From assembly GCA_951394045.1 (NCBI GenBank), contig OX595999.1, positions 496,001 to 560,000 of the forward strand: DNA of 64,000 bases, read 5' to 3'. This document shows, piece by piece, positions 1 to 64,000 of the stretch. The translations under genes were made by a program, and so were the position numbers. The notes below the pieces were generated by a model. The model did not search any database. It had not been told where the DNA came from and saw only the letters and a program-made list of their open reading frames with translations. Each line of letters starts with the position of its first letter. Positions within the stretch are counted from its first letter, which is position 1. The stretch is from Nitzschia sp. DOCU1 (taxonomy: Eukaryota > Bacillariophyta > Bacillariophyceae > Bacillariales > Bacillariaceae).

Positions 1-1121
1 TTCGCGGTATCCTCGGCGTAGAGGACCAGGAACTTGATATTTTTGTTAGCTTCAATCATCTTCGCCACCAGCTTACCCAGTCGTTCTATCGTCGTCTCGC
101 CAAAGCCTTTAGTGTCAAGCATCACGAGAATCTTGACGTGTTTGCCACCTAGGAGAGCCTTGACTTGTTGGCCAATGTGATTCACGAGTTTGTGGGTGGA
201 CTCTAAAATGTTTCCATCAGTATCCAAATGGTCGTCGATGGAAACACCACAGCGATGCATCAGCGTATGCAACCAGATTACCTCACACATGTTGCGCGAG
301 ACCATGTAGTCGCCAACCGCTCGAGCCAAAGCGTTCTTGCCGATCCCCGGGCTACCTTTAATTTCAACAAGGGATTTTTCATCCTGACTCAAGGCCTTCA
401 CTATGTGATACATATCCTCTTGCCGGCCAAAAAACTGTTCGGGGGGACTTGGTGGGAGCAGAGGAAAAGGAGATGTATCCTCATCGCTTGTGTCGTCGTC
501 TGGCAGTAGCACAAACTTGTCAACTTCGTCGGCTACTTTCACTCCGGATTGTTCCATTTCCAGCGAGTTTCCAACCGCGGCACGCGCATGTGCAAAAGCC
601 TTCTTGACACCATGACCGTGGGCTAGATGTTGGTAGAAATGATCAGCAAAGAGTCGACAAGCCGTGTTATGCAAGAACTGGTCGGGCGTTCCACTGCAGA
701 CGACATGGCTGACGCCAGAGTCAATAAAAAGTTGACCGATCTTTCTGGAATGACACGCGGATACAAACACCACCGAGAGTTTACTCTCCACACTCCTCTC
801 GTTCATCCACTTTCCAAGCCTCTCTTCTGTCACCAAATCGGCACCTCCAAAACCGTTTTCAAATAAGAGATAAGTGTTATTATTTTCAATATATCCATGA
901 CAAGAAATGTGAAGAAACCGATGCCGAGTCTCAACGTTAAAACGCGAGAAACTATCACGTGTTGCAATTTCAAAATCAGGCCTCAAGTTTGTATTCTGCA
1001 AGGCGCGAGTGATCGCGATCTGTTCTGCTTCCAGGTCGAGGCTTTTGAAAGGGCAAAAGACTCCGTCATGAGGACGTACAAATCCCAAGGGTGAAGCTTG
1101 AAAGATTTTGACACTCGGCAT
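1..1121 (-). CDS. CHAT-domain (caspase-like) protease fused to P-loop NTPase, C-terminus cut by window edge
   Basis: An open frame of 373 codons runs from an ATG at 1119-1121 down to the window edge without a stop. Residues about 65-190 look like a CHAT domain, the caspase-related peptidase fold. The catalytic His lies in HISCHG (His75), followed by FENGFGGADLVTEERL, and the catalytic Cys lies in FVSACHS (Cys123). A further helix ends GHGVKKAFAHARAAVG. After an acidic and proline-rich linker comes FFGRQEDMYHIVKAL and a Walker A loop GSPGIGKN (about 256-263). A Walker B-like strand VKILVMLDTKG and KFLVLYAEDTA, close to the edge, follow. This order resembles NLR-like/STAND proteins with a proteolytic effector, but any sensor repeats lie outside the window. 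CHAT and P-loop motifs are seen directly. A role in signalling or cell death is inference. The gene is divergent from the calpain gene at 1541. Confidence 0.85.
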   Translation of the reverse strand, partial: MPSVKIFQASPLGFVRPHDGVFCPFKSLDLEAEQIAITRALQNTNLRPDFEIATRDSFSRFNVETRHRFLHISCHGYIENNNTYLLFENGFGGADLVTEERLGKWMNERSVESKLSVVFVSACHSRKIGQLFIDSGVSHVVCSGTPDQFLHNTACRLFADHFYQHLAHGHGVKKAFAHARAAVGNSLEMEQSGVKVADEVDKFVLLPDDDTSDEDTSPFPLLPPSPPEQFFGRQEDMYHIVKALSQDEKSLVEIKGSPGIGKNALARAVGDYMVSRNMCEVIWLHTLMHRCGVSIDDHLDTDGNILESTHKLVNHIGQQVKALLGGKHVKILVMLDTKGFGETTIERLGKLVAKMIEANKNIKFLVLYAEDTA

Positions 1122-1540
1122 GATTTATTCAAGGCACCTGTTTCAATGTTGCAGAGAAATGTGATGATTACTTCATCGGCGTAACAGCGAAACGACGGAC
1201 TGGAAGATCGCTGAGACCCGCGCTCGAACTATTCTCAAAGTACCGCTTTGACGGAAGGTCTCGCACAAATAATTCAGACCTCTCTCACCGCCCCCTCAGC
1301 GCGCCAGCCAGCCCGTACCACCAATGATGCGGACCGACGGCTGCACGACTCCAACGTTCGAACAAATCCAAAATCCAAAATGACCCTGAAAGATACTCGG
1401 GCAAAAGATTTATCCCCCGCGAAAACGGGCACAAATCAACAATCATCTGGTTGTTCCGATTTCGTGGTAACAACAACTCACTCTTCATCGTCTCACAGAA
1501 GTAAAGGCGTCTTGAGTCAGTCGGATACATCTTGACAAAC
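1122..1540. promoter_or_regulatory. Shared intergenic region between divergent CHAT and calpain genes
   Basis: This 419-bp gap lies between two genes transcribed away from each other, so it should hold both promoters. I see no TATA box or strong repeat in it. Short open frames here look like chance. Confidence 0.5.
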
Positions 1541-3232
1541 ATGGGAAATTGTTCCAGCACTCAAGCTGTACCAGCAGCAGCAGAAACAGCTCTGCCCGAA
1601 GTAAAGCAAAGCGTCACTACCACTACTAACAAGAATCTTCCGCCACCGACAACATCGGGTCAACAAAAGGCGCAATCTCGGATTTCCCGAAACGCTCACG
1701 GAAAGCTCCAGAAACGCGCCTCGCAGCAATCCTTCTTCCATGATAAGCGAACTTCCCGGCTAAGTGCGATTAACTTGGCCTCCGTCCTAGAAGAATACAA
1801 GTCTGCTGACCCCGACAAATATGTTTGTACCGAATTTCAGTTCAATGGCAACTTTTCCACTGCTACAAAAGGGCGCATGGAAGAAGTGAAAGGACAAACT
1901 ATCGAAACTGGTTTGACTCAATTCAAGGAAAACCCACAACAATATATTGCCATGATGTATCCCACAATTATGCTAAAAGAAAAGTGGCCCAAGGAAGACT
2001 GCGAGTATAAAGTTTTGCATCGGACTGGAACCACGGGACTCGTTCCCAAAGGAGTCACTCCGAATGGTCAGGTGACGCTAGTGGTGCAAAACTATCAGCC
2101 CCTCCCACCATATCCCAAGAACGAGTTGCCGAAAGAATTTCGAGACAAGTATACGGATAAGATGACTCACAAGGGACGGCCTTTGAAGACGCTCCTTCCA
2201 GGCAGAGGCATGGGATTGATGGACGCTCCCAACCTCAAAATTATCGGTGACGTGGATCCGTCGGACATTGATCAAGGTCAAATTGGAGATTGTTGGCTGC
2301 TCAGTGGAATTGCGAGTCTTGCGGAATTTGATGGAGCCGTCCGACGCCTCTTTCGCAAAACAAAACAGTTGGACCAAATGCCCTTTGACGACCTGAAGAA
2401 ACCTAATACGTATACTATCACTCTGTGGGACTTGAAGACCTGGAAAGAGGTTGACATTGTAATTGATGAACGATTGTGTGTTCAGTCGGACGGGAAAACT
2501 CTTTTGGGAGCCAAACCATCGGACGATGGGGAATTGTGGGTATCGTATCTCGAAAAAGCCGTCGCAGCTCATTGTGGTGGGTGGGACAAACTAGAAGGAG
2601 GCAATTGTTGCCATGCATGGGCCATTTTGACAGGATGCAAGGAACAATATATTATCGAACAGAAACAAAAGTCCGGAAACGCTGCATTTTATTGTTTCGG
2701 TAGATACGATCCGACCAAGAAGCAATGGATGAATTATGCCAATTCACCGTCGGATGTGAAAGAGGCGACCTTCGAAATCGCGTGGCCCAAACTCAACGGG
2801 GTTGGCGGAGAGGAGGGAGGAATTACTGCCGACCAACTGTTTGAGCGAATGTGTGCCTGGGACGACGAAAACTACCTTATCGCATGCTCGACAAAAGGTT
2901 TTTCTGATAAGAACACGACGGATGGTATGGTCGACAACCATGCATACTCTGTAGTCGATGTGAGGGACAATGTAGCGGGAACAGGAATGGATTTGATTCA
3001 AGTACGAAATCCGTGGGGAAAGGGATCTATCGAAAATGGAATGTTTGGAAATCGTGGAGCTGGGTGGCGGCAGTATCCTCAGATTAAAAAAGAATTGCAA
3101 CCTGTGTTTGCTGACGACGGTATATTCTGGATGACCAAAGAAGAATTTTTCAAGTACTGCGCCACCATCTATCTCGGTGCGTCCAATCTCAGTCGATTCT
3201 TGAAACCCGGTGCCAAGCGTCACGCATCGTAG
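1541..3232 (+). CDS. Calpain-family cysteine protease, probably N-myristoylated
   Basis: A single-exon frame of 563 aa. The catalytic triad of peptidase family C2 is visible. Cys251 lies in DQGQIGDCWLLSG, His467 in DNHAYSVVD, and Asn490 in VRNPWGKG. The ATG at 1541 is chosen because it gives MGNCSSTQ, an N-terminus with Gly2 and Ser6 as in N-myristoylation signals and Cys4 as a likely palmitoylation site. The frame upstream lacks another ATG before a stop. Residues about 1-190 are a charged leader of unknown fold, and the catalytic core covers about 225-555. I see no penta-EF hand or clear C2L domain, so this is a non-classical calpain. It is likely a membrane-tethered regulatory protease. 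The divergent neighbour carries another cysteine-protease domain (CHAT). Confidence 0.92.
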   Translation: MGNCSSTQAVPAAAETALPEVKQSVTTTTNKNLPPPTTSGQQKAQSRISRNAHGKLQKRASQQSFFHDKRTSRLSAINLASVLEEYKSADPDKYVCTEFQFNGNFSTATKGRMEEVKGQTIETGLTQFKENPQQYIAMMYPTIMLKEKWPKEDCEYKVLHRTGTTGLVPKGVTPNGQVTLVVQNYQPLPPYPKNELPKEFRDKYTDKMTHKGRPLKTLLPGRGMGLMDAPNLKIIGDVDPSDIDQGQIGDCWLLSGIASLAEFDGAVRRLFRKTKQLDQMPFDDLKKPNTYTITLWDLKTWKEVDIVIDERLCVQSDGKTLLGAKPSDDGELWVSYLEKAVAAHCGGWDKLEGGNCCHAWAILTGCKEQYIIEQKQKSGNAAFYCFGRYDPTKKQWMNYANSPSDVKEATFEIAWPKLNGVGGEEGGITADQLFERMCAWDDENYLIACSTKGFSDKNTTDGMVDNHAYSVVDVRDNVAGTGMDLIQVRNPWGKGSIENGMFGNRGAGWRQYPQIKKELQPVFADDGIFWMTKEEFFKYCATIYLGASNLSRFLKPGAKRHAS

Positions 3233-4120
3233 TTATGGGCGATTCGAACGAAGGCGCCAGATGCAGCCGGTATCAAACAGTGAGACTAGTCTGCTCCCAG
3301 CTCACAACGTCGAGCCTCGGGGCGCAGGCGTCTCAAAAGGCGAGAATCGTTCTATCAATTACTAGCAGCAATAGACTATATACTATATCATCCTCGAGAT
3401 TGTCTAGCTTCCTTGTCATGAGCAACATACCGGCCTAGCGCGGTAGCTAGCGGCTCGTTAGCTGTCTCACGTTTCGATAGAACGATCCAGCGTCCTCGAA
3501 ATGCCGAGACTGCATGTGGACGCTACTAACGGTAGTTTTGGATCCTGTTGAGCAATGTCCCGAAAGTAATCGAGCGAGTCCATTAGCCACGGACTCATTC
3601 ATCGCGCAGACCAAAGAGCGCGAAGCAACAGGCTTTGGGCCTCCCAATTGAGGCTCTTTGGGGCATCCTTTTTCGAACGTGAATGAGCGACTGCGCATGC
3701 ATTTTTGGGGTGTAGAATGAAAAAATCAGTCGACCAAGGTCCTGTTTTAGAACGGCCCTTGACGACGACTATGCAATGACCATGACGAACCGTGCCGTGT
3801 CTCTACCGATAGTAGGACTCGATAACACTAAACTAGCTATCTAGTGTGTTGAAGACAGTCATGAAAAATAAATCTAGCACACTACTATTGCTTGTACACA
3901 CACAAATCAAAAGAACAACTGCTGTTTTGTCCTTGTCGTCGACCGTGGGCATGTAAATGTAAAGGGTTGAATGTGTTTCAGAGTGATGGAATGAGAGACT
4001 GGCCCTGTTGTCGTGGTAGTAAACGTAGAACGCAATCTGGTAGTAGTCGATGCATAACGGTAGTCACACTCCGTCATTGCCACATGGCGTTCTTGTCTGC
4101 TTGCTTGCTTGTTAAAAAGT
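3233..4120. other. Intergenic, convergent gene ends
   Basis: 888 bp between the 3' ends of the calpain and lipid kinase genes. It holds a short inverted repeat (atcgttctatc near 3348 and gatagaacgat near 3476). I see no convincing gene; open frames here have no recognisable protein features. Confidence 0.5.
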
Positions 4121-5516
4121 TCAAAGAAGCAAAAACTTTGCCAAATGCAAATCTGCCGGAAAGTTCAAGTATTGAAATACTTTTTGACAAGCAAATCCCG
4201 AAAAGACTGGAACCACTACATTGTCATCGACATGAAAGGGTGGAACGCGAACACCCAAGACTTTTTTCGGTAGAGTCAATGTCGGTGTCGGTACCGCAAG
4301 ATCGGCAAAGGCTCCGGCAAATCCTAGCGCCAATGAAGCCGTCCATAGTGCCGTCGTTGTTGGAATGACTGTAGTAAATTGTGCTTTGGAGAGCAATGCA
4401 TAATTCATGGGGACACATGCCAAGGCACCTCCAATAAACCCTAGAATTCCCTTGTTGCGTCCAAAGCCACCCAAGCCACTGCGAAGAAAAGAACGAAACA
4501 GCAAGTTTGAGTACTGTTTCATAGGCACTACTCTTTTGTGAACAAAAAGTACTTACTTTTCAATTCGTGACCAGTATACATGTCGTGTCGCTCGTCCAAA
4601 ATAACTCGCCGTGGGATCTGCAATCGCCAATTGACAAATGCCCAAGGTCGCACACGTGGTAGGATACAAGGCACTCGTCCAGGTTACACCCAAAAAGTAA
4701 TAAAAGCTGCCGGTAAATTTACCATCCATTTCATGTTTTCGGAGGCTCGACCCCAGTACTACATGCAGAGCATCATTCATCCATCCAAAGCCTTTGCGGT
4801 ATCTCAATAATTCCATCACCAAAGTAGCTGTAGTCAAAAGGGTCATGCCAGGAACAAACTGTGCCTTTGGGATAAAATGATTCAAGGCGGCAAAGAAAAA
4901 TCCAAAGGAAGCGTGCATGACTTTGCGACGAAGATTGGTGGCATTGCGATTCTTTCAAAAAACACAAGTGAGTCAATCATGCTACGCTGCGTCTTCGCCA
5001 TCTTCTTTGACTGCAGCTTACCTTTAACTTTTTGGCAATTTTCTTGTGACGTTTCAATTCTTTGGCGGCTTGCTTTTCGGCCTTGCGCATTTCTCGAGCC
5101 GATACAGGGGGATGATGAGCATGCGCATGAGATCGATTCGTGAGCTCTGAAGAAGAAATGTTGACTGGCACCGCTTCTACAGATGGCGTAGTAGTCGTAG
5201 TAGCAATGGCACCCGCCGCATGAATGCCACCCGTAATACGTGCCGAATACGATGGCGTCGTCGTTGTAGCAGCAGTAGAGCTTGGAAGTGATTTCGTTGT
5301 CGTGCTTCCACCCCGACTCACCGACGAGGTAGACTCTGGTACGATCGGTATACCCGACCTCGTGTCATCATGCGCATCGCTGCCTCCTCTCATGAAGGAA
5401 AGCGGCAAAGTCGTAGAAGGACAAATGATGCTGGGTACCGTCCTCCATGTTCGAGCTTGTGTCGAAACAACAAGCAATAGAAGAAAGGTAGTAATGTTGC
5501 CACAACAAGACCTCAT
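4121..5516 (-). CDS. Integral-membrane CTP-dependent lipid kinase (dolichol/phytol/diacylglycerol kinase type)
   Basis: Three exons join cleanly: 5516-5022, 4951-4557 and 4478-4121, with GT-AG introns of 70 and 78 bp, giving 415 aa. The start is the ATG at 5514-5516, followed by a hydrophobic signal (about residues 9-17). Residues 30-165 are a low-complexity Ser/Thr-rich and then Lys-rich segment. The membrane domain follows, with the stretch LAIADPTASYFGRAT (about 273-287) that resembles the ADxxAxxFGR signature of the Dgk1/SEC59/VTE5 family. NGLGGFGRNKGILGF follows, read across the second splice. This family phosphorylates polyprenols, phytol or diacylglycerol with CTP. The substrate cannot be chosen from this sequence. 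Membrane (ER or plastid envelope) location is likely. Confidence 0.75.
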
Positions 5517-6089
5517 GCTGAAAATCGCAAAGATGACAATGGGTTCAGAAATTTTTCAAAAGTGGAAAATGGCGGTTGTCAATGGGTGAGTTGAGCGAGA
5601 GGTAACGTATGTCTGTGCGAACGGGGCGAACAGAACTCCACTATCCAAAAAACACGAAGGGGAAAAGTCAACCGTCGTCCCAGCTGGACAAGATTGAAGA
5701 TGCCGGCTCGCCACCGTGACTTGGTCCAATCACCGTCGAGATGTCATTGGAATCTGCCAATCAAAACAGTTTCCATGATTCGCTCGAGTCGAGTCAGTCA
5801 TCCGAGTTGAAGTTCTCGCGTGCGCGCGGTTTTGTCTTTTCTTGTATCTCTCATTTTTGGTGTTTTTCACAATGGCGGGCCTCCTTCATATTTGATGCGG
5901 TTCCATCCAACTATTGGTGCTGATTGAACCAACCGAGACTCGCCACTTCTAACAATACTGAATGAACGTCCCTCCAAGCTGTAAACATGATTTCGGTAAT
6001 AGATCCAAAAAACAATAGTCTTACCAGATAGAAATATCGTTTCGGCTCCAGGGCATCATCGCTGTGCAGTTTCGAAGACGACGACGACG
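5517..6089. promoter_or_regulatory. Divergent intergenic region
   Basis: 573 bp between the divergent lipid kinase and ATPase genes; both promoters should lie here. Nothing else is recognised. Confidence 0.4.
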
Positions 6090-9000
6090 ATGGCATCTGA
6101 TGACACTTCACCGTTGATGACTTTGCCGAGGACTGGCATTGTCAGCATTGAGATTTTCGACGTGGTGCTCGATGATAGCGCGGCGAAAAGCCAAGAAAGC
6201 ATTCCTCTGTCGAGCAGTCATCCCTTGCTTCGCCATGATCCGTTTCGTCAGCTACTGGAAGAACGCTTGGAAGAATACATTTCGACGCCCAAATTGCAGC
6301 AGCCGCTGGTTACTCTACAAGTATTAGAGACGTGGAGAAGCAAGTCTCCAGGGGGACGCTTCCTAAAATTTGATTCTCAAAAGCAAGTATGGAGTGATAT
6401 CGGTGACAAAAAGGCGCGGGAACAAATCGGCAAGGCGTTTCGGATTATCTTAAAGGAGTCCTCCAGGAGGACCAGCGCATCGTCTTCGTCGGACGTTCCT
6501 CGTGCGTCTAGTAGCAGTGGTTCAGGCTATGGTGGCGAGTCTTCTCGAGACCTACGTAGCTCTCTATCACAGCAAGAAAGTTCTGTCAGCAACCGCCGCG
6601 AAACCCTGGACGTGAAAATTGGAGAAACGGGCACACAAAACCCACCAGCGCTTCCACCACCCAAGAGAACGAGTCCAGCGAAACGAATTGCCTCTTCTTT
6701 TATCCGCAAGAATGGTAGGGTACAAATATTATGTGGTCGGAGTGCAGATCATGAGCGGTTAGTCCAGCTATATCAGCAGTCAATCTCTCGATCGTCCAAC
6801 CATCAGAATACATCCGACCAGCAGGCCAGCGGCGGCGCCACCCACTTGCTCATCATCTCTGGAGCACCCGGGGTCGGGAAAACATCCCTGGCACTTTCCT
6901 TGGAACCTCGTGTCATGAGTCACAATGGATTCTTTGTAACTTCCAAATTTTCCGAAGTCAGACCACACCTGGACCCAATGTCACCGTACAAAGTTATATT
7001 GCAGGACATTGTCCGTGTCATTATGGAACGAAAGAACAATCTCAAATGGCAACAACAATTGTGTCAAAAGATTATCCATGCTGCCGGGGAAGAACTAAAG
7101 TTGTTGATGCAAGTAGTTCCAGCCATTCATCAACTAGAGAATGTCATCGCGAAGGTTGCTGAGACAGAAAAGGGCAACCGCGAGAGTCATGGATCCTCCG
7201 AGGTGCTCGATCAATCAATCCCACTGGAGCAGTCTCAAACGTTGCTCCCTACTGCCATACGGTCGCACGTTAGCAGTGATTTTTTGAAAGAGCAAGCCAC
7301 CCCTGTCGGGGGTATTACTAGCTCAACAGCAGGCCCCACCAACGTTGTTGGGACTAACACTCTATCTGTCCGAAGATTTGAATATGCTTTCCAAAAGGTT
7401 CTCAAGGCGCTAGCATCTCCCGAGCACCCTCTAGTAATATTGTTGGATGACGTCCAAGGGGCCCTCATGTCCAAGAGCAACAATGTCAACGAACAGGCCG
7501 TCGAACTGGCAAGCAGCGCTCGAACGACAGGTGGGCTCTTTTTTATCATGACGTACCGGTTGGACACCGACCATCTAGCCGAGTCGACCGAAGTATTGAA
7601 TAATCTGGTCAACCACCCGCTTCCCAACATTCGGTCACACCATTTGGCACTAACTGGTCTCACAAAAGAAGCCCTCCAAGAGCTTTTGGTGGATGCTGTG
7701 GCGTTGGAAGCGACCAAGCTGGAAACAATGACGCAAACTGTGTCAGATCTGACCAAGGGTAATGTCCTGTTCGTGCTGGAGATACTACGAATCCTTCAGG
7801 AAGACGACTTGCTCCGTTACGATGAAGCTCAAAACCAATGGATGTGTGACGAACATTTGCTTCGTCAACACTCGATCATTCAAGTGCGAAGTTTGAGGGA
7901 TCTATATCGACTAAAGATGATGGAGCTGCCGCCGGAATGTCAGGAAATTTTGCAAGTTTGCGCTTGCTTTGGTCAAAAGTTTCGAGACGATATTTTGAAA
8001 CTAGTTGCCAATGATGGCATTTGTGTGGACACCATGCTACAGATCTTTCTCGACCAAGGCTTTTTCTCAACTTCGAATGATCAAGGGCGGGAGTGCTACT
8101 CCTTTTGCCATGATTCGATTCAGCAAGCGGCCTACCAGCTTATACCCAAACAAGACCGTGAATCCTGGCATTTGAAAATAGGCCAAAGGCTATGGAACAA
8201 AACTGCGGATGACGAAAAGCTTCTAGAATCTGTGTTGTTTGCCATCTTGGAACAATTGTTTGTGGGTGAGGCCCTCATTCAAGACTCGCAAGATCGAATC
8301 AAAGTTGCTTCGTTGTGTCTTCATGCGGGCGAGGTCATGGCCAAGTCTAGCGGTTTCGACATGGCTTTCCTGTACTCAGAAAAGGGCATCGCCCTGCTGG
8401 GCCCAAAAAAGTGGAGAAAACATAATACGTACGATTTGTGCCTGGCACTTTTCAACAACGCGATCGACACGGGTTATGCCACTGGCAGAATTGATAGAGT
8501 CGAAAAGTTAATTCAAGAAGTTCGAGAGAACGCGAGGGTCGCTGATGACGAACTGCGGGCACGGATCATGCTGATATACACGCTTGGGACAAAACGTGAA
8601 TTGAAACCGGCGATTGACCTGGGAGTGGAAACGCTTTCGCAACTTGGCGAGAAAATGTTGCGATATCCTTCAAAAGTTCACGTGATATGGGAAGTGATGA
8701 AAACGAGGCGCATGCTTCATCACAGGTCGGACAACTCGTTGAGACGGCTACCGGTGATGACAGACGAACGACTGATTTCGATCCAACTGGTTTTGAATGT
8801 AATGTTCTTGAGCACGTATTACAGCGAGCCTCTTATGGCTGCTCAACTTTCATGTCGGATGGTACAGCTCACGGTGGAGAAGGGCGTATCCAATGTGTCC
8901 TGTGTCGGCTTGGCAATGTTTGCCATTGTGGTACTAGGGTACGCGAAATATATTTTCTTTGTTTCGTTTGTCACGGCTTTCTCATCCCGGAAATGTACTG

Positions 9001-10103
9001 TGGTAGTGGTGGTTTCAACCTTGAAGAGGCAAAACGTTATTCTGTTCTCGCGTTTCATTTTGCTGATAGGTTTGGGGGAGAAACTTGGTTGAGTCGTATT
9101 TCCGTTGCATTGTATGGTCTGGTAAATATCTGGCTGAAGCCCATGTCATATTGCCTTGAAAAGCTCAAGCATGCATACCAAGTGGGTCTTGGTGGAGGAG
9201 ACATGGAATTCGCAATGGTGAGTTGGCTGCCACGAGTCCGTAGCTTCTTTCAAGTTCGTGCCTGAAACTTTGTTCTTTGGATAGGTGAATGCTAGCATAT
9301 ACCTCTGGAACAACCTAGATCGACTACCCACTTATGAATTGGAGGCTCACGCTCGGAATCTGACGGAACGCATGGAATTTTTGGGTCAAGAAAAGGCCGC
9401 ATTCATGTTGCGACCTCTTTGGCAGATATGTCTAAATTTCATGGGAAAGGCACATGGAGACCCGAGCAAGCTGACCGGATCAGTTTTAGAGGAAGAAGAT
9501 ATTGAGAATGTATTGGCTCAAGGTGGTCGCAGAAGTAATACTCGCGCCAACGCAAGCTACTACAAGTTGATCGTGGCGTATCATTTCGGAGACTTTGCCA
9601 AGGCCACTTCATGTTGCTCGCTCGTGCGGCCAACGTACTTGACGATGGGCACAGTGATGGCGTCTATGGGCCGTTTGTATGAGGCGTTGTCGTTGTTGGA
9701 AACCCTGAAGCGACAAGGATTGCTAGAACGCCATCGGCGCCTCCGGTTGATTAGGGAACACATTTCCATGTTTAGATACTGGTGCCAATACTCTCCAGAA
9801 AATCACATGGGAAAGCTTTGCTTGGTCCAAGCCGAACTAGCCCGCTATGAAGACAAAAAACTCAAGGCGCAGTCCAAATATTATTGCGCTATTGTTCATG
9901 CAAGAGATGGAGGCATTCTATTGGAGCATGCTCTAGCAAACGAGCGAGCAGGCAAGTATCAGTTAGAGCTTGGAAAAACGACAAGGGCGTCCGAAATGCT
10001 GCAGGAAGCGTGTCGATTGTATAAGGAGTGGGGCGGAATTGCCAAAGTCGATCATCTGGCCAAAGAGGTTGGTCATTTGGTAGAACTGCAATTTGGACAC
10101 TGA
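6090..10103 (+). CDS. DUF6824-like domain plus AAA-type predicted ATPase with long helical-repeat region
   Basis: Three exons, 6090-8938, 9007-9217 and 9285-10103, with introns of 68 and 67 bp, give 1292 aa in one frame. Residues about 13-128 resemble DUF6824, a domain common in diatoms, with the block SPGGRFLKFDSQKQVWSDIG and a Lys/Arg-rich helix after it. The usual N-terminal NDVLxGRG block is degenerate. A Ser-rich linker follows. An AAA_16/STAND-like ATPase then has Walker A GAPGVGKTS (258-266) and Walker B VILLDDVQ (about 450). The rest, about 600 residues, is a helical repeat of the kind found in bacterial predicted ATPases linked to kinases or cyclases, but no kinase or cyclase is attached here. 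A 143-codon open frame just after the stop (10093-10524, other frame) could be a lost C-terminal extension, but no splice site supports it. A regulatory NTPase is inferred. Confidence 0.8.
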
Positions 10104-10901
10104 TCGTTGGCTCACGATTCAGTTTGAACTTGGCTCTAGCAATTTTGACGCTGGAGCGACGGAAGGGGCACAACGTTGGCTGGATAAATTCATGGAGAAT
10201 CTGAACAACATGGAAAACAGCAACGGAAACGAGGAGTTAAGCAAGCATTGGAAGAAAAGGCGTCAAACGGCCAAGCAAAAGCTTGCAAAAATTCGGCACA
10301 TGCGATCCAGACACGAGCCGAGCCGAGCCGTAGTAACCACTGAAGGAATGCGTGGAGACATCATTGCTATGATAGGTCTGGAACGCAATGTTTTGATTAG
10401 CGCTGGCTGTTACGTGCTGGCTCCTCGTCTGGATTCGCCGACGCTACGTTTCCATGGAATGGGTCCGACTGTACGAGTACATATGAGTCCAGAACCATTT
10501 TGTTTTGCGAAGGTGTGTGAATGAGATGATATGGGGTTTGTCGTAGTGTTTGGACAACTATAATCGTTCATTTCGCAACAACGTCTTTGGTAGGGGTAGT
10601 AATTGCCAAAGGTTCGCCGGACTCCCGAGAGATTGGGACTGAGTCGCCCTGCTCGAGATGCGACAGGCCATAAGGGCACTTTCAATGAGCGCCCGTCATC
10701 CCACAGGCATATTCGAAATACTTAAGCTTAAAGAGTGCGACAAAAAGTCGAACGTGTCGTATTTCCCCGAACTGGGATTCGGCTTTGTTCCATGGATCGC
10801 GATTTGCGATCCTCCCACATTTTCCAAAAGCTCACAAAATTGCAACACCAACAAACAACAAACGATATCCAACAACATCAAACAAAGTCTTAATCATAAC
10901 C
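10104..10901. other. Intergenic, with an open frame of doubtful status
   Basis: 798 bp. The first 420 bp keep an open frame overlapping the end of the ATPase gene in another phase. It encodes a charged Lys/Arg/Asn-rich stretch and may be 3' UTR or a frameshifted tail. The last 200 bp should hold the promoter of the DUF2202 gene. Confidence 0.4.
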
Positions 10902-11570
10902 ATGAAGCTTGTTACTTTTATCATCAGTGCTACGATCCTCGGTTCGGCGCAGGGAACCGAATTGAGACGCGGCCTCAAGCAAAAGCAGCAGCAGGCAAAC
11001 AAAAACAATGGCGGCGGTGGTGGCACCATGTATTCCAATTCTTCTCCTTCTAGCCTTGGTTCGGCAGAGATCGAAGACCTGAAATTTATGCGTGAAGAAG
11101 AAAAGATGGCTCGAGACTTGTACCGAACATTTTATCAACAATGGGGCATTCGCGCTTTCGACAACATTGGCAACTCCGAACAACATCATATGGATATGGT
11201 GCTGAATATGTTACAAGTTCAAGGCATTCAAGATCCTGCCAACGGTCTTGACCGCGGAGTATTCACCCAGTGTTCCGAGAGTCGAAATATTTGCATTCAA
11301 GATGTTTACAATGAGTTGGTAGCTCTGGGATCGAAGAGTGTGACGGATGCACTAAAGGTTGCTGGAAAGGTTGAAGAGATTGATATTCAGGACTTGATGT
11401 TTAGCATGGAACATACAGCCGTGCCTGATCTGGATGTTTTGTATGGAAGACTCTTGCGTGCTTCTGAGAATCATTTGCGTGCCTTTGCCAGGGTCCTGGA
11501 AAGTTTGGGCGAACCCTACGTAGCACAAGTGCTTGATGATGACGACGTTGATTCGATCCTTGGACGCTAA
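10902..11570 (+). CDS. Secreted DUF2202 (ferritin-like helical) protein
   Basis: 222 aa from the ATG at 10902. The frame is open further upstream, but this ATG begins MKLVTFIISATILGSAQG, a typical signal peptide, so it is preferred. A Gln/Asn/Gly-rich spacer follows (about 25-50). Then comes the DUF2202 domain, with FMREEEKMARDLYRTFYQQW, the histidine-bearing SEQHHMDMVLNML, and ENHLRAFARVLE near the end. DUF2202 is common in bacteria and archaea and is thought to adopt a ferritin-like four-helix fold; its biochemical role is not established. The Glu and His residues fit a metal site, which is inference. The domain's bacterial distribution makes ancient transfer possible. Confidence 0.85.
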   Translation: MKLVTFIISATILGSAQGTELRRGLKQKQQQANKNNGGGGGTMYSNSSPSSLGSAEIEDLKFMREEEKMARDLYRTFYQQWGIRAFDNIGNSEQHHMDMVLNMLQVQGIQDPANGLDRGVFTQCSESRNICIQDVYNELVALGSKSVTDALKVAGKVEEIDIQDLMFSMEHTAVPDLDVLYGRLLRASENHLRAFARVLESLGEPYVAQVLDDDDVDSILGR

Positions 11571-11894
11571 TTTGCTCCAATATACTAGAACCAACAACAG
11601 AAGGATCGTTGGGAACCTTTGAAACCGCCAAGACAGATAAGATAGACAATACTAGTATCTATTGCCAGCAGTGCCGCGCGTGATTCTTCGGCGGAACGAG
11701 ATTTCTGAGTCGGGAGAGTCAGTCATATTTCTGACTGAGTCGCTTGAGTCGAATTTGGCGATTCCTTCTCCACATAAAACTGCCACGCTCCAAGAAAATG
11801 CCAATCGGCAAGTCGACACTCGTCCCAACGGGTTGCGCCTTCTACTACTGACGCGACCCTCTCTTTATAAAAGTAGTACACACTTATTATCATC
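11571..11894 (+). promoter_or_regulatory. Promoter region of GT92 gene with TATA-like box
   Basis: 324 bp. tataaaag lies at 11866-11873, only 22 bp before the first ATG of the next gene. If it is a true TATA box, the transcript leader would be very short, or translation starts at the second ATG (11901). Confidence 0.4.
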
Positions 11895-13838
11895 ATGGGA
11901 ATGAAACGATTGAGAATTGTGAGTGTGACGCTGGCCGTGACATGGCTAGTGACTTTGCGCTACATCTTTTCTACCGTGCACCAAGCGGACCTGTCGTCGT
12001 CGTCGTTTCATCGTGATTCGCCAAAGGATTTCCAGAGGCCATCCATACACCAAAGTATGAATGTGAGCGGGGCTTCTTCATACTCATCAGTGAAAGTATC
12101 CGATACGTTGAAGGTCAAAACTCCTGTATCCAAACTTGTCAATGGTGGAAACGACGACCATGATTGGATAACACTGCCGCCCAACTTTGATCCATCGACC
12201 CACAATCAGACAGTAAGGATAGCAGGTGATTCTGATCGCTCGTCCCAAACACTACCTGGTTTATTTTGGGAACAACGGCTATGGTTGCTAGGAGTGCGAT
12301 TGACAACAAATTATGAGGACGACTCGTCGTCGGCATTCGTGACGGTTTTTGGCATGCCGGGCGATTTTCACAAGCGAGTCAAGGGACACGAAATCCGATG
12401 TCCTTCCAATTCATGGTACAATGATGATAATGGAACTGTTTTCAGTTATCCACAAGCTCATACCCAAGTCTTGCTGTTTGCATCACTTTCGGAAGGTCAA
12501 GTACTGTATCCATTGGAATTCCTCAGAACTGTGTCGGGAGACACCAATCAAAACAACAATACGCTCATTTGGCATGGAGCAATACCAATCGACTCTATAG
12601 GGGACGCATCATTGGATCCACGCGAGTTGGCACTTCGAACGACTATCCATGCTTCCTTGAAAAGTCAAGAAATATCCGAGGTTTCTGCAGTGCCCATTTT
12701 GACTGTGGATATTCCACTCTCGACTGGTGTTGTGGGCCAAGCGGGACCTCAAATCGTCGGATCTACCAACGATAACGCACGTGACGCAGCATTATGTGTG
12801 GCGATTTATGGAAACGATGCACTCTACTATCTGCCCGAGTTTGTATTACATCATACGAATCTAGGTTTTGGGCCCGTCATTGTGGGTATTGTGGATGCAA
12901 CCATTGGCTCGGAGAAAATGCAGCAAGCGCATGAAGCACTTCGAGATTTCGTAGACCAAGGTTTGGTCGATATTGCTGCCATGGGATTGCCGTCGCCTCT
13001 CGAACCAGCGCTAGAATGTGAAGTCAATGTTCGCAAGCAGCACTTTTACAATACTTGTTTGTATCATGCCAAGGGCCGCACACCCTACGTGGGAATTTGG
13101 GATATTGACGAGTTTTGGGTGCCTCCTCTTGTAAAAGTCGACAATACAGTCAGCGAAAACAAGCATCCCATTTGGAAAAGTGGCAATGCAGACGATATAT
13201 GGTCAACATCCAACTATTCCACGTCCTTGTCGGTAGGACAAGTTTTGGCTCATATTCAAAAGTATCAAGACCATTTTGGGTGTGGGGAGTCGTGGTGCTA
13301 TCATGCCTTTCCATCTTTGTCAGTGTGGTTGCGGAGGCAGACCACAAACTCCAATGAGCTCGCCTCTCGAAAGGGTCGCATCCTGGAGGATTTTCAAATG
13401 CGAACTTCCGACCTTGATTGGGAATGGTCCAAGAGTATTACACGCACTAAATACGCGTTTATGGGAGGTATTCATCAAACAGGATCCTGCCGATTTCCGA
13501 CAACACCCCAGGGAGCCTTTGTTTCCCGAAAAGATGTCCTATGGACCGACGTCCCCTACGAAAAACAGTCCAAGGATAACACTGCTGTCGTCTGTCGCAA
13601 CTTGATATTGGGAAAATATGGAATCATTCACCACTTCCGCAGTTTGAACCGAGTTCGAGCTAGCGAGATGCGTAGTTTTCAGAAAGAGTGTTTGGATGAT
13701 GACGAGAAAGGCAAAAGCTCGACGGATGCTGATGGTGAAAGTTGTGTCATGGACGAATACGTAGAACGATTCGGTGAGACCGTCCAACAGCAGCTGGAAG
13801 CTCGTGAAAAGAGGTTGTCCGAACACGGAGGCAGCTAG
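11895..13838 (+). CDS. Type II membrane glycosyltransferase, GT92 (DUF23) family
   Basis: 647 aa in one exon. An N-terminal cytoplasmic tip MGMKRLR is followed by one hydrophobic segment (about 8-25), the layout of Golgi type II enzymes. The stem to about residue 110 is Ser-rich. The catalytic region begins near ALCVAIYGNDALYYLPEFVL (about 296). It holds the metal-binding DxD-like motif GIWDIDEFWVP, with Asp403 and Asp405. Late conserved blocks such as IHQTGSC and YGIIHHFRSLNR match the end of the GT92 fold. GT92 enzymes include beta-1,4-galactosyltransferases of N-glycan cores; donor and acceptor here are unknown. Several NxS/T sites suggest the protein itself passes through the ER. Confidence 0.85.
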   Translation: MGMKRLRIVSVTLAVTWLVTLRYIFSTVHQADLSSSSFHRDSPKDFQRPSIHQSMNVSGASSYSSVKVSDTLKVKTPVSKLVNGGNDDHDWITLPPNFDPSTHNQTVRIAGDSDRSSQTLPGLFWEQRLWLLGVRLTTNYEDDSSSAFVTVFGMPGDFHKRVKGHEIRCPSNSWYNDDNGTVFSYPQAHTQVLLFASLSEGQVLYPLEFLRTVSGDTNQNNNTLIWHGAIPIDSIGDASLDPRELALRTTIHASLKSQEISEVSAVPILTVDIPLSTGVVGQAGPQIVGSTNDNARDAALCVAIYGNDALYYLPEFVLHHTNLGFGPVIVGIVDATIGSEKMQQAHEALRDFVDQGLVDIAAMGLPSPLEPALECEVNVRKQHFYNTCLYHAKGRTPYVGIWDIDEFWVPPLVKVDNTVSENKHPIWKSGNADDIWSTSNYSTSLSVGQVLAHIQKYQDHFGCGESWCYHAFPSLSVWLRRQTTNSNELASRKGRILEDFQMRTSDLDWEWSKSITRTKYAFMGGIHQTGSCRFPTTPQGAFVSRKDVLWTDVPYEKQSKDNTAVVCRNLILGKYGIIHHFRSLNRVRASEMRSFQKECLDDDEKGKSSTDADGESCVMDEYVERFGETVQQQLEAREKRLSEHGGS

Positions 13839-13969
13839 AAGACTGCGAGATAACCAAGATTACTAAATCCTTTGAAGCGTAAACTGGTTACATATTCATG
13901 GTCATCGTCAATGAATAGATATGAAATGTTGTTGTGGTCGTGGTGCGAAAGGGTCGCTCTCCATTCCCT

Positions 13970-16263
13970 CTAAGCGCATCGGTGACAGCATGAACACGTA
14001 ACCCCTTCACCTTTTTTGCAGTCTGTCGCCAAGAATTCCAAGGTCCCTCCTTCCACCAAGGTACACAACTCTGCGGGGACACTGCCCGTGAGCGATGTGT
14101 ACTGTGTGCTAAAGGTTTTCAAATTGGCCAAGTTACCAAACTTCGTGCTAATGGAACCCACAAGAGGGTTTTCGTCCAAAATGATTTCGGTGAGTTGTTC
14201 GCAAAATGCCAAGGAAAATGGGATGGGACCTTCGAAATGGTTCTGTTGCATTTTAACCAGCTCGAGTTTTTCCATGCTGTCAAAGACGTCTGGAATAGTC
14301 CCTGTAAAATTGTTCTGAAGGGGAGGGATAGACTTTTGTGAGTTTTGTGATCACAACTAACTAACCAAACCTTCAACCCGCATTGCTTACATAGGGGATA
14401 TAAAACTCCACAATTGACACCATATTCTCCAAAGATAAAGGCAAAGGTCCAGTGAATTGGTTGTAAGCCAACATGAACTTTTCCAAACTGGCCAAGCTTG
14501 TCATCGAAGGCGGCAAAGTGCCTGAAAACTTATTCTGTACCAAAAACAGTTCGACTAAGTTTGGCATAGAACCAAAGGCATCGGGCAATTCTCCCTCCAA
14601 CTGGTTATCCGTCAACTTTAGAATCACTGCAAGAAGAAAATGGACGGGGGATTCGTGAGCTACAGCTGAGTGTCTGTTTGACCAGGGTGAGTTTACTTGA
14701 GAATACATACCAAGATTGCTCAGAGCGCCAATGTCGGTGCCAATAGTGCCGGTCAACTGATTCTTGTCCAAGCGTACTTCCGTCAAGCTCGTCAGCGAAT
14801 AAAACTGCTCCGGAATGGTGCCTGTAAACTCATTTTTCTCCAGGAAAAGTGTTTCTGTGAAGGGCAGACAATGAAATTGTAAGATACCAAAGTGAAGGCG
14901 CGCACAGTCGCAACGCCAAAGGATTCATGAATTGATACATACCAATGCTCTCCGGCAAAATAATCTGAGCCATGGGCATGTTGAATTTATTGCTCTCCAG
15001 GGCGAGAGCGGTGAGGTCCGTCAATGTCGAGAGATCCGGTTGGCTAAAACCAGTGAAATGGTTCACGCCGGCATTAAATGCTTTGAGCGACGTCAACGCA
15101 CTGAGATCCGGAACTTTACCATGGAATTGATTGATACCTAAATCGATAAACACCAAGTTGGTGGCGTGCTTGGGAATGTCGGCGGTAAGGGCACCGAAGA
15201 GTTTGTTATCTTGCAACTCGAGCGATTCCATAGTTGTCAGGGCTCCCAGGTCCGGGGGGAGCTCACCATTGACATTGTTTTCGTTCAGGCTGAGATGGAC
15301 GAGCATGTTTTCTACGCATTCCACACCGTACCAAGTGCAAATGGATGAATCGGTCATCCAATCGTCCTTGTTATTCCAACTGTTGGAAACCGTGCCATCC
15401 TCCCGGACGCGACCTTGTGTGCCAAAAAAGAAGGCTGCCAACGCGTAGCGCTGAATAACAGAATCACTACCACGGAAGGTATCCGTCTTGGCCAGCCAGT
15501 TCAAAGCCATACCTTGGGCGGTACTGGGGTCTTCCAGGGCCCTGCTGTTCACAAAGGGGCTCGCCTTCAACAGAGCCTTGATATCCGTGTAGCGGTCTGC
15601 CTCGCTCACTTGGTCTTTGAAAGATGGATCTCCCTTCTGAGGAACAGCAGGTTCGGGGATGGGTTCGGAAACAACGGGTTCAGAAACAGCAACTGGAGCC
15701 ATGGTTGGAGCAGGCTCGACGGTTGCCGGCACAAACGGGACGGCCCCAGAGTCATTCGCCGTGTCTTTCAGAAAGTAGGAGCCCGTAATAACGGCGACGA
15801 GGACAAAGAAGGCAATAATGCAGTAGCGCACACAGATCGTCTCACAGCACAACCCACAGCATCCAAGGAACGTATGGAAACCTCGACGTCGGACGGACGA
15901 TTTTCCTAACTCATCCGAAAGTCGCGTGGAAGCATCACCATAGCGGATATCATCGCCAACCCCTAAAGTGTTACGCTTGGGTCGGCGAGCCCAGATATTG
16001 CCCTGGTTATTACTGCTATAGGAGTAATTGTCTTCCAAGTCAATGTCCTGTCGAAAACTGGCACGGTCACCCGCCGCCGCTCCAGCGCGAATGACTGGAG
16101 CAGGACCCTTGGCCGCGGGGGTATCTTCTTCATCTTCGTCCCAGAGGAAACGACGAGCGCTTTCCAGATGCGAATCCAATGCGGGCACCTGATTACTGGA
16201 CGAGTCTTCTTCGTCATCAGAGTCGTCGTCCAACGAGCGGCGATTGTTTCTAGGGGCGCTCAT
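13970..16263 (-). CDS. Single-pass membrane leucine-rich-repeat protein
   Basis: Four exons, 16263-14943, 14854-14711, 14626-14391 and 14314-13970, separated by 76-88 bp GT-AG introns, give 681 aa. The introns fall inside the repeat region. The ATG at 16261-16263 is used because the upstream extension has no ATG. Residues 1-140 are acidic, Ser-rich and Arg-rich and probably cytosolic, ending with a Cys cluster CCGLCC. One transmembrane helix follows (about 147-165), then a Pro/Glu-rich stalk (about 175-205). An LRR array of plant type (LxxLxLxxNxLxGxLPxxL) runs to near the end. The C-terminus has a Cys-rich cap ending CSCCHRCA. There is no kinase domain. Such proteins are abundant in diatoms; ligand and partner are unknown. 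Confidence 0.85.
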
Positions 16264-16648
16264 GGTGCTTTCTTCTTTCACCAAACAAAAGATGCTGCTA
16301 ATGGAGGAAATGCACTAAGGTGAAAGCAGTCCGAAATGACCTATCGCGCGGGAACGCTTTGGAGGTGGGAAAAACGATCTTTTCGCGATTTTGTTCTGCC
16401 ACCAACCCACGATCTCGAGTATCCACTTTGCAACAATGACCGCCTCCGTGAAAATCCACGAAATTCAGTACTGTTCCATCCGCCGTACGAGAATCTGGTA
16501 TAATGCCTTCACATTTCTTCAATTCCGACTTTCTGATAAGCCCAATGTCACATGGGCTATTGTTTTGAATCTACGACACTTCGCGCCTGTTCTGTACAGT
16601 ATGTTAGTACATTTGTATCATACCCTACCAGGTACCTCCCGTAATGCA
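16264..16648. other. Intergenic, promoter side of LRR gene, left flank of retroelement
   Basis: 385 bp upstream of the LRR gene, ending at the Ty3/gypsy LTR. No gene is recognised. Confidence 0.4.
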
Positions 16649-16790
16649 TGAACTACGCGTGTGAAGCAATCAACTATCCATTATTATGAGGGCTACGAGT
16701 AGGCATGGATGCCGACGAGCGATCTTGAATGAGGTTTGACATCCTCGTACGTCAGTCCAGAGGTGCGTAAGCCGAGGTGACGTAATCACA
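16649..16790 (-). repeat. 3' LTR of Ty3/gypsy element
   Basis: 142 bp, identical by eye to 23693-23834. On the element's strand it begins TGTGATTACGTCACC and ends GTAGTTCA, with the usual TG...CA ends. It contains a TGACGTAA/TTACGTCA core like a bZIP (CRE) site. Confidence 0.93.
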
Positions 16791-16802
16791 CTCTCCCCAA
16801 CC
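16791..16802 (-). other. Polypurine tract of Ty3/gypsy element
   Basis: On the minus strand GGTTGGGGAGAG abuts the 3' LTR. A purine run here is the expected primer for plus-strand DNA synthesis. Confidence 0.65.
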
Positions 16803-16833
16803 ATGAGAAGCATCGAAGCTGCCAATCTAAAGG

Positions 16834-17160
16834 TTAGACAGGTTTGATGCGTCGAATGTTAACGCGTTCCATCAAGTTAGGAGCACGTCGAAGTGTCACC
16901 GTTCCATTCGCATGAACACGAGTAATTTCGTGAGGCCCTGTGAACAGAGGTCTCAACTTATCACCGGGTTTGCGTGGACGTTCAAGATACACCTGATGTC
17001 CAATTCGAAAGTCAACGGGTTTTCTTTTTCGATTGGCACGAAGAAGACAAACGTTGATCTGAGCTTGACGAGCTTGCGTAATGGTTTGAATGTCAGCAAT
17101 CAACGGAATGTCAAGGAGCATGTCGCGTCCAAAGGTTAAAGCACCAGGGAGAAACCACCA
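16834..17160 (-). pseudogene. C-terminal end of integrase, displaced into another frame
   Basis: After the main pol frame stops at 17136, the expected integrase continuation is found one frame over. PGALTFGRDMLLDIPLIAD matches the usual block after the third catalytic residue. It is followed by a small basic C-terminal domain (RIGHQVYLERP, GPHEITRVHANGTVTLRR) that stops at 16834. The switch falls near 17145-17155, around a short pyrimidine run. A single-base deletion, a programmed shift or a sequencing error could cause it. Confidence 0.7.
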
Positions 17161-20102
17161 AGAGAAAGGTGTGCAGAACATCGCGTTGCATGCATGGCAG
17201 TGGCCAATGCGCTTTCAATCATCGTGTCAACTTCATCTTGTTTCTGTGGAGGCTTCAATTCCACATAAGTTCGTAAGACTTGTCCGACGGTCTTGTGAAC
17301 CGATTCGATTACACCGTTTGCCTGAGGATTATTCGAAGTCGTCGGTTTGCGTTTGATGCCAGCCCTTTTGAGAAGATTCTGAAAGTCTTCACTAATAAAC
17401 TCGGGTCCATTGTCGTGGACACATTCAAGCGGACGAGGGTACCGCAAGAGATAGCCGTTTTCGAAAGCCTTTGCAACTGTGAGGCCTTTCTTGTCATTGC
17501 ATCGAAAGATTTCCAAGAGATTCAGCACCGGTTCAATACAGGTCAACGCCTTAATTTCCAACGAGGTCTTGTTCACTTTTATTTTCCACGGTCCAATCAT
17601 ATCAACGTGTACCTGTTGCCAGGGAAGAACATGAGAAATCTCTCGGATCGGCAATTCACCGTAATTCAATCGTGAGTGTTTCATTCGTTTGCAAATATCG
17701 CAATCAGCAATCAACCGTTTCGCTTCTGTACCGATATTCGGATGAGAGAAGTGTCGTCGCACCGTTTTCTCTAACTTTGTTGCCGCTTCGGCGTGGCCTA
17801 GTAGGCCATGGTAATATTTCAATACTGGTGCCACCATTTTCCGGGGCAAGGCTATCAGCCCACTGGCATCGCCAGAGTCGGAATCTCCGACGCAGATGAC
17901 CTCTGCTCCGCCCATCGGACGTTTCTTATACATTTCAGGGTTTTCAACCAAAAGCGCTTGCAGCGTCTCATCTTCATTCTGATAATGTTCGATCGTGTTG
18001 AAATCAAAAGGGTATCGATCTTCGTTATCAAAACGAGGATAAAACAACAAACACTCGGTGAGTAAACAATCCGGTTCAGCGCACGGTCCGAAGTAATACT
18101 CATCAGCTCGTTTTTCAATTTCTTCTTCGACAAACAACGATTCCTTTGGAGTCGTACTCTCCCCAACCGCGGAACGCGGTACGCGGCTGAGGGCATCCGC
18201 AACAACATTGTGTTCTCCTTTCTTGTAGTAAAACTTGGCGCCGAAGTCTTCGAGAAGGAGACGCCAACGAAGTACACGTTGAGTGTTGTACAACGTCATT
18301 GAGTAAGTCAAATTCTTGTGATCGGTGTGCACATGTAGTTCGGCACCGTACAGCATAGTACGAAATGTCTTCAAGGTCTCAACGATACTCAACAGCTCTT
18401 TTTCAATTGTGGTGTAGTTCATTTGAGCCGGAGTAAGCTTGCGAGAATAATAGGCCACGGGGTGTCCTTCTTGGAGAATTACCGCTCCAAGTTGATAATC
18501 CGAAGAGTCGGTTTCAATATGAAACGGCTTGTTGTGATCAGGATACCGCAACAATGTATCCATAGCGGCAAGAGCTTTCATTTCATCAAAAGCTTTATCG
18601 CACGCTGAGTTCCATTCAAAAACCGTCTTGCCAGTAAGGTTCGTCAAGGGAGCCAGAACAAGTGAGCGTTTGGGCCACATATCTCGATAGAAATTAACTA
18701 AGCCTAGGAAAGAACGAAGTTCTTTGATAGTCTTGGGCTTCTGCATTCGGAGAATAGAGTCGACCTTCTTTTTCCATGGTTTTAGTCCTGTTGGCGTAAG
18801 CCAATAACCAAGGAAATCAGTTTCTTGAACAGCCCATTCACATTTGCGCGGGTTGATCGTAAAGTTGTGCTTTTCCAAAGTCGTAAGGACTTGGTCAAGC
18901 AAGGTCAAATGATCGTTCCACGAATTGCTGAAACAGGCAATATCGTCAATATAGATCTCAATGTCCTTGATAGCCGCAAGGACACGTTCCATGATTTCTT
19001 GGGCGGCATCGGGGCTAATCGACAATCCCATTGGAAGGCGATTATATCGATACAGTCCAAAAGGCGTAGCGATCACGCAAAGATTCTTGGCATTTTCACT
19101 CAGCTCAAAGGTGTAGTATTGCATCGAAATATCCAATTTGGTCAAGAACTTGTAACCAGTACGACGAGATAGAATATCGCTGATCCGTGGAATTGGATAA
19201 GCTTTGCGCTTGATAGCTTTATTCAAAGCGCGGAAATCCGAAATCCATCGAACACTACCGTCCTTCTTGGGGATGATAAATGAACCTGCGATCCATTCCG
19301 ATCGACCAGTCTTGGAGAGAACGCCCTTTTTTTCTAGGCGATCCAATTCCTTCTTGAATACATCAAGATGAGTTCGTGGCACCGGATAGGTTCGAGCTCG
19401 ATAAGGTGGAACGGTTGGATCCAGTTCCAAATCGATCTTTTCATCCGGAAACACTTTCAGAGTGCCATCAAATAATCTTGTGTATTTCTGCAACAAACGT
19501 TTGAGGTCTCGTTTTTGAGATGAAGACAGGTGAGAACACGAATTAACAACTTCGGCAACATCGACTTTGCCATAGTTACTTTCTGAAATAGTCTTGGAAT
19601 GATAGCCCGAAGCATCAACTCTTCCAATCGTGTCAGACCGATAAAGGTCGTCATTCTGTTTGGAGAGCGAGGGAACAACCACCATCTTATTCTCTTGCAT
19701 TGGCAAAATCTTATCGTCCCATTCGATGATCTTTTGCTTAAAGTCGAGAATAATACCCAACTCGATTAACACCTTGCGGCCAATAACGGCGTCGTATCGG
19801 CATGGTGCATCAAACACGTGTAGACCCATTTCTAACACGGTTCGGTGAGGATCCAGTTCTTGTAGCTTTGTATCCTTGAGCCAGATTAACTCATTTGCCT
19901 TGAATTTCCCTGCCAACGTGGAGCCTGTGATGGCGGGAACCTTGAAGAGCTGGAGGTCCTTCCCCTGAAGAACCGAGCGCTTGATCCAAGACGTAGTAGA
20001 ACCAGAATCCAGGAGAACATGTAATGTATGCTTTTTATTTTCGTTTTCAAATGATAAGGTAGTAACGGGCACATAATCCAGGTCGAAAGTACTCTCTCCC
20101 AT
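17136..20102 (-). CDS. Ty3/gypsy pol: protease, reverse transcriptase, RNase H, integrase
   Basis: 988 aa from the ATG at 20100-20102. An in-frame stop lies just upstream (near 20130). Aspartic protease LLDSGSTTSWI is near residue 31. Reverse transcriptase has the YIDDI active site (around 18945-18956). RNase H follows with IETDSSDYQLGAVI and VHTDHKNLTY. Integrase has the zinc motif HGLLGH...CDICKRMK and the DDE core with VHVDMIGPW, VHDNGPEF and NNPQANGVIE. The frame ends about 25 residues after the last catalytic block, with the C-terminus displaced to another frame. All catalytic residues I looked for are present. Pol is not in frame with gag and is separated from it by 2.2 kb. Confidence 0.92.
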   Translation of the reverse strand: MGESTFDLDYVPVTTLSFENENKKHTLHVLLDSGSTTSWIKRSVLQGKDLQLFKVPAITGSTLAGKFKANELIWLKDTKLQELDPHRTVLEMGLHVFDAPCRYDAVIGRKVLIELGIILDFKQKIIEWDDKILPMQENKMVVVPSLSKQNDDLYRSDTIGRVDASGYHSKTISESNYGKVDVAEVVNSCSHLSSSQKRDLKRLLQKYTRLFDGTLKVFPDEKIDLELDPTVPPYRARTYPVPRTHLDVFKKELDRLEKKGVLSKTGRSEWIAGSFIIPKKDGSVRWISDFRALNKAIKRKAYPIPRISDILSRRTGYKFLTKLDISMQYYTFELSENAKNLCVIATPFGLYRYNRLPMGLSISPDAAQEIMERVLAAIKDIEIYIDDIACFSNSWNDHLTLLDQVLTTLEKHNFTINPRKCEWAVQETDFLGYWLTPTGLKPWKKKVDSILRMQKPKTIKELRSFLGLVNFYRDMWPKRSLVLAPLTNLTGKTVFEWNSACDKAFDEMKALAAMDTLLRYPDHNKPFHIETDSSDYQLGAVILQEGHPVAYYSRKLTPAQMNYTTIEKELLSIVETLKTFRTMLYGAELHVHTDHKNLTYSMTLYNTQRVLRWRLLLEDFGAKFYYKKGEHNVVADALSRVPRSAVGESTTPKESLFVEEEIEKRADEYYFGPCAEPDCLLTECLLFYPRFDNEDRYPFDFNTIEHYQNEDETLQALLVENPEMYKKRPMGGAEVICVGDSDSGDASGLIALPRKMVAPVLKYYHGLLGHAEAATKLEKTVRRHFSHPNIGTEAKRLIADCDICKRMKHSRLNYGELPIREISHVLPWQQVHVDMIGPWKIKVNKTSLEIKALTCIEPVLNLLEIFRCNDKKGLTVAKAFENGYLLRYPRPLECVHDNGPEFISEDFQNLLKRAGIKRKPTTSNNPQANGVIESVHKTVGQVLRTYVELKPPQKQDEVDTMIESALATAMHATRCSAHLSLGGFSLVL

Positions 20103-20135
20103 GAGAGCATCGACTTGTCGACTTGATCGTCACCA

Positions 20136-22238
20136 TTGTTCTTCGCCGTAGTATTCTTCTTCTTCTTCGCCAACCATTCCCCAAAGGAGTGGGAAGTGGA
20201 TGGACCTGAACTCCGTCGTAGGCGTGCTACATATCTTGTCCATTCTTCCTTCCCAATTGTCTATCATTGGAGGGAGAGCACATATTGGGAATGTCATCCC
20301 GTTCCAGGCACCGACGCTACCTTTTCTCCTATCCGCAGTACCGATTGGACTCCTCAAACGCCATGTTCTCCCGTGAGTATACGATTTTCCGCTGAACAGC
20401 ACTTGACAATTCAGTGGCCACTCCTTCCGTTTGTTCCACCTCCTGTACCCCGAGTATTTTACCTTTCTTTCCGCGATTATCTGCGCACCCTGCCCGAATG
20501 GGAACAACACATTTTGGAACACATTGACTTTCTCTACAGCCCGGATGAAATTATGGACTTCTTACACTACGAGACGGAACCAAATGAACGTGTTCTGCAA
20601 GTGTCTGATGGATCGGAGGACACCGTCATGAGCTTTGGTTGGGTGCTTGGAATGGACGATGGAGAGATACTTGTGGAAAATTTTGGACCCGCTTTTGGCT
20701 CCCCCTCCTCCTTCCGTGCCGAGGGCTGGGGAACATTATCTGGAGGACGCTTCTACTTTCATTTGGAACGCTACACTGGACGATCGCTACCGTCTCATCT
20801 TCGTTACCAGAATTATTCCGACAACCAAGGCTTAATCACACGCCTCACCAAACGCCAGGAATACGAAGTTGTATACGCCAACTCTACGTTAGATTCGGAC
20901 TGGGACCTGACGGAAGAAATCCATTCAGTTTTCCGATACCTCAAGCTGCGGAATCACCAATTTCTGTGGGTGAAAGGCCACCAAGATGACGGCCCATCCG
21001 ACAATGAGCTAACTATTCAAGCCGAGTATAATATCCGAGCTGATGAATTGGCGGAAGAATACCGGTTGCAAAATCCTGAGCCACAGTTCCAATCTCCACT
21101 GCTCCCATCCGAGCGTTGCCAACTTCGCATTAACAACCGCAGTTGCCAAAGTCACCACATCCGGGAGATTAGACGAGCGGCCGCAGAACCACCACTTTTT
21201 GCTTATCTCCAAGAACGACACGGATGGACCCCAGAGGCTCTCGACGACATCGATTGGGAAGTGTTCCGTCATGCTGCTTCCAACTACAAAGCCACTGATA
21301 ACCACCTCTTGAAACTTGTTCATGGTAAACTTCCGACACGAAAAGAAAAGTCATACTCCATGCCTCACATCTCCCCACTGTGCCGTTATTGCGAGTCCAC
21401 GGATGAAACTTTTGACCACCTCCTGCAGTGTGAAAATCCGGTATCCCGCAAATGTCGCACCACACTTTTGTCCTCCATCCGACGCTATTGTTCTCGCCAC
21501 AAGATCACCCGACATTTTGGAAACTCCTTCGCTTCCGCTGTGGAGGATTGGCTGAAGTCTCGACCCCCCTTGCAACATTCTCCCGTTCCTGCATCGGTTC
21601 ATCGTTGCATTGGGTGTCAATCCCAACTTGGCTGGAAATTCCTGCTTCGTGGCTTCCTCAGCAAAGCGTGGCGCAAACTCCTACTATCAGATCTCCATTC
21701 TTTCCAGCCCAATCGAGATCTCAAACCTGTCGAGGTTCTTTCAGGTCTCCTACGCACCATATGGAAAGCGCAAAGCGATTTTTGGCTCTCTCACCTCGAT
21801 TCCATCCACCGCCCCGCCCTTGCTGCTCATGAACCCAATCTTCCAGAAAAAGTGATTGAATACCAGGCCAAGATCCGCCTCTTACATGACCAAAAAGACA
21901 GATGCATGTTCGCTCACCGTGACCATTATTTCTTTGATGACCCCGAACACTTTATCTCCACTGCCTCCCCTGCTGACCTACGAGCATACCTCCATAACTA
22001 CGAAGATTCCATCTACGCCAGTATCCGCGAAGCCCAGGAGATGCCTAAAATCCCCTCCTTGTTTACCTTTCCCGGCTTCTCTAGAACCCAGCCAACAGTT
22101 CGAACCCAGCCCCGACAAAAACCACTGACCCGGAATAGCGAGACCCCACAACATCACAGTCATAGCAGATGGCGACCCGGCCAAGTCGTGACGGACATGT
22201 TCCGCTCCTTCTTTTACCCTACCCCCACAAACCCCTAA
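20136..22238 (+). CDS. Antisense ORF inside the Ty3/gypsy element: RNase H domain plus zinc-binding region
   Basis: The frame is open for 700 codons on the strand opposite to gag and pol. No ATG occurs before 20553 (giving about 562 aa), so the start is uncertain. An RNase H fold is visible: VSDGSEDTVMSFGWVLG with the first acidic residue, PSSFRAEGWGTLSG with the Glu, DNQGLITRL with the next Asp, and FLWVKGHQDD...ADELAEEY near its end. A zinc-knuckle-like CRYCESTDETFDHLLQC follows, as in the zf-RVT region that trails reverse transcriptases of non-LTR elements. The tail (about 550-700) is unrecognised. No reverse transcriptase domain is present. It starts 34 bp from pol (head to head) and ends 90 bp from gag (tail to tail). 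It looks like a captured terminal part of another retroelement, kept open. Confidence 0.75.
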   Translation: MFFAVVFFFFFANHSPKEWEVDGPELRRRRATYLVHSSFPIVYHWRESTYWECHPVPGTDATFSPIRSTDWTPQTPCSPVSIRFSAEQHLTIQWPLLPFVPPPVPRVFYLSFRDYLRTLPEWEQHILEHIDFLYSPDEIMDFLHYETEPNERVLQVSDGSEDTVMSFGWVLGMDDGEILVENFGPAFGSPSSFRAEGWGTLSGGRFYFHLERYTGRSLPSHLRYQNYSDNQGLITRLTKRQEYEVVYANSTLDSDWDLTEEIHSVFRYLKLRNHQFLWVKGHQDDGPSDNELTIQAEYNIRADELAEEYRLQNPEPQFQSPLLPSERCQLRINNRSCQSHHIREIRRAAAEPPLFAYLQERHGWTPEALDDIDWEVFRHAASNYKATDNHLLKLVHGKLPTRKEKSYSMPHISPLCRYCESTDETFDHLLQCENPVSRKCRTTLLSSIRRYCSRHKITRHFGNSFASAVEDWLKSRPPLQHSPVPASVHRCIGCQSQLGWKFLLRGFLSKAWRKLLLSDLHSFQPNRDLKPVEVLSGLLRTIWKAQSDFWLSHLDSIHRPALAAHEPNLPEKVIEYQAKIRLLHDQKDRCMFAHRDHYFFDDPEHFISTASPADLRAYLHNYEDSIYASIREAQEMPKIPSLFTFPGFSRTQPTVRTQPRQKPLTRNSETPQHHSHSRWRPGQVVTDMFRSFFYPTPTNP

Positions 22239-22327
22239 TACCTCGCTTCCCTCCCGCCTCAACCCAATTCTGGTGCCACTTGCGGTGCCTCCAGTGGCCT
22301 CAGATGAGATGGAGTTCCCGTCAAAAT

Positions 22328-23566
22328 CTAGCCACTTAAATAAGATTTAAGATTGCATATTGCATATTCTTCTTCTTCGCCATACCCATCGGCAAAGTAA
22401 GCTCCTTGATCTGGAATTTCTTCTTGATAATCTTCATTTGGAGGATCGTTAGAACTCGCCAAATAATTGTCTTGACCCTGAATGTTTTCATTTGGGTGTT
22501 CTTCGTAACCGGCGCCATCATCCACATAGTGGGCGCCTTGAACAGCAACTTGTTGAAAACGACCACCACCACGGTTTCCGCCAAAACGTCCAGGGTAACC
22601 GGCAAAACGCCCCGGAGATTGACTAGAACCTTGTGATCCTGTCGACACACGAGATGGAGGGGTGTTCAAACGACGATATTGATTCGGAGGTGTAGCGTAT
22701 GCCACATTTCCTGGAGTTCCTTGATTTTGAGGGTAATTACCGCGGCCTTGATAACCGCCATAGTAACCACCTCTTCCTTGATAATTACCACGGTAGTAAC
22801 CACGACTTTGGAAGCCGCGTCCTTGATTTCCTTGATAGCGACCACGCCCACGGCCACCACGTGTATCATTGTTGTTGTTGCGAATGCGATTTTCAATTTC
22901 TTCCTGCTCCGCAAAGTAATCTACAATCGTCTCAAAAGACGACTGAAAGTTCAGGTTGCTCCGCGCAAAGCTGTCCTTCCAAGTCTGCCTCATCGCAGTA
23001 TGGAAGAGAAACTTGAGTGCGTTGTCATCGTAAGGCTTGTTCCCATTCGCCGAGGGAAACCACCTCATAAGGTTGTTCAAAAACATGTATCTTGCAGCCA
23101 GTTCCTTGCACGAAAGACGGAACGGCTTGGGCGTTGTATCCATATACAATTTCTGCTTCATTAGATCGGCGTTCCGGAGGAACTTCGAAATAAAATCCGC
23201 AATAGCTGCATTGAATGTCTCGAGGGTCTCTGTTTCTTGTAGAACTTTAACGACATCCCACTGATCGCGAATCGGGCCACCGAGGCATTCGCGAAACTTG
23301 GCAAACCTGAGCGGTCCATTCGTCAGGTTGAGTCGCCCGGCGCTTGCGACATCGTTGAATTCTTCAACGGTCCGAAGAATAAGCTCGATATTGAGCTTAT
23401 CGGCCATTGGAACTTCCATTTTACGTTTCTCACGAACCGGATTGGCTGCCGTGCCAATGTTCACCGTATGAACAACATGTGCATGCCTTATTTCTGCCAT
23501 TGTCAACTCCGATCGAAGCGGAATGACAGGCGCTCGAGTAGCCGCAGCAGTAGCCGAAGGATTCAT
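22328..23566 (-). CDS. Ty3/gypsy gag-like protein with RGG-rich tail
   Basis: 412 aa from the ATG at 23564-23566; the frame upstream has only a TTG. Residues about 40-250 are a helical capsid-like domain with conserved-looking blocks RFAKFRECLGGPIRDQWD and WFPSANGNKPYDDNALKFLF. The region after about 255 is packed with RG/GYQGRG repeats that should bind nucleic acid. No CCHC zinc knuckle is visible, so the RGG tail may replace it. The C-terminus is acidic. Position next to the 5' LTR supports gag. Confidence 0.8.
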   Translation of the reverse strand: MNPSATAAATRAPVIPLRSELTMAEIRHAHVVHTVNIGTAANPVREKRKMEVPMADKLNIELILRTVEEFNDVASAGRLNLTNGPLRFAKFRECLGGPIRDQWDVVKVLQETETLETFNAAIADFISKFLRNADLMKQKLYMDTTPKPFRLSCKELAARYMFLNNLMRWFPSANGNKPYDDNALKFLFHTAMRQTWKDSFARSNLNFQSSFETIVDYFAEQEEIENRIRNNNNDTRGGRGRGRYQGNQGRGFQSRGYYRGNYQGRGGYYGGYQGRGNYPQNQGTPGNVAYATPPNQYRRLNTPPSRVSTGSQGSSQSPGRFAGYPGRFGGNRGGGRFQQVAVQGAHYVDDGAGYEEHPNENIQGQDNYLASSNDPPNEDYQEEIPDQGAYFADGYGEEEEYAICNLKSYLSG

Positions 23567-23692
23567 GTGAGAAGTTAGACAAACTCGCAATAGAGAGAGG
23601 ATGGTAATAGCTTGACAGGTGAATCGATTTTTCGATTTTTCTTACGTAGGGGATAGTACAGATTGTACACGAACTTGCTTCTGAATTCAGAG

Positions 23693-23834
23693 TGAACTAC
23701 GCGTGTGAAGCAATCAACTATCCATTATTATGAGGGCTACGAGTAGGCATGGATGCCGACGAGCGATCTTGAATGAGGTTTGACATCCTCGTACGTCAGT
23801 CCAGAGGTGCGTAAGCCGAGGTGACGTAATCACA
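23693..23834 (-). repeat. 5' LTR of Ty3/gypsy element
   Basis: 142 bp, identical by eye to the other copy at 16649-16790. It precedes gag on the minus strand and so should carry the element promoter. Confidence 0.93.
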
Positions 23835-23929
23835 GCACATCAGTAGAGGAAAGCAATAGTAGTCCATTTCGCAAACGATAGCTGCTGTTAAAGTTACCGG
23901 GCTTCCTGAAGGCTTTCTTGGACCATGGT
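23835..23929. other. 95-bp spacer between the two retrotransposons, with left target duplication
   Basis: Host sequence between the Ty3/gypsy LTR and the copia LTR. Its last bases catggt are repeated after the right copia LTR, marking the target-site duplication (ATGGT at 23925-23929; a sixth base C is ambiguous). On the plus strand a frame is open from 23863 and would join, without the element, to the open frame after 30474. Confidence 0.75.
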
Positions 23930-24244
23930 TGTTCGATTAAGTCATAACGACTGAGTATTTGAGAGCCATTCGAGTGAATCGGCTGACAGGACTCATGTCG
24001 GGACCCACCCGGTGGACTCTGAGCGGGCCGGTCAAACGGCACATAGAGCGAAAATGCAGACGACACAACGGGTGGTCAGCGACGATCTAACGATAGTTCC
24101 TTCTACAAAAGGAAGTAATAGAGTAAGTGGAGGCTCTCCGGAGCCCCACAAAACACAACTTATAATTTGGCTTTAACAACGCTATTTTACTTTTATTACT
24201 ACTTCGCCCGATAGCCGAGCCTGAGAACTCGACTATTTGTACAC
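23930..24244 (+). repeat. 5' LTR of copia element
   Basis: 315 bp from TGTTCGATTAAG to TTTGTACAC, identical by eye to 30155-30469. Element ends may be one base shorter depending on whether the duplication is 5 or 6 bp. Confidence 0.94.
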
Positions 24245-24280
24245 GCTTCCTCTGCGCCAATAGACGAAGATAGATCTAAG

Positions 24281-25822
24281 ATGGCTCGAGCAGGTACTCG
24301 AGGTGCAACAGCGAGGAGAGCAGCAGCTCAGCCCGCAGCAGCCGCTGGAAATCCAGCGCCGCTGGCGGTTCAACCACCGGCGCAAGCACCACCGGTTGTC
24401 CAGCAGGTGCAACTACCACCGATGGTACAAGCACCGCAGGCGCAACCGGAGCCACAAGTCCAACCACCAGTCGTTGTTGCAGCTCCAGTAGCGGCGGTCA
24501 ATGCAGCAGCTCCGCCTGCAGCAAACGAACCAGCCGCGAACCAAGCGGCGGCAGCAACTGGCACGGCTGGCGTCAGATTCAGCTTGACTCCCGGGTTGTT
24601 GAAACCAGGAGTGCTGGACTATGACTCTAAACAAGGCATCTCCCACTACAACAACGCGATCAAGAAGCTCCAGGAGGAACTCTACGATGGAGGACCCGAC
24701 GGATTCTTCCAATTCTTGAAAGCGATTGCAGAGAGGGCCAACGAGTTTGGATGGGATGTTCCAGGAGGCATATTCTGGTACGTCCCAAGCCTGAACGAAC
24801 CGCCAGTAAACATCCTGGAGAACTACGGACGACTTAACATCCAGAAGATTTACATGGATGCCCAAGCGTGGATGTTCTCCCAGGGAAGAATGGCACAGGA
24901 CGATCGGATGCTATATGAGTGCATCCAAAACTCATTGACTGTGGGTGCGAAGGCAAAGCTCAACGTACATCGTCGAGCCTACACCTTCATGCAAGGAGAT
25001 CTCCGCATCCCTTGCGGAGTAGCTTATTTGAAGCTCCTCATTCGGGAATCCTACCTCGATACGCATGCAACGACCGGGATGATCAGGATGAAGCTAGGAA
25101 ACTTGGCTGCTCAGATGTCAGTCCTTGGCAACGACATATCCAAGTTCAACGCCTACGTCTACACCATGGTCGAAGCACTCTATGCGAGAGGAGAGAAGAC
25201 CGAAGACCTCCTCACCAACTTGTTCCAAGGTTACGCAGCTTGTACGGATACTACGTTCGTCAACTACATAGCCAACAAGCAAACTGAATGGGAGGAAGGG
25301 GTCGACATGAAGCCAGTCCACTTGATGAACTTGGCGCTGACCAAGTACAAGATCTTGAAGGAAAAGGAGATCTGGATGACTCCGACGAAGGAGCAAGAGA
25401 CGCTCATCGCCCTCGCAGCCAGGTTCAATACCCTCAAGAAGAAGTACGATGGTCGTGCTGCCGAGGGAACTACAAAGAAGAAAGGAGCGGTTTCGACCAA
25501 GAAGGGAAAGTTCCCCGAGCGACCGGAATGGATGGCCAAATCAATTGAGCCGACCGGCGACGCACTCAGGAAGTCCAAGACCCACAACGGAAAGCCGTGG
25601 TACTGGTGCGGCCCGACTACCGGAGGGAAATGTGGAGGCGTTTGGCGCTGCCACAAACCCGAGGAGTGTAAGGGAACCGCGTCGAAGGCCACCGGCAAGC
25701 GCCCCGCGAACGATCAAGGTGGCGGCGGCGGAAAGAAGGGAAACCAGGTAGTGATCAACGCAGTCCAAGTTGCATCGATGCAGGACAGCAACGATCTAAC
25801 CGGAGGGTATCAGAGCAACTGA
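24281..25822 (+). CDS. Copia (CoDi) gag
   Basis: 513 aa from the ATG at 24281, 36 bp after the LTR. Residues 1-95 are Ala/Pro/Gln-rich and disordered. A helical capsid-like region covers about 100-400. The tail is Lys/Gly-rich with a zinc-finger-like Cys/His cluster (WYWCGPTTGGKCGGVWRCHK...EECKG) that differs from the classical CCHC knuckle but fits diatom copia gags. It ends with a single UGA at 25820-25822. The frame stays open beyond it into pol. Confidence 0.9.
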   Translation: MARAGTRGATARRAAAQPAAAAGNPAPLAVQPPAQAPPVVQQVQLPPMVQAPQAQPEPQVQPPVVVAAPVAAVNAAAPPAANEPAANQAAAATGTAGVRFSLTPGLLKPGVLDYDSKQGISHYNNAIKKLQEELYDGGPDGFFQFLKAIAERANEFGWDVPGGIFWYVPSLNEPPVNILENYGRLNIQKIYMDAQAWMFSQGRMAQDDRMLYECIQNSLTVGAKAKLNVHRRAYTFMQGDLRIPCGVAYLKLLIRESYLDTHATTGMIRMKLGNLAAQMSVLGNDISKFNAYVYTMVEALYARGEKTEDLLTNLFQGYAACTDTTFVNYIANKQTEWEEGVDMKPVHLMNLALTKYKILKEKEIWMTPTKEQETLIALAARFNTLKKKYDGRAAEGTTKKKGAVSTKKGKFPERPEWMAKSIEPTGDALRKSKTHNGKPWYWCGPTTGGKCGGVWRCHKPEECKGTASKATGKRPANDQGGGGGKKGNQVVINAVQVASMQDSNDLTGGYQSN

Positions 25823-25825
25823 CGA
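25820..25825 (+). promoter_or_regulatory. Possible gag-pol stop-codon readthrough site
   Basis: Gag ends ...CAG AGC AAC TGA CGA GAA. The same frame then has no other stop until the end of pol at 30121. The first pol ATG (25856) is in this frame. UGA followed by C is generally a leaky stop context, so a gag-pol fusion by readthrough is plausible. Whether it happens is inference; reinitiation at 25856 is the alternative. Confidence 0.5.
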
Positions 25826-25855
25826 GAACGGGTTGGGCTCACTTACGTATTGAAA

Positions 25856-28800
25856 ATGTCGATGATGACTTTAAGACCACTCCTAATCATATTAGCGAAG
25901 TGGCTTATGTGTTACATTTACTCTATACTAGCGACCCTAACCCCTGATATTGCAAGTAGCGACGATCCCAACTACTACTATGTTCCCAAGTCCAAACGAT
26001 GGACTTGCGTGCGGGCGATTTTGGGAATTTTGATAGCCGGGATATTTTGTGTGAGCAGAAAGTTCGAGCCATACGAGACGACGTGGAAAGAACTCAAGAC
26101 CAGGTCTAAATACAGGGAGGCAATCGGTGCCATAAGTATCGATGAACCTATTTCCCTGAGTTGGAGAACTAACGGATCACTCGATATTTTCAATACAGTG
26201 GCCGAAAGGGAAACGAACTCAGAGGGAGAACCAATCCACGTAAACGTGGCTAAGTTCGACTGCGATTCGGCAGCCATCGGCATTGATAACAGATGCAGTG
26301 CGTGTATATCGCACGACATCAACGATTTCGATGGATCCGTAAAGAAGGTCAATCGCTCAATTAAGGGATTTGGAGGTGAAAGCAATTTCGACGTGTACCA
26401 AGGAACAATTGTGTGGCGTTGGTGTGATAATTTGGGCGCAGTGCACAAGTTTCGTATTCCAAACAGCTACTACATTCCGAAGGGACGGATGAGACTGCTA
26501 AGCCCCCAACACTGGGCGAAGACGCAGATAGGATCGCGCATGAAGAACGTCCTTGGAACCGGCGAGACGACGACTGCTACTACAACGAAATTATTTTGGA
26601 ACAATGGAAAGAATGAACTCGACGTCGCGATTGGAGAAAGAGACAACTGCGCAACGTTCTTTATGGCACCAGGATTCAACAAGTTCTCGGTGTTCTGCCA
26701 GACGTGCAACGTTGACTACGGCGAATCTATGGACGATCCCATCATGGCATGCGATACTCAAGTAGTAAGCGATGATGAGGATGACGACATCGATGCATCG
26801 CCGCCTCCCGAGCCACCAGCGCCTCCTAGGCAATGGTCAACTTGGTGGTCACGTATCACCGGATTGCCCATCACTCGAGAGAGGGCTGAGGCGGAGGAAA
26901 AGCAAGAACAAGAGGGCCCAACGTCGACCGCGTTCAACCTAGATGGACCAACGGCGGCGGGCGAGCAAAGGCCGGTGGTAATCGAAGAGGAAGAGGACAG
27001 GCAGCCTACAACAGCCGCCGCTCAACTACTCCGATATCACCAACGCTTCGGGCACATCAGCTTCGCCAAGCTACAAAATATGGCCAAGCAGAACATTCTC
27101 CCAAGGGCATTGGCCGACTGCGCCGTGCCAGCATGCAGCGCATGCCTATTCGCCAAGGCAACAAGAAGAAATTGGAGATCCAAGAGGAGACTCGATTGGA
27201 CCACCAAGAACCAAGCAACTAAACCAGGTGAAGTCGTGTCGGTGGACCAACTAGTGTCCCCGACGATGGGGCTGGTGGCACAAGGAACTGGAAGACTGAC
27301 GACTAAGCGCTACAAGTATGCTACAGTCTACGTCGACCAGTACTCCGGATTCTCATACGTTTATCTGCAGAAGACAGCAGATGCCGAAGAGACGATAGCA
27401 GGGAAGAAAGCCTTCGAGGCAATGGCATGGCAGCATGGCGTAAAGGTAAAATCTTACCACGCCGACAACGGAATATTTCGAGCTAATAAGTGGGTTGATG
27501 AATGCAGAAACAACCAGCAAGTCCTCACCTTCGCTGGAGTTAATGCTCATCATACCAATGGACTAGCCGAAAGAAGAATCAGGTCGCTCCAGGACCTGAC
27601 TCGCTCCCAACTGATTCATGCAAATCGACGATGGAAGATGGACGCGACGGTGAATTTATGGCCGTACGCCATAAGAATGGCAAACGATGCAATTAACGAA
27701 TCCCCTAATTTAAAATATAAGGAGGGACTTTCTCCGTTGCAGCTGTTTTCGAGTTCGACGGTGCAGACCCACACAAAGCACTGGATGCCTTTCGGGTGCC
27801 CGGTTTATGTGCTGGAGGATCAACTTCAGGGTGCCTCGCGCATCCACAATAAATGGGAGTACAGATCGAGAGTGGGCATATATCTCGGTCGTTCCCCAAA
27901 CCACGGGCGAAACATTGCCATGGTGCTTGACCGAGTAACTGGTCTCGTATCACCGCAATTTCACGTGGCGTTCGATCCGAGCTTCCGAACAGTTAAGGAA
28001 GACAGTTTCGATACCTCGTGGCAAATCAGAACGGGGTTCCTAAGTAAAGGAAACGATATCGGAAATAAGACGAAGAAACGCGCTACGTCCGAGACAATAT
28101 TTATAAGGAACAACGCTACGGAGCCAGAGGGAGACCAAGCTAGTGCACGAAAGAGTGCAAAGCGGTCAAAGACGTCAGCTACAGCGAGTAACGCTGGAAC
28201 CTCCCAAAGACAAGGGGAGAATCTCGAGATACCACCCGATGATAGCCAATCGGGAAACAACGAAACACAGCCACTAGTTGGCGACAGCATGGAACAAGAC
28301 GCCAGTCAAGGCCAATCTCCAAGCAAATCCCGAGCCGACGGGGACCAGCAGACTCTAACGCCGACGCAGAGAATCACGAACGTGATGGTGGCCGAACTAT
28401 CCAGGACCACTGCTGGGAATATAGACGGAGAAATTTACGTACTAGAGGCAATGTTTCCGGACTACGCCGGGAACGAAGAGATGGACCCACTACAAGTTTT
28501 CAAGGCAACTTCGGACCCGGATACGATGTACCTACATCAAGCTATGAAGCAACCGGACGCACCAGAGTTCAAGAAGGCAATGCAGAAGGAGTGGGACGAC
28601 CAGATCAACAACGGTAACTTCACCGTAATCCACCGATCGAAAGTTCGAGAGGGAGCGGCAGTACTACCAGCTGTGTGGCAGATGAAACGCAAGCGCGACA
28701 TCCGCACGCGCCATATTAAAAAGTATAAGGCGCGATTGAACATCGACGGTTCGCGCATGAAGTACGGCCAACACTATGACCAAACTTATGCGCCGGTCGC

Positions 28801-30121
28801 GAGTTGGAACTCAATTCGCACCGTACTAATAATGGCAGCGCTACACAAGTGGCACACAAAGCAAATCGACTACGTCCTTGCCTTTCCCCAAGCACCGGTC
28901 GAGAGGGAGCTCTTCATGGAAATCCCCAAGGGCTTTCGGATCGAGCAAGGAAACACAAAAGACTATGTGTTGCAGCTACATAGAAACGTTTATGGCCAAT
29001 GTCAGGCCTCCAGAGTCTGGAACAAGTACCTCACCGACATACTCATCAACAAGGTCGGCTTTCGGCAATCAAACGTCGACGAGTGCGTCTTCTATCGTGG
29101 CAACGTCATGTACGTTCTGTACACCGACGACTCAATACTGGCAGGACCAGACGAAGACGAGATAAACCAAGCGATCGAGGATATCAAGAGCGCGAAGCTC
29201 GATATCACAATTGAAGGTGACATACAAGACTTCCTCGGGGTAAACATCGATAGAAAGGAAGATGGAACGGTGCATTTGACGCAACCGCACCTAATCGACC
29301 AAATACTACAAGATTTGTCGATGCCCGAGGGAACGGTGCCTAAGACAACACCAGCAGCATCATCACGACTACTCTCAAGACACTCAGGTTCGCAGGACTT
29401 TGACAACTCTTTCCATTACAGGTCCGTCATTGGAAAACTTAACTACTTGGAGAAGGGGTCACGACCGGATATCGCTTATATCACGCACCAGTGCGCACGA
29501 TTCTCGACTTGCCCTAAGAAGGAGCATGGCGAGGCAATAAGATGGCTAGCCCGTTACTTAAAGGGAACACGAAACAAGGGGATGATATTAAGCCCCAACA
29601 GCGAGCGAGGCCTCGAGGTGTATGTCGATGCTGATTTTGCGGGTAATTGGGATCCAGACGAGACGGAGGATCGAGACACCGCGCGATCACGACATGGTTA
29701 CCTGATCATGTTCGCAGGATGTCCGATACTATGGAAGTCGCAACTACAAACGGAGGTCGCCCTATCAAGTACCGAGAGCGAGTACACAGGGCTCTCGTAT
29801 GCATTACGAGACGCTATCCCAATCATCAATCTATTCAAGGAGATGATGGAAGTCGGCATCCCGATCAAGTCGTCGAAGGCTCTGGTTCATTGCAAAGTTT
29901 TCGAAGACAACACGGGTGCATTGGAAATCGCAAAGGTAGCCAAGTTCCGACCAAGGACAAAGCACCTGAATTGCCGACTCCATCACTTCCGATCATACGT
30001 TGATAGCGAAGAAGTGTCGATCCACAAGATTGACACACTCGAGCAACCAGCGGACATACTGACTAAGCCTCTAAACGAGGACGCAGTTGAGAAGTTCCGC
30101 AAGATGATAATGGGATGGTAA
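25856..30121 (+). CDS. Copia (CoDi) pol: protease, integrase, reverse transcriptase, RNase H
   Basis: 1421 aa if started at the ATG at 25856; the frame continues upstream to the gag UGA. An N-terminal hydrophobic stretch is followed by the diatom-type protease region (IGIDNRCSACIS). A GAG-pre-integrase zinc motif comes next (HQRFGHISFAKL...CSACLFAKA). The integrase core has VSVDQLVS, KSYHADNGIF and NGLAERRIRS. A disordered linker leads to the copia reverse transcriptase, with KYKARLNIDGSRMKYG and the active site YTDDS (YxDD). RNase H has VYVDADFAGNW and ALSSTESEYTGLS. No frameshift or internal stop is seen. Integrase before reverse transcriptase defines the copia order. Confidence 0.94.
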   Translation: MSMMTLRPLLIILAKWLMCYIYSILATLTPDIASSDDPNYYYVPKSKRWTCVRAILGILIAGIFCVSRKFEPYETTWKELKTRSKYREAIGAISIDEPISLSWRTNGSLDIFNTVAERETNSEGEPIHVNVAKFDCDSAAIGIDNRCSACISHDINDFDGSVKKVNRSIKGFGGESNFDVYQGTIVWRWCDNLGAVHKFRIPNSYYIPKGRMRLLSPQHWAKTQIGSRMKNVLGTGETTTATTTKLFWNNGKNELDVAIGERDNCATFFMAPGFNKFSVFCQTCNVDYGESMDDPIMACDTQVVSDDEDDDIDASPPPEPPAPPRQWSTWWSRITGLPITRERAEAEEKQEQEGPTSTAFNLDGPTAAGEQRPVVIEEEEDRQPTTAAAQLLRYHQRFGHISFAKLQNMAKQNILPRALADCAVPACSACLFAKATRRNWRSKRRLDWTTKNQATKPGEVVSVDQLVSPTMGLVAQGTGRLTTKRYKYATVYVDQYSGFSYVYLQKTADAEETIAGKKAFEAMAWQHGVKVKSYHADNGIFRANKWVDECRNNQQVLTFAGVNAHHTNGLAERRIRSLQDLTRSQLIHANRRWKMDATVNLWPYAIRMANDAINESPNLKYKEGLSPLQLFSSSTVQTHTKHWMPFGCPVYVLEDQLQGASRIHNKWEYRSRVGIYLGRSPNHGRNIAMVLDRVTGLVSPQFHVAFDPSFRTVKEDSFDTSWQIRTGFLSKGNDIGNKTKKRATSETIFIRNNATEPEGDQASARKSAKRSKTSATASNAGTSQRQGENLEIPPDDSQSGNNETQPLVGDSMEQDASQGQSPSKSRADGDQQTLTPTQRITNVMVAELSRTTAGNIDGEIYVLEAMFPDYAGNEEMDPLQVFKATSDPDTMYLHQAMKQPDAPEFKKAMQKEWDDQINNGNFTVIHRSKVREGAAVLPAVWQMKRKRDIRTRHIKKYKARLNIDGSRMKYGQHYDQTYAPVASWNSIRTVLIMAALHKWHTKQIDYVLAFPQAPVERELFMEIPKGFRIEQGNTKDYVLQLHRNVYGQCQASRVWNKYLTDILINKVGFRQSNVDECVFYRGNVMYVLYTDDSILAGPDEDEINQAIEDIKSAKLDITIEGDIQDFLGVNIDRKEDGTVHLTQPHLIDQILQDLSMPEGTVPKTTPAASSRLLSRHSGSQDFDNSFHYRSVIGKLNYLEKGSRPDIAYITHQCARFSTCPKKEHGEAIRWLARYLKGTRNKGMILSPNSERGLEVYVDADFAGNWDPDETEDRDTARSRHGYLIMFAGCPILWKSQLQTEVALSSTESEYTGLSYALRDAIPIINLFKEMMEVGIPIKSSKALVHCKVFEDNTGALEIAKVAKFRPRTKHLNCRLHHFRSYVDSEEVSIHKIDTLEQPADILTKPLNEDAVEKFRKMIMGW

Positions 30122-30143
30122 GGCGATTCACAACATAGCAATC

Positions 30144-30154
30144 AAAAGAGGGAG
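30144..30154 (+). other. Polypurine tract of copia element
   Basis: AAAAGAGGGAG directly before the right LTR, where plus-strand synthesis is primed. Confidence 0.75.
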
Positions 30155-30469
30155 TGTTCGATTAAGTCATAACGACTGAGTATTTGAGAGCCATTCGAGT
30201 GAATCGGCTGACAGGACTCATGTCGGGACCCACCCGGTGGACTCTGAGCGGGCCGGTCAAACGGCACATAGAGCGAAAATGCAGACGACACAACGGGTGG
30301 TCAGCGACGATCTAACGATAGTTCCTTCTACAAAAGGAAGTAATAGAGTAAGTGGAGGCTCTCCGGAGCCCCACAAAACACAACTTATAATTTGGCTTTA
30401 ACAACGCTATTTTACTTTTATTACTACTTCGCCCGATAGCCGAGCCTGAGAACTCGACTATTTGTACAC
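30155..30469 (+). repeat. 3' LTR of copia element
   Basis: 315 bp, identical by eye to 23930-24244. Confidence 0.94.
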
Positions 30470-30828
30470 ATGGTGGCGTCAGTGTGAGAGAATCGTCTCT
30501 GCTCAATTCGTAGTATCGAGTGCTGGAACCCGCCGGGGGGCCATCATCGTGCTGGTGGCTGGGCGGCTGACAGAGCCTTTTGATCTTGGTGGAGTACGAA
30601 GTAGCACTACAACGAAGACCGCCGACGGGACAAGTTCTATCATTTCAGCAACTGCTGTCAAAGCTCTTCTGCTTCAACAATGCGGCAAGATGCAATTGAA
30701 GTCGTTTCTAGAGTACTGTGGTGCGTGAGTCATAAGTCGTCTGCCTATGATTGATCCATATTTCTATTCTAATCTGTAAAAGAAGCCCCCATCCCCAGGT
30801 CTAATGTAGTACATCCCCAGAGTAGCCA
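30470..30828 (+). other. Right target duplication and host ORF remnant
   Basis: ATGGT at 30470-30474 repeats the left flank. After it a frame is open to TGA at 30726-30728. Without the element this frame continues the one open from 23863, giving about 106 codons, but no ATG is present and I recognise no domain. It may be part of a broken gene or chance. The rest is 3' flank of the next gene. Confidence 0.4.
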
Positions 30829-31170
30829 TTATCGACCGAACAAGTTTCGGCGACGGCTCTTCTTGCTGTCGCTCCAAAAGCGAGACGAATCGGAATCAAC
30901 TGATTGGGCGTCGGACACAGAGGACCCATGAACAGATCCTGCCGGAGTCTTGATGGCTTCAAAATTGTAATGCAGTCGTTGCATAGACGATTGTTCTTCA
31001 CCTGACTTGGATTTGAAGATGCGGACAGCCTCGTCACGGATCATCTCGACGTGTTCCTTGGACGGGTATCCTTCAATTCCAAGGGCGATGCGAGCTTCAG
31101 TGGCGATCGTTCGGGCATCGATGAATCGAAGGTCGAGTTCGCGGGTGAGGATGCTTTCGATGGATGGCAT
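30829..31170 (-). CDS. Small conserved protein of unknown function, copy A of inverted pair
   Basis: 113 aa starting MPSIESILTRELDLRF. Its first 66 residues match the gene at 31751 at nearly every position, including DARTIATEAR, GIEGYPSKEHV and EAVRIFKSKS. The C-terminal 45 residues differ and are Ser/Lys/Arg-rich, ending RRRNLFGR. No signal peptide or membrane segment is seen; the conserved part looks helical. The conserved N-terminus in a paralogue makes this a real gene. Function is unknown. Confidence 0.8.
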   Translation of the reverse strand: MPSIESILTRELDLRFIDARTIATEARIALGIEGYPSKEHVEMIRDEAVRIFKSKSGEEQSSMQRLHYNFEAIKTPAGSVHGSSVSDAQSVDSDSSRFWSDSKKSRRRNLFGR

Positions 31171-31750
31171 GTTTGCGGTTGTAAAAGTTCAACGATCGGG
31201 TAGTCCTTGTTGTTGTCGGATTTTGGATTTTGTGAGACTGTTTGGTTGCCAAGGGCATCACGGATCACAAACTGCTCGAGGGCTGATATTACCTTCTACT
31301 TACCTAATACCGTTTGTTCCTCGGGCCATGATCCGTTAATTGTTTGTCCCACCGCCCTAGCGCTCCGCATGAAGCCCCTAATAGTTTGTCCGCACGAACA
31401 TGATTCTTCTGCTTCGTCTGATGATCAAAAACTGATTGAGGGCATTATTTTCCCCCTTCGGAGGTAGCAATCAGCCCTTCACCTTTATTCTATTGAAGCT
31501 CCGTGCCTATTTAAAAAGTAGCCCAAAACTCTGATCGTTAAGAAGCCCGATATTTTCCTTCGTTCAAAGGGCACTATCACGGTTTGCCCGCTACGGGGAT
31601 TCCAATTCCCATTCTTCCGTTGGCGGGCTTCATCATACCTCCGATATTCCGACCAAACCCCTCCCTCCATCTTCGAAACAACATCGCTTCTTCCCTTCTC
31701 ACAAAATCAAAATTCAACAACTCCAAATCGCAGCGCAGCAAATAAACAAC
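31171..31750. promoter_or_regulatory. Shared promoter region of the inverted gene pair
   Basis: 580 bp between two divergent paralogues. The stretch just before each ATG shares a block like TCTCACAAAATC and a run of Ca/aac triplets, so part of the leader was duplicated with the genes. Confidence 0.5.
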
Positions 31751-32098
31751 ATGCCCTCCATCGAAAGCATCCTCACCCGCGAACTCGACCTTCGATTCAT
31801 CGATGCTCGAACCATCGCCACTGAAGCTCGCATCACCCTTGGCATCGAGGGATACCCATCCAAGGAACACGTTCAGATGATCCGTGACGAGGCCGTGCGC
31901 ATCTTCAAATCCAAGTCCGATGAAGAACAAACTTCCATGCAACGAAGGCACTGGGACTTGGAAGCCATCAAGATTCCTTCTGGATCTGTTTCCCTGAGCG
32001 AATGCATGGATTCGGCATCCGACCACCAATCGATTACTTCTGATGTCTCTCGAACGTCAAGCCGAAAGTCTCTTATCCGAGGAATCTTCCGCCGATAG
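31751..32098 (+). CDS. Small conserved protein of unknown function, copy B of inverted pair
   Basis: 115 aa. It shares its N-terminal domain with the gene at 30829-31170 (about 92% identity by eye over the first 66 residues) and has its own Ser-rich basic tail ending RGIFRR. The high protein identity with a divergent tail indicates a gene duplication in inverted orientation with selection on the N-terminal half. No known domain is recognised. Confidence 0.8.
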   Translation: MPSIESILTRELDLRFIDARTIATEARITLGIEGYPSKEHVQMIRDEAVRIFKSKSDEEQTSMQRRHWDLEAIKIPSGSVSLSECMDSASDHQSITSDVSRTSSRKSLIRGIFRR

Positions 32099-32639
32099 GC
32101 CGACGAGCATTGCTTGGGGAAACAAGGGCCAGAGGGGACTACTGGCTAAGAAAATTTTGTTAGAAGATGCAAATCATAAAATCATAGAATGACTAAAACC
32201 CAATACATTCTGGAAACTACCAGCTCACGAAGCAAATCATTCTCGTTTAGATGGGGATTACTAGCAGTGATATTGGCAGCCACATCTTCGTTTTGCAGCT
32301 CTACCTAGAGAGGTAATTCAAGCAAACTTCAAAATGAGAGAGCTACTGGATGGTTGGGGGGATCTCCTCCTACTCCCACAGTAGCTCGACTCTGCTGCCT
32401 ACCACCGACCACCTAATGCTTTCCCTAGCTCTTTCATACACTCTCTCTAGAGTAGCAATATGCTGTCAGAATAACTGAGAATTTTTTAGCATGTTTACCT
32501 GCTACCAGTATGGCATTTGAATTGTCGCAACATTCTCTCTTTTGCTTGGGTTTCTGGTGGGGTACTGATGGAGTCCTTCGGGTTGAACAACGCAGCACCT
32601 TCGCTTGATTAGAAGCATAGAAACAAGTGTTCAAAAGCT
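32099..32639. other. Intergenic, convergent ends
   Basis: 541 bp between the 3' ends of the small gene and the sulfotransferase-like gene. Nothing recognisable. Confidence 0.4.
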
Positions 32640-33977
32640 TTATTCACTCTTCCTTTCTCTTCGTACAGTCTCAAGACAAGTTTGGAGGGTGTGCTTGTGA
32701 ACGTTCCACCACGATCCAACGTAGGGACTATGCTGGGAACTTTCTAGCCAGGATTGCAGTTGTTGGTCTTTTGTCATGTTGCCACCATGTCGAGGTGCTT
32801 TATACACCGAGTCAATAAATGCATTATAGCTCTCTGGTTGTTCCCCCCACTTCCACAAGTCCTCAAGAGCATTCATCCATGCTCGTTTGTCCTCTGGTGT
32901 TGTCTCAAAAAAGCCGAGGCACCCCAACGTCTTTTCTGGATAGGTGCGTATTTGCTGTGCCATGATGTGTAAATCGGCAATGTACATTTGCATGCTGGAA
33001 GCATCCCGTTCTCCAAATCCACGACGGGCAATGGAATTCAAAATTTCCATGGGATGCCGATAAATATAAACATGCAGGCAGTCGATTTTGGCCTTGCGAC
33101 AAGCATTGTATAACAAGTTCAAATCGGGATAGTTGAGCTGGCGGCAGTTTCCAAAAAAGTTGGGATAGGAGATCTCGCCATAGTATCCAGAACCTTCAGC
33201 GAATGCCGTATTGACGGGAATGACGAGAGGAGATTGATCGGCGAATGAAGCATGATCGTTTTGACGAGACCGCTTCAGTCGTCGTTTCGCCGTTTCTTCA
33301 ATCAGTTTTAATTGCTCGACGATTCCAGATTCAAGCGTTGCCGGATCTTTACCGGGAGCACAATGAGCATTCCAGAGACCGACAGACGTCATGTTTCTAT
33401 ATCGATTTCGCCTCCGTGTAGGATCGTAATGTTGAAATAGAAATCGTCTCGCCCGACCCACCATATCGGGCCAAATGCCATGCTCCGTCAGCTGTTCAAC
33501 GGCTGGTGATTCTTCGACAATGTTTTCCATGAAATGGTGCCCCGTCCCTTCTAGCCCCATCGTAAAGACGAATTGGACGGTGCTGTTAAATTCCAAGGAT
33601 ACTTGTGATCGATTGCGATAGACGGCTGCTGATGATGATGTTGATACTGCAAGGCGGGCGGGATTGGTCGGGCGGTCTATAACGTCGTTGCCAAACCAGT
33701 GATCCAGCTGAGAGTCGTATGAATGATTAAGGAGGCGAGTCTGCGTTTGCAACATGATTCCAAAACAGGCACCGGCCGCCACGAGCCACAGCCGAATACC
33801 GATTCTTGCAGCTTTCAAACCAAATCGACTCAGCATTTTCCTCGGCAAGGTGGTCCGACGAGATTTCATTTTCCTGGATTGGAGGAATAATTGTTGCTCG
33901 GCCGTTCCTTTAGTTACTTGTCGATCGTCTCCTATTCCAGTGATGCTTGCAAGAGCCATGTTAACACCATTTTCCAT
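32640..33977 (-). CDS. Type II membrane sulfotransferase-like protein
   Basis: 445 aa from the ATG at 33975-33977; the longer frame begins only with a TTG. A short basic N-terminus precedes one hydrophobic segment (about 58-76), then a lumenal domain. VFTMGLEGTGHHFMENI (about 138-153) resembles the PAPS 5'-phosphosulfate loop, and VYIYRHPMEILNSIARRG resembles the 3'-phosphate-binding strand-loop with its Arg and Ser. Several NxT/S sites are present. This suggests Golgi sulfation of a glycan or protein, perhaps for the sulfated polysaccharides of diatom walls. The family is inferred from two motifs only, so substrate is unknown. Confidence 0.65.
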   Translation of the reverse strand: MENGVNMALASITGIGDDRQVTKGTAEQQLFLQSRKMKSRRTTLPRKMLSRFGLKAARIGIRLWLVAAGACFGIMLQTQTRLLNHSYDSQLDHWFGNDVIDRPTNPARLAVSTSSSAAVYRNRSQVSLEFNSTVQFVFTMGLEGTGHHFMENIVEESPAVEQLTEHGIWPDMVGRARRFLFQHYDPTRRRNRYRNMTSVGLWNAHCAPGKDPATLESGIVEQLKLIEETAKRRLKRSRQNDHASFADQSPLVIPVNTAFAEGSGYYGEISYPNFFGNCRQLNYPDLNLLYNACRKAKIDCLHVYIYRHPMEILNSIARRGFGERDASSMQMYIADLHIMAQQIRTYPEKTLGCLGFFETTPEDKRAWMNALEDLWKWGEQPESYNAFIDSVYKAPRHGGNMTKDQQLQSWLESSQHSPYVGSWWNVHKHTLQTCLETVRRERKSE

Positions 33978-34278
33978 TGCATGGCAATTGCGCCCATCCA
34001 AAGTGGCGGTGGCATCAGACCTCTACTGCTAGTAGTAGACGCAAGCCGAAAAAAGTGAGACGTAACGCATTCAACGGATGAGTGATGAGGCTTCAAATAG
34101 GTAGGTATCCTCATGTATACCACACCTACTGCTAAACCCATTCCAACGGGTCTCGCGCGCACTCAAAACGTGCGGTGCGAACAACGTGTGATTTTGTGCT
34201 TCCGTGTATTTTTTGAATTTGTCCATTCTCATGCAGATTGAAGTGCTCTTCTATTAACACTTCATCCCTAACTCTACC
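33978..34278. promoter_or_regulatory. Divergent promoter region with shared 24-bp element
   Basis: 301 bp between the sulfotransferase-like gene and the OSCA gene. It contains the 24-bp sequence at 34047-34070 that recurs upstream of mtnK. Confidence 0.5.
34047..34070 (+). repeat. 24-bp element, copy 1
   Basis: cgaaaaaagtgagacgtaac followed by gcat. An identical copy lies at 39720-39743, each 200-310 bp upstream of a plus-strand gene. Downstream of both, weaker similarity continues (aggtatcc; ccattccaacgggtc against ccatcccactgggtc). Confidence 0.8.
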
Positions 34279-37200
34279 ATGGCAACCTTCCAAGCGATTG
34301 GATTAAACTTGGCCATTGGAAGTGGTGTGTTAGTGGCTAGCTTGGTTGCATTTTCCGCCGCCGTTCAATGGGAATTCAATGCCGAATTGGCGCCCCGAAC
34401 ATGGGCTCGACCAAAGGGTGTGTTAAAAAACGCCCTCCGGAAAACCTACGGCATTGCCTGGATTCCATGGGCGTTGCGCCTAAGCTACAAACAAATGCTA
34501 AGTGACGGCATACCTGGTACAGGGACACGGCAAGGGGGGTGGGCAGGCCCCCTTCTAAAGTGCAATTTGGATGGCGTCATTTTAATGAAGTTTCATTCTC
34601 TCTGCCTGAAAGTTTCTGTGGTAGCTTCGTTGCTGTGCCTGACGTGCATACTTCCAATCAATGTCACGGCCACGTGTGATCCAGAGATTTCGGGAGAGGA
34701 TATTTGCACCAATATTACAAGTCTCACCAACTTTGAAAAGACGACACTGGCCGCTATCCCACCCATGGACTACCTCACCGATAATTCGCAATCAGACATT
34801 CCGATTGCCCAGTCGCTGGAACGATACTTCTTGACCGCTCCTGGTGTTACCTCAAGATTGTTTGTCATTGTGATTGTGGCATGGGCAATCTTTGTGTACA
34901 CTTGTGGTACGTTCGTTTGCTTTGTTTGTTTGTTGACTTGTTCTTTGTGTTAACCCTGAGTCTCGACCTTTTTCTTTCACCCCCAGTCCTGATTTGGAAT
35001 GAATGGATCGAGAATTTGGCGTTACGACGAGTCTTTTATTTGGAGCATTGCCATTTCGAAGAACGACAGCAAGAATTGACCAAGTCGGCCGTTCCCCTTG
35101 TTCAGGACGATCCTCCACCCTACATTCCCCATCCCGAATTGCCGGACACGGTACCCAATGTCGCCTTGTATTCGGTATTGTACAAATTGCCTGAATTCTA
35201 TACGACCGCCATGTCCCAGCAACGGCACGAATTATTAGCTTCTACAGTGGACTTTTTTGATCGTTGCGTACCCAATCAACCTGGATTCAGTTCATCGGTA
35301 GCCGCTTTGACGATATTGCCAGATTGCAATCTGGTGGGGAAAGCGTGGCGAAAATGGTATGCTTGTGCCAAGAAGTTGCGTCGATTGCAACTCATTCAAC
35401 ATAGAATACGAGAACTGCAGCAAGAGCAACCCCGACAATTATCTCGAGAAGTTGGCGTAGTTGAAGAAGAAGAACAAGAACAACAACAGGAACGTCATGA
35501 AGAAGAAGAGATTGAGTTTATTCATCCAAAACAACCGAGTCCTACAATGACAGTTGCAGCATTGTCGACAGTCAATGAACAACGTGAAGATGATGATGAC
35601 GATGGGGATGTTACAGGAGCAGTGACCCAAAACACTGTGGCAGCATTGTCGACAGTCAATGAACAACGTGAAGATGATGATGACGATGGGGATGGCGATG
35701 TTACAGTAGCAGCGACCGAAAACATGCATCTGCTGCCGCCACGCGTAGAAACATTTTGTTCCGAGGACGACAACAATGCCCGTATACTTTCCAATAATGT
35801 TTCGGGAGCTACTGCTACTACCGACACACAGGTTGTTTTGGACAATGATGGTCACGAAGCTGTTCCAGTACAGCCTCCTCCTACCGCTACTACCCCAACA
35901 TCTTTTTCGGAAACGGACAGCCCTAGTCGGAATACAACGATTGGATCCTTGGCATCATCATGGTTTCCATCATCTTTTACGACTGGAGGTAGTGGCGCTT
36001 CACCACTGACACCGTGTTGTTTGGATCCCCATGTCGATAATATGCTCCTCCAGCAACTCTCGTTGGACAGCAGCAGCACCGGCAACAATAACGACAATCG
36101 AACACACGACATGAATTGTGTCGAGCATGCAAATCATCAACAGCATCCGCCCCCACGAAGATCACCCGACACCACAGCCAAACTTGACATGATGTTCCTT
36201 TCCGACGACGACGTTGAACAAGTAAGTACCATCTATCATCGGTAAAAATCCGTCAATCTGCTCGGAGGTTTGTGTATCCTAACTTTTGCGTCTGCCCAGC
36301 TTGCCGTCTTTTACCGAGAGTTTGCTCAAAGGTGAGAAGAAGGAGGGTGGTTTCTTACACTCGTACTACTTAGCAGAATTGATCGGCTAATGCGTTGTTG
36401 GTTCTTCCTACGATAATACTGTCACTTCTATCGATTATACTATTAGCTCGGCGGGATGTTGTCCCTATGGATGCGCCCAGGATTTGATTGAAAATGCCGA
36501 TTTGGAAACTTTGAAAGAACTGGAAAACGAAGCGGAGGAAATGGTCCGAGAAGCGCGCTTGGCTCTCATGGAAGCAAGGGTTAATGTAAACAGCAAAATG
36601 GCTTCGGCATCGTCTTTCGACATTGAAAACATTGGTTCTGGCGATTGGGTTACTTTTCAGCTGAGTCAGTCGCAAAATGAAGAACATCGGCTCAATCTCA
36701 CAAACAAACTTGAAACAGATTTTTTGAATTCTCCAATAAGCTCGTCAGCATCTCCCAGCGATCGGCGAGGACATCCAGCCAAGATTGGACACCCACCATC
36801 AAACGAAGGCGAACATGTCCGAACAGCTTCTCAATCGCAATCCTTGTGGGACAGCACTATATCCCCGCAGAAGCACAGGAGTATAAGCTCCGATCGACAG
36901 TGGGAAATAGCAGGAGAAATTGCCGATGATAATCGTCATCACGACGCACCCCGAAGGGGCGGGAGGAAAGCAAAGCATCAACGCATTCCATCAGGACGAT
37001 GGCACATTTTTGATGGGCGCGATCGCTCGTCGTTTTGGAATAGACTACGAGGGGCGTCGCCAGCAACAACTCCGCCAGAACAGGGGCCTGAAGAGGAGTC
37101 ACCTTTTCTTGGACTGAACCGCCGATCGAAGCGAGAAGGCAGCAACGTCATCGGCAACGTAGTGGATTACCACGCGTATGCAGTAGTGACGTTTACATCT

Positions 37201-39397
37201 AGGCAGGCCGCAATTGCGGCGCGTCAGTGCACGGCCGACGGGAGTGGCCTCGGTCGATGGGAAGAGGTGGAAGTCTTGCCGATTCCACCTTTGGCAGATT
37301 CTCCACCATGGGACATTTTTCTTTGTCGAGCATGCTGCCGACCCGTCACTCTTACGATCAATGATAGCCACAAACGATGCCGCAAGAACATATACGTGGT
37401 GGTCTCTACTAGCTCTGTTTCCTTGTGTTGTGACCTCGGCCATGGATAGTCGTTGATGCTATCATAAAATCTAACTTCTTCTTCGTTCTTGCCTCCAGCA
37501 CCTGGCTTTGCCTTGGACTCTTCTGTTTCCTCTACACAATTCCGCTTTCGTAAGTATGCTGATGATTTTGTGGTATTTCCACCAATCCCAGTACTCTCAC
37601 ATCGTCATCGCCTCATTAGATTGACTTCGTCTCTTTTTTCGCCGGCTCGCTTGTCTTCGTGGTTTCCATCGGTAGACGACATTGGTGCTCTTTCTGGTAT
37701 TCTCACGGGCCTCCTCTACAGTGGCTTCTTCTCCGTGTGCCCGTTCATTTTCAAGGCGTTTGCCAATTTTGGTAGTGGAGCCACTAGCGAAGACCAGGCC
37801 GAGTTCCAAGCAATTCGATACTACTGGTTCTTCGTCTTGGCGACCGCCTTCACGGGTTCCTCACTAGCAACCATGATAACCTCTGGGCTTTACTCGGGTA
37901 AGATTCGTAGTTTCACACGACGTGACGATGAGCAAACTAGATCGTTCTTCTAATGCTGATGCTGATCACAGGCTTGAATTTGGGAGCTTCAGCCCAGGAA
38001 GTGTTACGACAGGTGGCGAAAACCATTCCCACCCAAGTCTCCGCTGTACGTGCTGCGCCATTGGCGCGATGGCAATTTGTTTCTTCGTTGGTTCTTCTCT
38101 AACCATGTTGCTGCTTTCACCAACAGACGTGGTTGAACTGGATAATCGTCCGTTTCCTATTTACGATACCTGTCCTCTACTTCTTACAGACCAACACCTT
38201 TCTTTTCAAGATGGCTGGCATGGAGTGTTGTGCTCGATGTACACGAGGAGGGTAAGTTGTTCAGCGCGCCATCCAGAAATCTAATGAATGTCGATGTGCT
38301 GGCTAACGCGTCTCGCCTTTCCTTGCATGGTAGTGGACCCGGAGGGCCGCTTCCCTTTCGAATTTACGTCGATTCGGGTTCAGTTTTTCTCTGTGTCGTT
38401 GCTCTCGCACCGGCGTGCCCCATGGTTGCGCCAGCTGGCATGCTGTGAGTAAATGCATCGGTGCTGTTTTCATCCATTGGTACTATACTATCCGATGATT
38501 GTACTTTGCTCACGTGCTTCTTGTGCCATCATTGATTGACAGCTACTTCTTGGTCATGACTCCAGTCCTTCGTTGGATCCTTATTTTTGTCCACAGGCCA
38601 CAACACGACGGTGGTGGACAGCGATGGCCTCTCTTGCACGAGGTTCTCATTTCCTCAATGATTGTTGCCCAGGTAAGTCGCATTGGTAGTTATATCTCTC
38701 GTCGTCGATCCCTTGTTGTCAAGTCTTTACTTAACATCTTCTTGTTTAGATACTCTTGACGACAATGATGGTACTAAAAAAGGCGTACGGTCCAGCATTT
38801 TTGGCTGGATTGTCAATTGTTCCCACATGGATGTTTAGTCAAATCACAAAGGAGCGGTTTTTGCGTTGCTATGTAGATGCTGGACTTGTTCAGACAAGTG
38901 AACTTGACGGCTGGGATGTTACCAAACCCACAACATGGGAAGAGCGGGAAGCCTTTCGGAAATGGTTGGTGGATTGCCACAAGGCGAGCTATGTGCCGAT
39001 TTGTTTGGCTGGATTGGATAACCTGTTGACAGCCGAGCCAGCCTACGTCTTCCCGACGGATACTACTACTTATACTAGTGACAACAACACCCCATTGGCA
39101 GCAGCAGCAGCAGGGATCTGGATGATGGATCATTCCAGTAGGCCCCGGGCCACATCTCAGGATAGCATGTTTGTTCATCGCCATCGGACCAACACCACGG
39201 AAACTGGTTCTGCTTCTATTCATTCATCAAACTGCAGTACCAACCAGCAACAGCGAGGCGCCCTCTTTCGGCGGGTACCCCATTCGGTCAGTACCGCCGC
39301 TGCCATGAATTCTCGCACGTCCCAAGTATTCTCGTCCATGGGAAGCAGTCAAATCACCCTTTCTCGCCCGACGATGGAACGACACCTGGTGGGGTGA
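34279..39397 (+). CDS. OSCA/TMEM63-like (CSC1 family) multi-pass channel protein
   Basis: Eleven exons read from splice sites and frame: 34279-34906, 34987-36221, 36300-36331, 36447-37424, 37499-37549, 37620-37897, 37972-38045, 38127-38251, 38334-38444, 38543-38672, 38750-39397. They sum to 1429 aa with no stop. The donor at 37425 (TT|GTGTTG) is weak and is chosen only because phase requires it. The N-terminal membrane segments, a cytosolic domain with SSAGCCPYG and the late block PPLADSPPWDIFLCR, and then helices such as TWLCLGLFCFLYTIPLS and TWLNWIIVRFLF match the CSC1/OSCA fold. GPGGPLPFRIYVDSG is also typical. A large acidic/low-complexity insertion occupies about 360-620. The family forms mechanosensitive or osmosensitive cation channels in plasma membrane; that role is inferred here. 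Confidence 0.85.
35556..35723 (+). repeat. In-frame 84-bp tandem duplication in OSCA-like gene
   Basis: Two copies, 35556-35639 and 35640-35723. The first 60 bp are nearly identical and encode AALSTVNEQREDDDDDGD twice. The period of 28 codons keeps the frame. It lies in the acidic insertion. Confidence 0.85.
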
Positions 39398-40054
39398 AAT
39401 GATTGACTGTTCGATCCGTACAGTACCTGGTACACCAGCGCTCACATCATGATGCTGTCCAGTCAAGCACACGAATGATGGAATACCACGTTCCGCCATC
39501 AGTCTTGTTGTCCGTTTTCCCGTCAATCATAACAATAAGGTTGCTCCGATAGTACTTGTGTCCATCGTCTCCTGGGCCAGCATAAAAAAGTTGTCGGTTC
39601 TACAGAGTATCATTTCTTGTGCTGTATCTACTAGCTATAGCCATTCGAGTTCCCTTGCGTCCTTGTAAAAGATGTCGCCGATCCGCAATCGTAGCATCAT
39701 CGCTGTCTCAAGATGCGTTCGAAAAAAGTGAGACGTAACGCATAGATAGGTATCCTTATAGATACATACAAACCATACGCAAATAAAGCCATCCCACTGG
39801 GTCATGTGCAACCAAGTCAAGCAAGATGTGCCCGCGTCGTGCGAACCCACCGATCTCTCCAACCATCACTCTACTCCGCGCGGCGTGCTAAAGATCTTGG
39901 CGGGGAAAAGGCTGCATATGGACTATCTCGTCCCCTCCTTCCTCTCTCTCGCTATGATCGGGTCTCACAATGGCAGTTTGCTTGCTCTACCAGAAGTGAT
40001 TGTACATCATTCCATCTGATTAAGTTGTGTTGCTTTTCATTTTCGACCATTGCA
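39398..40054. promoter_or_regulatory. Intergenic, promoter side of mtnK
   Basis: 657 bp with the second 24-bp element. No further gene is recognised, though the mtnK frame stays open upstream to 39806 without a supporting feature. Confidence 0.4.
39720..39743 (+). repeat. 24-bp element, copy 2
   Basis: Identical to 34047-34070 and in the same orientation relative to the downstream gene. Confidence 0.8.
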
Positions 40055-41378
40055 ATGCCTCCTACTCCTGCTAAAATCTTGACGGCTGAAACCATTCCCG
40101 CCTATCTCGCCGAACGTCTCAATGCTTTGAAAGGTGTCGTAGATGCCGTCGATGCGATTGTCTCGGTAGTTCCCATTACCGGCGGCAATGTCAATTTTGC
40201 CTTTTGCATTACGCTGGATGACAACACCAAACTTTTCCTGAAACAAGCCCCCGAATTTGTTGCCATTTTTGGACCCGATGGCTTTCCCTTGACCTCCGAG
40301 CGCATGCAACGAGAAATGGATGTCTATACCGAATGGCAAGGCATGTTTGATGCCAATGACGAATCGGCCGAAATGTTGCCCGACATTTACTATTTTGATA
40401 GTACGTACTACTTGCGTTATGTGTCGTGTCAAAGTGCTCTAGTATTTGCTTACCCCGTCCTATTCCTCTCTTTCATGTTCCATAATGACCTCGCTTTTTC
40501 GTATCTATTTCGAACTATTAACCTCTTTGCCATTATTAGAAAAAAGTATGGTGGTCATTATGCAATTTTTGGATGGCTACGAGTTATTGGATCACGTGCT
40601 AGTAGAACATGCTGGCGATTACCATCCCGATGTCGCCACCAAGTTGGGAGAATTCATGGGTCATGTTCATGCTCATACGCATTCGAGCAAAATTGATGCA
40701 GAACGCAAAGACTACTTGACAAAACAGTTTGAAAATCGAGAAATGCGAGACATTCAACTCGAATTTGTCTTTAGCAAGTGCTACAAGGAAGCTACCGATG
40801 AACAACGAGCGGGATTGGAATTGACTCCTGCGTTCATGGCCGAAGTCGAACAACTCAAACAGCAATACAATGGCGTGACTTCTAATTTGGTATTGTGTCA
40901 TGGCGATTTGCATCCAGGATCCGTCATGGTCGATAAAGCAGGCAATACCAAAGTGATTGATCCAGAATTTACCGTTTATGGACCACCGGGTCTCGATGTT
41001 GGATCACTCTTGTCGGGTTATGTCTTGGCGGCCATTCATCAAGCCTTTGCGCAGAATCCAGATGCGGTTCAGCGGATTGTGGATGGTGCCGCAGCCGTGT
41101 GGGAGGCTTACTGTGCCGCCATGAAAGAACATGGATTCGAAGATACGGACCTCAAAGACATTGAAGTGGAAACCGTGGGTTTTACCGTCGCCGAAGTGTG
41201 TCGTACCGCCCTAGAATTTGCCGGGGGACGCAAATGGTTGCAATTTGAGGACCCTTTGACAAAGGCGGCGGCCAAAAAGGCAGCCTTGCAAGTGGTGGGA
41301 GCTTGCATGGTGGGACGACACACGGGAGGAATTCAATTGTTATTGGATGAAATGAAAGCCGTGGCTGTCAAACAATAA
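40055..41378 (+). CDS. mtnK: S-methyl-5-thioribose kinase
   Basis: Two exons, 40055-40400 and 40540-41378, joined over a 139-bp intron, give 394 aa, the normal family length. The aminoglycoside-phosphotransferase/choline-kinase fold is visible. VPITGGNVNFAFCITL holds the nucleotide loop and KLFLKQAPEFV the Lys. CHGDLHPGSVMVD (about 233-245) is the Brenner catalytic loop. IDPEFTVYGPPGLDVGSLL is the metal-binding motif typical of MtnK, where DPEF replaces DFG-like motifs. The enzyme phosphorylates methylthioribose with ATP in the methionine salvage (Yang) cycle. Its presence implies that this organism cleaves methylthioadenosine with a separate nucleosidase before the kinase. No other salvage gene is in the window. 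Confidence 0.88.
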
Positions 41379-41896
41379 TAATAGTTGTTATATGGAACTA
41401 TGGAACTACTAGCGCAATGTTGTCGATATCTCACGTCGGTGAAGATTATGGTGGCTTTGTAGTAGTGGACGAGGATGCAAGACTTTACTCGTGATTCATC
41501 GAAACATGTTCCTCTCGTCGTGTCGGGGGAGACGAACATCATCTCGCACACTTGTGTCGTTTTCTCCCAGAGTGGACTAGTATCAAACAAAGATTCGAAC
41601 TATCTACACACCTGATCGATTCTTTTGCTAGTAGAAAGAACAATACCTAAAACACTCTCTGCAGTGGAGAGAGCGTGTGACCATCTACAAGATTCAGGTA
41701 GATTTTACACACATTTCTAAAAAGTTACAATTGAATAAAAGGGAGTTTTGCGGTGACTCATTCTCACCGACTAGTAGGGTCGTCATAGTGGTAGTAACAG
41801 TGGATAATGAGAGAAACACGGTGATTTCGTAGTGTACATGGGCCGCGCTGTCTGTTTGTACCGTGTTTCTCTCTCCAGGGTCAAGCCTGGCGTTTT
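41379..41896. other. Intergenic, convergent ends
   Basis: 518 bp. A small hairpin is possible at 41652-41678 (ACACTCTCT...AGAGAGCGTGT). No gene seen. Confidence 0.4.
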
Positions 41897-42445
41897 TTAC
41901 TTTTCCTCGGGAGGATGACAGGGGTCTTCGGCATAGAGATCCAACTTGCACATGGGACTGTACCATCCATACAATTCTTCATTCTTATTTGGCGTGGGCA
42001 AGCGACAGGAAACATTGGAAGTGGTAGGCAAGGCCACGACACGATCTCCATTACGGCAAAAGGTAAAGCCCAATACGGGATATACCACGACATCTTCCTC
42101 CAATAACTCGGCCTTGGGATGAGGATGCCTTCGAATCATGTTACTGGGCAAGTTAAAGGCGCGTTTGACAAAGCTGCGACCCGCAGCCGTGGGCGCAGTA
42201 GGTTTCTCGACCGTAATGGCCGTGGCGGCAGCAGGTGCCTTGACTTCTGCTTCTTCTTCATTTTCGTCCTTGTAGTGGGCAGCATTATAGGCCGCTACGA
42301 GTTGATTTCCTTGACCAGGCACCAACCGCAAGGCAGTTCCAACATTGCTTTGCTGTTGTTGTGGAGGCACAAAGGCACTCGCAGGATCCAAGAATCCAAA
42401 CAAGGCCACCACCGATGCATAATACAACGAATCTCGTCTCATCAT
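41897..42445 (-). CDS. Plastid-targeted protein of unknown function
   Basis: 182 aa. The N-terminus MMRRDSLYYASVVALFGFLD is a signal peptide whose cleavage site falls in PASAFVPP. This is the ASAF-type motif with Phe at +1 that directs proteins through the four membranes of diatom plastids. After an acidic and Ala-rich middle, the C-terminal 80 residues form a compact part with four Cys (FTFCRNGDRV, VSCRLP, PMCKLD, DPCHPP). The mature protein would be small, about 16 kDa. I recognise no family. Confidence 0.75.
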   Translation of the reverse strand: MMRRDSLYYASVVALFGFLDPASAFVPPQQQQSNVGTALRLVPGQGNQLVAAYNAAHYKDENEEEAEVKAPAAATAITVEKPTAPTAAGRSFVKRAFNLPSNMIRRHPHPKAELLEEDVVVYPVLGFTFCRNGDRVVALPTTSNVSCRLPTPNKNEELYGWYSPMCKLDLYAEDPCHPPEEK

Positions 42446-43052
42446 TCAAAAGCTTTTGTGATCACAAAGTAAATCGAGAGGAAGGAAGGTAGGAGGACAG
42501 AAGACGAGGTGGCACGCAGCGATATCTTTCGGCGGATTCAGAAAAGAATCGAAACCTTCCTTTGCCTTGCTATTCTGATTGATTGGTGGTGTGTCAACAA
42601 AGCTTGTTTTTCTCGTTGTTGCAATGGAGCGAAATCATGTTCTTTCGATTCGAATGACGCGAACACTTTCTGACGTATGAGGGGGGATCACCGTAGAGAG
42701 TAGTACAAGTTGTACACAGCCACACGAGTTGACTCATTCATTCCACCGAAATAGAACAAATCCTGCCGCTTCAAAAACCTACATTCGGCCAGATGGCCGA
42801 ACTCGGACACGTAGGCGGCACCAAAATTCTTTTTTCTATGTAAAAGTCCAAGCGCCCATTTGTGAACTACCTATGTCACAAAGGTCAAACAAGTCAAGTT
42901 TCGTATCTTTTTCTATCCAACGCGATCTTTGGTCTTGCACCTTGGATGCGACAACGACCGTCGCGTCTTCGACAACACGATGATTCAAAAGATCTCGTAC
43001 ACATGTCTTACTCTACCCGTGACAATAGAGTAATAGCATTTGATGTCAGTTT
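42446..43052. promoter_or_regulatory. Divergent intergenic region
   Basis: 607 bp between the plastid protein and GH89 genes. Open frames here look accidental. No clear motif. Confidence 0.4.
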
Positions 43053-45680
43053 ATGATGATAATGACAGTTTGTTCCACCAGGCGGCATCTTGCCTTGTCG
43101 TCATCAGCTGTGTTTCTTATTCTTGTGATCGGTTGCGTCCTGAATCTTGCTGGTCGGGACCATCAACGTGACCTTTTCACCACGCATGACAAAAACCAGG
43201 GCAGAGCATCGACGCAGGTACTGCCCGATGATAATGGTGATGATGACGTTGCTCCCGCATATCGCTTGCTGAATCGCGTTTTAAAGTACAACGACAGTCG
43301 CAATGATTTTGTATTGGAACTTTTCACGACAACAACAACAACAGCAACTTGCCAGCTTCCTTGTTTTGTCATTGAGGATGATCCTCCAGGTAAAATTCGA
43401 ATCCGAGCGGGTCCTACACTCAGCGAAGTGACGGCTGGTATAGGGTGGTATCTTCGAAACGTGGCCAATGCTACATCCTTGGACATTTGGCCGCCCCTCG
43501 ATATTACCAATGTCGACGTCTTGTCGGCAGACTGGCCGAGACCCTTGGGTCCAGGCAAGAGTATTATTCGGACCAAAAAAGTCAAATACTCCTACTTGAT
43601 GAATGTTTGTACTCATTCGTATTCCTTGGTGTGGTATTCCCCCCAAGACTGGGAACGGTTTTTGGATTGGATGGCGTTGAGTGGAATCAACATGATGTTG
43701 GCCTTGACAGGACAAGAATGGATTCAATACAAGGTCTTTTCAAAACTGGGTTTAAATGACACGGAGATTCGCCAGTGGTTCAATGGACCGGCATTTTTGA
43801 CGTGGTCCCGAGGTCAAAATGAATACGGGAGCAATATTGGGGGGCCGCTCCCACTTTCATGGATGAAATCGCAATGGAAACTTCAACGCAACGTCATTTT
43901 ACCACGAATGCGGGAACTCAACATTATTGGGCAGTTACCAGCCTTTCAAGGCAATGTTCCGATTCAACTCAAGACGATCTATCAGGATGCCAATATTACC
44001 GAGGAAGGCGCGACCGGGTGGATGGACTCGTTGGATCCGTTGTTTGCAAAAGTGGCCAAGGTGTGGATGGAGACACTCATTGCGGATTTTGGAACTGACC
44101 ACTGGTATCAACTCGATGGTTATTTTAATGGTGGTACTGCTCCGTGGTTACACAGTTCTTCGTCGAGCCAAGCACAAACGGGTCACGACGAGGACTGGTA
44201 TCGACGAGGTGTGGCCGCCTACCAAGGCCTCAATGCCACGGACCCAGAGGCTACATGGAGTTTTCAAGGGTTTGCCTTTGTTGGATGGGATAATGACCAG
44301 CAAGCCTCTTACCTCAAAGGCTTTGTTGATAGCGTCCCTCAAAAGGACCGTTTTGTCATTATGGACATGTCTTATGATCCTCAACAGCCCGAGTGGAAAA
44401 AGTGGAATTCTTCTGCCTTTTTCGGGGCATCGTTCGTGTGGACGGTCTTACATAATTTTGGTGGAACAGATGGTATCAAAGGCGATGTACGCAAGGTGAA
44501 TCGAATCCCCTTTGATGCCCTTGAGCAGCTACCAGCACCCACAAATCTCATTGGTCTCGGAGCAACTCCAGAGGGTATTACTCAAAACCCAGCCTACTAT
44601 GGATTTCTCTACGAACAAGCATTTCAAGAGGAACCCATTCCAGCATTGACGCCTCATTTAATCCTCAAGATGCATCAGCGGTATGGAGTGGATCCAACCT
44701 TTGATTTTCATCCAGAGATTGCAGCGTCTTGGGCCTTATTGGTGCAGAGTCTGTACAATACAGACCGAAGTGTTCAAGATGGAACCGGCGTAGCGCATTG
44801 GATATCACGTCGTATCACCGATGGATCGTCCTTGTTTCAAAAGGATCGGTATACACCCACGGATACCATGTGTCGGGTCTTTTCGGCTTGGCAACACCTC
44901 TTGAAGGCTGCAAAGTCGAGTCGGCGCAAGGATTTGGCCTTTGACAAGTCACCCGCCTTTCGATACGACTTGATCAATCTTGGGCGAGAAGTGTTGGCAC
45001 AACTGAGTACACCTGCAGCTCTCAACTTTTCCGAAGCCACTTTGGCAACCGAGTTGGACCCGATGAGAATTCTTGCCACGGGCAACTTTTACCAACAGCT
45101 ATTGTTGGATTTGGACGCTCTAGTGGGTACGGAGGAGACGTTTCGCCTGGAACGCTGGCTCCGGGCTGCCCGGCAGAATGGAAAGCATACCAACGACTGC
45201 GAGCCTCCGGTAGCAACGACCCAAGATGGCCTGATTGTGGAGACGACGACGACGACGAACAAGACCAAATGTGAAATTTTCTACGAGTGGAATGCTCGTT
45301 GTCAAGTCACTACGTGGAATCCGACGCCGGCAAACGCCGACAAAGTTCCTGGTGGGCCGATCGACTATGCCGCCAAACATTGGCATGGCTTGATCCGCGA
45401 ATACTACGTCCAACGAGTGGCCTTGGTACAAGCACAAGCGTTGAAAGATGCCGCGTTGCACCAGCCCTTGAATGAGACGCGCGTGGATCAGCTCTTGGCA
45501 AATCACGCCTATCAATGGACTCTAGTGGAGAGCTACAGGACGTCACAAAGCGACGACGACAGGCCGCTTACCATTAGCGTCGACGAATACATTGCTGCGT
45601 CCAACAAGGCGTTTCAAAAATACAAGAGTTGGTTTGAAGCGCCGTGCTCGACTTTATCACTATCAGTTGAGGATATCTAA
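43053..45680 (+). CDS. NAGLU: Alpha-N-acetylglucosaminidase-like protein, GH89 family
   Basis: 875 aa in a single exon, near the length of NAGLU proteins. An N-terminal membrane or signal segment lies at about 12-30. The three-part GH89 layout is seen. A small N-terminal domain is followed by the TIM barrel, with MNVCTHSYSLVWYSPQDWER, LALTGQEWIQYKVF and GPLPLSWMKSQWKLQ. A helical C-terminal domain follows. The motif GLGATPEGITQNP supplies the nucleophile-type Glu507. The place where NAGLU has its acid/base Glu (DTFNE) reads here LDGYFNGGTAPW, with Gly360 in place of Glu. So the fold is clear but normal activity is doubtful. NAGLU removes terminal alpha-GlcNAc from heparan sulfate; another substrate or a lost activity is possible here. 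Confidence 0.88.
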   Translation: MMIMTVCSTRRHLALSSSAVFLILVIGCVLNLAGRDHQRDLFTTHDKNQGRASTQVLPDDNGDDDVAPAYRLLNRVLKYNDSRNDFVLELFTTTTTTATCQLPCFVIEDDPPGKIRIRAGPTLSEVTAGIGWYLRNVANATSLDIWPPLDITNVDVLSADWPRPLGPGKSIIRTKKVKYSYLMNVCTHSYSLVWYSPQDWERFLDWMALSGINMMLALTGQEWIQYKVFSKLGLNDTEIRQWFNGPAFLTWSRGQNEYGSNIGGPLPLSWMKSQWKLQRNVILPRMRELNIIGQLPAFQGNVPIQLKTIYQDANITEEGATGWMDSLDPLFAKVAKVWMETLIADFGTDHWYQLDGYFNGGTAPWLHSSSSSQAQTGHDEDWYRRGVAAYQGLNATDPEATWSFQGFAFVGWDNDQQASYLKGFVDSVPQKDRFVIMDMSYDPQQPEWKKWNSSAFFGASFVWTVLHNFGGTDGIKGDVRKVNRIPFDALEQLPAPTNLIGLGATPEGITQNPAYYGFLYEQAFQEEPIPALTPHLILKMHQRYGVDPTFDFHPEIAASWALLVQSLYNTDRSVQDGTGVAHWISRRITDGSSLFQKDRYTPTDTMCRVFSAWQHLLKAAKSSRRKDLAFDKSPAFRYDLINLGREVLAQLSTPAALNFSEATLATELDPMRILATGNFYQQLLLDLDALVGTEETFRLERWLRAARQNGKHTNDCEPPVATTQDGLIVETTTTTNKTKCEIFYEWNARCQVTTWNPTPANADKVPGGPIDYAAKHWHGLIREYYVQRVALVQAQALKDAALHQPLNETRVDQLLANHAYQWTLVESYRTSQSDDDRPLTISVDEYIAASNKAFQKYKSWFEAPCSTLSLSVEDI

Positions 45681-45752
45681 TACTAGCGCAAGTCGACCTC
45701 CTGCCACCGTTGTCGTCCTAGTTCTTGTGATTAGAGATTCAAGTTTTTCAAT

Positions 45753-46388
45753 CTAACGTCTCCCGCCCCAAAGCAAAATGGTTCCAATCCAAAGAGTAGG
45801 ACCCAACCACATGGCAGACGAAGGAGTCATCGCCGAGGAATCGTCCGCCTCGGTGGGAGCTTGCGTTGTGGGATCGTCCGTTTCATTACCGACATCCTCA
45901 CAAAAGGATTTCAAAGTGTCAATAATTTCTTGTCGAGCCACTGGATCGGAAAGTCCTGCATAACTCATGGCTGTTCCCGGAATAAAATCCCCAGGATTGG
46001 CGAGCCACAAATCCAAGGTGGTTTCATTCCATACTACGTTGCTGTCTTTTAAGGCGTTGGAATACGGATAGTCGGGATACAAAGTGCCAGCTTTTTGGCC
46101 AAACAAACAATCTTGTTCGGACCAGAATTGAGGCGCCCAAGGCAAACCTACATGGCAACGAGAACACGAATTGTAGAGTTTCCGAGCCGCTGTTCGTTCC
46201 GAGAACACTTTGTTGTTGTTGGATACACTTGCTCCGCCATCAGTTGCTGTTGAAGATGAAGAAGCGCTATTGGTGTTACTATCCCAAGAGCCAAGACTTG
46301 GCGGTTCTCTCAAGAGGTTCGTTGTAGTTGCCGCGACAGCAGCCACCGAAGTGGTTGTCACGATTGCCGACTGCAAAGAACGCTTCAT
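45753..46388 (-). CDS. Cytochrome c-like protein with hydrophobic C-terminal tail
   Basis: 211 aa from the ATG at 46386-46388; the longer frame begins with a TTG. Residues 1-60 are a Thr/Ala/Ser-rich leader that could be a mitochondrial or secretory presequence. The haem motif CSRCH lies at 75-79, and PGTAMSYAG supplies the axial Met (Met141), as in class I cytochrome c. NPGDFIPGTAM is the usual loop. The last 22 residues, SSAMWLGPTLWIGTILLWGGRR, are hydrophobic after a Thr/Asp-rich spacer and could be a membrane or GPI-type anchor, which soluble cytochrome c lacks. It is convergent with GH89, 72 bp apart. Confidence 0.75.
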   Translation of the reverse strand: MKRSLQSAIVTTTSVAAVAATTTNLLREPPSLGSWDSNTNSASSSSTATDGGASVSNNNKVFSERTAARKLYNSCSRCHVGLPWAPQFWSEQDCLFGQKAGTLYPDYPYSNALKDSNVVWNETTLDLWLANPGDFIPGTAMSYAGLSDPVARQEIIDTLKSFCEDVGNETDDPTTQAPTEADDSSAMTPSSAMWLGPTLWIGTILLWGGRR

Positions 46389-46982
46389 TGATTGTGTTGT
46401 TGCTTCCGCGAGAATTCCAAGGGAGAAGAGTGAAAGAGGACTACACCGGCAGAGAGATTGTTCTCTCGGAGGGTTGTTCAACGACTACTATTGTTGCGAG
46501 AATTCCAAGGGAGAAAGAATGAAAGAGGACCCTGAGGACTACAGCGGTAGAGAGAATGTTCTCTGGGAGAGTTGTTTGACTTGGATTAGCAGATGAGAAC
46601 AGAGAATACCATCCGGTGGTGAGATGCGCCAACAAGCACCAGCTGGCATCGGAATAAAGTGTGAGAAAGAAAATCCCTCCACGTGGATTTTCGGACGGCT
46701 GTTCTCTTTTCTATTGTCGGACGGACATTTCGTCCGTTTCGTCCGAGAGTTCTTTGACAAAGACGACCCGAAACCGACGTCGACGCGTACAAAAAATGCA
46801 CGTCCTTATTCGTCACCACATCCAAACACGAATGACGACGACGATATGGAGACGACGATGATGAAGAGACTGCGACCACGAAAACTTTTTACTGTTCTCG
46901 AGCTTCCAAACCTCTCTTCTCACATACTCTTGCTTTGAGCCAGCCTTTTCCCATCATTACTTCCATAAAACTCTTCTCCATC
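46389..46982. promoter_or_regulatory. Divergent intergenic region with tandem repeat
   Basis: 594 bp between the cytochrome-like gene and the oxidoreductase gene. The cytochrome side carries a tandem repeat (46408-46583). The rest is Arg/Asp-codon-like simple sequence without a supported gene. Confidence 0.4.
46408..46583. repeat. 88-bp tandem duplication upstream of cytochrome-like gene
   Basis: Two imperfect copies, 46408-46495 and 46496-46583, share gcgagaattccaagggaga, a gaaagaggac block and agagagattgttctct-like segments. It lies within 200 bp of the ATG, in the likely promoter or leader. Confidence 0.75.
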
Positions 46983-48530
46983 ATGGCATCTTCTAAAAAA
47001 TACGATATCATTCTCTTTGGCGTGACGGGCTTTACTGGAACCTTGGCCGCCGAGTATCTTTTGAATGCCAAACAAGATTCCGGCCTGAAATGGGCGGTCA
47101 GTGCCCGTAATGCTAGCAAAGCCGAGGAAGTTCTCCAAAAGTTGGTCGGCAATGACGCCAAAATGCCCGATATTTTGGTAGCCGATCTGGTATGCCAGAC
47201 CCCCGAGGACAAGTCCAAACTCCAAGCGATTGTGGAACATACCAAGGTGGTTTTGACGTGTTCGGGTCCGTTTGAAAAATATGGTCCCACTCTGGTGGAA
47301 TTGTGTGCTCAGACAGGAGTCTATTATGCAGATATTACCGGCGAAACGGATTATGTGCGACAAACTATCGAGAGACATGATGCGCAAGCCCAAAAGTCGG
47401 GTGCGGTTCTGCTCAGTCATTGTGGTCATGATTGCATTCCTTGTGATTTGATGGTCTGGGAAATGAATCAATTTGCCTCCAATCAAGGGTGTCGTTTGAC
47501 CCAGGTTTTGACCTACCAAGAATTTGCCGATGAAGCGGCCTTTAGCGGAGGAACCGCAGCGACCGCTGCCTATCAACTATCCAAAGATCGATCCAACAAA
47601 CCCAAGACGGAATTTGATCCTTTACTCATGACGGTACGAAAAGCAGATAGGCAACAAGAAGAGAATGCGAATCTTCGTTTCTCGCGTGGAAAATATGACC
47701 ATATCTCATCATTTTCTCTTTTTGTTTGTCTCTATAAATAGCCCAAAGGCGAAAAGTCCGAGTTTTCCACCACAAATATTTGCCCAAAATCCGATGTGGA
47801 TGTACCAGCATTGCCGGGGCGAAAGGCGGGACCGTGGATCATGGCGCCTGTCAGTAAGTAGAAGCTTCTGGGGAACGAGGAAAAATCGTTTTGAAGTGTT
47901 TCTCACCTACAGTGGCATTCAACGTGTTTGTAGTGATGAACTGTGTGAGACGATCCAAGTAAGTTGCCCCAAGACGACATGTTCCCGCACCAACAGATAT
48001 ATGAGACCAGTCATACTCACAAATGTTTGTTTGACTATTTTGTTAGTGCGCTACTCGGTTATTCCAAAGACTTTGCCTATGGTGATTGTTGTGTTCGGAC
48101 CCAATCCTGGACGGCGTGGGCCAAGAATTTGGCACAGGCGACTGTCCTTGGAGCAGCCACCTATGTACCAAGTGTTTTTGGCAGTTTCCTTCCCAAAGCT
48201 GGTGAGGGTCCGTCACGCGAAGACATGGAACATGGCTTTTTGAAACTACATGCCACGGCTACCATGGTGGATCAAAATAGTGGCGATTCCGAAAGTACCA
48301 CTCGACAATTGACGGGCTTGTTTCAGTTCCAAAAAGACACAGGCTACTTGTATACGGCAGCATTGTTGTGCGAAACGGGTATCTTGCTGGTGGAAAAATA
48401 TGGGTCTCTTACCGGTGGCTGTCAAACTCCCGCATCGGCATTGGGAGGAGAGTTGACAGAACGCATCTTGAAGAATTTGGAAGCGAGTTTGGAAATCAAG
48501 GAAGTTACTACTGCTGCTGCTCAAGATTAA
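46983..48530 (+). CDS. Saccharopine dehydrogenase-like oxidoreductase (SCCPDH / trans-acting enoyl reductase type)
   Basis: Four exons, 46983-47633, 47742-47853, 47913-47958 and 48047-48530, give 430 aa in one frame. Exon 3 has only 46 bp. The N-terminus MASSKKYDIILFGVTGFTGT carries the Rossmann GxTGxTG nucleotide loop. VLTCSGPFEKYG and YYADITGETDYV are hallmark blocks of the family, and HCGHDCIPCDLMVWEM follows. The C-terminal GYLYTAALLCETGILLVEK is the hydrophobic helix found in SCCPDH-like proteins. Members occur on lipid droplets or membranes and include enoyl reductases of lipid synthesis, but most have no proven substrate. The CDS end overlaps the convergent neighbour by 23 bp. Confidence 0.85.
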
Positions 48531-49878
48531 ATTTAGTAGTAGGATGCGTGTAGTGAAAAAGTTTCATCAACGTAGGATCCAAAGTCTGCCGAGCATAGTC
48601 CAACTCGAGTGCGTTCATTTGATGCAATCGCAAGGTAGGATTCACATTCTTGAGCAGAGTTGCCAATAAGGACGATGCATTGGCATTGTTCAACGCATTA
48701 CCGTCATTCTTGGCGGCGTCACTATACACCCAAATGCTCCGCCCTTGCGGATCTTTCCATGACACAACAGTTTCTGTTTCCGCAGCAGCTGATTGCTGAT
48801 CCTCTTTCTTCCAGTCCGCCCCGGCGCATTCTTGAATGGCTTGAATGATTTGTGGCAAATGAAACAAGGTGTCTTCGAAGCGGACCAATAATCGAGGAAA
48901 TGGAGCTTGTAGGTATTGATTGTAAAACGAATTCCACAAGTCTACCAAGGAAGGATATTTGACTTTAGTCTTGGCTGGCAATCGATAATCTTGGACACGA
49001 AAGGTAATTCCATGCTTGTCAACCACCGCCATGGAATTATTTTGGGCAGCTCCGTCTCGTTTGTCTCGTCGTGTAGTTGTTGCATTGCGATAGAAAAATC
49101 CTGGACAATCTCCCCTATGTACACGAAACCAATCGAGTCGGTATCGTGCCGTACACATGCTTTTGCGCCAAAAGTAAAAATCGCGAATGACAACAATGGG
49201 TAACACAGAAGCATGATCCGTTACGTTGGATTGACGCCCGTTCACTGGATCGTTAATGATTGGATTATGCTTCCACCAAGGAACTTGCGAAAGAATTCCG
49301 TGAATATTCGGCTCGGACATGATCCAAAAAGATCGATTGTTGCCTGGGATTTCCAGATTCAGTTGAAGATTTTTGGTCAGGGCGTTGCTTCCCGCATTGA
49401 AAAGGCCGGCCACGCCAATCGTAGCATTAGCTCCCCACTGACGGCGAAACTCTTGGCACCGACCCATGCCCACAATGACAGGTCCATTGGAAAAGGAATT
49501 CGGATTTCGGTGGTTCAATAATGTGGAACGATTCAATTCGTCGTAATAATAAAGGAGGCTCGCATTTTTCCAGATATCCAAAGCTAGCTGCCGAAGAGTT
49601 TGCTTGTCGACACGATCTCCTAATGCAGATTGTTGCTGTTGCAGTAGCAGATGAAACAATCGTTGTTCGTTTGGGCCAATAAGATGATCATCAGTCGGGA
49701 GTCGACCGGGAATAGCAGCGTTCGGTTTCCATGGGTCCAACTCGTGCAGTTCGTATCGAGAACTCGAAAATGCAAACATGACCAAGGAATACAATAGAAT
49801 AAAGGCACTTAGCAACCACTGTGCAGCCCTCTTCTTCCCCTGGGTAGTCCTTCGGGGTCGACGACCCGGGGAAAGCAT
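48508..49878 (-). CDS. Type II membrane sulfotransferase-like protein
   Basis: 456 aa from the ATG at 49876-49878; upstream the frame has no ATG. A basic N-terminus (SPGRRPRRTTQGKKR) is followed by a transmembrane segment (about 20-36). GVAGLFNAGSNALTKNLQLN (about 156-175) fits a PAPS-binding loop. IVVIRDFYFWRKSMC resembles the 3'-phosphate-binding region, and PRLLVRFEDTLF occurs where many sulfotransferases have a conserved YEDL-like block. Multiple glycosylation sites suit a Golgi lumenal domain. It differs in sequence from the protein at 32640-33977. The substrate is unknown. Confidence 0.7.
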   Translation of the reverse strand: MLSPGRRPRRTTQGKKRAAQWLLSAFILLYSLVMFAFSSSRYELHELDPWKPNAAIPGRLPTDDHLIGPNEQRLFHLLLQQQQSALGDRVDKQTLRQLALDIWKNASLLYYYDELNRSTLLNHRNPNSFSNGPVIVGMGRCQEFRRQWGANATIGVAGLFNAGSNALTKNLQLNLEIPGNNRSFWIMSEPNIHGILSQVPWWKHNPIINDPVNGRQSNVTDHASVLPIVVIRDFYFWRKSMCTARYRLDWFRVHRGDCPGFFYRNATTTRRDKRDGAAQNNSMAVVDKHGITFRVQDYRLPAKTKVKYPSLVDLWNSFYNQYLQAPFPRLLVRFEDTLFHLPQIIQAIQECAGADWKKEDQQSAAAETETVVSWKDPQGRSIWVYSDAAKNDGNALNNANASSLLATLLKNVNPTLRLHQMNALELDYARQTLDPTLMKLFHYTHPTTKFNLEQQQ

Positions 49879-50685
49879 AGCCTCGAAGACATAGAGGCGA
49901 AAGCATACGATAGGTTCCTGATGAGGGCGATGAGATCCGTCAACTACCGGTATCGGTACTACGATCCATAATGGGGACCGCGCTTGAGGTGTCCAAACCT
50001 CTGATTGGTTAGCTGCGTCGTGCCCACAGATGTTCCCCAATCCCCATAACAACGCAATTTCACGCTCGGACACACGCAGTCACCAATAATTGGACGCTCA
50101 CAAGGCCCAAGCAAGGCGAAAAGGCGCAATTTGCTTCCTCTGGACGAGAAGCCGTCTCATCAGCGAAGGAGAACAGTGTTCGCTATCTGACACCAAGGCG
50201 ATGTTCCAAAACAGGCCCTCAAAGCCCCAAGTCAACGATTATTAGTGTTCGCCCCTCATCATCTCCAGACACCTAAACAAAGACGCAAGCAAGAGCGAAA
50301 TTACCGGTATAGCCCACACAAGATTCTCACAAGTCCGCAATCACATCGCCGAATGCATCCCTCCGGAAATTCGCAGGGCATATCTCAAATGTGGATAGCT
50401 ATGAAACGATTCCTGACGGTACTAGCAGAGTATTCTCCATTCAGCGCACGTAGTAGGCTTCTCGAATGACGGTACTACTAGCCCAAACACGTGTGTTGCG
50501 CCCACAAGCGTTCCCCCTTTCGGCAACAACAACGAAAGCTGCGAACTTGCCGGGCCACAACAGTTTCCTCCAGCGAAAAAATAACCGGGGACATTTCCAT
50601 TTCTCGCCCCACACAATCGTTGTCTCCTCACACTTCGCTCTTCGTTGTCTCACAAAAACTAAGAAGTTCAGAACCAAAAGTGACG
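49879..50685. promoter_or_regulatory. Divergent intergenic region
   Basis: 807 bp between the sulfotransferase-like gene and the helical-repeat gene. It holds two TACCGGTA palindromes (49945-49952 and 50302-50309). The plus-strand frame of the next gene is open upstream without an ATG. Confidence 0.4.
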
Positions 50686-51636
50686 ATGCCATCCCCAATG
50701 AACACAGTCGAGGCGAGTGCCATCTCGTCGGCCACCCAGATAAGTGCGTTGAACAATGAAGCCATCGTATTGATGGCAGCAAATCAATTGGGAGAGGCGA
50801 GAGAAAAGCTTCACCAAGCTTTGCGGCTTTCTCAGGCCCAACTTGTCTTCTTGAATAGCTGCGCCGAGATTCAAGACCAAGAAGGTATCGTTCGACGACA
50901 AGACCTATCATGTGGCAAGGCTCTTGTGTCTCGAAGGGCACAAGTGGTACCCGCCCTAGTCAGGGACCAACTGACAAGAGCAACGGCGAATTTTACCGCC
51001 GCCCCACCATACCCTTCAATCACTCCTGCATCTTGCTTCCAACCAAGCAGCGCATTGCAATACTGCCAACCAGTCCCGACAACCGCGGACGAATTCTGCT
51101 CTTCATTGCAAACAGATTCAAGATTTGAAGTGCAAGAACAGGTCCTTCGTCAGAGCGCATTCTCAGCCGTGATCATATTCAACATGGCTGTCACCTACGA
51201 TCTCTCTGCATCAAGAGCTTCGACGCTCCATCAGATCCGTCTCATGCAAGGAAAAGCCAAGGCACTCTACGAAAAGGTGGTAGAACTGTATGTTCTAAGC
51301 ATCCACGATCCCAATAGGCGATCACAACACCAAGACCCCCGCCCCACGCCGCGCTGCTCGCTCTTATCAGGAGCTGCCCGTGCCAAGCTCGACATTATCG
51401 CCATGGCTGCATGCAATAACTTGGTATACCTGCACCAAGATGACGAAGCCAAACGAGGAACATACTTGCAGGCATTGCTGGATCTGTCCAAGACACTCGA
51501 GGAGGAGAATGAGGACTATGATGGCAACCACGAGTTGCGACAGCTCGTCGAGATGCAAGCAGGGTCCTTTCTCGTCAACTCTTTCTTGTTTGGGTCACCC
51601 AACAACGTCTTCATCCACGGGGCAGCAGCTGCCTAG
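50686..51636 (+). CDS. Helical-repeat (TPR-like) protein of a diatom-type family, member 1
   Basis: 316 aa from the ATG at 50686 (MPSPMNTVEAS). The first repeat ALNNEAIVLMAANQLGEAREKLHQALRLSQ has the A/G-x-Y/A spacing of TPR helices. A variable middle (about 60-150) is followed by AVIIFNMAVTYDLSAS, KAKALYEKVVELYVLS and AMAACNNLVYLHQDDEAKRG, then a tail ending HGAAAA. The same layout, with a short stretch of Ala before the stop, is seen in the gene at 55471-56745, so both belong to one family. A protein-interaction role is likely. No enzyme motif is seen. Confidence 0.7.
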   Translation: MPSPMNTVEASAISSATQISALNNEAIVLMAANQLGEAREKLHQALRLSQAQLVFLNSCAEIQDQEGIVRRQDLSCGKALVSRRAQVVPALVRDQLTRATANFTAAPPYPSITPASCFQPSSALQYCQPVPTTADEFCSSLQTDSRFEVQEQVLRQSAFSAVIIFNMAVTYDLSASRASTLHQIRLMQGKAKALYEKVVELYVLSIHDPNRRSQHQDPRPTPRCSLLSGAARAKLDIIAMAACNNLVYLHQDDEAKRGTYLQALLDLSKTLEEENEDYDGNHELRQLVEMQAGSFLVNSFLFGSPNNVFIHGAAAA

Positions 51637-51740
51637 AATACTGCCTTTGGCCCAGTTCACATTTAATGGTAATCTATTTACTTCACATGAAAAGTTATCC
51701 ATTGTAGGGTCGCGTGCCTCCACTTTTATCATGTAGCGGA

Positions 51741-53438
51741 TTATGATGAATACGTTTTGCCATTTGCAAGAACGACCTTGTTGCTTTGGCTCTGAGCAAG
51801 TCTTGCACGGTAGAGAGGCACCATCGAAGGCAGGGTGTCGGAACGAATCGTCGCCCAGGACTCGTCAATCGTCTCGCAGCTCCTGGGTTTACTCTTTTGC
51901 CGCTCTTTACTATCAGCACGAGATTCTTCCATCAAAGAATCGTCATCGTCCTCGTTCTTGTCCATTTCGCCCCTAACGGACTTGTGGATCTGAACAATGG
52001 TGGTTCTCGCAGCCCCCCATTCAATGCATGGCTGCTGCATAAAAGCCATGAATATTCGGTCACGTTCGTCGCCGAGAGGACATTGCTGGACCCCAGTGGA
52101 CAAGGCATTCAACGAATTTGAATCAATTACCAACGTCATCGACCCCCCGCGTTTCAAACACACTGCCCAAGAATGGAGCAAAACAGCATATTGTGCCGCT
52201 GACCTACCAAATGGTAGAGAGCTGACAATCTTGTCGACAGTGGAAGGAAGAACCGCTGCGAAGAGGCCATGGGTGGGATTCGTCACCCTACCCTCTATTG
52301 CTGCCCGACGGTCGCAGGGCAAGTGACGCAACTCCAAACATGTCAAAGTCGAGTCGGCATTCATTCGAGCATGCTCTAAATGACCCACATTGGTATCCAC
52401 GCCCATAAATTTCGATGCCAGAGGCCAATATTTGGCCGCTTCGATAAGAATGGTACCCCGTCCACACTGTGGATCCAATACCACATCGCCCGCTTGTATG
52501 TTGGCCAGTTTGGCCACAACAAACGACCCGAGTCGTTTCTGTAGACGAAGATGGTTCTTGGAATCACCACTAGTAATTGCACCCGCCGAAAGAGGCATGA
52601 CGCGAGTCAGGGTCAACAGCTCCAGGGTCCACTGCCTATTCGATTCACTGCTGGTTGTGTTTGGTGAATCTACTTCTGGTTCTAGAGTAGCAGCACTCAG
52701 CTGAAAAGATAAATCAGCCGTCTTGGCAGATTCTGGAATCCAAATGAAACGAGGAGGCAACGACAAGAGGCTACACAGCTGTTCCGAAGCTCTGCTGATC
52801 TCATTCTGTTGGTTGACTCCTAGATCATCATTACCATCCGACTCTGCATTTTTGGAACGGCGACGGCGGTGACGACGACATGTACTCGAAGAGGCAACTG
52901 TTCTAAGGGAAAACGTCGTTCGAGCTTCAACGTTTGCCCGATTGCCGAGTTTTGTCCAGAGATTCACCATGCTTCTCACCATTCCACTGACAGTATCCTC
53001 ACTCTCGTCGCTCTTGCTGGAATGACCATCGCCTCGTAGTCCGTTGTTCCGTTCACTCAGATCAACTTCTACCAGCGACCCAACAAGTGACAATGTTGTA
53101 GCGGGTAGTTGCTGCAAAAAGGGTAAAATACTGCTGGATCCGTCGTCAGCAGTGGGAGTCAACACTTGTTCATTGAGCTTAAATTCCACGTAGCACTTGT
53201 CGTTGTCATCTCTGGTGTCCTTCTTGACTACAACGTCTTTGCAATGCGGATGCTTCTCAATCTGATCCAGGAGCCTGGGCAGAAAGGACGATTGCTGACC
53301 GGCTAAAAGATGAGCTCGAATGCCAATAGTACGAGAATGAAGTGGTCCTGGGACCAAGATTGCTGCCACACTCTGGGAAACATTGTCCAACCAGGCAACG
53401 CCCAGCAAAAACAGCAATGATAATCCAAAGAGTTTCAT
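51741..53438 (-). CDS. THUMP/UPF0020-type RNA methyltransferase with signal peptide
   Basis: 565 aa. The N-terminus MKLFGLSLLFLLGVAWLDNV is a strong signal sequence. A region with weak THUMP character (about 35-130) leads to an acidic/basic linker. The Rossmann methyltransferase domain has motif I VVLDPQCGRGTILIEAA (319-335) and a catalytic-region motif DKIVSSLPFGRS (about 400). The latter resembles the PFG variant of THUMPD3-like N2-guanine methyltransferases more than NPPY. This family methylates tRNA. The signal peptide suggests a plastid or ER route, which is unusual; there is no clear ASAF motif, so location is uncertain. The last 90 residues are acidic and disordered. Confidence 0.72.
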   Translation of the reverse strand: MKLFGLSLLFLLGVAWLDNVSQSVAAILVPGPLHSRTIGIRAHLLAGQQSSFLPRLLDQIEKHPHCKDVVVKKDTRDDNDKCYVEFKLNEQVLTPTADDGSSSILPFLQQLPATTLSLVGSLVEVDLSERNNGLRGDGHSSKSDESEDTVSGMVRSMVNLWTKLGNRANVEARTTFSLRTVASSSTCRRHRRRRSKNAESDGNDDLGVNQQNEISRASEQLCSLLSLPPRFIWIPESAKTADLSFQLSAATLEPEVDSPNTTSSESNRQWTLELLTLTRVMPLSAGAITSGDSKNHLRLQKRLGSFVVAKLANIQAGDVVLDPQCGRGTILIEAAKYWPLASKFMGVDTNVGHLEHARMNADSTLTCLELRHLPCDRRAAIEGRVTNPTHGLFAAVLPSTVDKIVSSLPFGRSAAQYAVLLHSWAVCLKRGGSMTLVIDSNSLNALSTGVQQCPLGDERDRIFMAFMQQPCIEWGAARTTIVQIHKSVRGEMDKNEDDDDSLMEESRADSKERQKSKPRSCETIDESWATIRSDTLPSMVPLYRARLAQSQSNKVVLANGKTYSS

Positions 53439-53785
53439 TCGTTAACCTGTCAGCAAAGTTCCACTAGCTCAATAATAATAGGAGCAGTCCATGCCACACT
53501 CTGCGCCTGTTTTTTAGCCGAGAATGCCGACACGGACGAGGCCAATGTGCTCCTCCTCAATTTCAATTTCCCGCATTCACCCTGCCTGTAATCATCCATT
53601 GAAACAGTGTTTTTCGAGGAGTATGAAACACAATCGGCCAGGGCGGGCTATCCAGTCGGTCTCGCATTGGATAGTAAGATGAGAGGGGCTGCTCACAGAA
53701 ATGCGCGCTTTGCCGAGGTTTTTGGAAGGCGAATCGAAGAATCGCGAAGATTTTTGGTGGATTTTTTGCCGGGTCAAATGCTCGA
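53439..53785. promoter_or_regulatory. Divergent intergenic region
   Basis: 347 bp between the methyltransferase and membrane-protein genes. Nothing recognised. Confidence 0.35.
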
Positions 53786-55326
53786 ATGAGTCGAGGGAGT
53801 CAACCTCTTTGCGCGCTTTTGCGCGCATGCTCATCACGGCTGAGAGACAGCATTCCTTTTCTCGGAGGCACTTTTGGGGCACATGACTTTTTGGCGAGGT
53901 CATCACCGCGAGAAGAATTTTTCCGCATATCATCGATGAGACACGAGAACGATGCCATTCCATCTTCTGTTTCTCCTCTTTGGCAATCACAACTTCCTTC
54001 ATTTTGTTTCCAAGATACAATGATTTTCAAAAAGAAAACCAAATTTCCTTTCGAATTGGATTCGTCATCGTCATCCTTTCATCCGCAGACGAATGAACTG
54101 CATCCGACAACGACAACGCGGCGAAGTAGCAGTGGCAGCAATCTCGCCATCGGCGTCAAACAAGGCGTCCAACAGATTCCTCGGTACTGGAGATGGCTGA
54201 GTCCAAATGAAAGTGCGATCGCCGCTGCTACCGACGTAACCTATGACGATGATGAAGACAGTGATGATACCGATTTTGGACAGCAAATAGTGCTACTCGA
54301 CGACATGGAGGATGATGATGAAAATTTGTCCTTGTTGCTAGGAAATTCGACAGTCGAACGTGAAGTCGGCTATGAGAAACGAAAGAGACGGCAGCGATCA
54401 TCCATGGAATACGTCGAACGACTCTGGAAACGCCATTTAGTGCCCGAAGGACCATGGATGCTGGGCAAACAAACCATTTTGGATGCTGCTGCAGTCAAGC
54501 TGTTCAAGTTTTTCTTGGTGTCAGTAGCAAGTCTGCTACTGATACACTACTACGCCATTGTCTCGGTACGTGATAACGAATCGTGCTTCGTTTGCATCTA
54601 TTGCAATCTCACTCATTCAATGATTCCTAGCATGCAGATCGAGATGAAACCTATGGATTGCGAGAAATGTTACTATTTGATGGCAATCATATTGCCTTGG
54701 ATTTAATGGTATTTTTTGTGGTGGGCCGTTTGTACGGGACGTCCGAAACAGCAGCATCTGTGGATTCCTTGGGTTGGATTGTACCAAGTGTAGGATCGGC
54801 AATTGCTCTGTCACTGGTGGCCTCGCATTCCAATAGTTTACATCATTCCATTACGGCTTATGAGATGCACTGCACATGGACGTGGCAATTCTGGGCCGTC
54901 ATTTTGTGTGGAGCCTTGCCGACCATTGTCGGGTTGGTAACCTTGCATCTGGTCCATGCCGCACGGCAAACGGCACTGTTGCAAAAGTTACTGGAGTTGC
55001 TCTTTGCCTTTTTGATCTTTTTGGCTCCCTACGTTTCGAATTCCTTCTTTCATTTGCATCATTGGTATTATGCTTGGGTCCTGGGAATGCATGCCAACGC
55101 CCACACGTGGTGGTCGCGATTGACCATGAGTATGCTGTTTGGACTGTATCTGAATGGGATTGCTATTTTTGGACGAGACCCCGTCATGACATGTGCAGTT
55201 ACCTTGTATCAATCACAAAATCAACAGTGTCCGTACTTGGGGGTGAACGAAAACTTTACTTTGGCGGTGTTGTCTTCGGCGACCGAGTTGGATTGGCACA
55301 ATTGTAGTGCTGTGGCGAGCACGTAA
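53786..55326 (+). CDS. Multi-pass membrane protein of unknown function
   Basis: Two exons, 53786-54565 and 54631-55326, joined over a 65-bp intron, give 491 aa. The start could instead be the ATG at 54019 (MIFKKKTKF), since the first 77 residues have no clear feature. An acidic region (about 150-200) is followed by RRQRSSMEYVERLWKRHLV. About seven hydrophobic helices begin with KLFKFFLVSVASLLLIHYYA. His-rich loops (HSNSLHHSITAYEMH, FFHLHHWYYAWVLGMHANAH) between and in helices suggest metal binding or a redox role, but I recognise no family. Confidence 0.65.
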
Positions 55327-55470
55327 CATCACTCTCTGTGCATCTATACAAACTACATCTTCGAGACCCGGCATGGAGTGACCGAAAGGGATTGAGTAAC
55401 GCTCATTACGGGTTATGGTGCGTGCTACCTTAAAGAGGTGAGGTGGGAATGGTTGATCGAGCTAGCAAGT

Positions 55471-56745
55471 TCAGGCAGCAGCGGCATGGACCTCTGGTGA
55501 AATCCCCTTGAAATACGAGACAAGGAGAAGAGAACGATACAGTTCAATGCCAATTGGCTGTGCGTCGTTGTTGCTCGTGTCAGTAGCATCAATCGAGATC
55601 AGATCCAACATCCGACGTACAGCGCGGAAACATTTATTTGCCTCCTCACGGGCGTTTCTTGCCCAAAATAGTTGCCCCAGGTTGTTGAAGAGAACGAGTT
55701 TGTATTTGATGGATGGAAGGTCGTTCAAATTCTTGTGAACGAGGGAGTATAGGACTTGGGCCTTTCGGAGTGCCAAGTCCCCGTCTTGGATGTTCTGCTT
55801 CGATGGATTCGAAAGCTCCTTGATCTTGAGCCATTTTACATGGTGTGAAAGGGCCAGATTGAATACTATTCGGACCAGAATCGTTGAGAGATAGCGAGTG
55901 AGGTGGGTGTTCGACTTCCTCTGAGCACGAAAGTTGTCACGGCGATGTTGGTTGATGTCTAGCGGTTGATCGCCGTTGGTACCAGACATGAATCCTTCCA
56001 AAGATGCAAGACTTGCGATTTCCACGATTTCATCGGCGTCTATTGTGATTGGAGCAAGGGAGACAAAATCTCCGCTAGTGTTTATGTCATCCTCATCATC
56101 ATCGCCGAAGAGGATGAGTAGATTCCGCAGCGATGTGATGGAATGGGAACGCGGCGATGGGCCTTGCTGACGAACCATGTTGGTGGTTGGTGGTGGTAGA
56201 CTTGCGTCCAAACTTGTTGTTTGGACAACCTGACTTGGCCCACGACTTGCCATGGGTGAGCTAGCGAGTCGAGCTCCAATTGTGCTATTGTAATTTTCAG
56301 ATATGGTTGCTGTGCCAGACTCGTGTTCTTGTCTACTTGTAGCGCTTGTGAAGCAGGTTTGGGACAGCAAGCGAGAGTTTTCCTCGGCTTCCATAGGTGT
56401 TCTCTCGATGGACCGGGCGCACGACAATGCCCTTGTTGTACCGTCAGCAGAACTAGATGTTGGTAGTGGAGCTGGTGATACCGAGCTTGCACTGCTACCC
56501 TGATGCAATGACTGTCTAGCTTGTTCGAGCCCGGTGATACGTTGACTTTGGCCGGCATCTTGGTGCTGAATCAGTTCAACTGTGCGCCTAATGGAAGCCA
56601 TGGCCTTGGAAAATTTTGAGCATGCAAGGTCATAGTTTTCTCCCTGCTCGCGATATGCTTTGGACAAGGCAACAGCGCCTGCATTATTTTGTGCCGTCGC
56701 TGTCGAAATTAGATCAAGAATGAGGGTATTGCGTTGTTTCGTCAT
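55471..56745 (-). CDS. Helical-repeat (TPR-like) protein of a diatom-type family, member 2
   Basis: 424 aa from the ATG at 56743-56745. Residues 1-55 form a helix pair (ALSKAYREQGENYDLACSKFSKAMA), then a long Ser/Gln-rich disordered stretch (about 60-265). The C-terminal 150 residues carry TPR-like helices: RIVFNLALSHHVKWL, LALRKAQVLYSLVHKNL, KLVLFNNLGQLFWAR and a tail ending EVHAAAA. These correspond in order to blocks in the gene at 50686-51636. No catalytic motif is seen. Confidence 0.7.
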   Translation of the reverse strand: MTKQRNTLILDLISTATAQNNAGAVALSKAYREQGENYDLACSKFSKAMASIRRTVELIQHQDAGQSQRITGLEQARQSLHQGSSASSVSPAPLPTSSSADGTTRALSCARSIERTPMEAEENSRLLSQTCFTSATSRQEHESGTATISENYNSTIGARLASSPMASRGPSQVVQTTSLDASLPPPTTNMVRQQGPSPRSHSITSLRNLLILFGDDDEDDINTSGDFVSLAPITIDADEIVEIASLASLEGFMSGTNGDQPLDINQHRRDNFRAQRKSNTHLTRYLSTILVRIVFNLALSHHVKWLKIKELSNPSKQNIQDGDLALRKAQVLYSLVHKNLNDLPSIKYKLVLFNNLGQLFWARNAREEANKCFRAVRRMLDLISIDATDTSNNDAQPIGIELYRSLLLVSYFKGISPEVHAAAA

Positions 56746-57697
56746 GGTTGGATTGCTACTCTACTAGAGAGAGGGCAAGGATGCTCGGTAGTACTACCGG
56801 GTATTATTATGTCGTCTGTAATATGTACTCTGGATTGTTCAGTTTGGGTTACATCACTACGTATGTCGGAACATTTCCCTGCGAGCGAAAAAAACGCTCA
56901 ACTTAAGTAGCACGGGTTCGCACGTTCGCGATTCTTACCTGGTGTAGGGTTCTATGCTTCTTTGTACCGGTATTCAATGTGACATATGCCTGGTGGTATC
57001 ATAGCTACCGGTATGCTCATGTGGTGCTTCGCCCCTCTAGCATACCCAAACTTGACATGCACGCACGACCGCATCGGGATCATTTCGTAAAATGATATTA
57101 TGCAAGAGCGAAATCATCATCTCTATCTCAAGAGGCTCGACAAGAGATCCGTGTCTGTCCTATCCTACGCTATTGTCGTCAGGCCAGTATTCAAACTAGT
57201 CCTGGTTGGGATCGCTGAGTCCCTACTACTGTGTTACCGGTAGATATAAGCTGATATGATACATTCTTTGTTCTAGCTACGTTTGATATAAGTTCATTCT
57301 GGAGAGAGGCAAACACCGCGGCTTACTGCAAGCAGGTCCACATAACAGAGACCTCTGTATCTGCTATCATGTATGATGGTGCATTCCTTTGAAATAGGTG
57401 CAGTCTTCTAGCAAACACGGCGGCTTGCGCATAACAGATACTATCTCGAGGAATCATCAGCAAGGTAATATGTCGGTCTTGCTTGATGCGTAACAATACA
57501 GTACCGAGAACCCCACCGTAATATGCCAGGACTTTAGGGAATCATTCGATCGGATATTGTTACGAGTAGGTTCCTTTTCTTTTCGGAAACCATGGTCGAC
57601 TCCTGAACTTCATCCTTTACTGGGGCGATTTGGATTGGCATTCAGACACTTAAGAGTTTTCCATTGCGGATAAGCTGCTAACCAAAATAATAAGCAT
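56746..57697. other. Long intergenic region with palindromes
   Basis: 952 bp between the start of the helical-repeat gene and the end of the kinase-phosphatase gene. It holds three TACCGGTA palindromes (56965-56972, 57006-57013, 57235-57242). No gene or RNA is recognised. Confidence 0.5.
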
Positions 57698-60602
57698 TCA
57701 TACGTAGACAACGACGACGCTCACGTTGTCGGTAGTTCCCTTCTTGACTGCCATGGAACATAAGCTTCTCGCCGCGTCTCTCGCATTAAGTCCCTGTTGT
57801 TTCATCTTATGCAGAATTGATGCCACTTCCTCTGAGTCCATGACTTCCCAAAGTCCATCTGTCGCCGACATGAGGATTTCGTCCGGTCCGACCAAGGTTT
57901 TCGATATGTCAGCATCACTCACAATGCCTTTAGAGGTCACGTAGGGCCCTTCCAATGAGCGTCCCACCGCATATTCATACATTCCGGTGCTGATGTACCA
58001 CTTAGAGAATTTGCATTTCGGTAGGGAATAATCCAAACCGGCAGCAATACCTTGCATCAATCGTTCTTCTTCTGTTTGTGGAGTGTGGTCCTGAGTCACG
58101 AACTGAACCTTGCCATCTACAGTGACGACCATACTTCGGGAGTCACCACAGTTCAGCACTACTAGCACTCCATTTGTCTCGTCTAGAGCCATAACGGAAG
58201 CTGTTGTCCCGGCAATCAGGTCTTCAGATCCAGTGTTGGCCGTCAATACACCTTCTCGAGAATCGTAGTCGGCTATACATTGTTCTTCATCGGCACATTG
58301 TTGCTGATAGGACTGACAAATCATGTTCCACGAAGCCAGCAACGCCTGTTCCAGGGGCAGTCGGTTGAACACAACTTGATTTCTCAAAACAGTTGGGAGT
58401 TCGGTCGATACTTTGGTTGAAGCTGCAGTACCGCCATGCCCGTCCATGACCCCCATGATCAAAACAGACCGATCTTTTGTGTCGTGAATCTCGTGAAGAA
58501 CTTGAAGGCACAATTGACGGAATAGGCAACTCATTAGTACAACGAGTACGAATCGGAACATCGCCGACGACACCTCCCCACTCCCCAAGTAGCGATCACT
58601 TACCAAATGCATCTTCTTGGGTCTGCCGTCTTCCCATGGTAGACCAGACCCCTTGATCGACAATCTCAATGGCGGTCTGCGTGGTTGGAACCATGGAAAT
58701 CGCAATCGCCTCATTCTCTCGCACTCGAAGACGGTCAAAATGCAAAATTACATTTCTGGTGGACCTAGGTTGATCTTGTAACATTTCCACAGCTTTTTCA
58801 AAGCCACCCGTGGAAAACGTCAACTCACCGATACCCTGAAGTCGATCGCCAATTTCAAAGATGCCCAATTCGTCGGCTTGTCCACCTGGAACTATCTCTT
58901 TCACGAAGACTTCTCCCGGAAGCGCGTCCTTGGTCGCTTCGGACCATAGGAACGAGTCTTCGCTATCGTCATCTACACCACTGTCTTCAGCGTCGGCTTC
59001 GGCAAAGACCAGCCCCAGAGGCTTGTTGCGCGAAAACGTTGCCACAAAATGCAACGGTCGACTCACCGAGGGCAATTCACAAGCTTCCATAGCGTCTAAA
59101 ACCATGGCAAAGAATGCCCCATCGCGTTCTTCGAGAGTAGCACGTTTATCATAGTCGTCATTCTTCAAATTGATGGATTTCTCCTCAAGGATTTTTGCTA
59201 GCCGTGCTTGGGCCTTTTCGGCAGTGGGGCGTCGATTCGGCTCTGCTTCCAGCATGTGTTGTAGCAACGACCATAGACCTGGTCGCTCTCCCAAATACTC
59301 CAGGGCCCGTTCGAGCCCATCCGGTCGAAGTTTGCTCGCCAACTCATTGTACAACCACGCATTCAAATCCCATTCGGCATCTTGAAGTTGTTGATGAAAG
59401 CCGGCATCCACTCGCTCTTCCAAGTATCCAAACAAGAGTTGACAAAACAATAACGCTGATGAAAATAGATCGAATGCCAGAGGTGCATTGTAGATATCCA
59501 CAAAGACTTCTGGAGCACAATAAATCGGAGATACCGCAACGCGATTGCCGTCTTCCAGTCCCCAGTAGCGAGTTCCACCACCGAGAAATGACGTGACACC
59601 TCCCGACTTGACGGGTTCCAGATCTGCCGCCGATCCAAAATCCAGTAACAATAAAGCTCCATCGTGAACCAATAAATTGCTTGGTTTGATATCTCGGTGG
59701 ACGATCTTGTAGGAATGTATAAGAGCCAATACGTTCAAAAGAGAATCAAGGGTCTTGTCTAGAGTCTCCCCATCAGTCGAACATTTCATGGCCTCTCCAA
59801 TATTGCGCAAAAAGTGCTGAGGAGTGTCCCACTCCGACGACGACGAATCTCTTTGTTCCTTGAGAAGTTTCAGTTCCTCGAGGTCTCGCTTCATCAAATC
59901 CGCCAAGGAGGGTGCCGGTTGAGGCCTACTAGAGGCACCATTTTCGGGGGTTCCGACGAGTCCAAAGATCATCCATTCTTCCTCACCTTTTTGCTTCTTC
60001 TTATTGTTGTTGCCATTACTACTAGAACTGTTGGCAAGAGTTCCATAGTAAGGTGGTAACTGGGGATGAGCAGGCAGTTTGGAAAAGCAGTGCTCTTCCA
60101 CTTGCCAGTAATAGAGGCATCGTGCGGCTCGTTCTTTAAAGTCCTTGGGTTTGGTTGTGGATCCCTGTTGTTCTTTTCCACTACTTTTACTTTTGCTGCT
60201 GCTCGATGCACTTGCTTCTTGCTCCTGTAGTTCGGATTCGGTCCATGGACGCTTGCCAATACGCCACTGTGGCGGTTTCTCAACCTTGTCGTCGTCGTCA
60301 TTGACGACTTGCAAAAAGTGAACTGTTCCATACGATCCACTTCCGATGCAATCGTCTACCGATCGAATAATGGACGTAGTAGAAGAATATTCTTTGGTTT
60401 CCTCCACATTCGATTTTGCTACACCAAAGAGCCGAGAAGAAGATACCGGGATAACTTGGCATTGACTAGCAACTCGATGGTGGTGATGGTGACCCGAGGG
60501 AAATGCAAAGGCCGCTGCCAGCTGCAACGAAAACCCTGCGTATGGGTTCGCCAAGGCCAGGACTAGTAGGAGCCATGACGGACCAAGATGTAGTTCTCTC
60601 AT
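57698..60602 (-). CDS. Predicted plastid protein kinase-PDZ-PP2C phosphatase fusion
   Basis: Two exons, 60602-58604 and 58500-57698, give 933 aa. The 103-bp intron splits a Val codon and rebuilds the start of the PP2C domain. A signal peptide (1-28) runs into AAAFAFPSG, a plastid ASAF-like motif. The kinase domain has the Gly loop IGSGSYGTV (87-94), HRDIKPSN (302-309), DFGSA (321-325) and CAPEVF (362-367). QQLQDAEWDLNAW recalls the STN7/STN8 thylakoid kinases. A PDZ domain covers about 517-625 (PLGLVF, VFVKEIVPGGQADELGIFEIGDRL). The PP2C domain (646-933) has QTQEDAF, GVMDGHGG, NCGDSR, SATDGLWEVMD and TDNVSVVVVYV with the metal-binding Asp residues. Kinase and phosphatase sites both look intact. 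In plants STN7/STN8 and the PP2C enzymes TAP38/PBCP act as separate opposing proteins on light-harvesting and PSII proteins. A similar target here is inference. Confidence 0.87.
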
Positions 60603-61054
60603 GACACTACTAACGACCTTTATTCACTCCTCGTTTCCTAATACTGTGATACTCGTAGGACGACGTGAGATATACTATAGACGGAAAAGATCGTGGCGGT
60701 CAACATCATGGTGTAAGAGAAAAAGGGTGGATGCAAGATCCAAGTGCCAATCACAACCGGAGGAATCTTTGGATCGTCTCCCAAACGCAGCGTCACAGCC
60801 TGCGCGCGTCACAAATCGCCTGGCTTTTACCTGTTGGTGGAATGAATGGAATCAGGAATCCAGAAATTTAAATGTTTCATGTATTTGGATCCTTCGCTAT
60901 TTTCTCGCCCAAAAATTTCCCCCCATCGATCTTGCAGTTTGGAGTCGCATCGAATCCACCATGACGGCCCCACCGCCTGCCATTCGGTATCAACAACTTC
61001 TAGACCGTGGACTCGAATCACTGATATCCAACCAGCTTCTTCCCTTCGCACTAA
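60603..61054. promoter_or_regulatory. Divergent intergenic region
   Basis: 452 bp between the kinase-phosphatase gene and the DoxX-like gene. An open frame crosses it on the plus strand but has no recognisable protein and no splice link to the next gene. Confidence 0.4.
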
Positions 61055-61522
61055 ATGACAATTATGGATCTCTCAACTGCTTGGAGATCGCCATTGGCCC
61101 TGGTCCAAGATCCAGTGTATTGGCTAGGCCTTCCCATTGGACTGCTATTTGGAGCCAGCGGTTACCAACACTTGGTGAAACCCTTTCCCTACATTACCAT
61201 GATGCGGGGCATGCCCTTTTCATCCTGGCATCCTGCAATTGTCACAGTCTCGGGTTGGATTGAACTGGGCGTCGGTGCTGCCTGTGTGATGCAGCCGTCA
61301 GCACCCGTCTTTACATTTACACGCTATCTCACGCTGGCCATTACGCCCGCCAACATTAACATGTGGTACAACAATGCACCGTTTGGAAACGCCTACTTTA
61401 CACCCAAGCAACATGCCATTCGGGGAGTCTTACAAGTAGTCCTTTTGGCGTGGCTGTGGGGGTTAGAGAAAGCGTATCTTTCGAGAGGCGAGGCCGCGTC
61501 GTCTCGATTGAAAGAAGATTAG
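61055..61522 (+). CDS. DoxX-like four-helix membrane protein
   Basis: 155 aa. Four hydrophobic helices are seen. The block GYQHLVKPFPYITMMRGMPF followed by VSGWIELGVGAACV matches the DoxX-like pattern, in which a Pro-rich loop and a SGxxExxxG helix recur. ITPANINMWYNNAPFGNAYF fits the usual third loop. The tail is short and basic. Start could be the first or the second Met (MTIMDL). DoxX-family proteins are linked to quinone or redox functions in bacteria, but the eukaryotic members are uncharacterised. Confidence 0.75.
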   Translation: MTIMDLSTAWRSPLALVQDPVYWLGLPIGLLFGASGYQHLVKPFPYITMMRGMPFSSWHPAIVTVSGWIELGVGAACVMQPSAPVFTFTRYLTLAITPANINMWYNNAPFGNAYFTPKQHAIRGVLQVVLLAWLWGLEKAYLSRGEAASSRLKED

Positions 61523-62726
61523 AAAAAGAAAATCAAAAGGGAGTTATTGATGGCGGTGGGCCGCGAGGAGAGCCAATATACTATTGAATTGACCCTGGTC
61601 GAGATTTACAACATGAAAGGATCTGGATGAACTACTACAGTGGCTGACAGGCCGCGCCCGAACGAACGTCTCATTTCAGTTTTGTGCATCGTCGCTCAAA
61701 GGGGCGGGTCTGGTAGAAGAATCTTGTGCCTCCTCACCAAGGGTGGCTATTGATGCTACTAGTAGTAGAAGATACTACCGGTAGTAAATAGCAGCGATGC
61801 ATGTTGCCTGACAGCTTCGGCTTCAGCACAATCATTTGCATTTTCTACCGGTAGTTCTAGGTAATAGTTTCAAGCGTGCTATCTGTATAATTAGGGATCA
61901 TAGGAGAATGGTAGATATGAGAGGACATTGTCGGCAGGGCTGCAGCAGAAGCCAAGATAGCACCGTCCACTTCGCTACAGACAGTCGAGCTATGGTAGCT
62001 ACTCCAGAATGGACTGTTAGTATCACAGCAGCTGGAGTGCAACCGAGTTCATTACAGCATCTTCACAGCAGTTGTCCAAAATGACAAGGCGAACGGCTAC
62101 TTCTGCAATTCCTAGAAGAAGTTCGCTCTCTGTACTTGCATCAGGAAAATCGAGACCTTTTCCAAAGCTACCGTAGCTATTAATACCCGTAAATAATTTA
62201 ATTCGAAAATCGGGCGCATCATCAATGGTCCTTCTTTATCACTTTCCATTCCGATGGGAAGTCCAACGGTGTAGCTTTTCCGAAAGTACAAAGCATATCT
62301 ATCGCGACTACCGTATTACTTGAAAGATCGTATCCTACAAAACAAAATTCGCTTCTTTGCTTCCCATTTGGTGGACGGAGTTCTGAAAGCACGAAGTTTC
62401 GGTTAGTGACTGAAACCAAGAATGAATTATTCGTCGGAGTTGGATTCGAGCGTTAAGTCCTGAGTCCCGGTGAGACGAATTACGACAACGACGTCGTCAT
62501 TTCCGCTTTCCACATTCGCCCGTTTCTAAATAGGTGCAATTCCGTTCCGCTTTCCTTGTGCTTTTTGCTGATGTGGTGTGTGTGAAGTGGCAACACGTAC
62601 CCATCGCTCAATTCCTCTTTCACTTTTGATGGCAAGACATCAACGGGTATCAAAGCTTTCAGAATCCTTTCTCGATTGGAACATCAACTCTTTCTATATT
62701 CGAAAGTATAGAACAATCGATTAACC
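61523..62726. other. Long intergenic region
   Basis: 1204 bp. It contains two TACCGGTA palindromes, one extended to the 14-bp tactaccggtagta (61773-61786) and one at 61846-61853. No gene or RNA is recognised. Confidence 0.45.
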
Positions 62727-63158
62727 ATGCCAGGAATCTACAGTCGGCATCAAGCACTGTTTCCCACAGCAGTGAGGCCATCAGGGAGTCAAGGCTTGGT
62801 GGGAACTTCCTCTTCATCCTTGTATCAACGAAGGTTAAGTTCGAAGAGCAGTGGACGTACTAGCACCACCTCTTCAGAACGAAGCAGCGACATGCACGAT
62901 TCGTTAGGCAGCAACTTTAGCATCCCTCGGAATAGCCGGACTCATAACTTTGTACTATCACCGAGAATGAGTTTTGCCAGCAGCACTTCCACAACCAATC
63001 AGCAACCCCAGTCATCACAGGTTCCATCAGACGATTGGGGATACTTTGTGGACTGCGACAATGATTTCACATTGCCCCCGCCCATAATTCCGACGAACGA
63101 GTCGGTTCCATCCATCATCCGAGAAGTATCGCATGAGGGATCCATTTTTGACCTGTAG
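62727..63158 (+). CDS. Small Ser-rich protein of unknown function
   Basis: 143 aa from the ATG at 62727. Residues 1-85 are Ser/Arg-rich and likely disordered and phosphorylated (RRLSSKSSGRTSTTSSERSS). The C-terminal part holds the compact motif SDDWGYFVDCDND followed by PPPIIP. Such a short conserved-looking motif in a disordered context suggests a docking peptide. No enzyme domain or signal peptide is seen. Upstream there is a normal leader with no competing ATG. Confidence 0.6.
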   Translation: MPGIYSRHQALFPTAVRPSGSQGLVGTSSSSLYQRRLSSKSSGRTSTTSSERSSDMHDSLGSNFSIPRNSRTHNFVLSPRMSFASSTSTTNQQPQSSQVPSDDWGYFVDCDNDFTLPPPIIPTNESVPSIIREVSHEGSIFDL

Positions 63159-63450
63159 TTAAAGCAGGCGGTAGAGTTAAGTGGAGGGATGTCCCCTACC
63201 GACGTTCGGTACAGGATGGGAACGAGGCCGTTGAGCTTCCAATTGTGTGGAAGTCAAGTTGCTTATTCCCCAAGAAACCCACACCGTTTCAACATAGAGA
63301 GATAGATTTCGTGATTGGTAACAATAGATAGATTGCCCGTAGATGAAAACGAACGATATGTTTACATCGGAACGATAAGGTTTCACTCTTCAGTTATGCC
63401 AATGGAAGAATTGCGTACAAAAATATCTTACAGGAGCTATTCATGGCATG
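63159..63450. other. Intergenic, convergent ends
   Basis: 292 bp between the small Ser-rich gene and the P450 gene. Nothing recognised. Confidence 0.35.
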
Positions 63451-64000
63451 TTATTGATCTGCACGTGAACTCAAGCGAAGCTTGCACCCATCGCTTGGAA
63501 TTGCCGTCAGTCGATAAGCCAGCGTGTCATTGGGGTTGATACATTCCATGTCATACTTCATGGCCAGGGCGGCCACAGCAATCTTGGCCTCGAGCATGGC
63601 AAAGTGCTTTCCAATGCAATCTCGAGGTCCCTTCAAGAATGGCATGTACGCCTTGGTATTGTGGATACGGCCGGGTCCGTCGTCCAGCCATCGTTCCGGT
63701 TCAAAGATATCTGGGTCCTGAAAGTTTTGCGGCAGCCGTTGCATAACATAGGGACTGATGTACAAAAAAGCACTTTTACCACCAATTGAGTATCCATTCC
63801 AAGTTTCGTTCTCATCCAGAGTCATTCGGGCTGTGGACCCCGGTGGATACATACGCAGTGTTTCGTTCAAAACGGCGGCCAAATAGGTGCACCCTTGTAG
63901 AGTTTCCATCACGGGTCTTGTTGTACCTGGGGATGATCCGTTCTCGGTAATAATCATTTTCTGAATGATAGGAGCCTTTGCGGATAGCTCCTCTCGAAGT
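63451..64000 (-). CDS. Cytochrome P450, C-terminal part (5' end outside window)
   Basis: The frame is open from the window edge to the stop at 63451, 183 codons. The K-helix ExxR motif is AVLNETLRMYPP. The PERF-like region is FEPERWLDD. The haem loop is FLKGPRDCIGKHFAMLEAK with the thiolate Cys. The segment LREELSAKAPIIQK before the first in-window Met fits the J-helix, so that Met is not the start. The missing N-terminus (about 330 residues) would hold the membrane anchor and I-helix. The P450 family and substrate cannot be set from this part. Confidence 0.92.
   Translation of the reverse strand, partial: LREELSAKAPIIQKMIITENGSSPGTTRPVMETLQGCTYLAAVLNETLRMYPPGSTARMTLDENETWNGYSIGGKSAFLYISPYVMQRLPQNFQDPDIFEPERWLDDGPGRIHNTKAYMPFLKGPRDCIGKHFAMLEAKIAVAALAMKYDMECINPNDTLAYRLTAIPSDGCKLRLSSRADQ

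Follow-up and report, generated by a model that had tools for sequence, protein, structure and literature searches.

The stretch of 64,000 nucleotides analysed here (the window) carries a nuclear gene, placed by sequence in a diatom, which is predicted to encode in a single polypeptide a kinase of the STN7/Stt7 type, a putative docking domain resembling PDZ, and a phosphatase of the PP2C class. We propose with moderate confidence that the product is a plastid-targeted bifunctional Ser/Thr kinase-phosphatase, conserved among diatoms, whose kinase and PP2C domains share substrates. Phosphate groups may thus be attached and taken off again by a single molecule.

Table 1. Features of the gene and of its predicted product, in window positions
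Feature	Position	Strand	Length or residues	Description and basis
Exon 1	60602..58604	(-)	1999 nt	Presequence, kinase, PDZ-like domain and first PP2C residues (RRQTQEDAF); translation, ORF
Intron	58603..58501	(-)	103 nt	GTAAGT...TTCAAG, GT-AG, phase 1; inside first PP2C motif
Exon 2	58500..57698	(-)	803 nt	Remaining PP2C (DGHGG, DG and DN motifs) and stop codon
N-terminal presequence	60474..60602	(-)	~residues 1-43	Hydrophobic core, LAAA-FAFPSG resembling ASAFAP, then His/Ser/Arg stretch
STN7/Stt7-like kinase domain	59178..60371	(-)	residues ~78-475	GSGSYGTV, K117, E169, HRDIKPSN, DFG, APE
PDZ-like domain	58728..59069	(-)	residues ~512-625	Weak Pfam match, model strands and helices, relative P0142

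Joining the two exons gives 934 codons including the stop, hence a protein of 933 amino acids in which translation and Pfam matches place the presequence, the protein kinase, the PDZ-like domain and the PP2C phosphatase in that order (Table 1). The ATG at 60602 is the earliest start codon in frame, and the exon-1 open reading frame spans 668 amino acids from this ATG and 675 from stop to stop. Unspliced read-through of the intron would meet a stop two codons beyond the motif (QEDAFGK-stop). The examined sequence contains 26 GT..AG pairs that keep the frame open, 58603-58501 among them, so an open frame by itself says little about the splice. The splice is settled instead by homology that runs through the junction, the family consensus RRxxQEDxF-VLHEIHD being the sequence that splicing creates. 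Splicing restores the PP2C start motif (QTQEDAF) which the initial annotation had described as split by the intron, and the splice it had placed at 58501-58603, joining the kinase-PDZ exon to the PP2C exon in exact phase, proved correct to the nucleotide.

Among 140 family proteins, 98 continue beyond the motif, in most cases with VLH or ILH as the next residues, and the motif is absent in 26. Some of the 98 derive from frames free of introns and others from transcripts or spliced gene models, so that they show the joined sequence and not always an intronless gene. The other 16 end within 34 residues beyond the motif, at the position of the intron in the window gene, and all 16 carry G next, the residue expected from a phase-1 GT intron. 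One of these is P0133, an annotated protein of Conticribra weissflogii, a centric diatom, so that an old origin of the intron position is probable. A wrong splice, or two separate genes, is rejected in view of the relatives that read through the junction and of the split PP2C motif, and the comparison confirms the predicted exons 60602-58604 and 58500-57698 as parts of one spliced polypeptide. A second shared end point is seen in relatives only (P0090, P0097, P0106, P0107, P0108, P0111 and P0141), inside the PDZ region that corresponds to window positions 58728-59069, and suggests another old intron that is absent from the window gene.

The family was assembled by a search of 5.8 billion proteins, in which only candidates with most words in common are scored and which returned 113 matches: 111 at E≤4e-84, followed by two PP2C-only proteins at 1e-5. 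A second search, of whose 170 matches the best 120 were listed, added 29 new proteins to these 111; a further search, which includes the Micromonas protein P0143, listed the best 120 of 172. The same domain order, which the initial annotation had suggested looking for in other diatoms, is present in relatives from both centric and pennate diatoms, ten of them full-length and transcript-derived. For most family members the source database names no organism; among the matches listed, all 15 that carry an organism name are diatoms, from Nitzschia, Cylindrotheca (two), Pseudo-nitzschia (two, one by its code Psemu1), Seminavis, Mayamaea, Astrosyne, Thalassiosira (two), Attheya, Fistulifera, Amphora, Conticribra and Ditylum. 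Four of their taxids were checked as diatoms, and the remaining genera we take to be diatoms. No description of a diatom kinase/PDZ-like/PP2C family was found in the literature searched, outside which most subscription papers lie, and the available part of a paper on the genome of the non-photosynthetic Nitzschia putrida (PMC9054022) does not mention the family.

Counting the window protein, the family comprises 141 proteins; the N-terminus is usable in 99, of which 83 have a strong hydrophobic core. In 74 of the 83, a site of the form (A,V,S,G,T,C,L,I)-x-(A,S,G,T,C) is followed by F, W or Y, compared with a mean of 39.6 and a maximum of 52 in 200 shuffles; the scoring used a purpose-written script, not SignalP or ASAFind, and the rows are related, so that the cases are not independent. 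According to the available part of PMC4329603, F is common at position +1 of the ASAFAP motif in plastid proteins of diatoms, and most of the family N-termini scored display this type of arrangement, a predicted signal peptide and then F or W after an ASAFAP-like cleavage site. The plastid presequence read in the initial annotation is therefore borne out as a plastid-type presequence that is conserved in the family, and a plastid location of the protein would be expected from it.

Both catalytic sets, already judged complete in the initial annotation, have stayed intact over diatom evolution. Residues were counted over 76 full-length rows of 112, leaving out 36 (nine short at the kinase end and 27 without PP2C), and roles were assigned from what is generally known of kinase and PP2C folds. 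E169, D304, K306, N309, D321, G323, E365, R659, E663, D664, D686, G687 and D786 are identical in all 76 rows; K117, D881, G882 and D924 are found in 75, with one gap each, and N925 is replaced once, by H. When incomplete rows are included (111 relatives with a letter at the position), single exceptions appear at H302, E365, E663, D664 and D786. Loss of essential kinase or PP2C residues, which had been named at the outset as evidence against the fused enzyme, is thus not seen in the full-length rows, gaps apart.

In the mechanism that we propose, the bipartite presequence would bring the protein to the stroma, where the PDZ-like domain would dock it at a protein partner; the kinase would phosphorylate a small set of stromal or thylakoid-surface proteins and the tethered PP2C would dephosphorylate the same set, so that a signal acting on one protein, conceivably a redox or light input, would set the phosphorylation level of the shared substrates. 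Light-harvesting and PSII proteins, for whose phosphorylation the initial annotation proposed a compact switch, would at most be candidate substrates. The fused phosphatase may, however, act on the kinase itself. The main rival, which we consider rather unlikely, accordingly describes a self-regulating kinase whose PP2C mainly dephosphorylates the attached kinase, or a partner held by the PDZ, and serves as a built-in off switch or timer instead of a substrate eraser. All 76 full-length rows have kinase and PP2C tethered in a single chain, and the window protein has Ser-rich stretches in its kinase N-lobe region; this is in keeping with such self-regulation and equally compatible with the shared-substrate model.

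The PP2C domain of this putative shared-substrate enzyme is fully formed by sequence, Pfam PP2C (PF00481) matching residues 654-926 with an E value of 1.1e-24 and 88 bits (cut-off 20.3). A clear special link to TAP38/PPH1 does not emerge: the sequence match is 1.5e-8 for TAP38/PPH1 versus 7.5e-15 for 2i0o, ABI1 (28.8) and PPM1K (28.6) are ahead of it by structural Z of the model, and in Foldseek TAP38/PPH1 (4yzh) comes fourth, almost tied. A specific TAP38 origin is thus unsupported by sequence or Z, with a near-tie in Foldseek. In the full-length rows, three cysteines of the PP2C part (C735, C741 and C784) are invariant where present, and C728 and C829 are conserved in 71 and 75 of 76 rows, respectively, a pattern that invites, but does not show, redox control. 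A more far-reaching idea, which we regard as unlikely in its entirety, is that diatoms swapped separate thylakoid kinases and phosphatases for one tethered writer-eraser acting on the same photosynthetic proteins, and that these invariant or nearly invariant cysteines would let the plastid redox state choose which activity wins.

The PDZ domain announced in the initial annotation is best called PDZ-like. The model of the exon-1 open reading frame displays PDZ-like strands and helices at residues ~512-625, whereas the Pfam PDZ match of the window protein (residues 563-610, E value of 0.02, 15.7 bits) lies below the cut-off of 23.2; among ten relatives scanned, one is above the cut-off (P0142, 2.3e-5), three match weakly and six have no match at E 0.05. 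Kinase or PP2C chains took up the whole of both structure-search lists, which leaves the PDZ part outside that comparison. A pairing of STN-type kinase and PDZ exists in two orders, since in Micromonas-type Stt7 and some relatives a PDZ-like stretch lies on the N-terminal side of the kinase. The STN-like kinases P0176, P0182, P0185 and P0238 have a Pfam-listed PDZ before the kinase, the reverse of the diatom order, with P0176 above the cut-off; in the Micromonas types P0143, P0145, P0149 and P0157 a PDZ-like stretch precedes the kinase, below the cut-off in P0143 and recognized by eye in the others. Profile scoring finds the similarity between the diatom PDZ set and this N-terminal PDZ set to be weak.

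Pfam kinase (PF00069) matches residues 276-465 of the window protein with an E value of 1.7e-18 and 67.4 bits (cut-off 31.7). The AlphaFold2 model of the exon-1 open reading frame has a mean pLDDT of 82, the kinase and PP2C folds being those of predicted models only. In searches and profile comparisons, STN7/Stt7 emerges as closer to the kinase domain than other kinases are, with the Stt7 sequence match concentrated mainly in the C-lobe, and the window gene is the best match to STN7 in its own genome. The kinase can thus be assigned to the STN7/STT7 family in a wide sense, and, for STN7/Stt7, the STN7/STN8-like label of the initial annotation holds in that sense, by sequence and on a separate branch. 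A strict sense, defined by a Cys pair and a hydrophobic segment before the kinase, excludes the diatom family. The pair, C-x(3-5)-CG (CxxxxCG), occurs before the kinase in none of 99 diatom proteins versus 10 of 24 green STN-type proteins; a hydrophobic 19-residue segment scores at least 1.47 in all ten green proteins that have the pair, while after the signal peptide one of the 99 diatom proteins reaches 1.2 and one of the 99 scores at least 1.45, four being too short to score. A level of 1.6 was passed by only two of 15 green proteins, and the final scoring covered all 24 at several levels. Redox sensing by plant STN7 works through this Cys pair, and because the pair is missing, sensing of the plant type is unlikely in the diatom family; the pair is not universal either, since 14 green proteins, Micromonas types among them, are without it.

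The kinase profiles also bear on a second rival, which we hold to be quite improbable and which sees in the diatom protein a VTC3-like plastid regulator of metabolism or light acclimation, not of light-harvesting or PSII phosphorylation. As described in the available parts of PMC12675267 and PMC11066809, VTC3 is a single chain with an N-terminal kinase and a C-terminal PP2C, the order also found in the diatom protein; its reported location is the chloroplast, plants require it to accumulate ascorbate in response to light, and PMC11066809 assigns it to the lineage of green plants and red algae. With the profile built from diatom kinases (30 of 106 kinase domains), an approximate VTC3 kinase sequence scores 73.3 bits, more than all of the 22 own-genome kinases used and more than the weakest STN protein (56.6), but for 20 STN proteins the median score with this profile is 100.0 bits; with the STN profile the approximate VTC3 sequence reaches just 33.0 bits, against 70.9-113.2 for the 30 diatom kinases. 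With a sequence of this approximate kind, the comparison serves as a lead.

Very unlikely, in our judgement, is a third possibility, an ordinary eukaryotic kinase with no specific relationship to STN7. It draws on the family-profile search of the PDB, which has no Stt7 among the best 60 of 438 matches, these being PP2Cs and other kinases, mostly of MAP-kinase type, and on two of the three own-genome leads, which are narrow (E 1.2e-7 versus 3.9e-7, and 1.0e-6 versus 3.3e-6), with short matches as runners-up. Score ranges overlap in the profile comparison of diatom, STN and own-genome kinases; both profiles and tree used 22 kinases out of the 37 own-genome loci that were tried, the genome giving 134 kinase matches. 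In the tree, the diatom kinase forms a separate deep branch beside STN7 and is not nested inside it, but the tree is of a quick, unrooted kind with long branches and stems, and its three single-clade groups cannot alone tell which two are sisters.

Two separate products, a kinase-PDZ protein and a PP2C, are scarcely tenable and largely refuted as an explanation of a merely apparent fusion: transcripts ending in the kinase exon, which the initial annotation would have counted against a single polypeptide, may be represented by the Ditylum protein P0141 (in jgi, uniref and mmetsp), which ends inside the PDZ without PP2C and is either a kinase-only transcript or an unspliced one, whereas the ten full-length transcript-derived relatives and the read-through in the family speak for one product, and exon 2 alone would be without R659, E663 and D664 because the intron splits the first PP2C motif.

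One copy of the gene was found in the 52-Mb genome. The genome search listed 15 matches: the gene's two exons come first, and the remainder match only part of the kinase or of the PP2C, with E values of 2.5e-12 or weaker, so that no second copy was found among them. Found once in its genome, conserved from centrics to pennates and bringing its own phosphatase to the genome's best STN7 match, the gene would offer a handle on coupled writing and erasing in the plastid. Beside it in the window lie a small protein of 155 amino acids that adjoins the gene (61055-61522, plus strand; weakly MauE-like, below the cut-off) and the C-terminal part of a cytochrome P450 (63451-63999, minus strand; E value of 7.1e-27), which runs off the window end.

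The same genome contains a second kinase and PP2C in one open frame (L061, positions 17-3973 of G000:C4:3192500-3197200; 1318 amino acids from a TTG). It resembles the window protein in the order of the two enzymes and differs in its kinase (44.0 bits with the diatom profile), in a zinc-finger-like stretch between the domains and DFS instead of DFG (both by eye), and in having no Pfam PDZ. Compared with STN7/STT7, including Micromonas MsStt7d (PDB 4ix3), the diatom family forms its own deep branch without the CxxxxCG pair and the hydrophobic segment, and adds C-terminal PDZ-like and PP2C domains; P0143, which is 93% identical to the MsStt7d fragment, carries its below-cut-off PDZ-like stretch on the N-terminal side of the kinase. 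The LHCII phosphatase TAP38/PPH1 (PP2C 57) is not nearest to the diatom PP2C by sequence or Z. VTC3 is not known to have a PDZ, and its kinase is not STN-like, as judged on the approximate sequence. The initial annotation had set the fusion against land plants, where thylakoid kinase and phosphatase were said to be separate enzymes; the separation stands for Chlamydomonas, where, in the available part of PMC11314055, STT7 phosphorylates LHCII while two separate PP2Cs, PPH1 and PBCP, remove the phosphate, but plants do have a chloroplast kinase::PP2C fusion in VTC3 (PMC12675267, as far as available). Since VTC3 is already known, the idea of such a fusion is not new; what appears new, within the literature searched and partly available, is the combination of an STN7-type kinase, a PDZ-like domain and a PP2C kept in diatoms.
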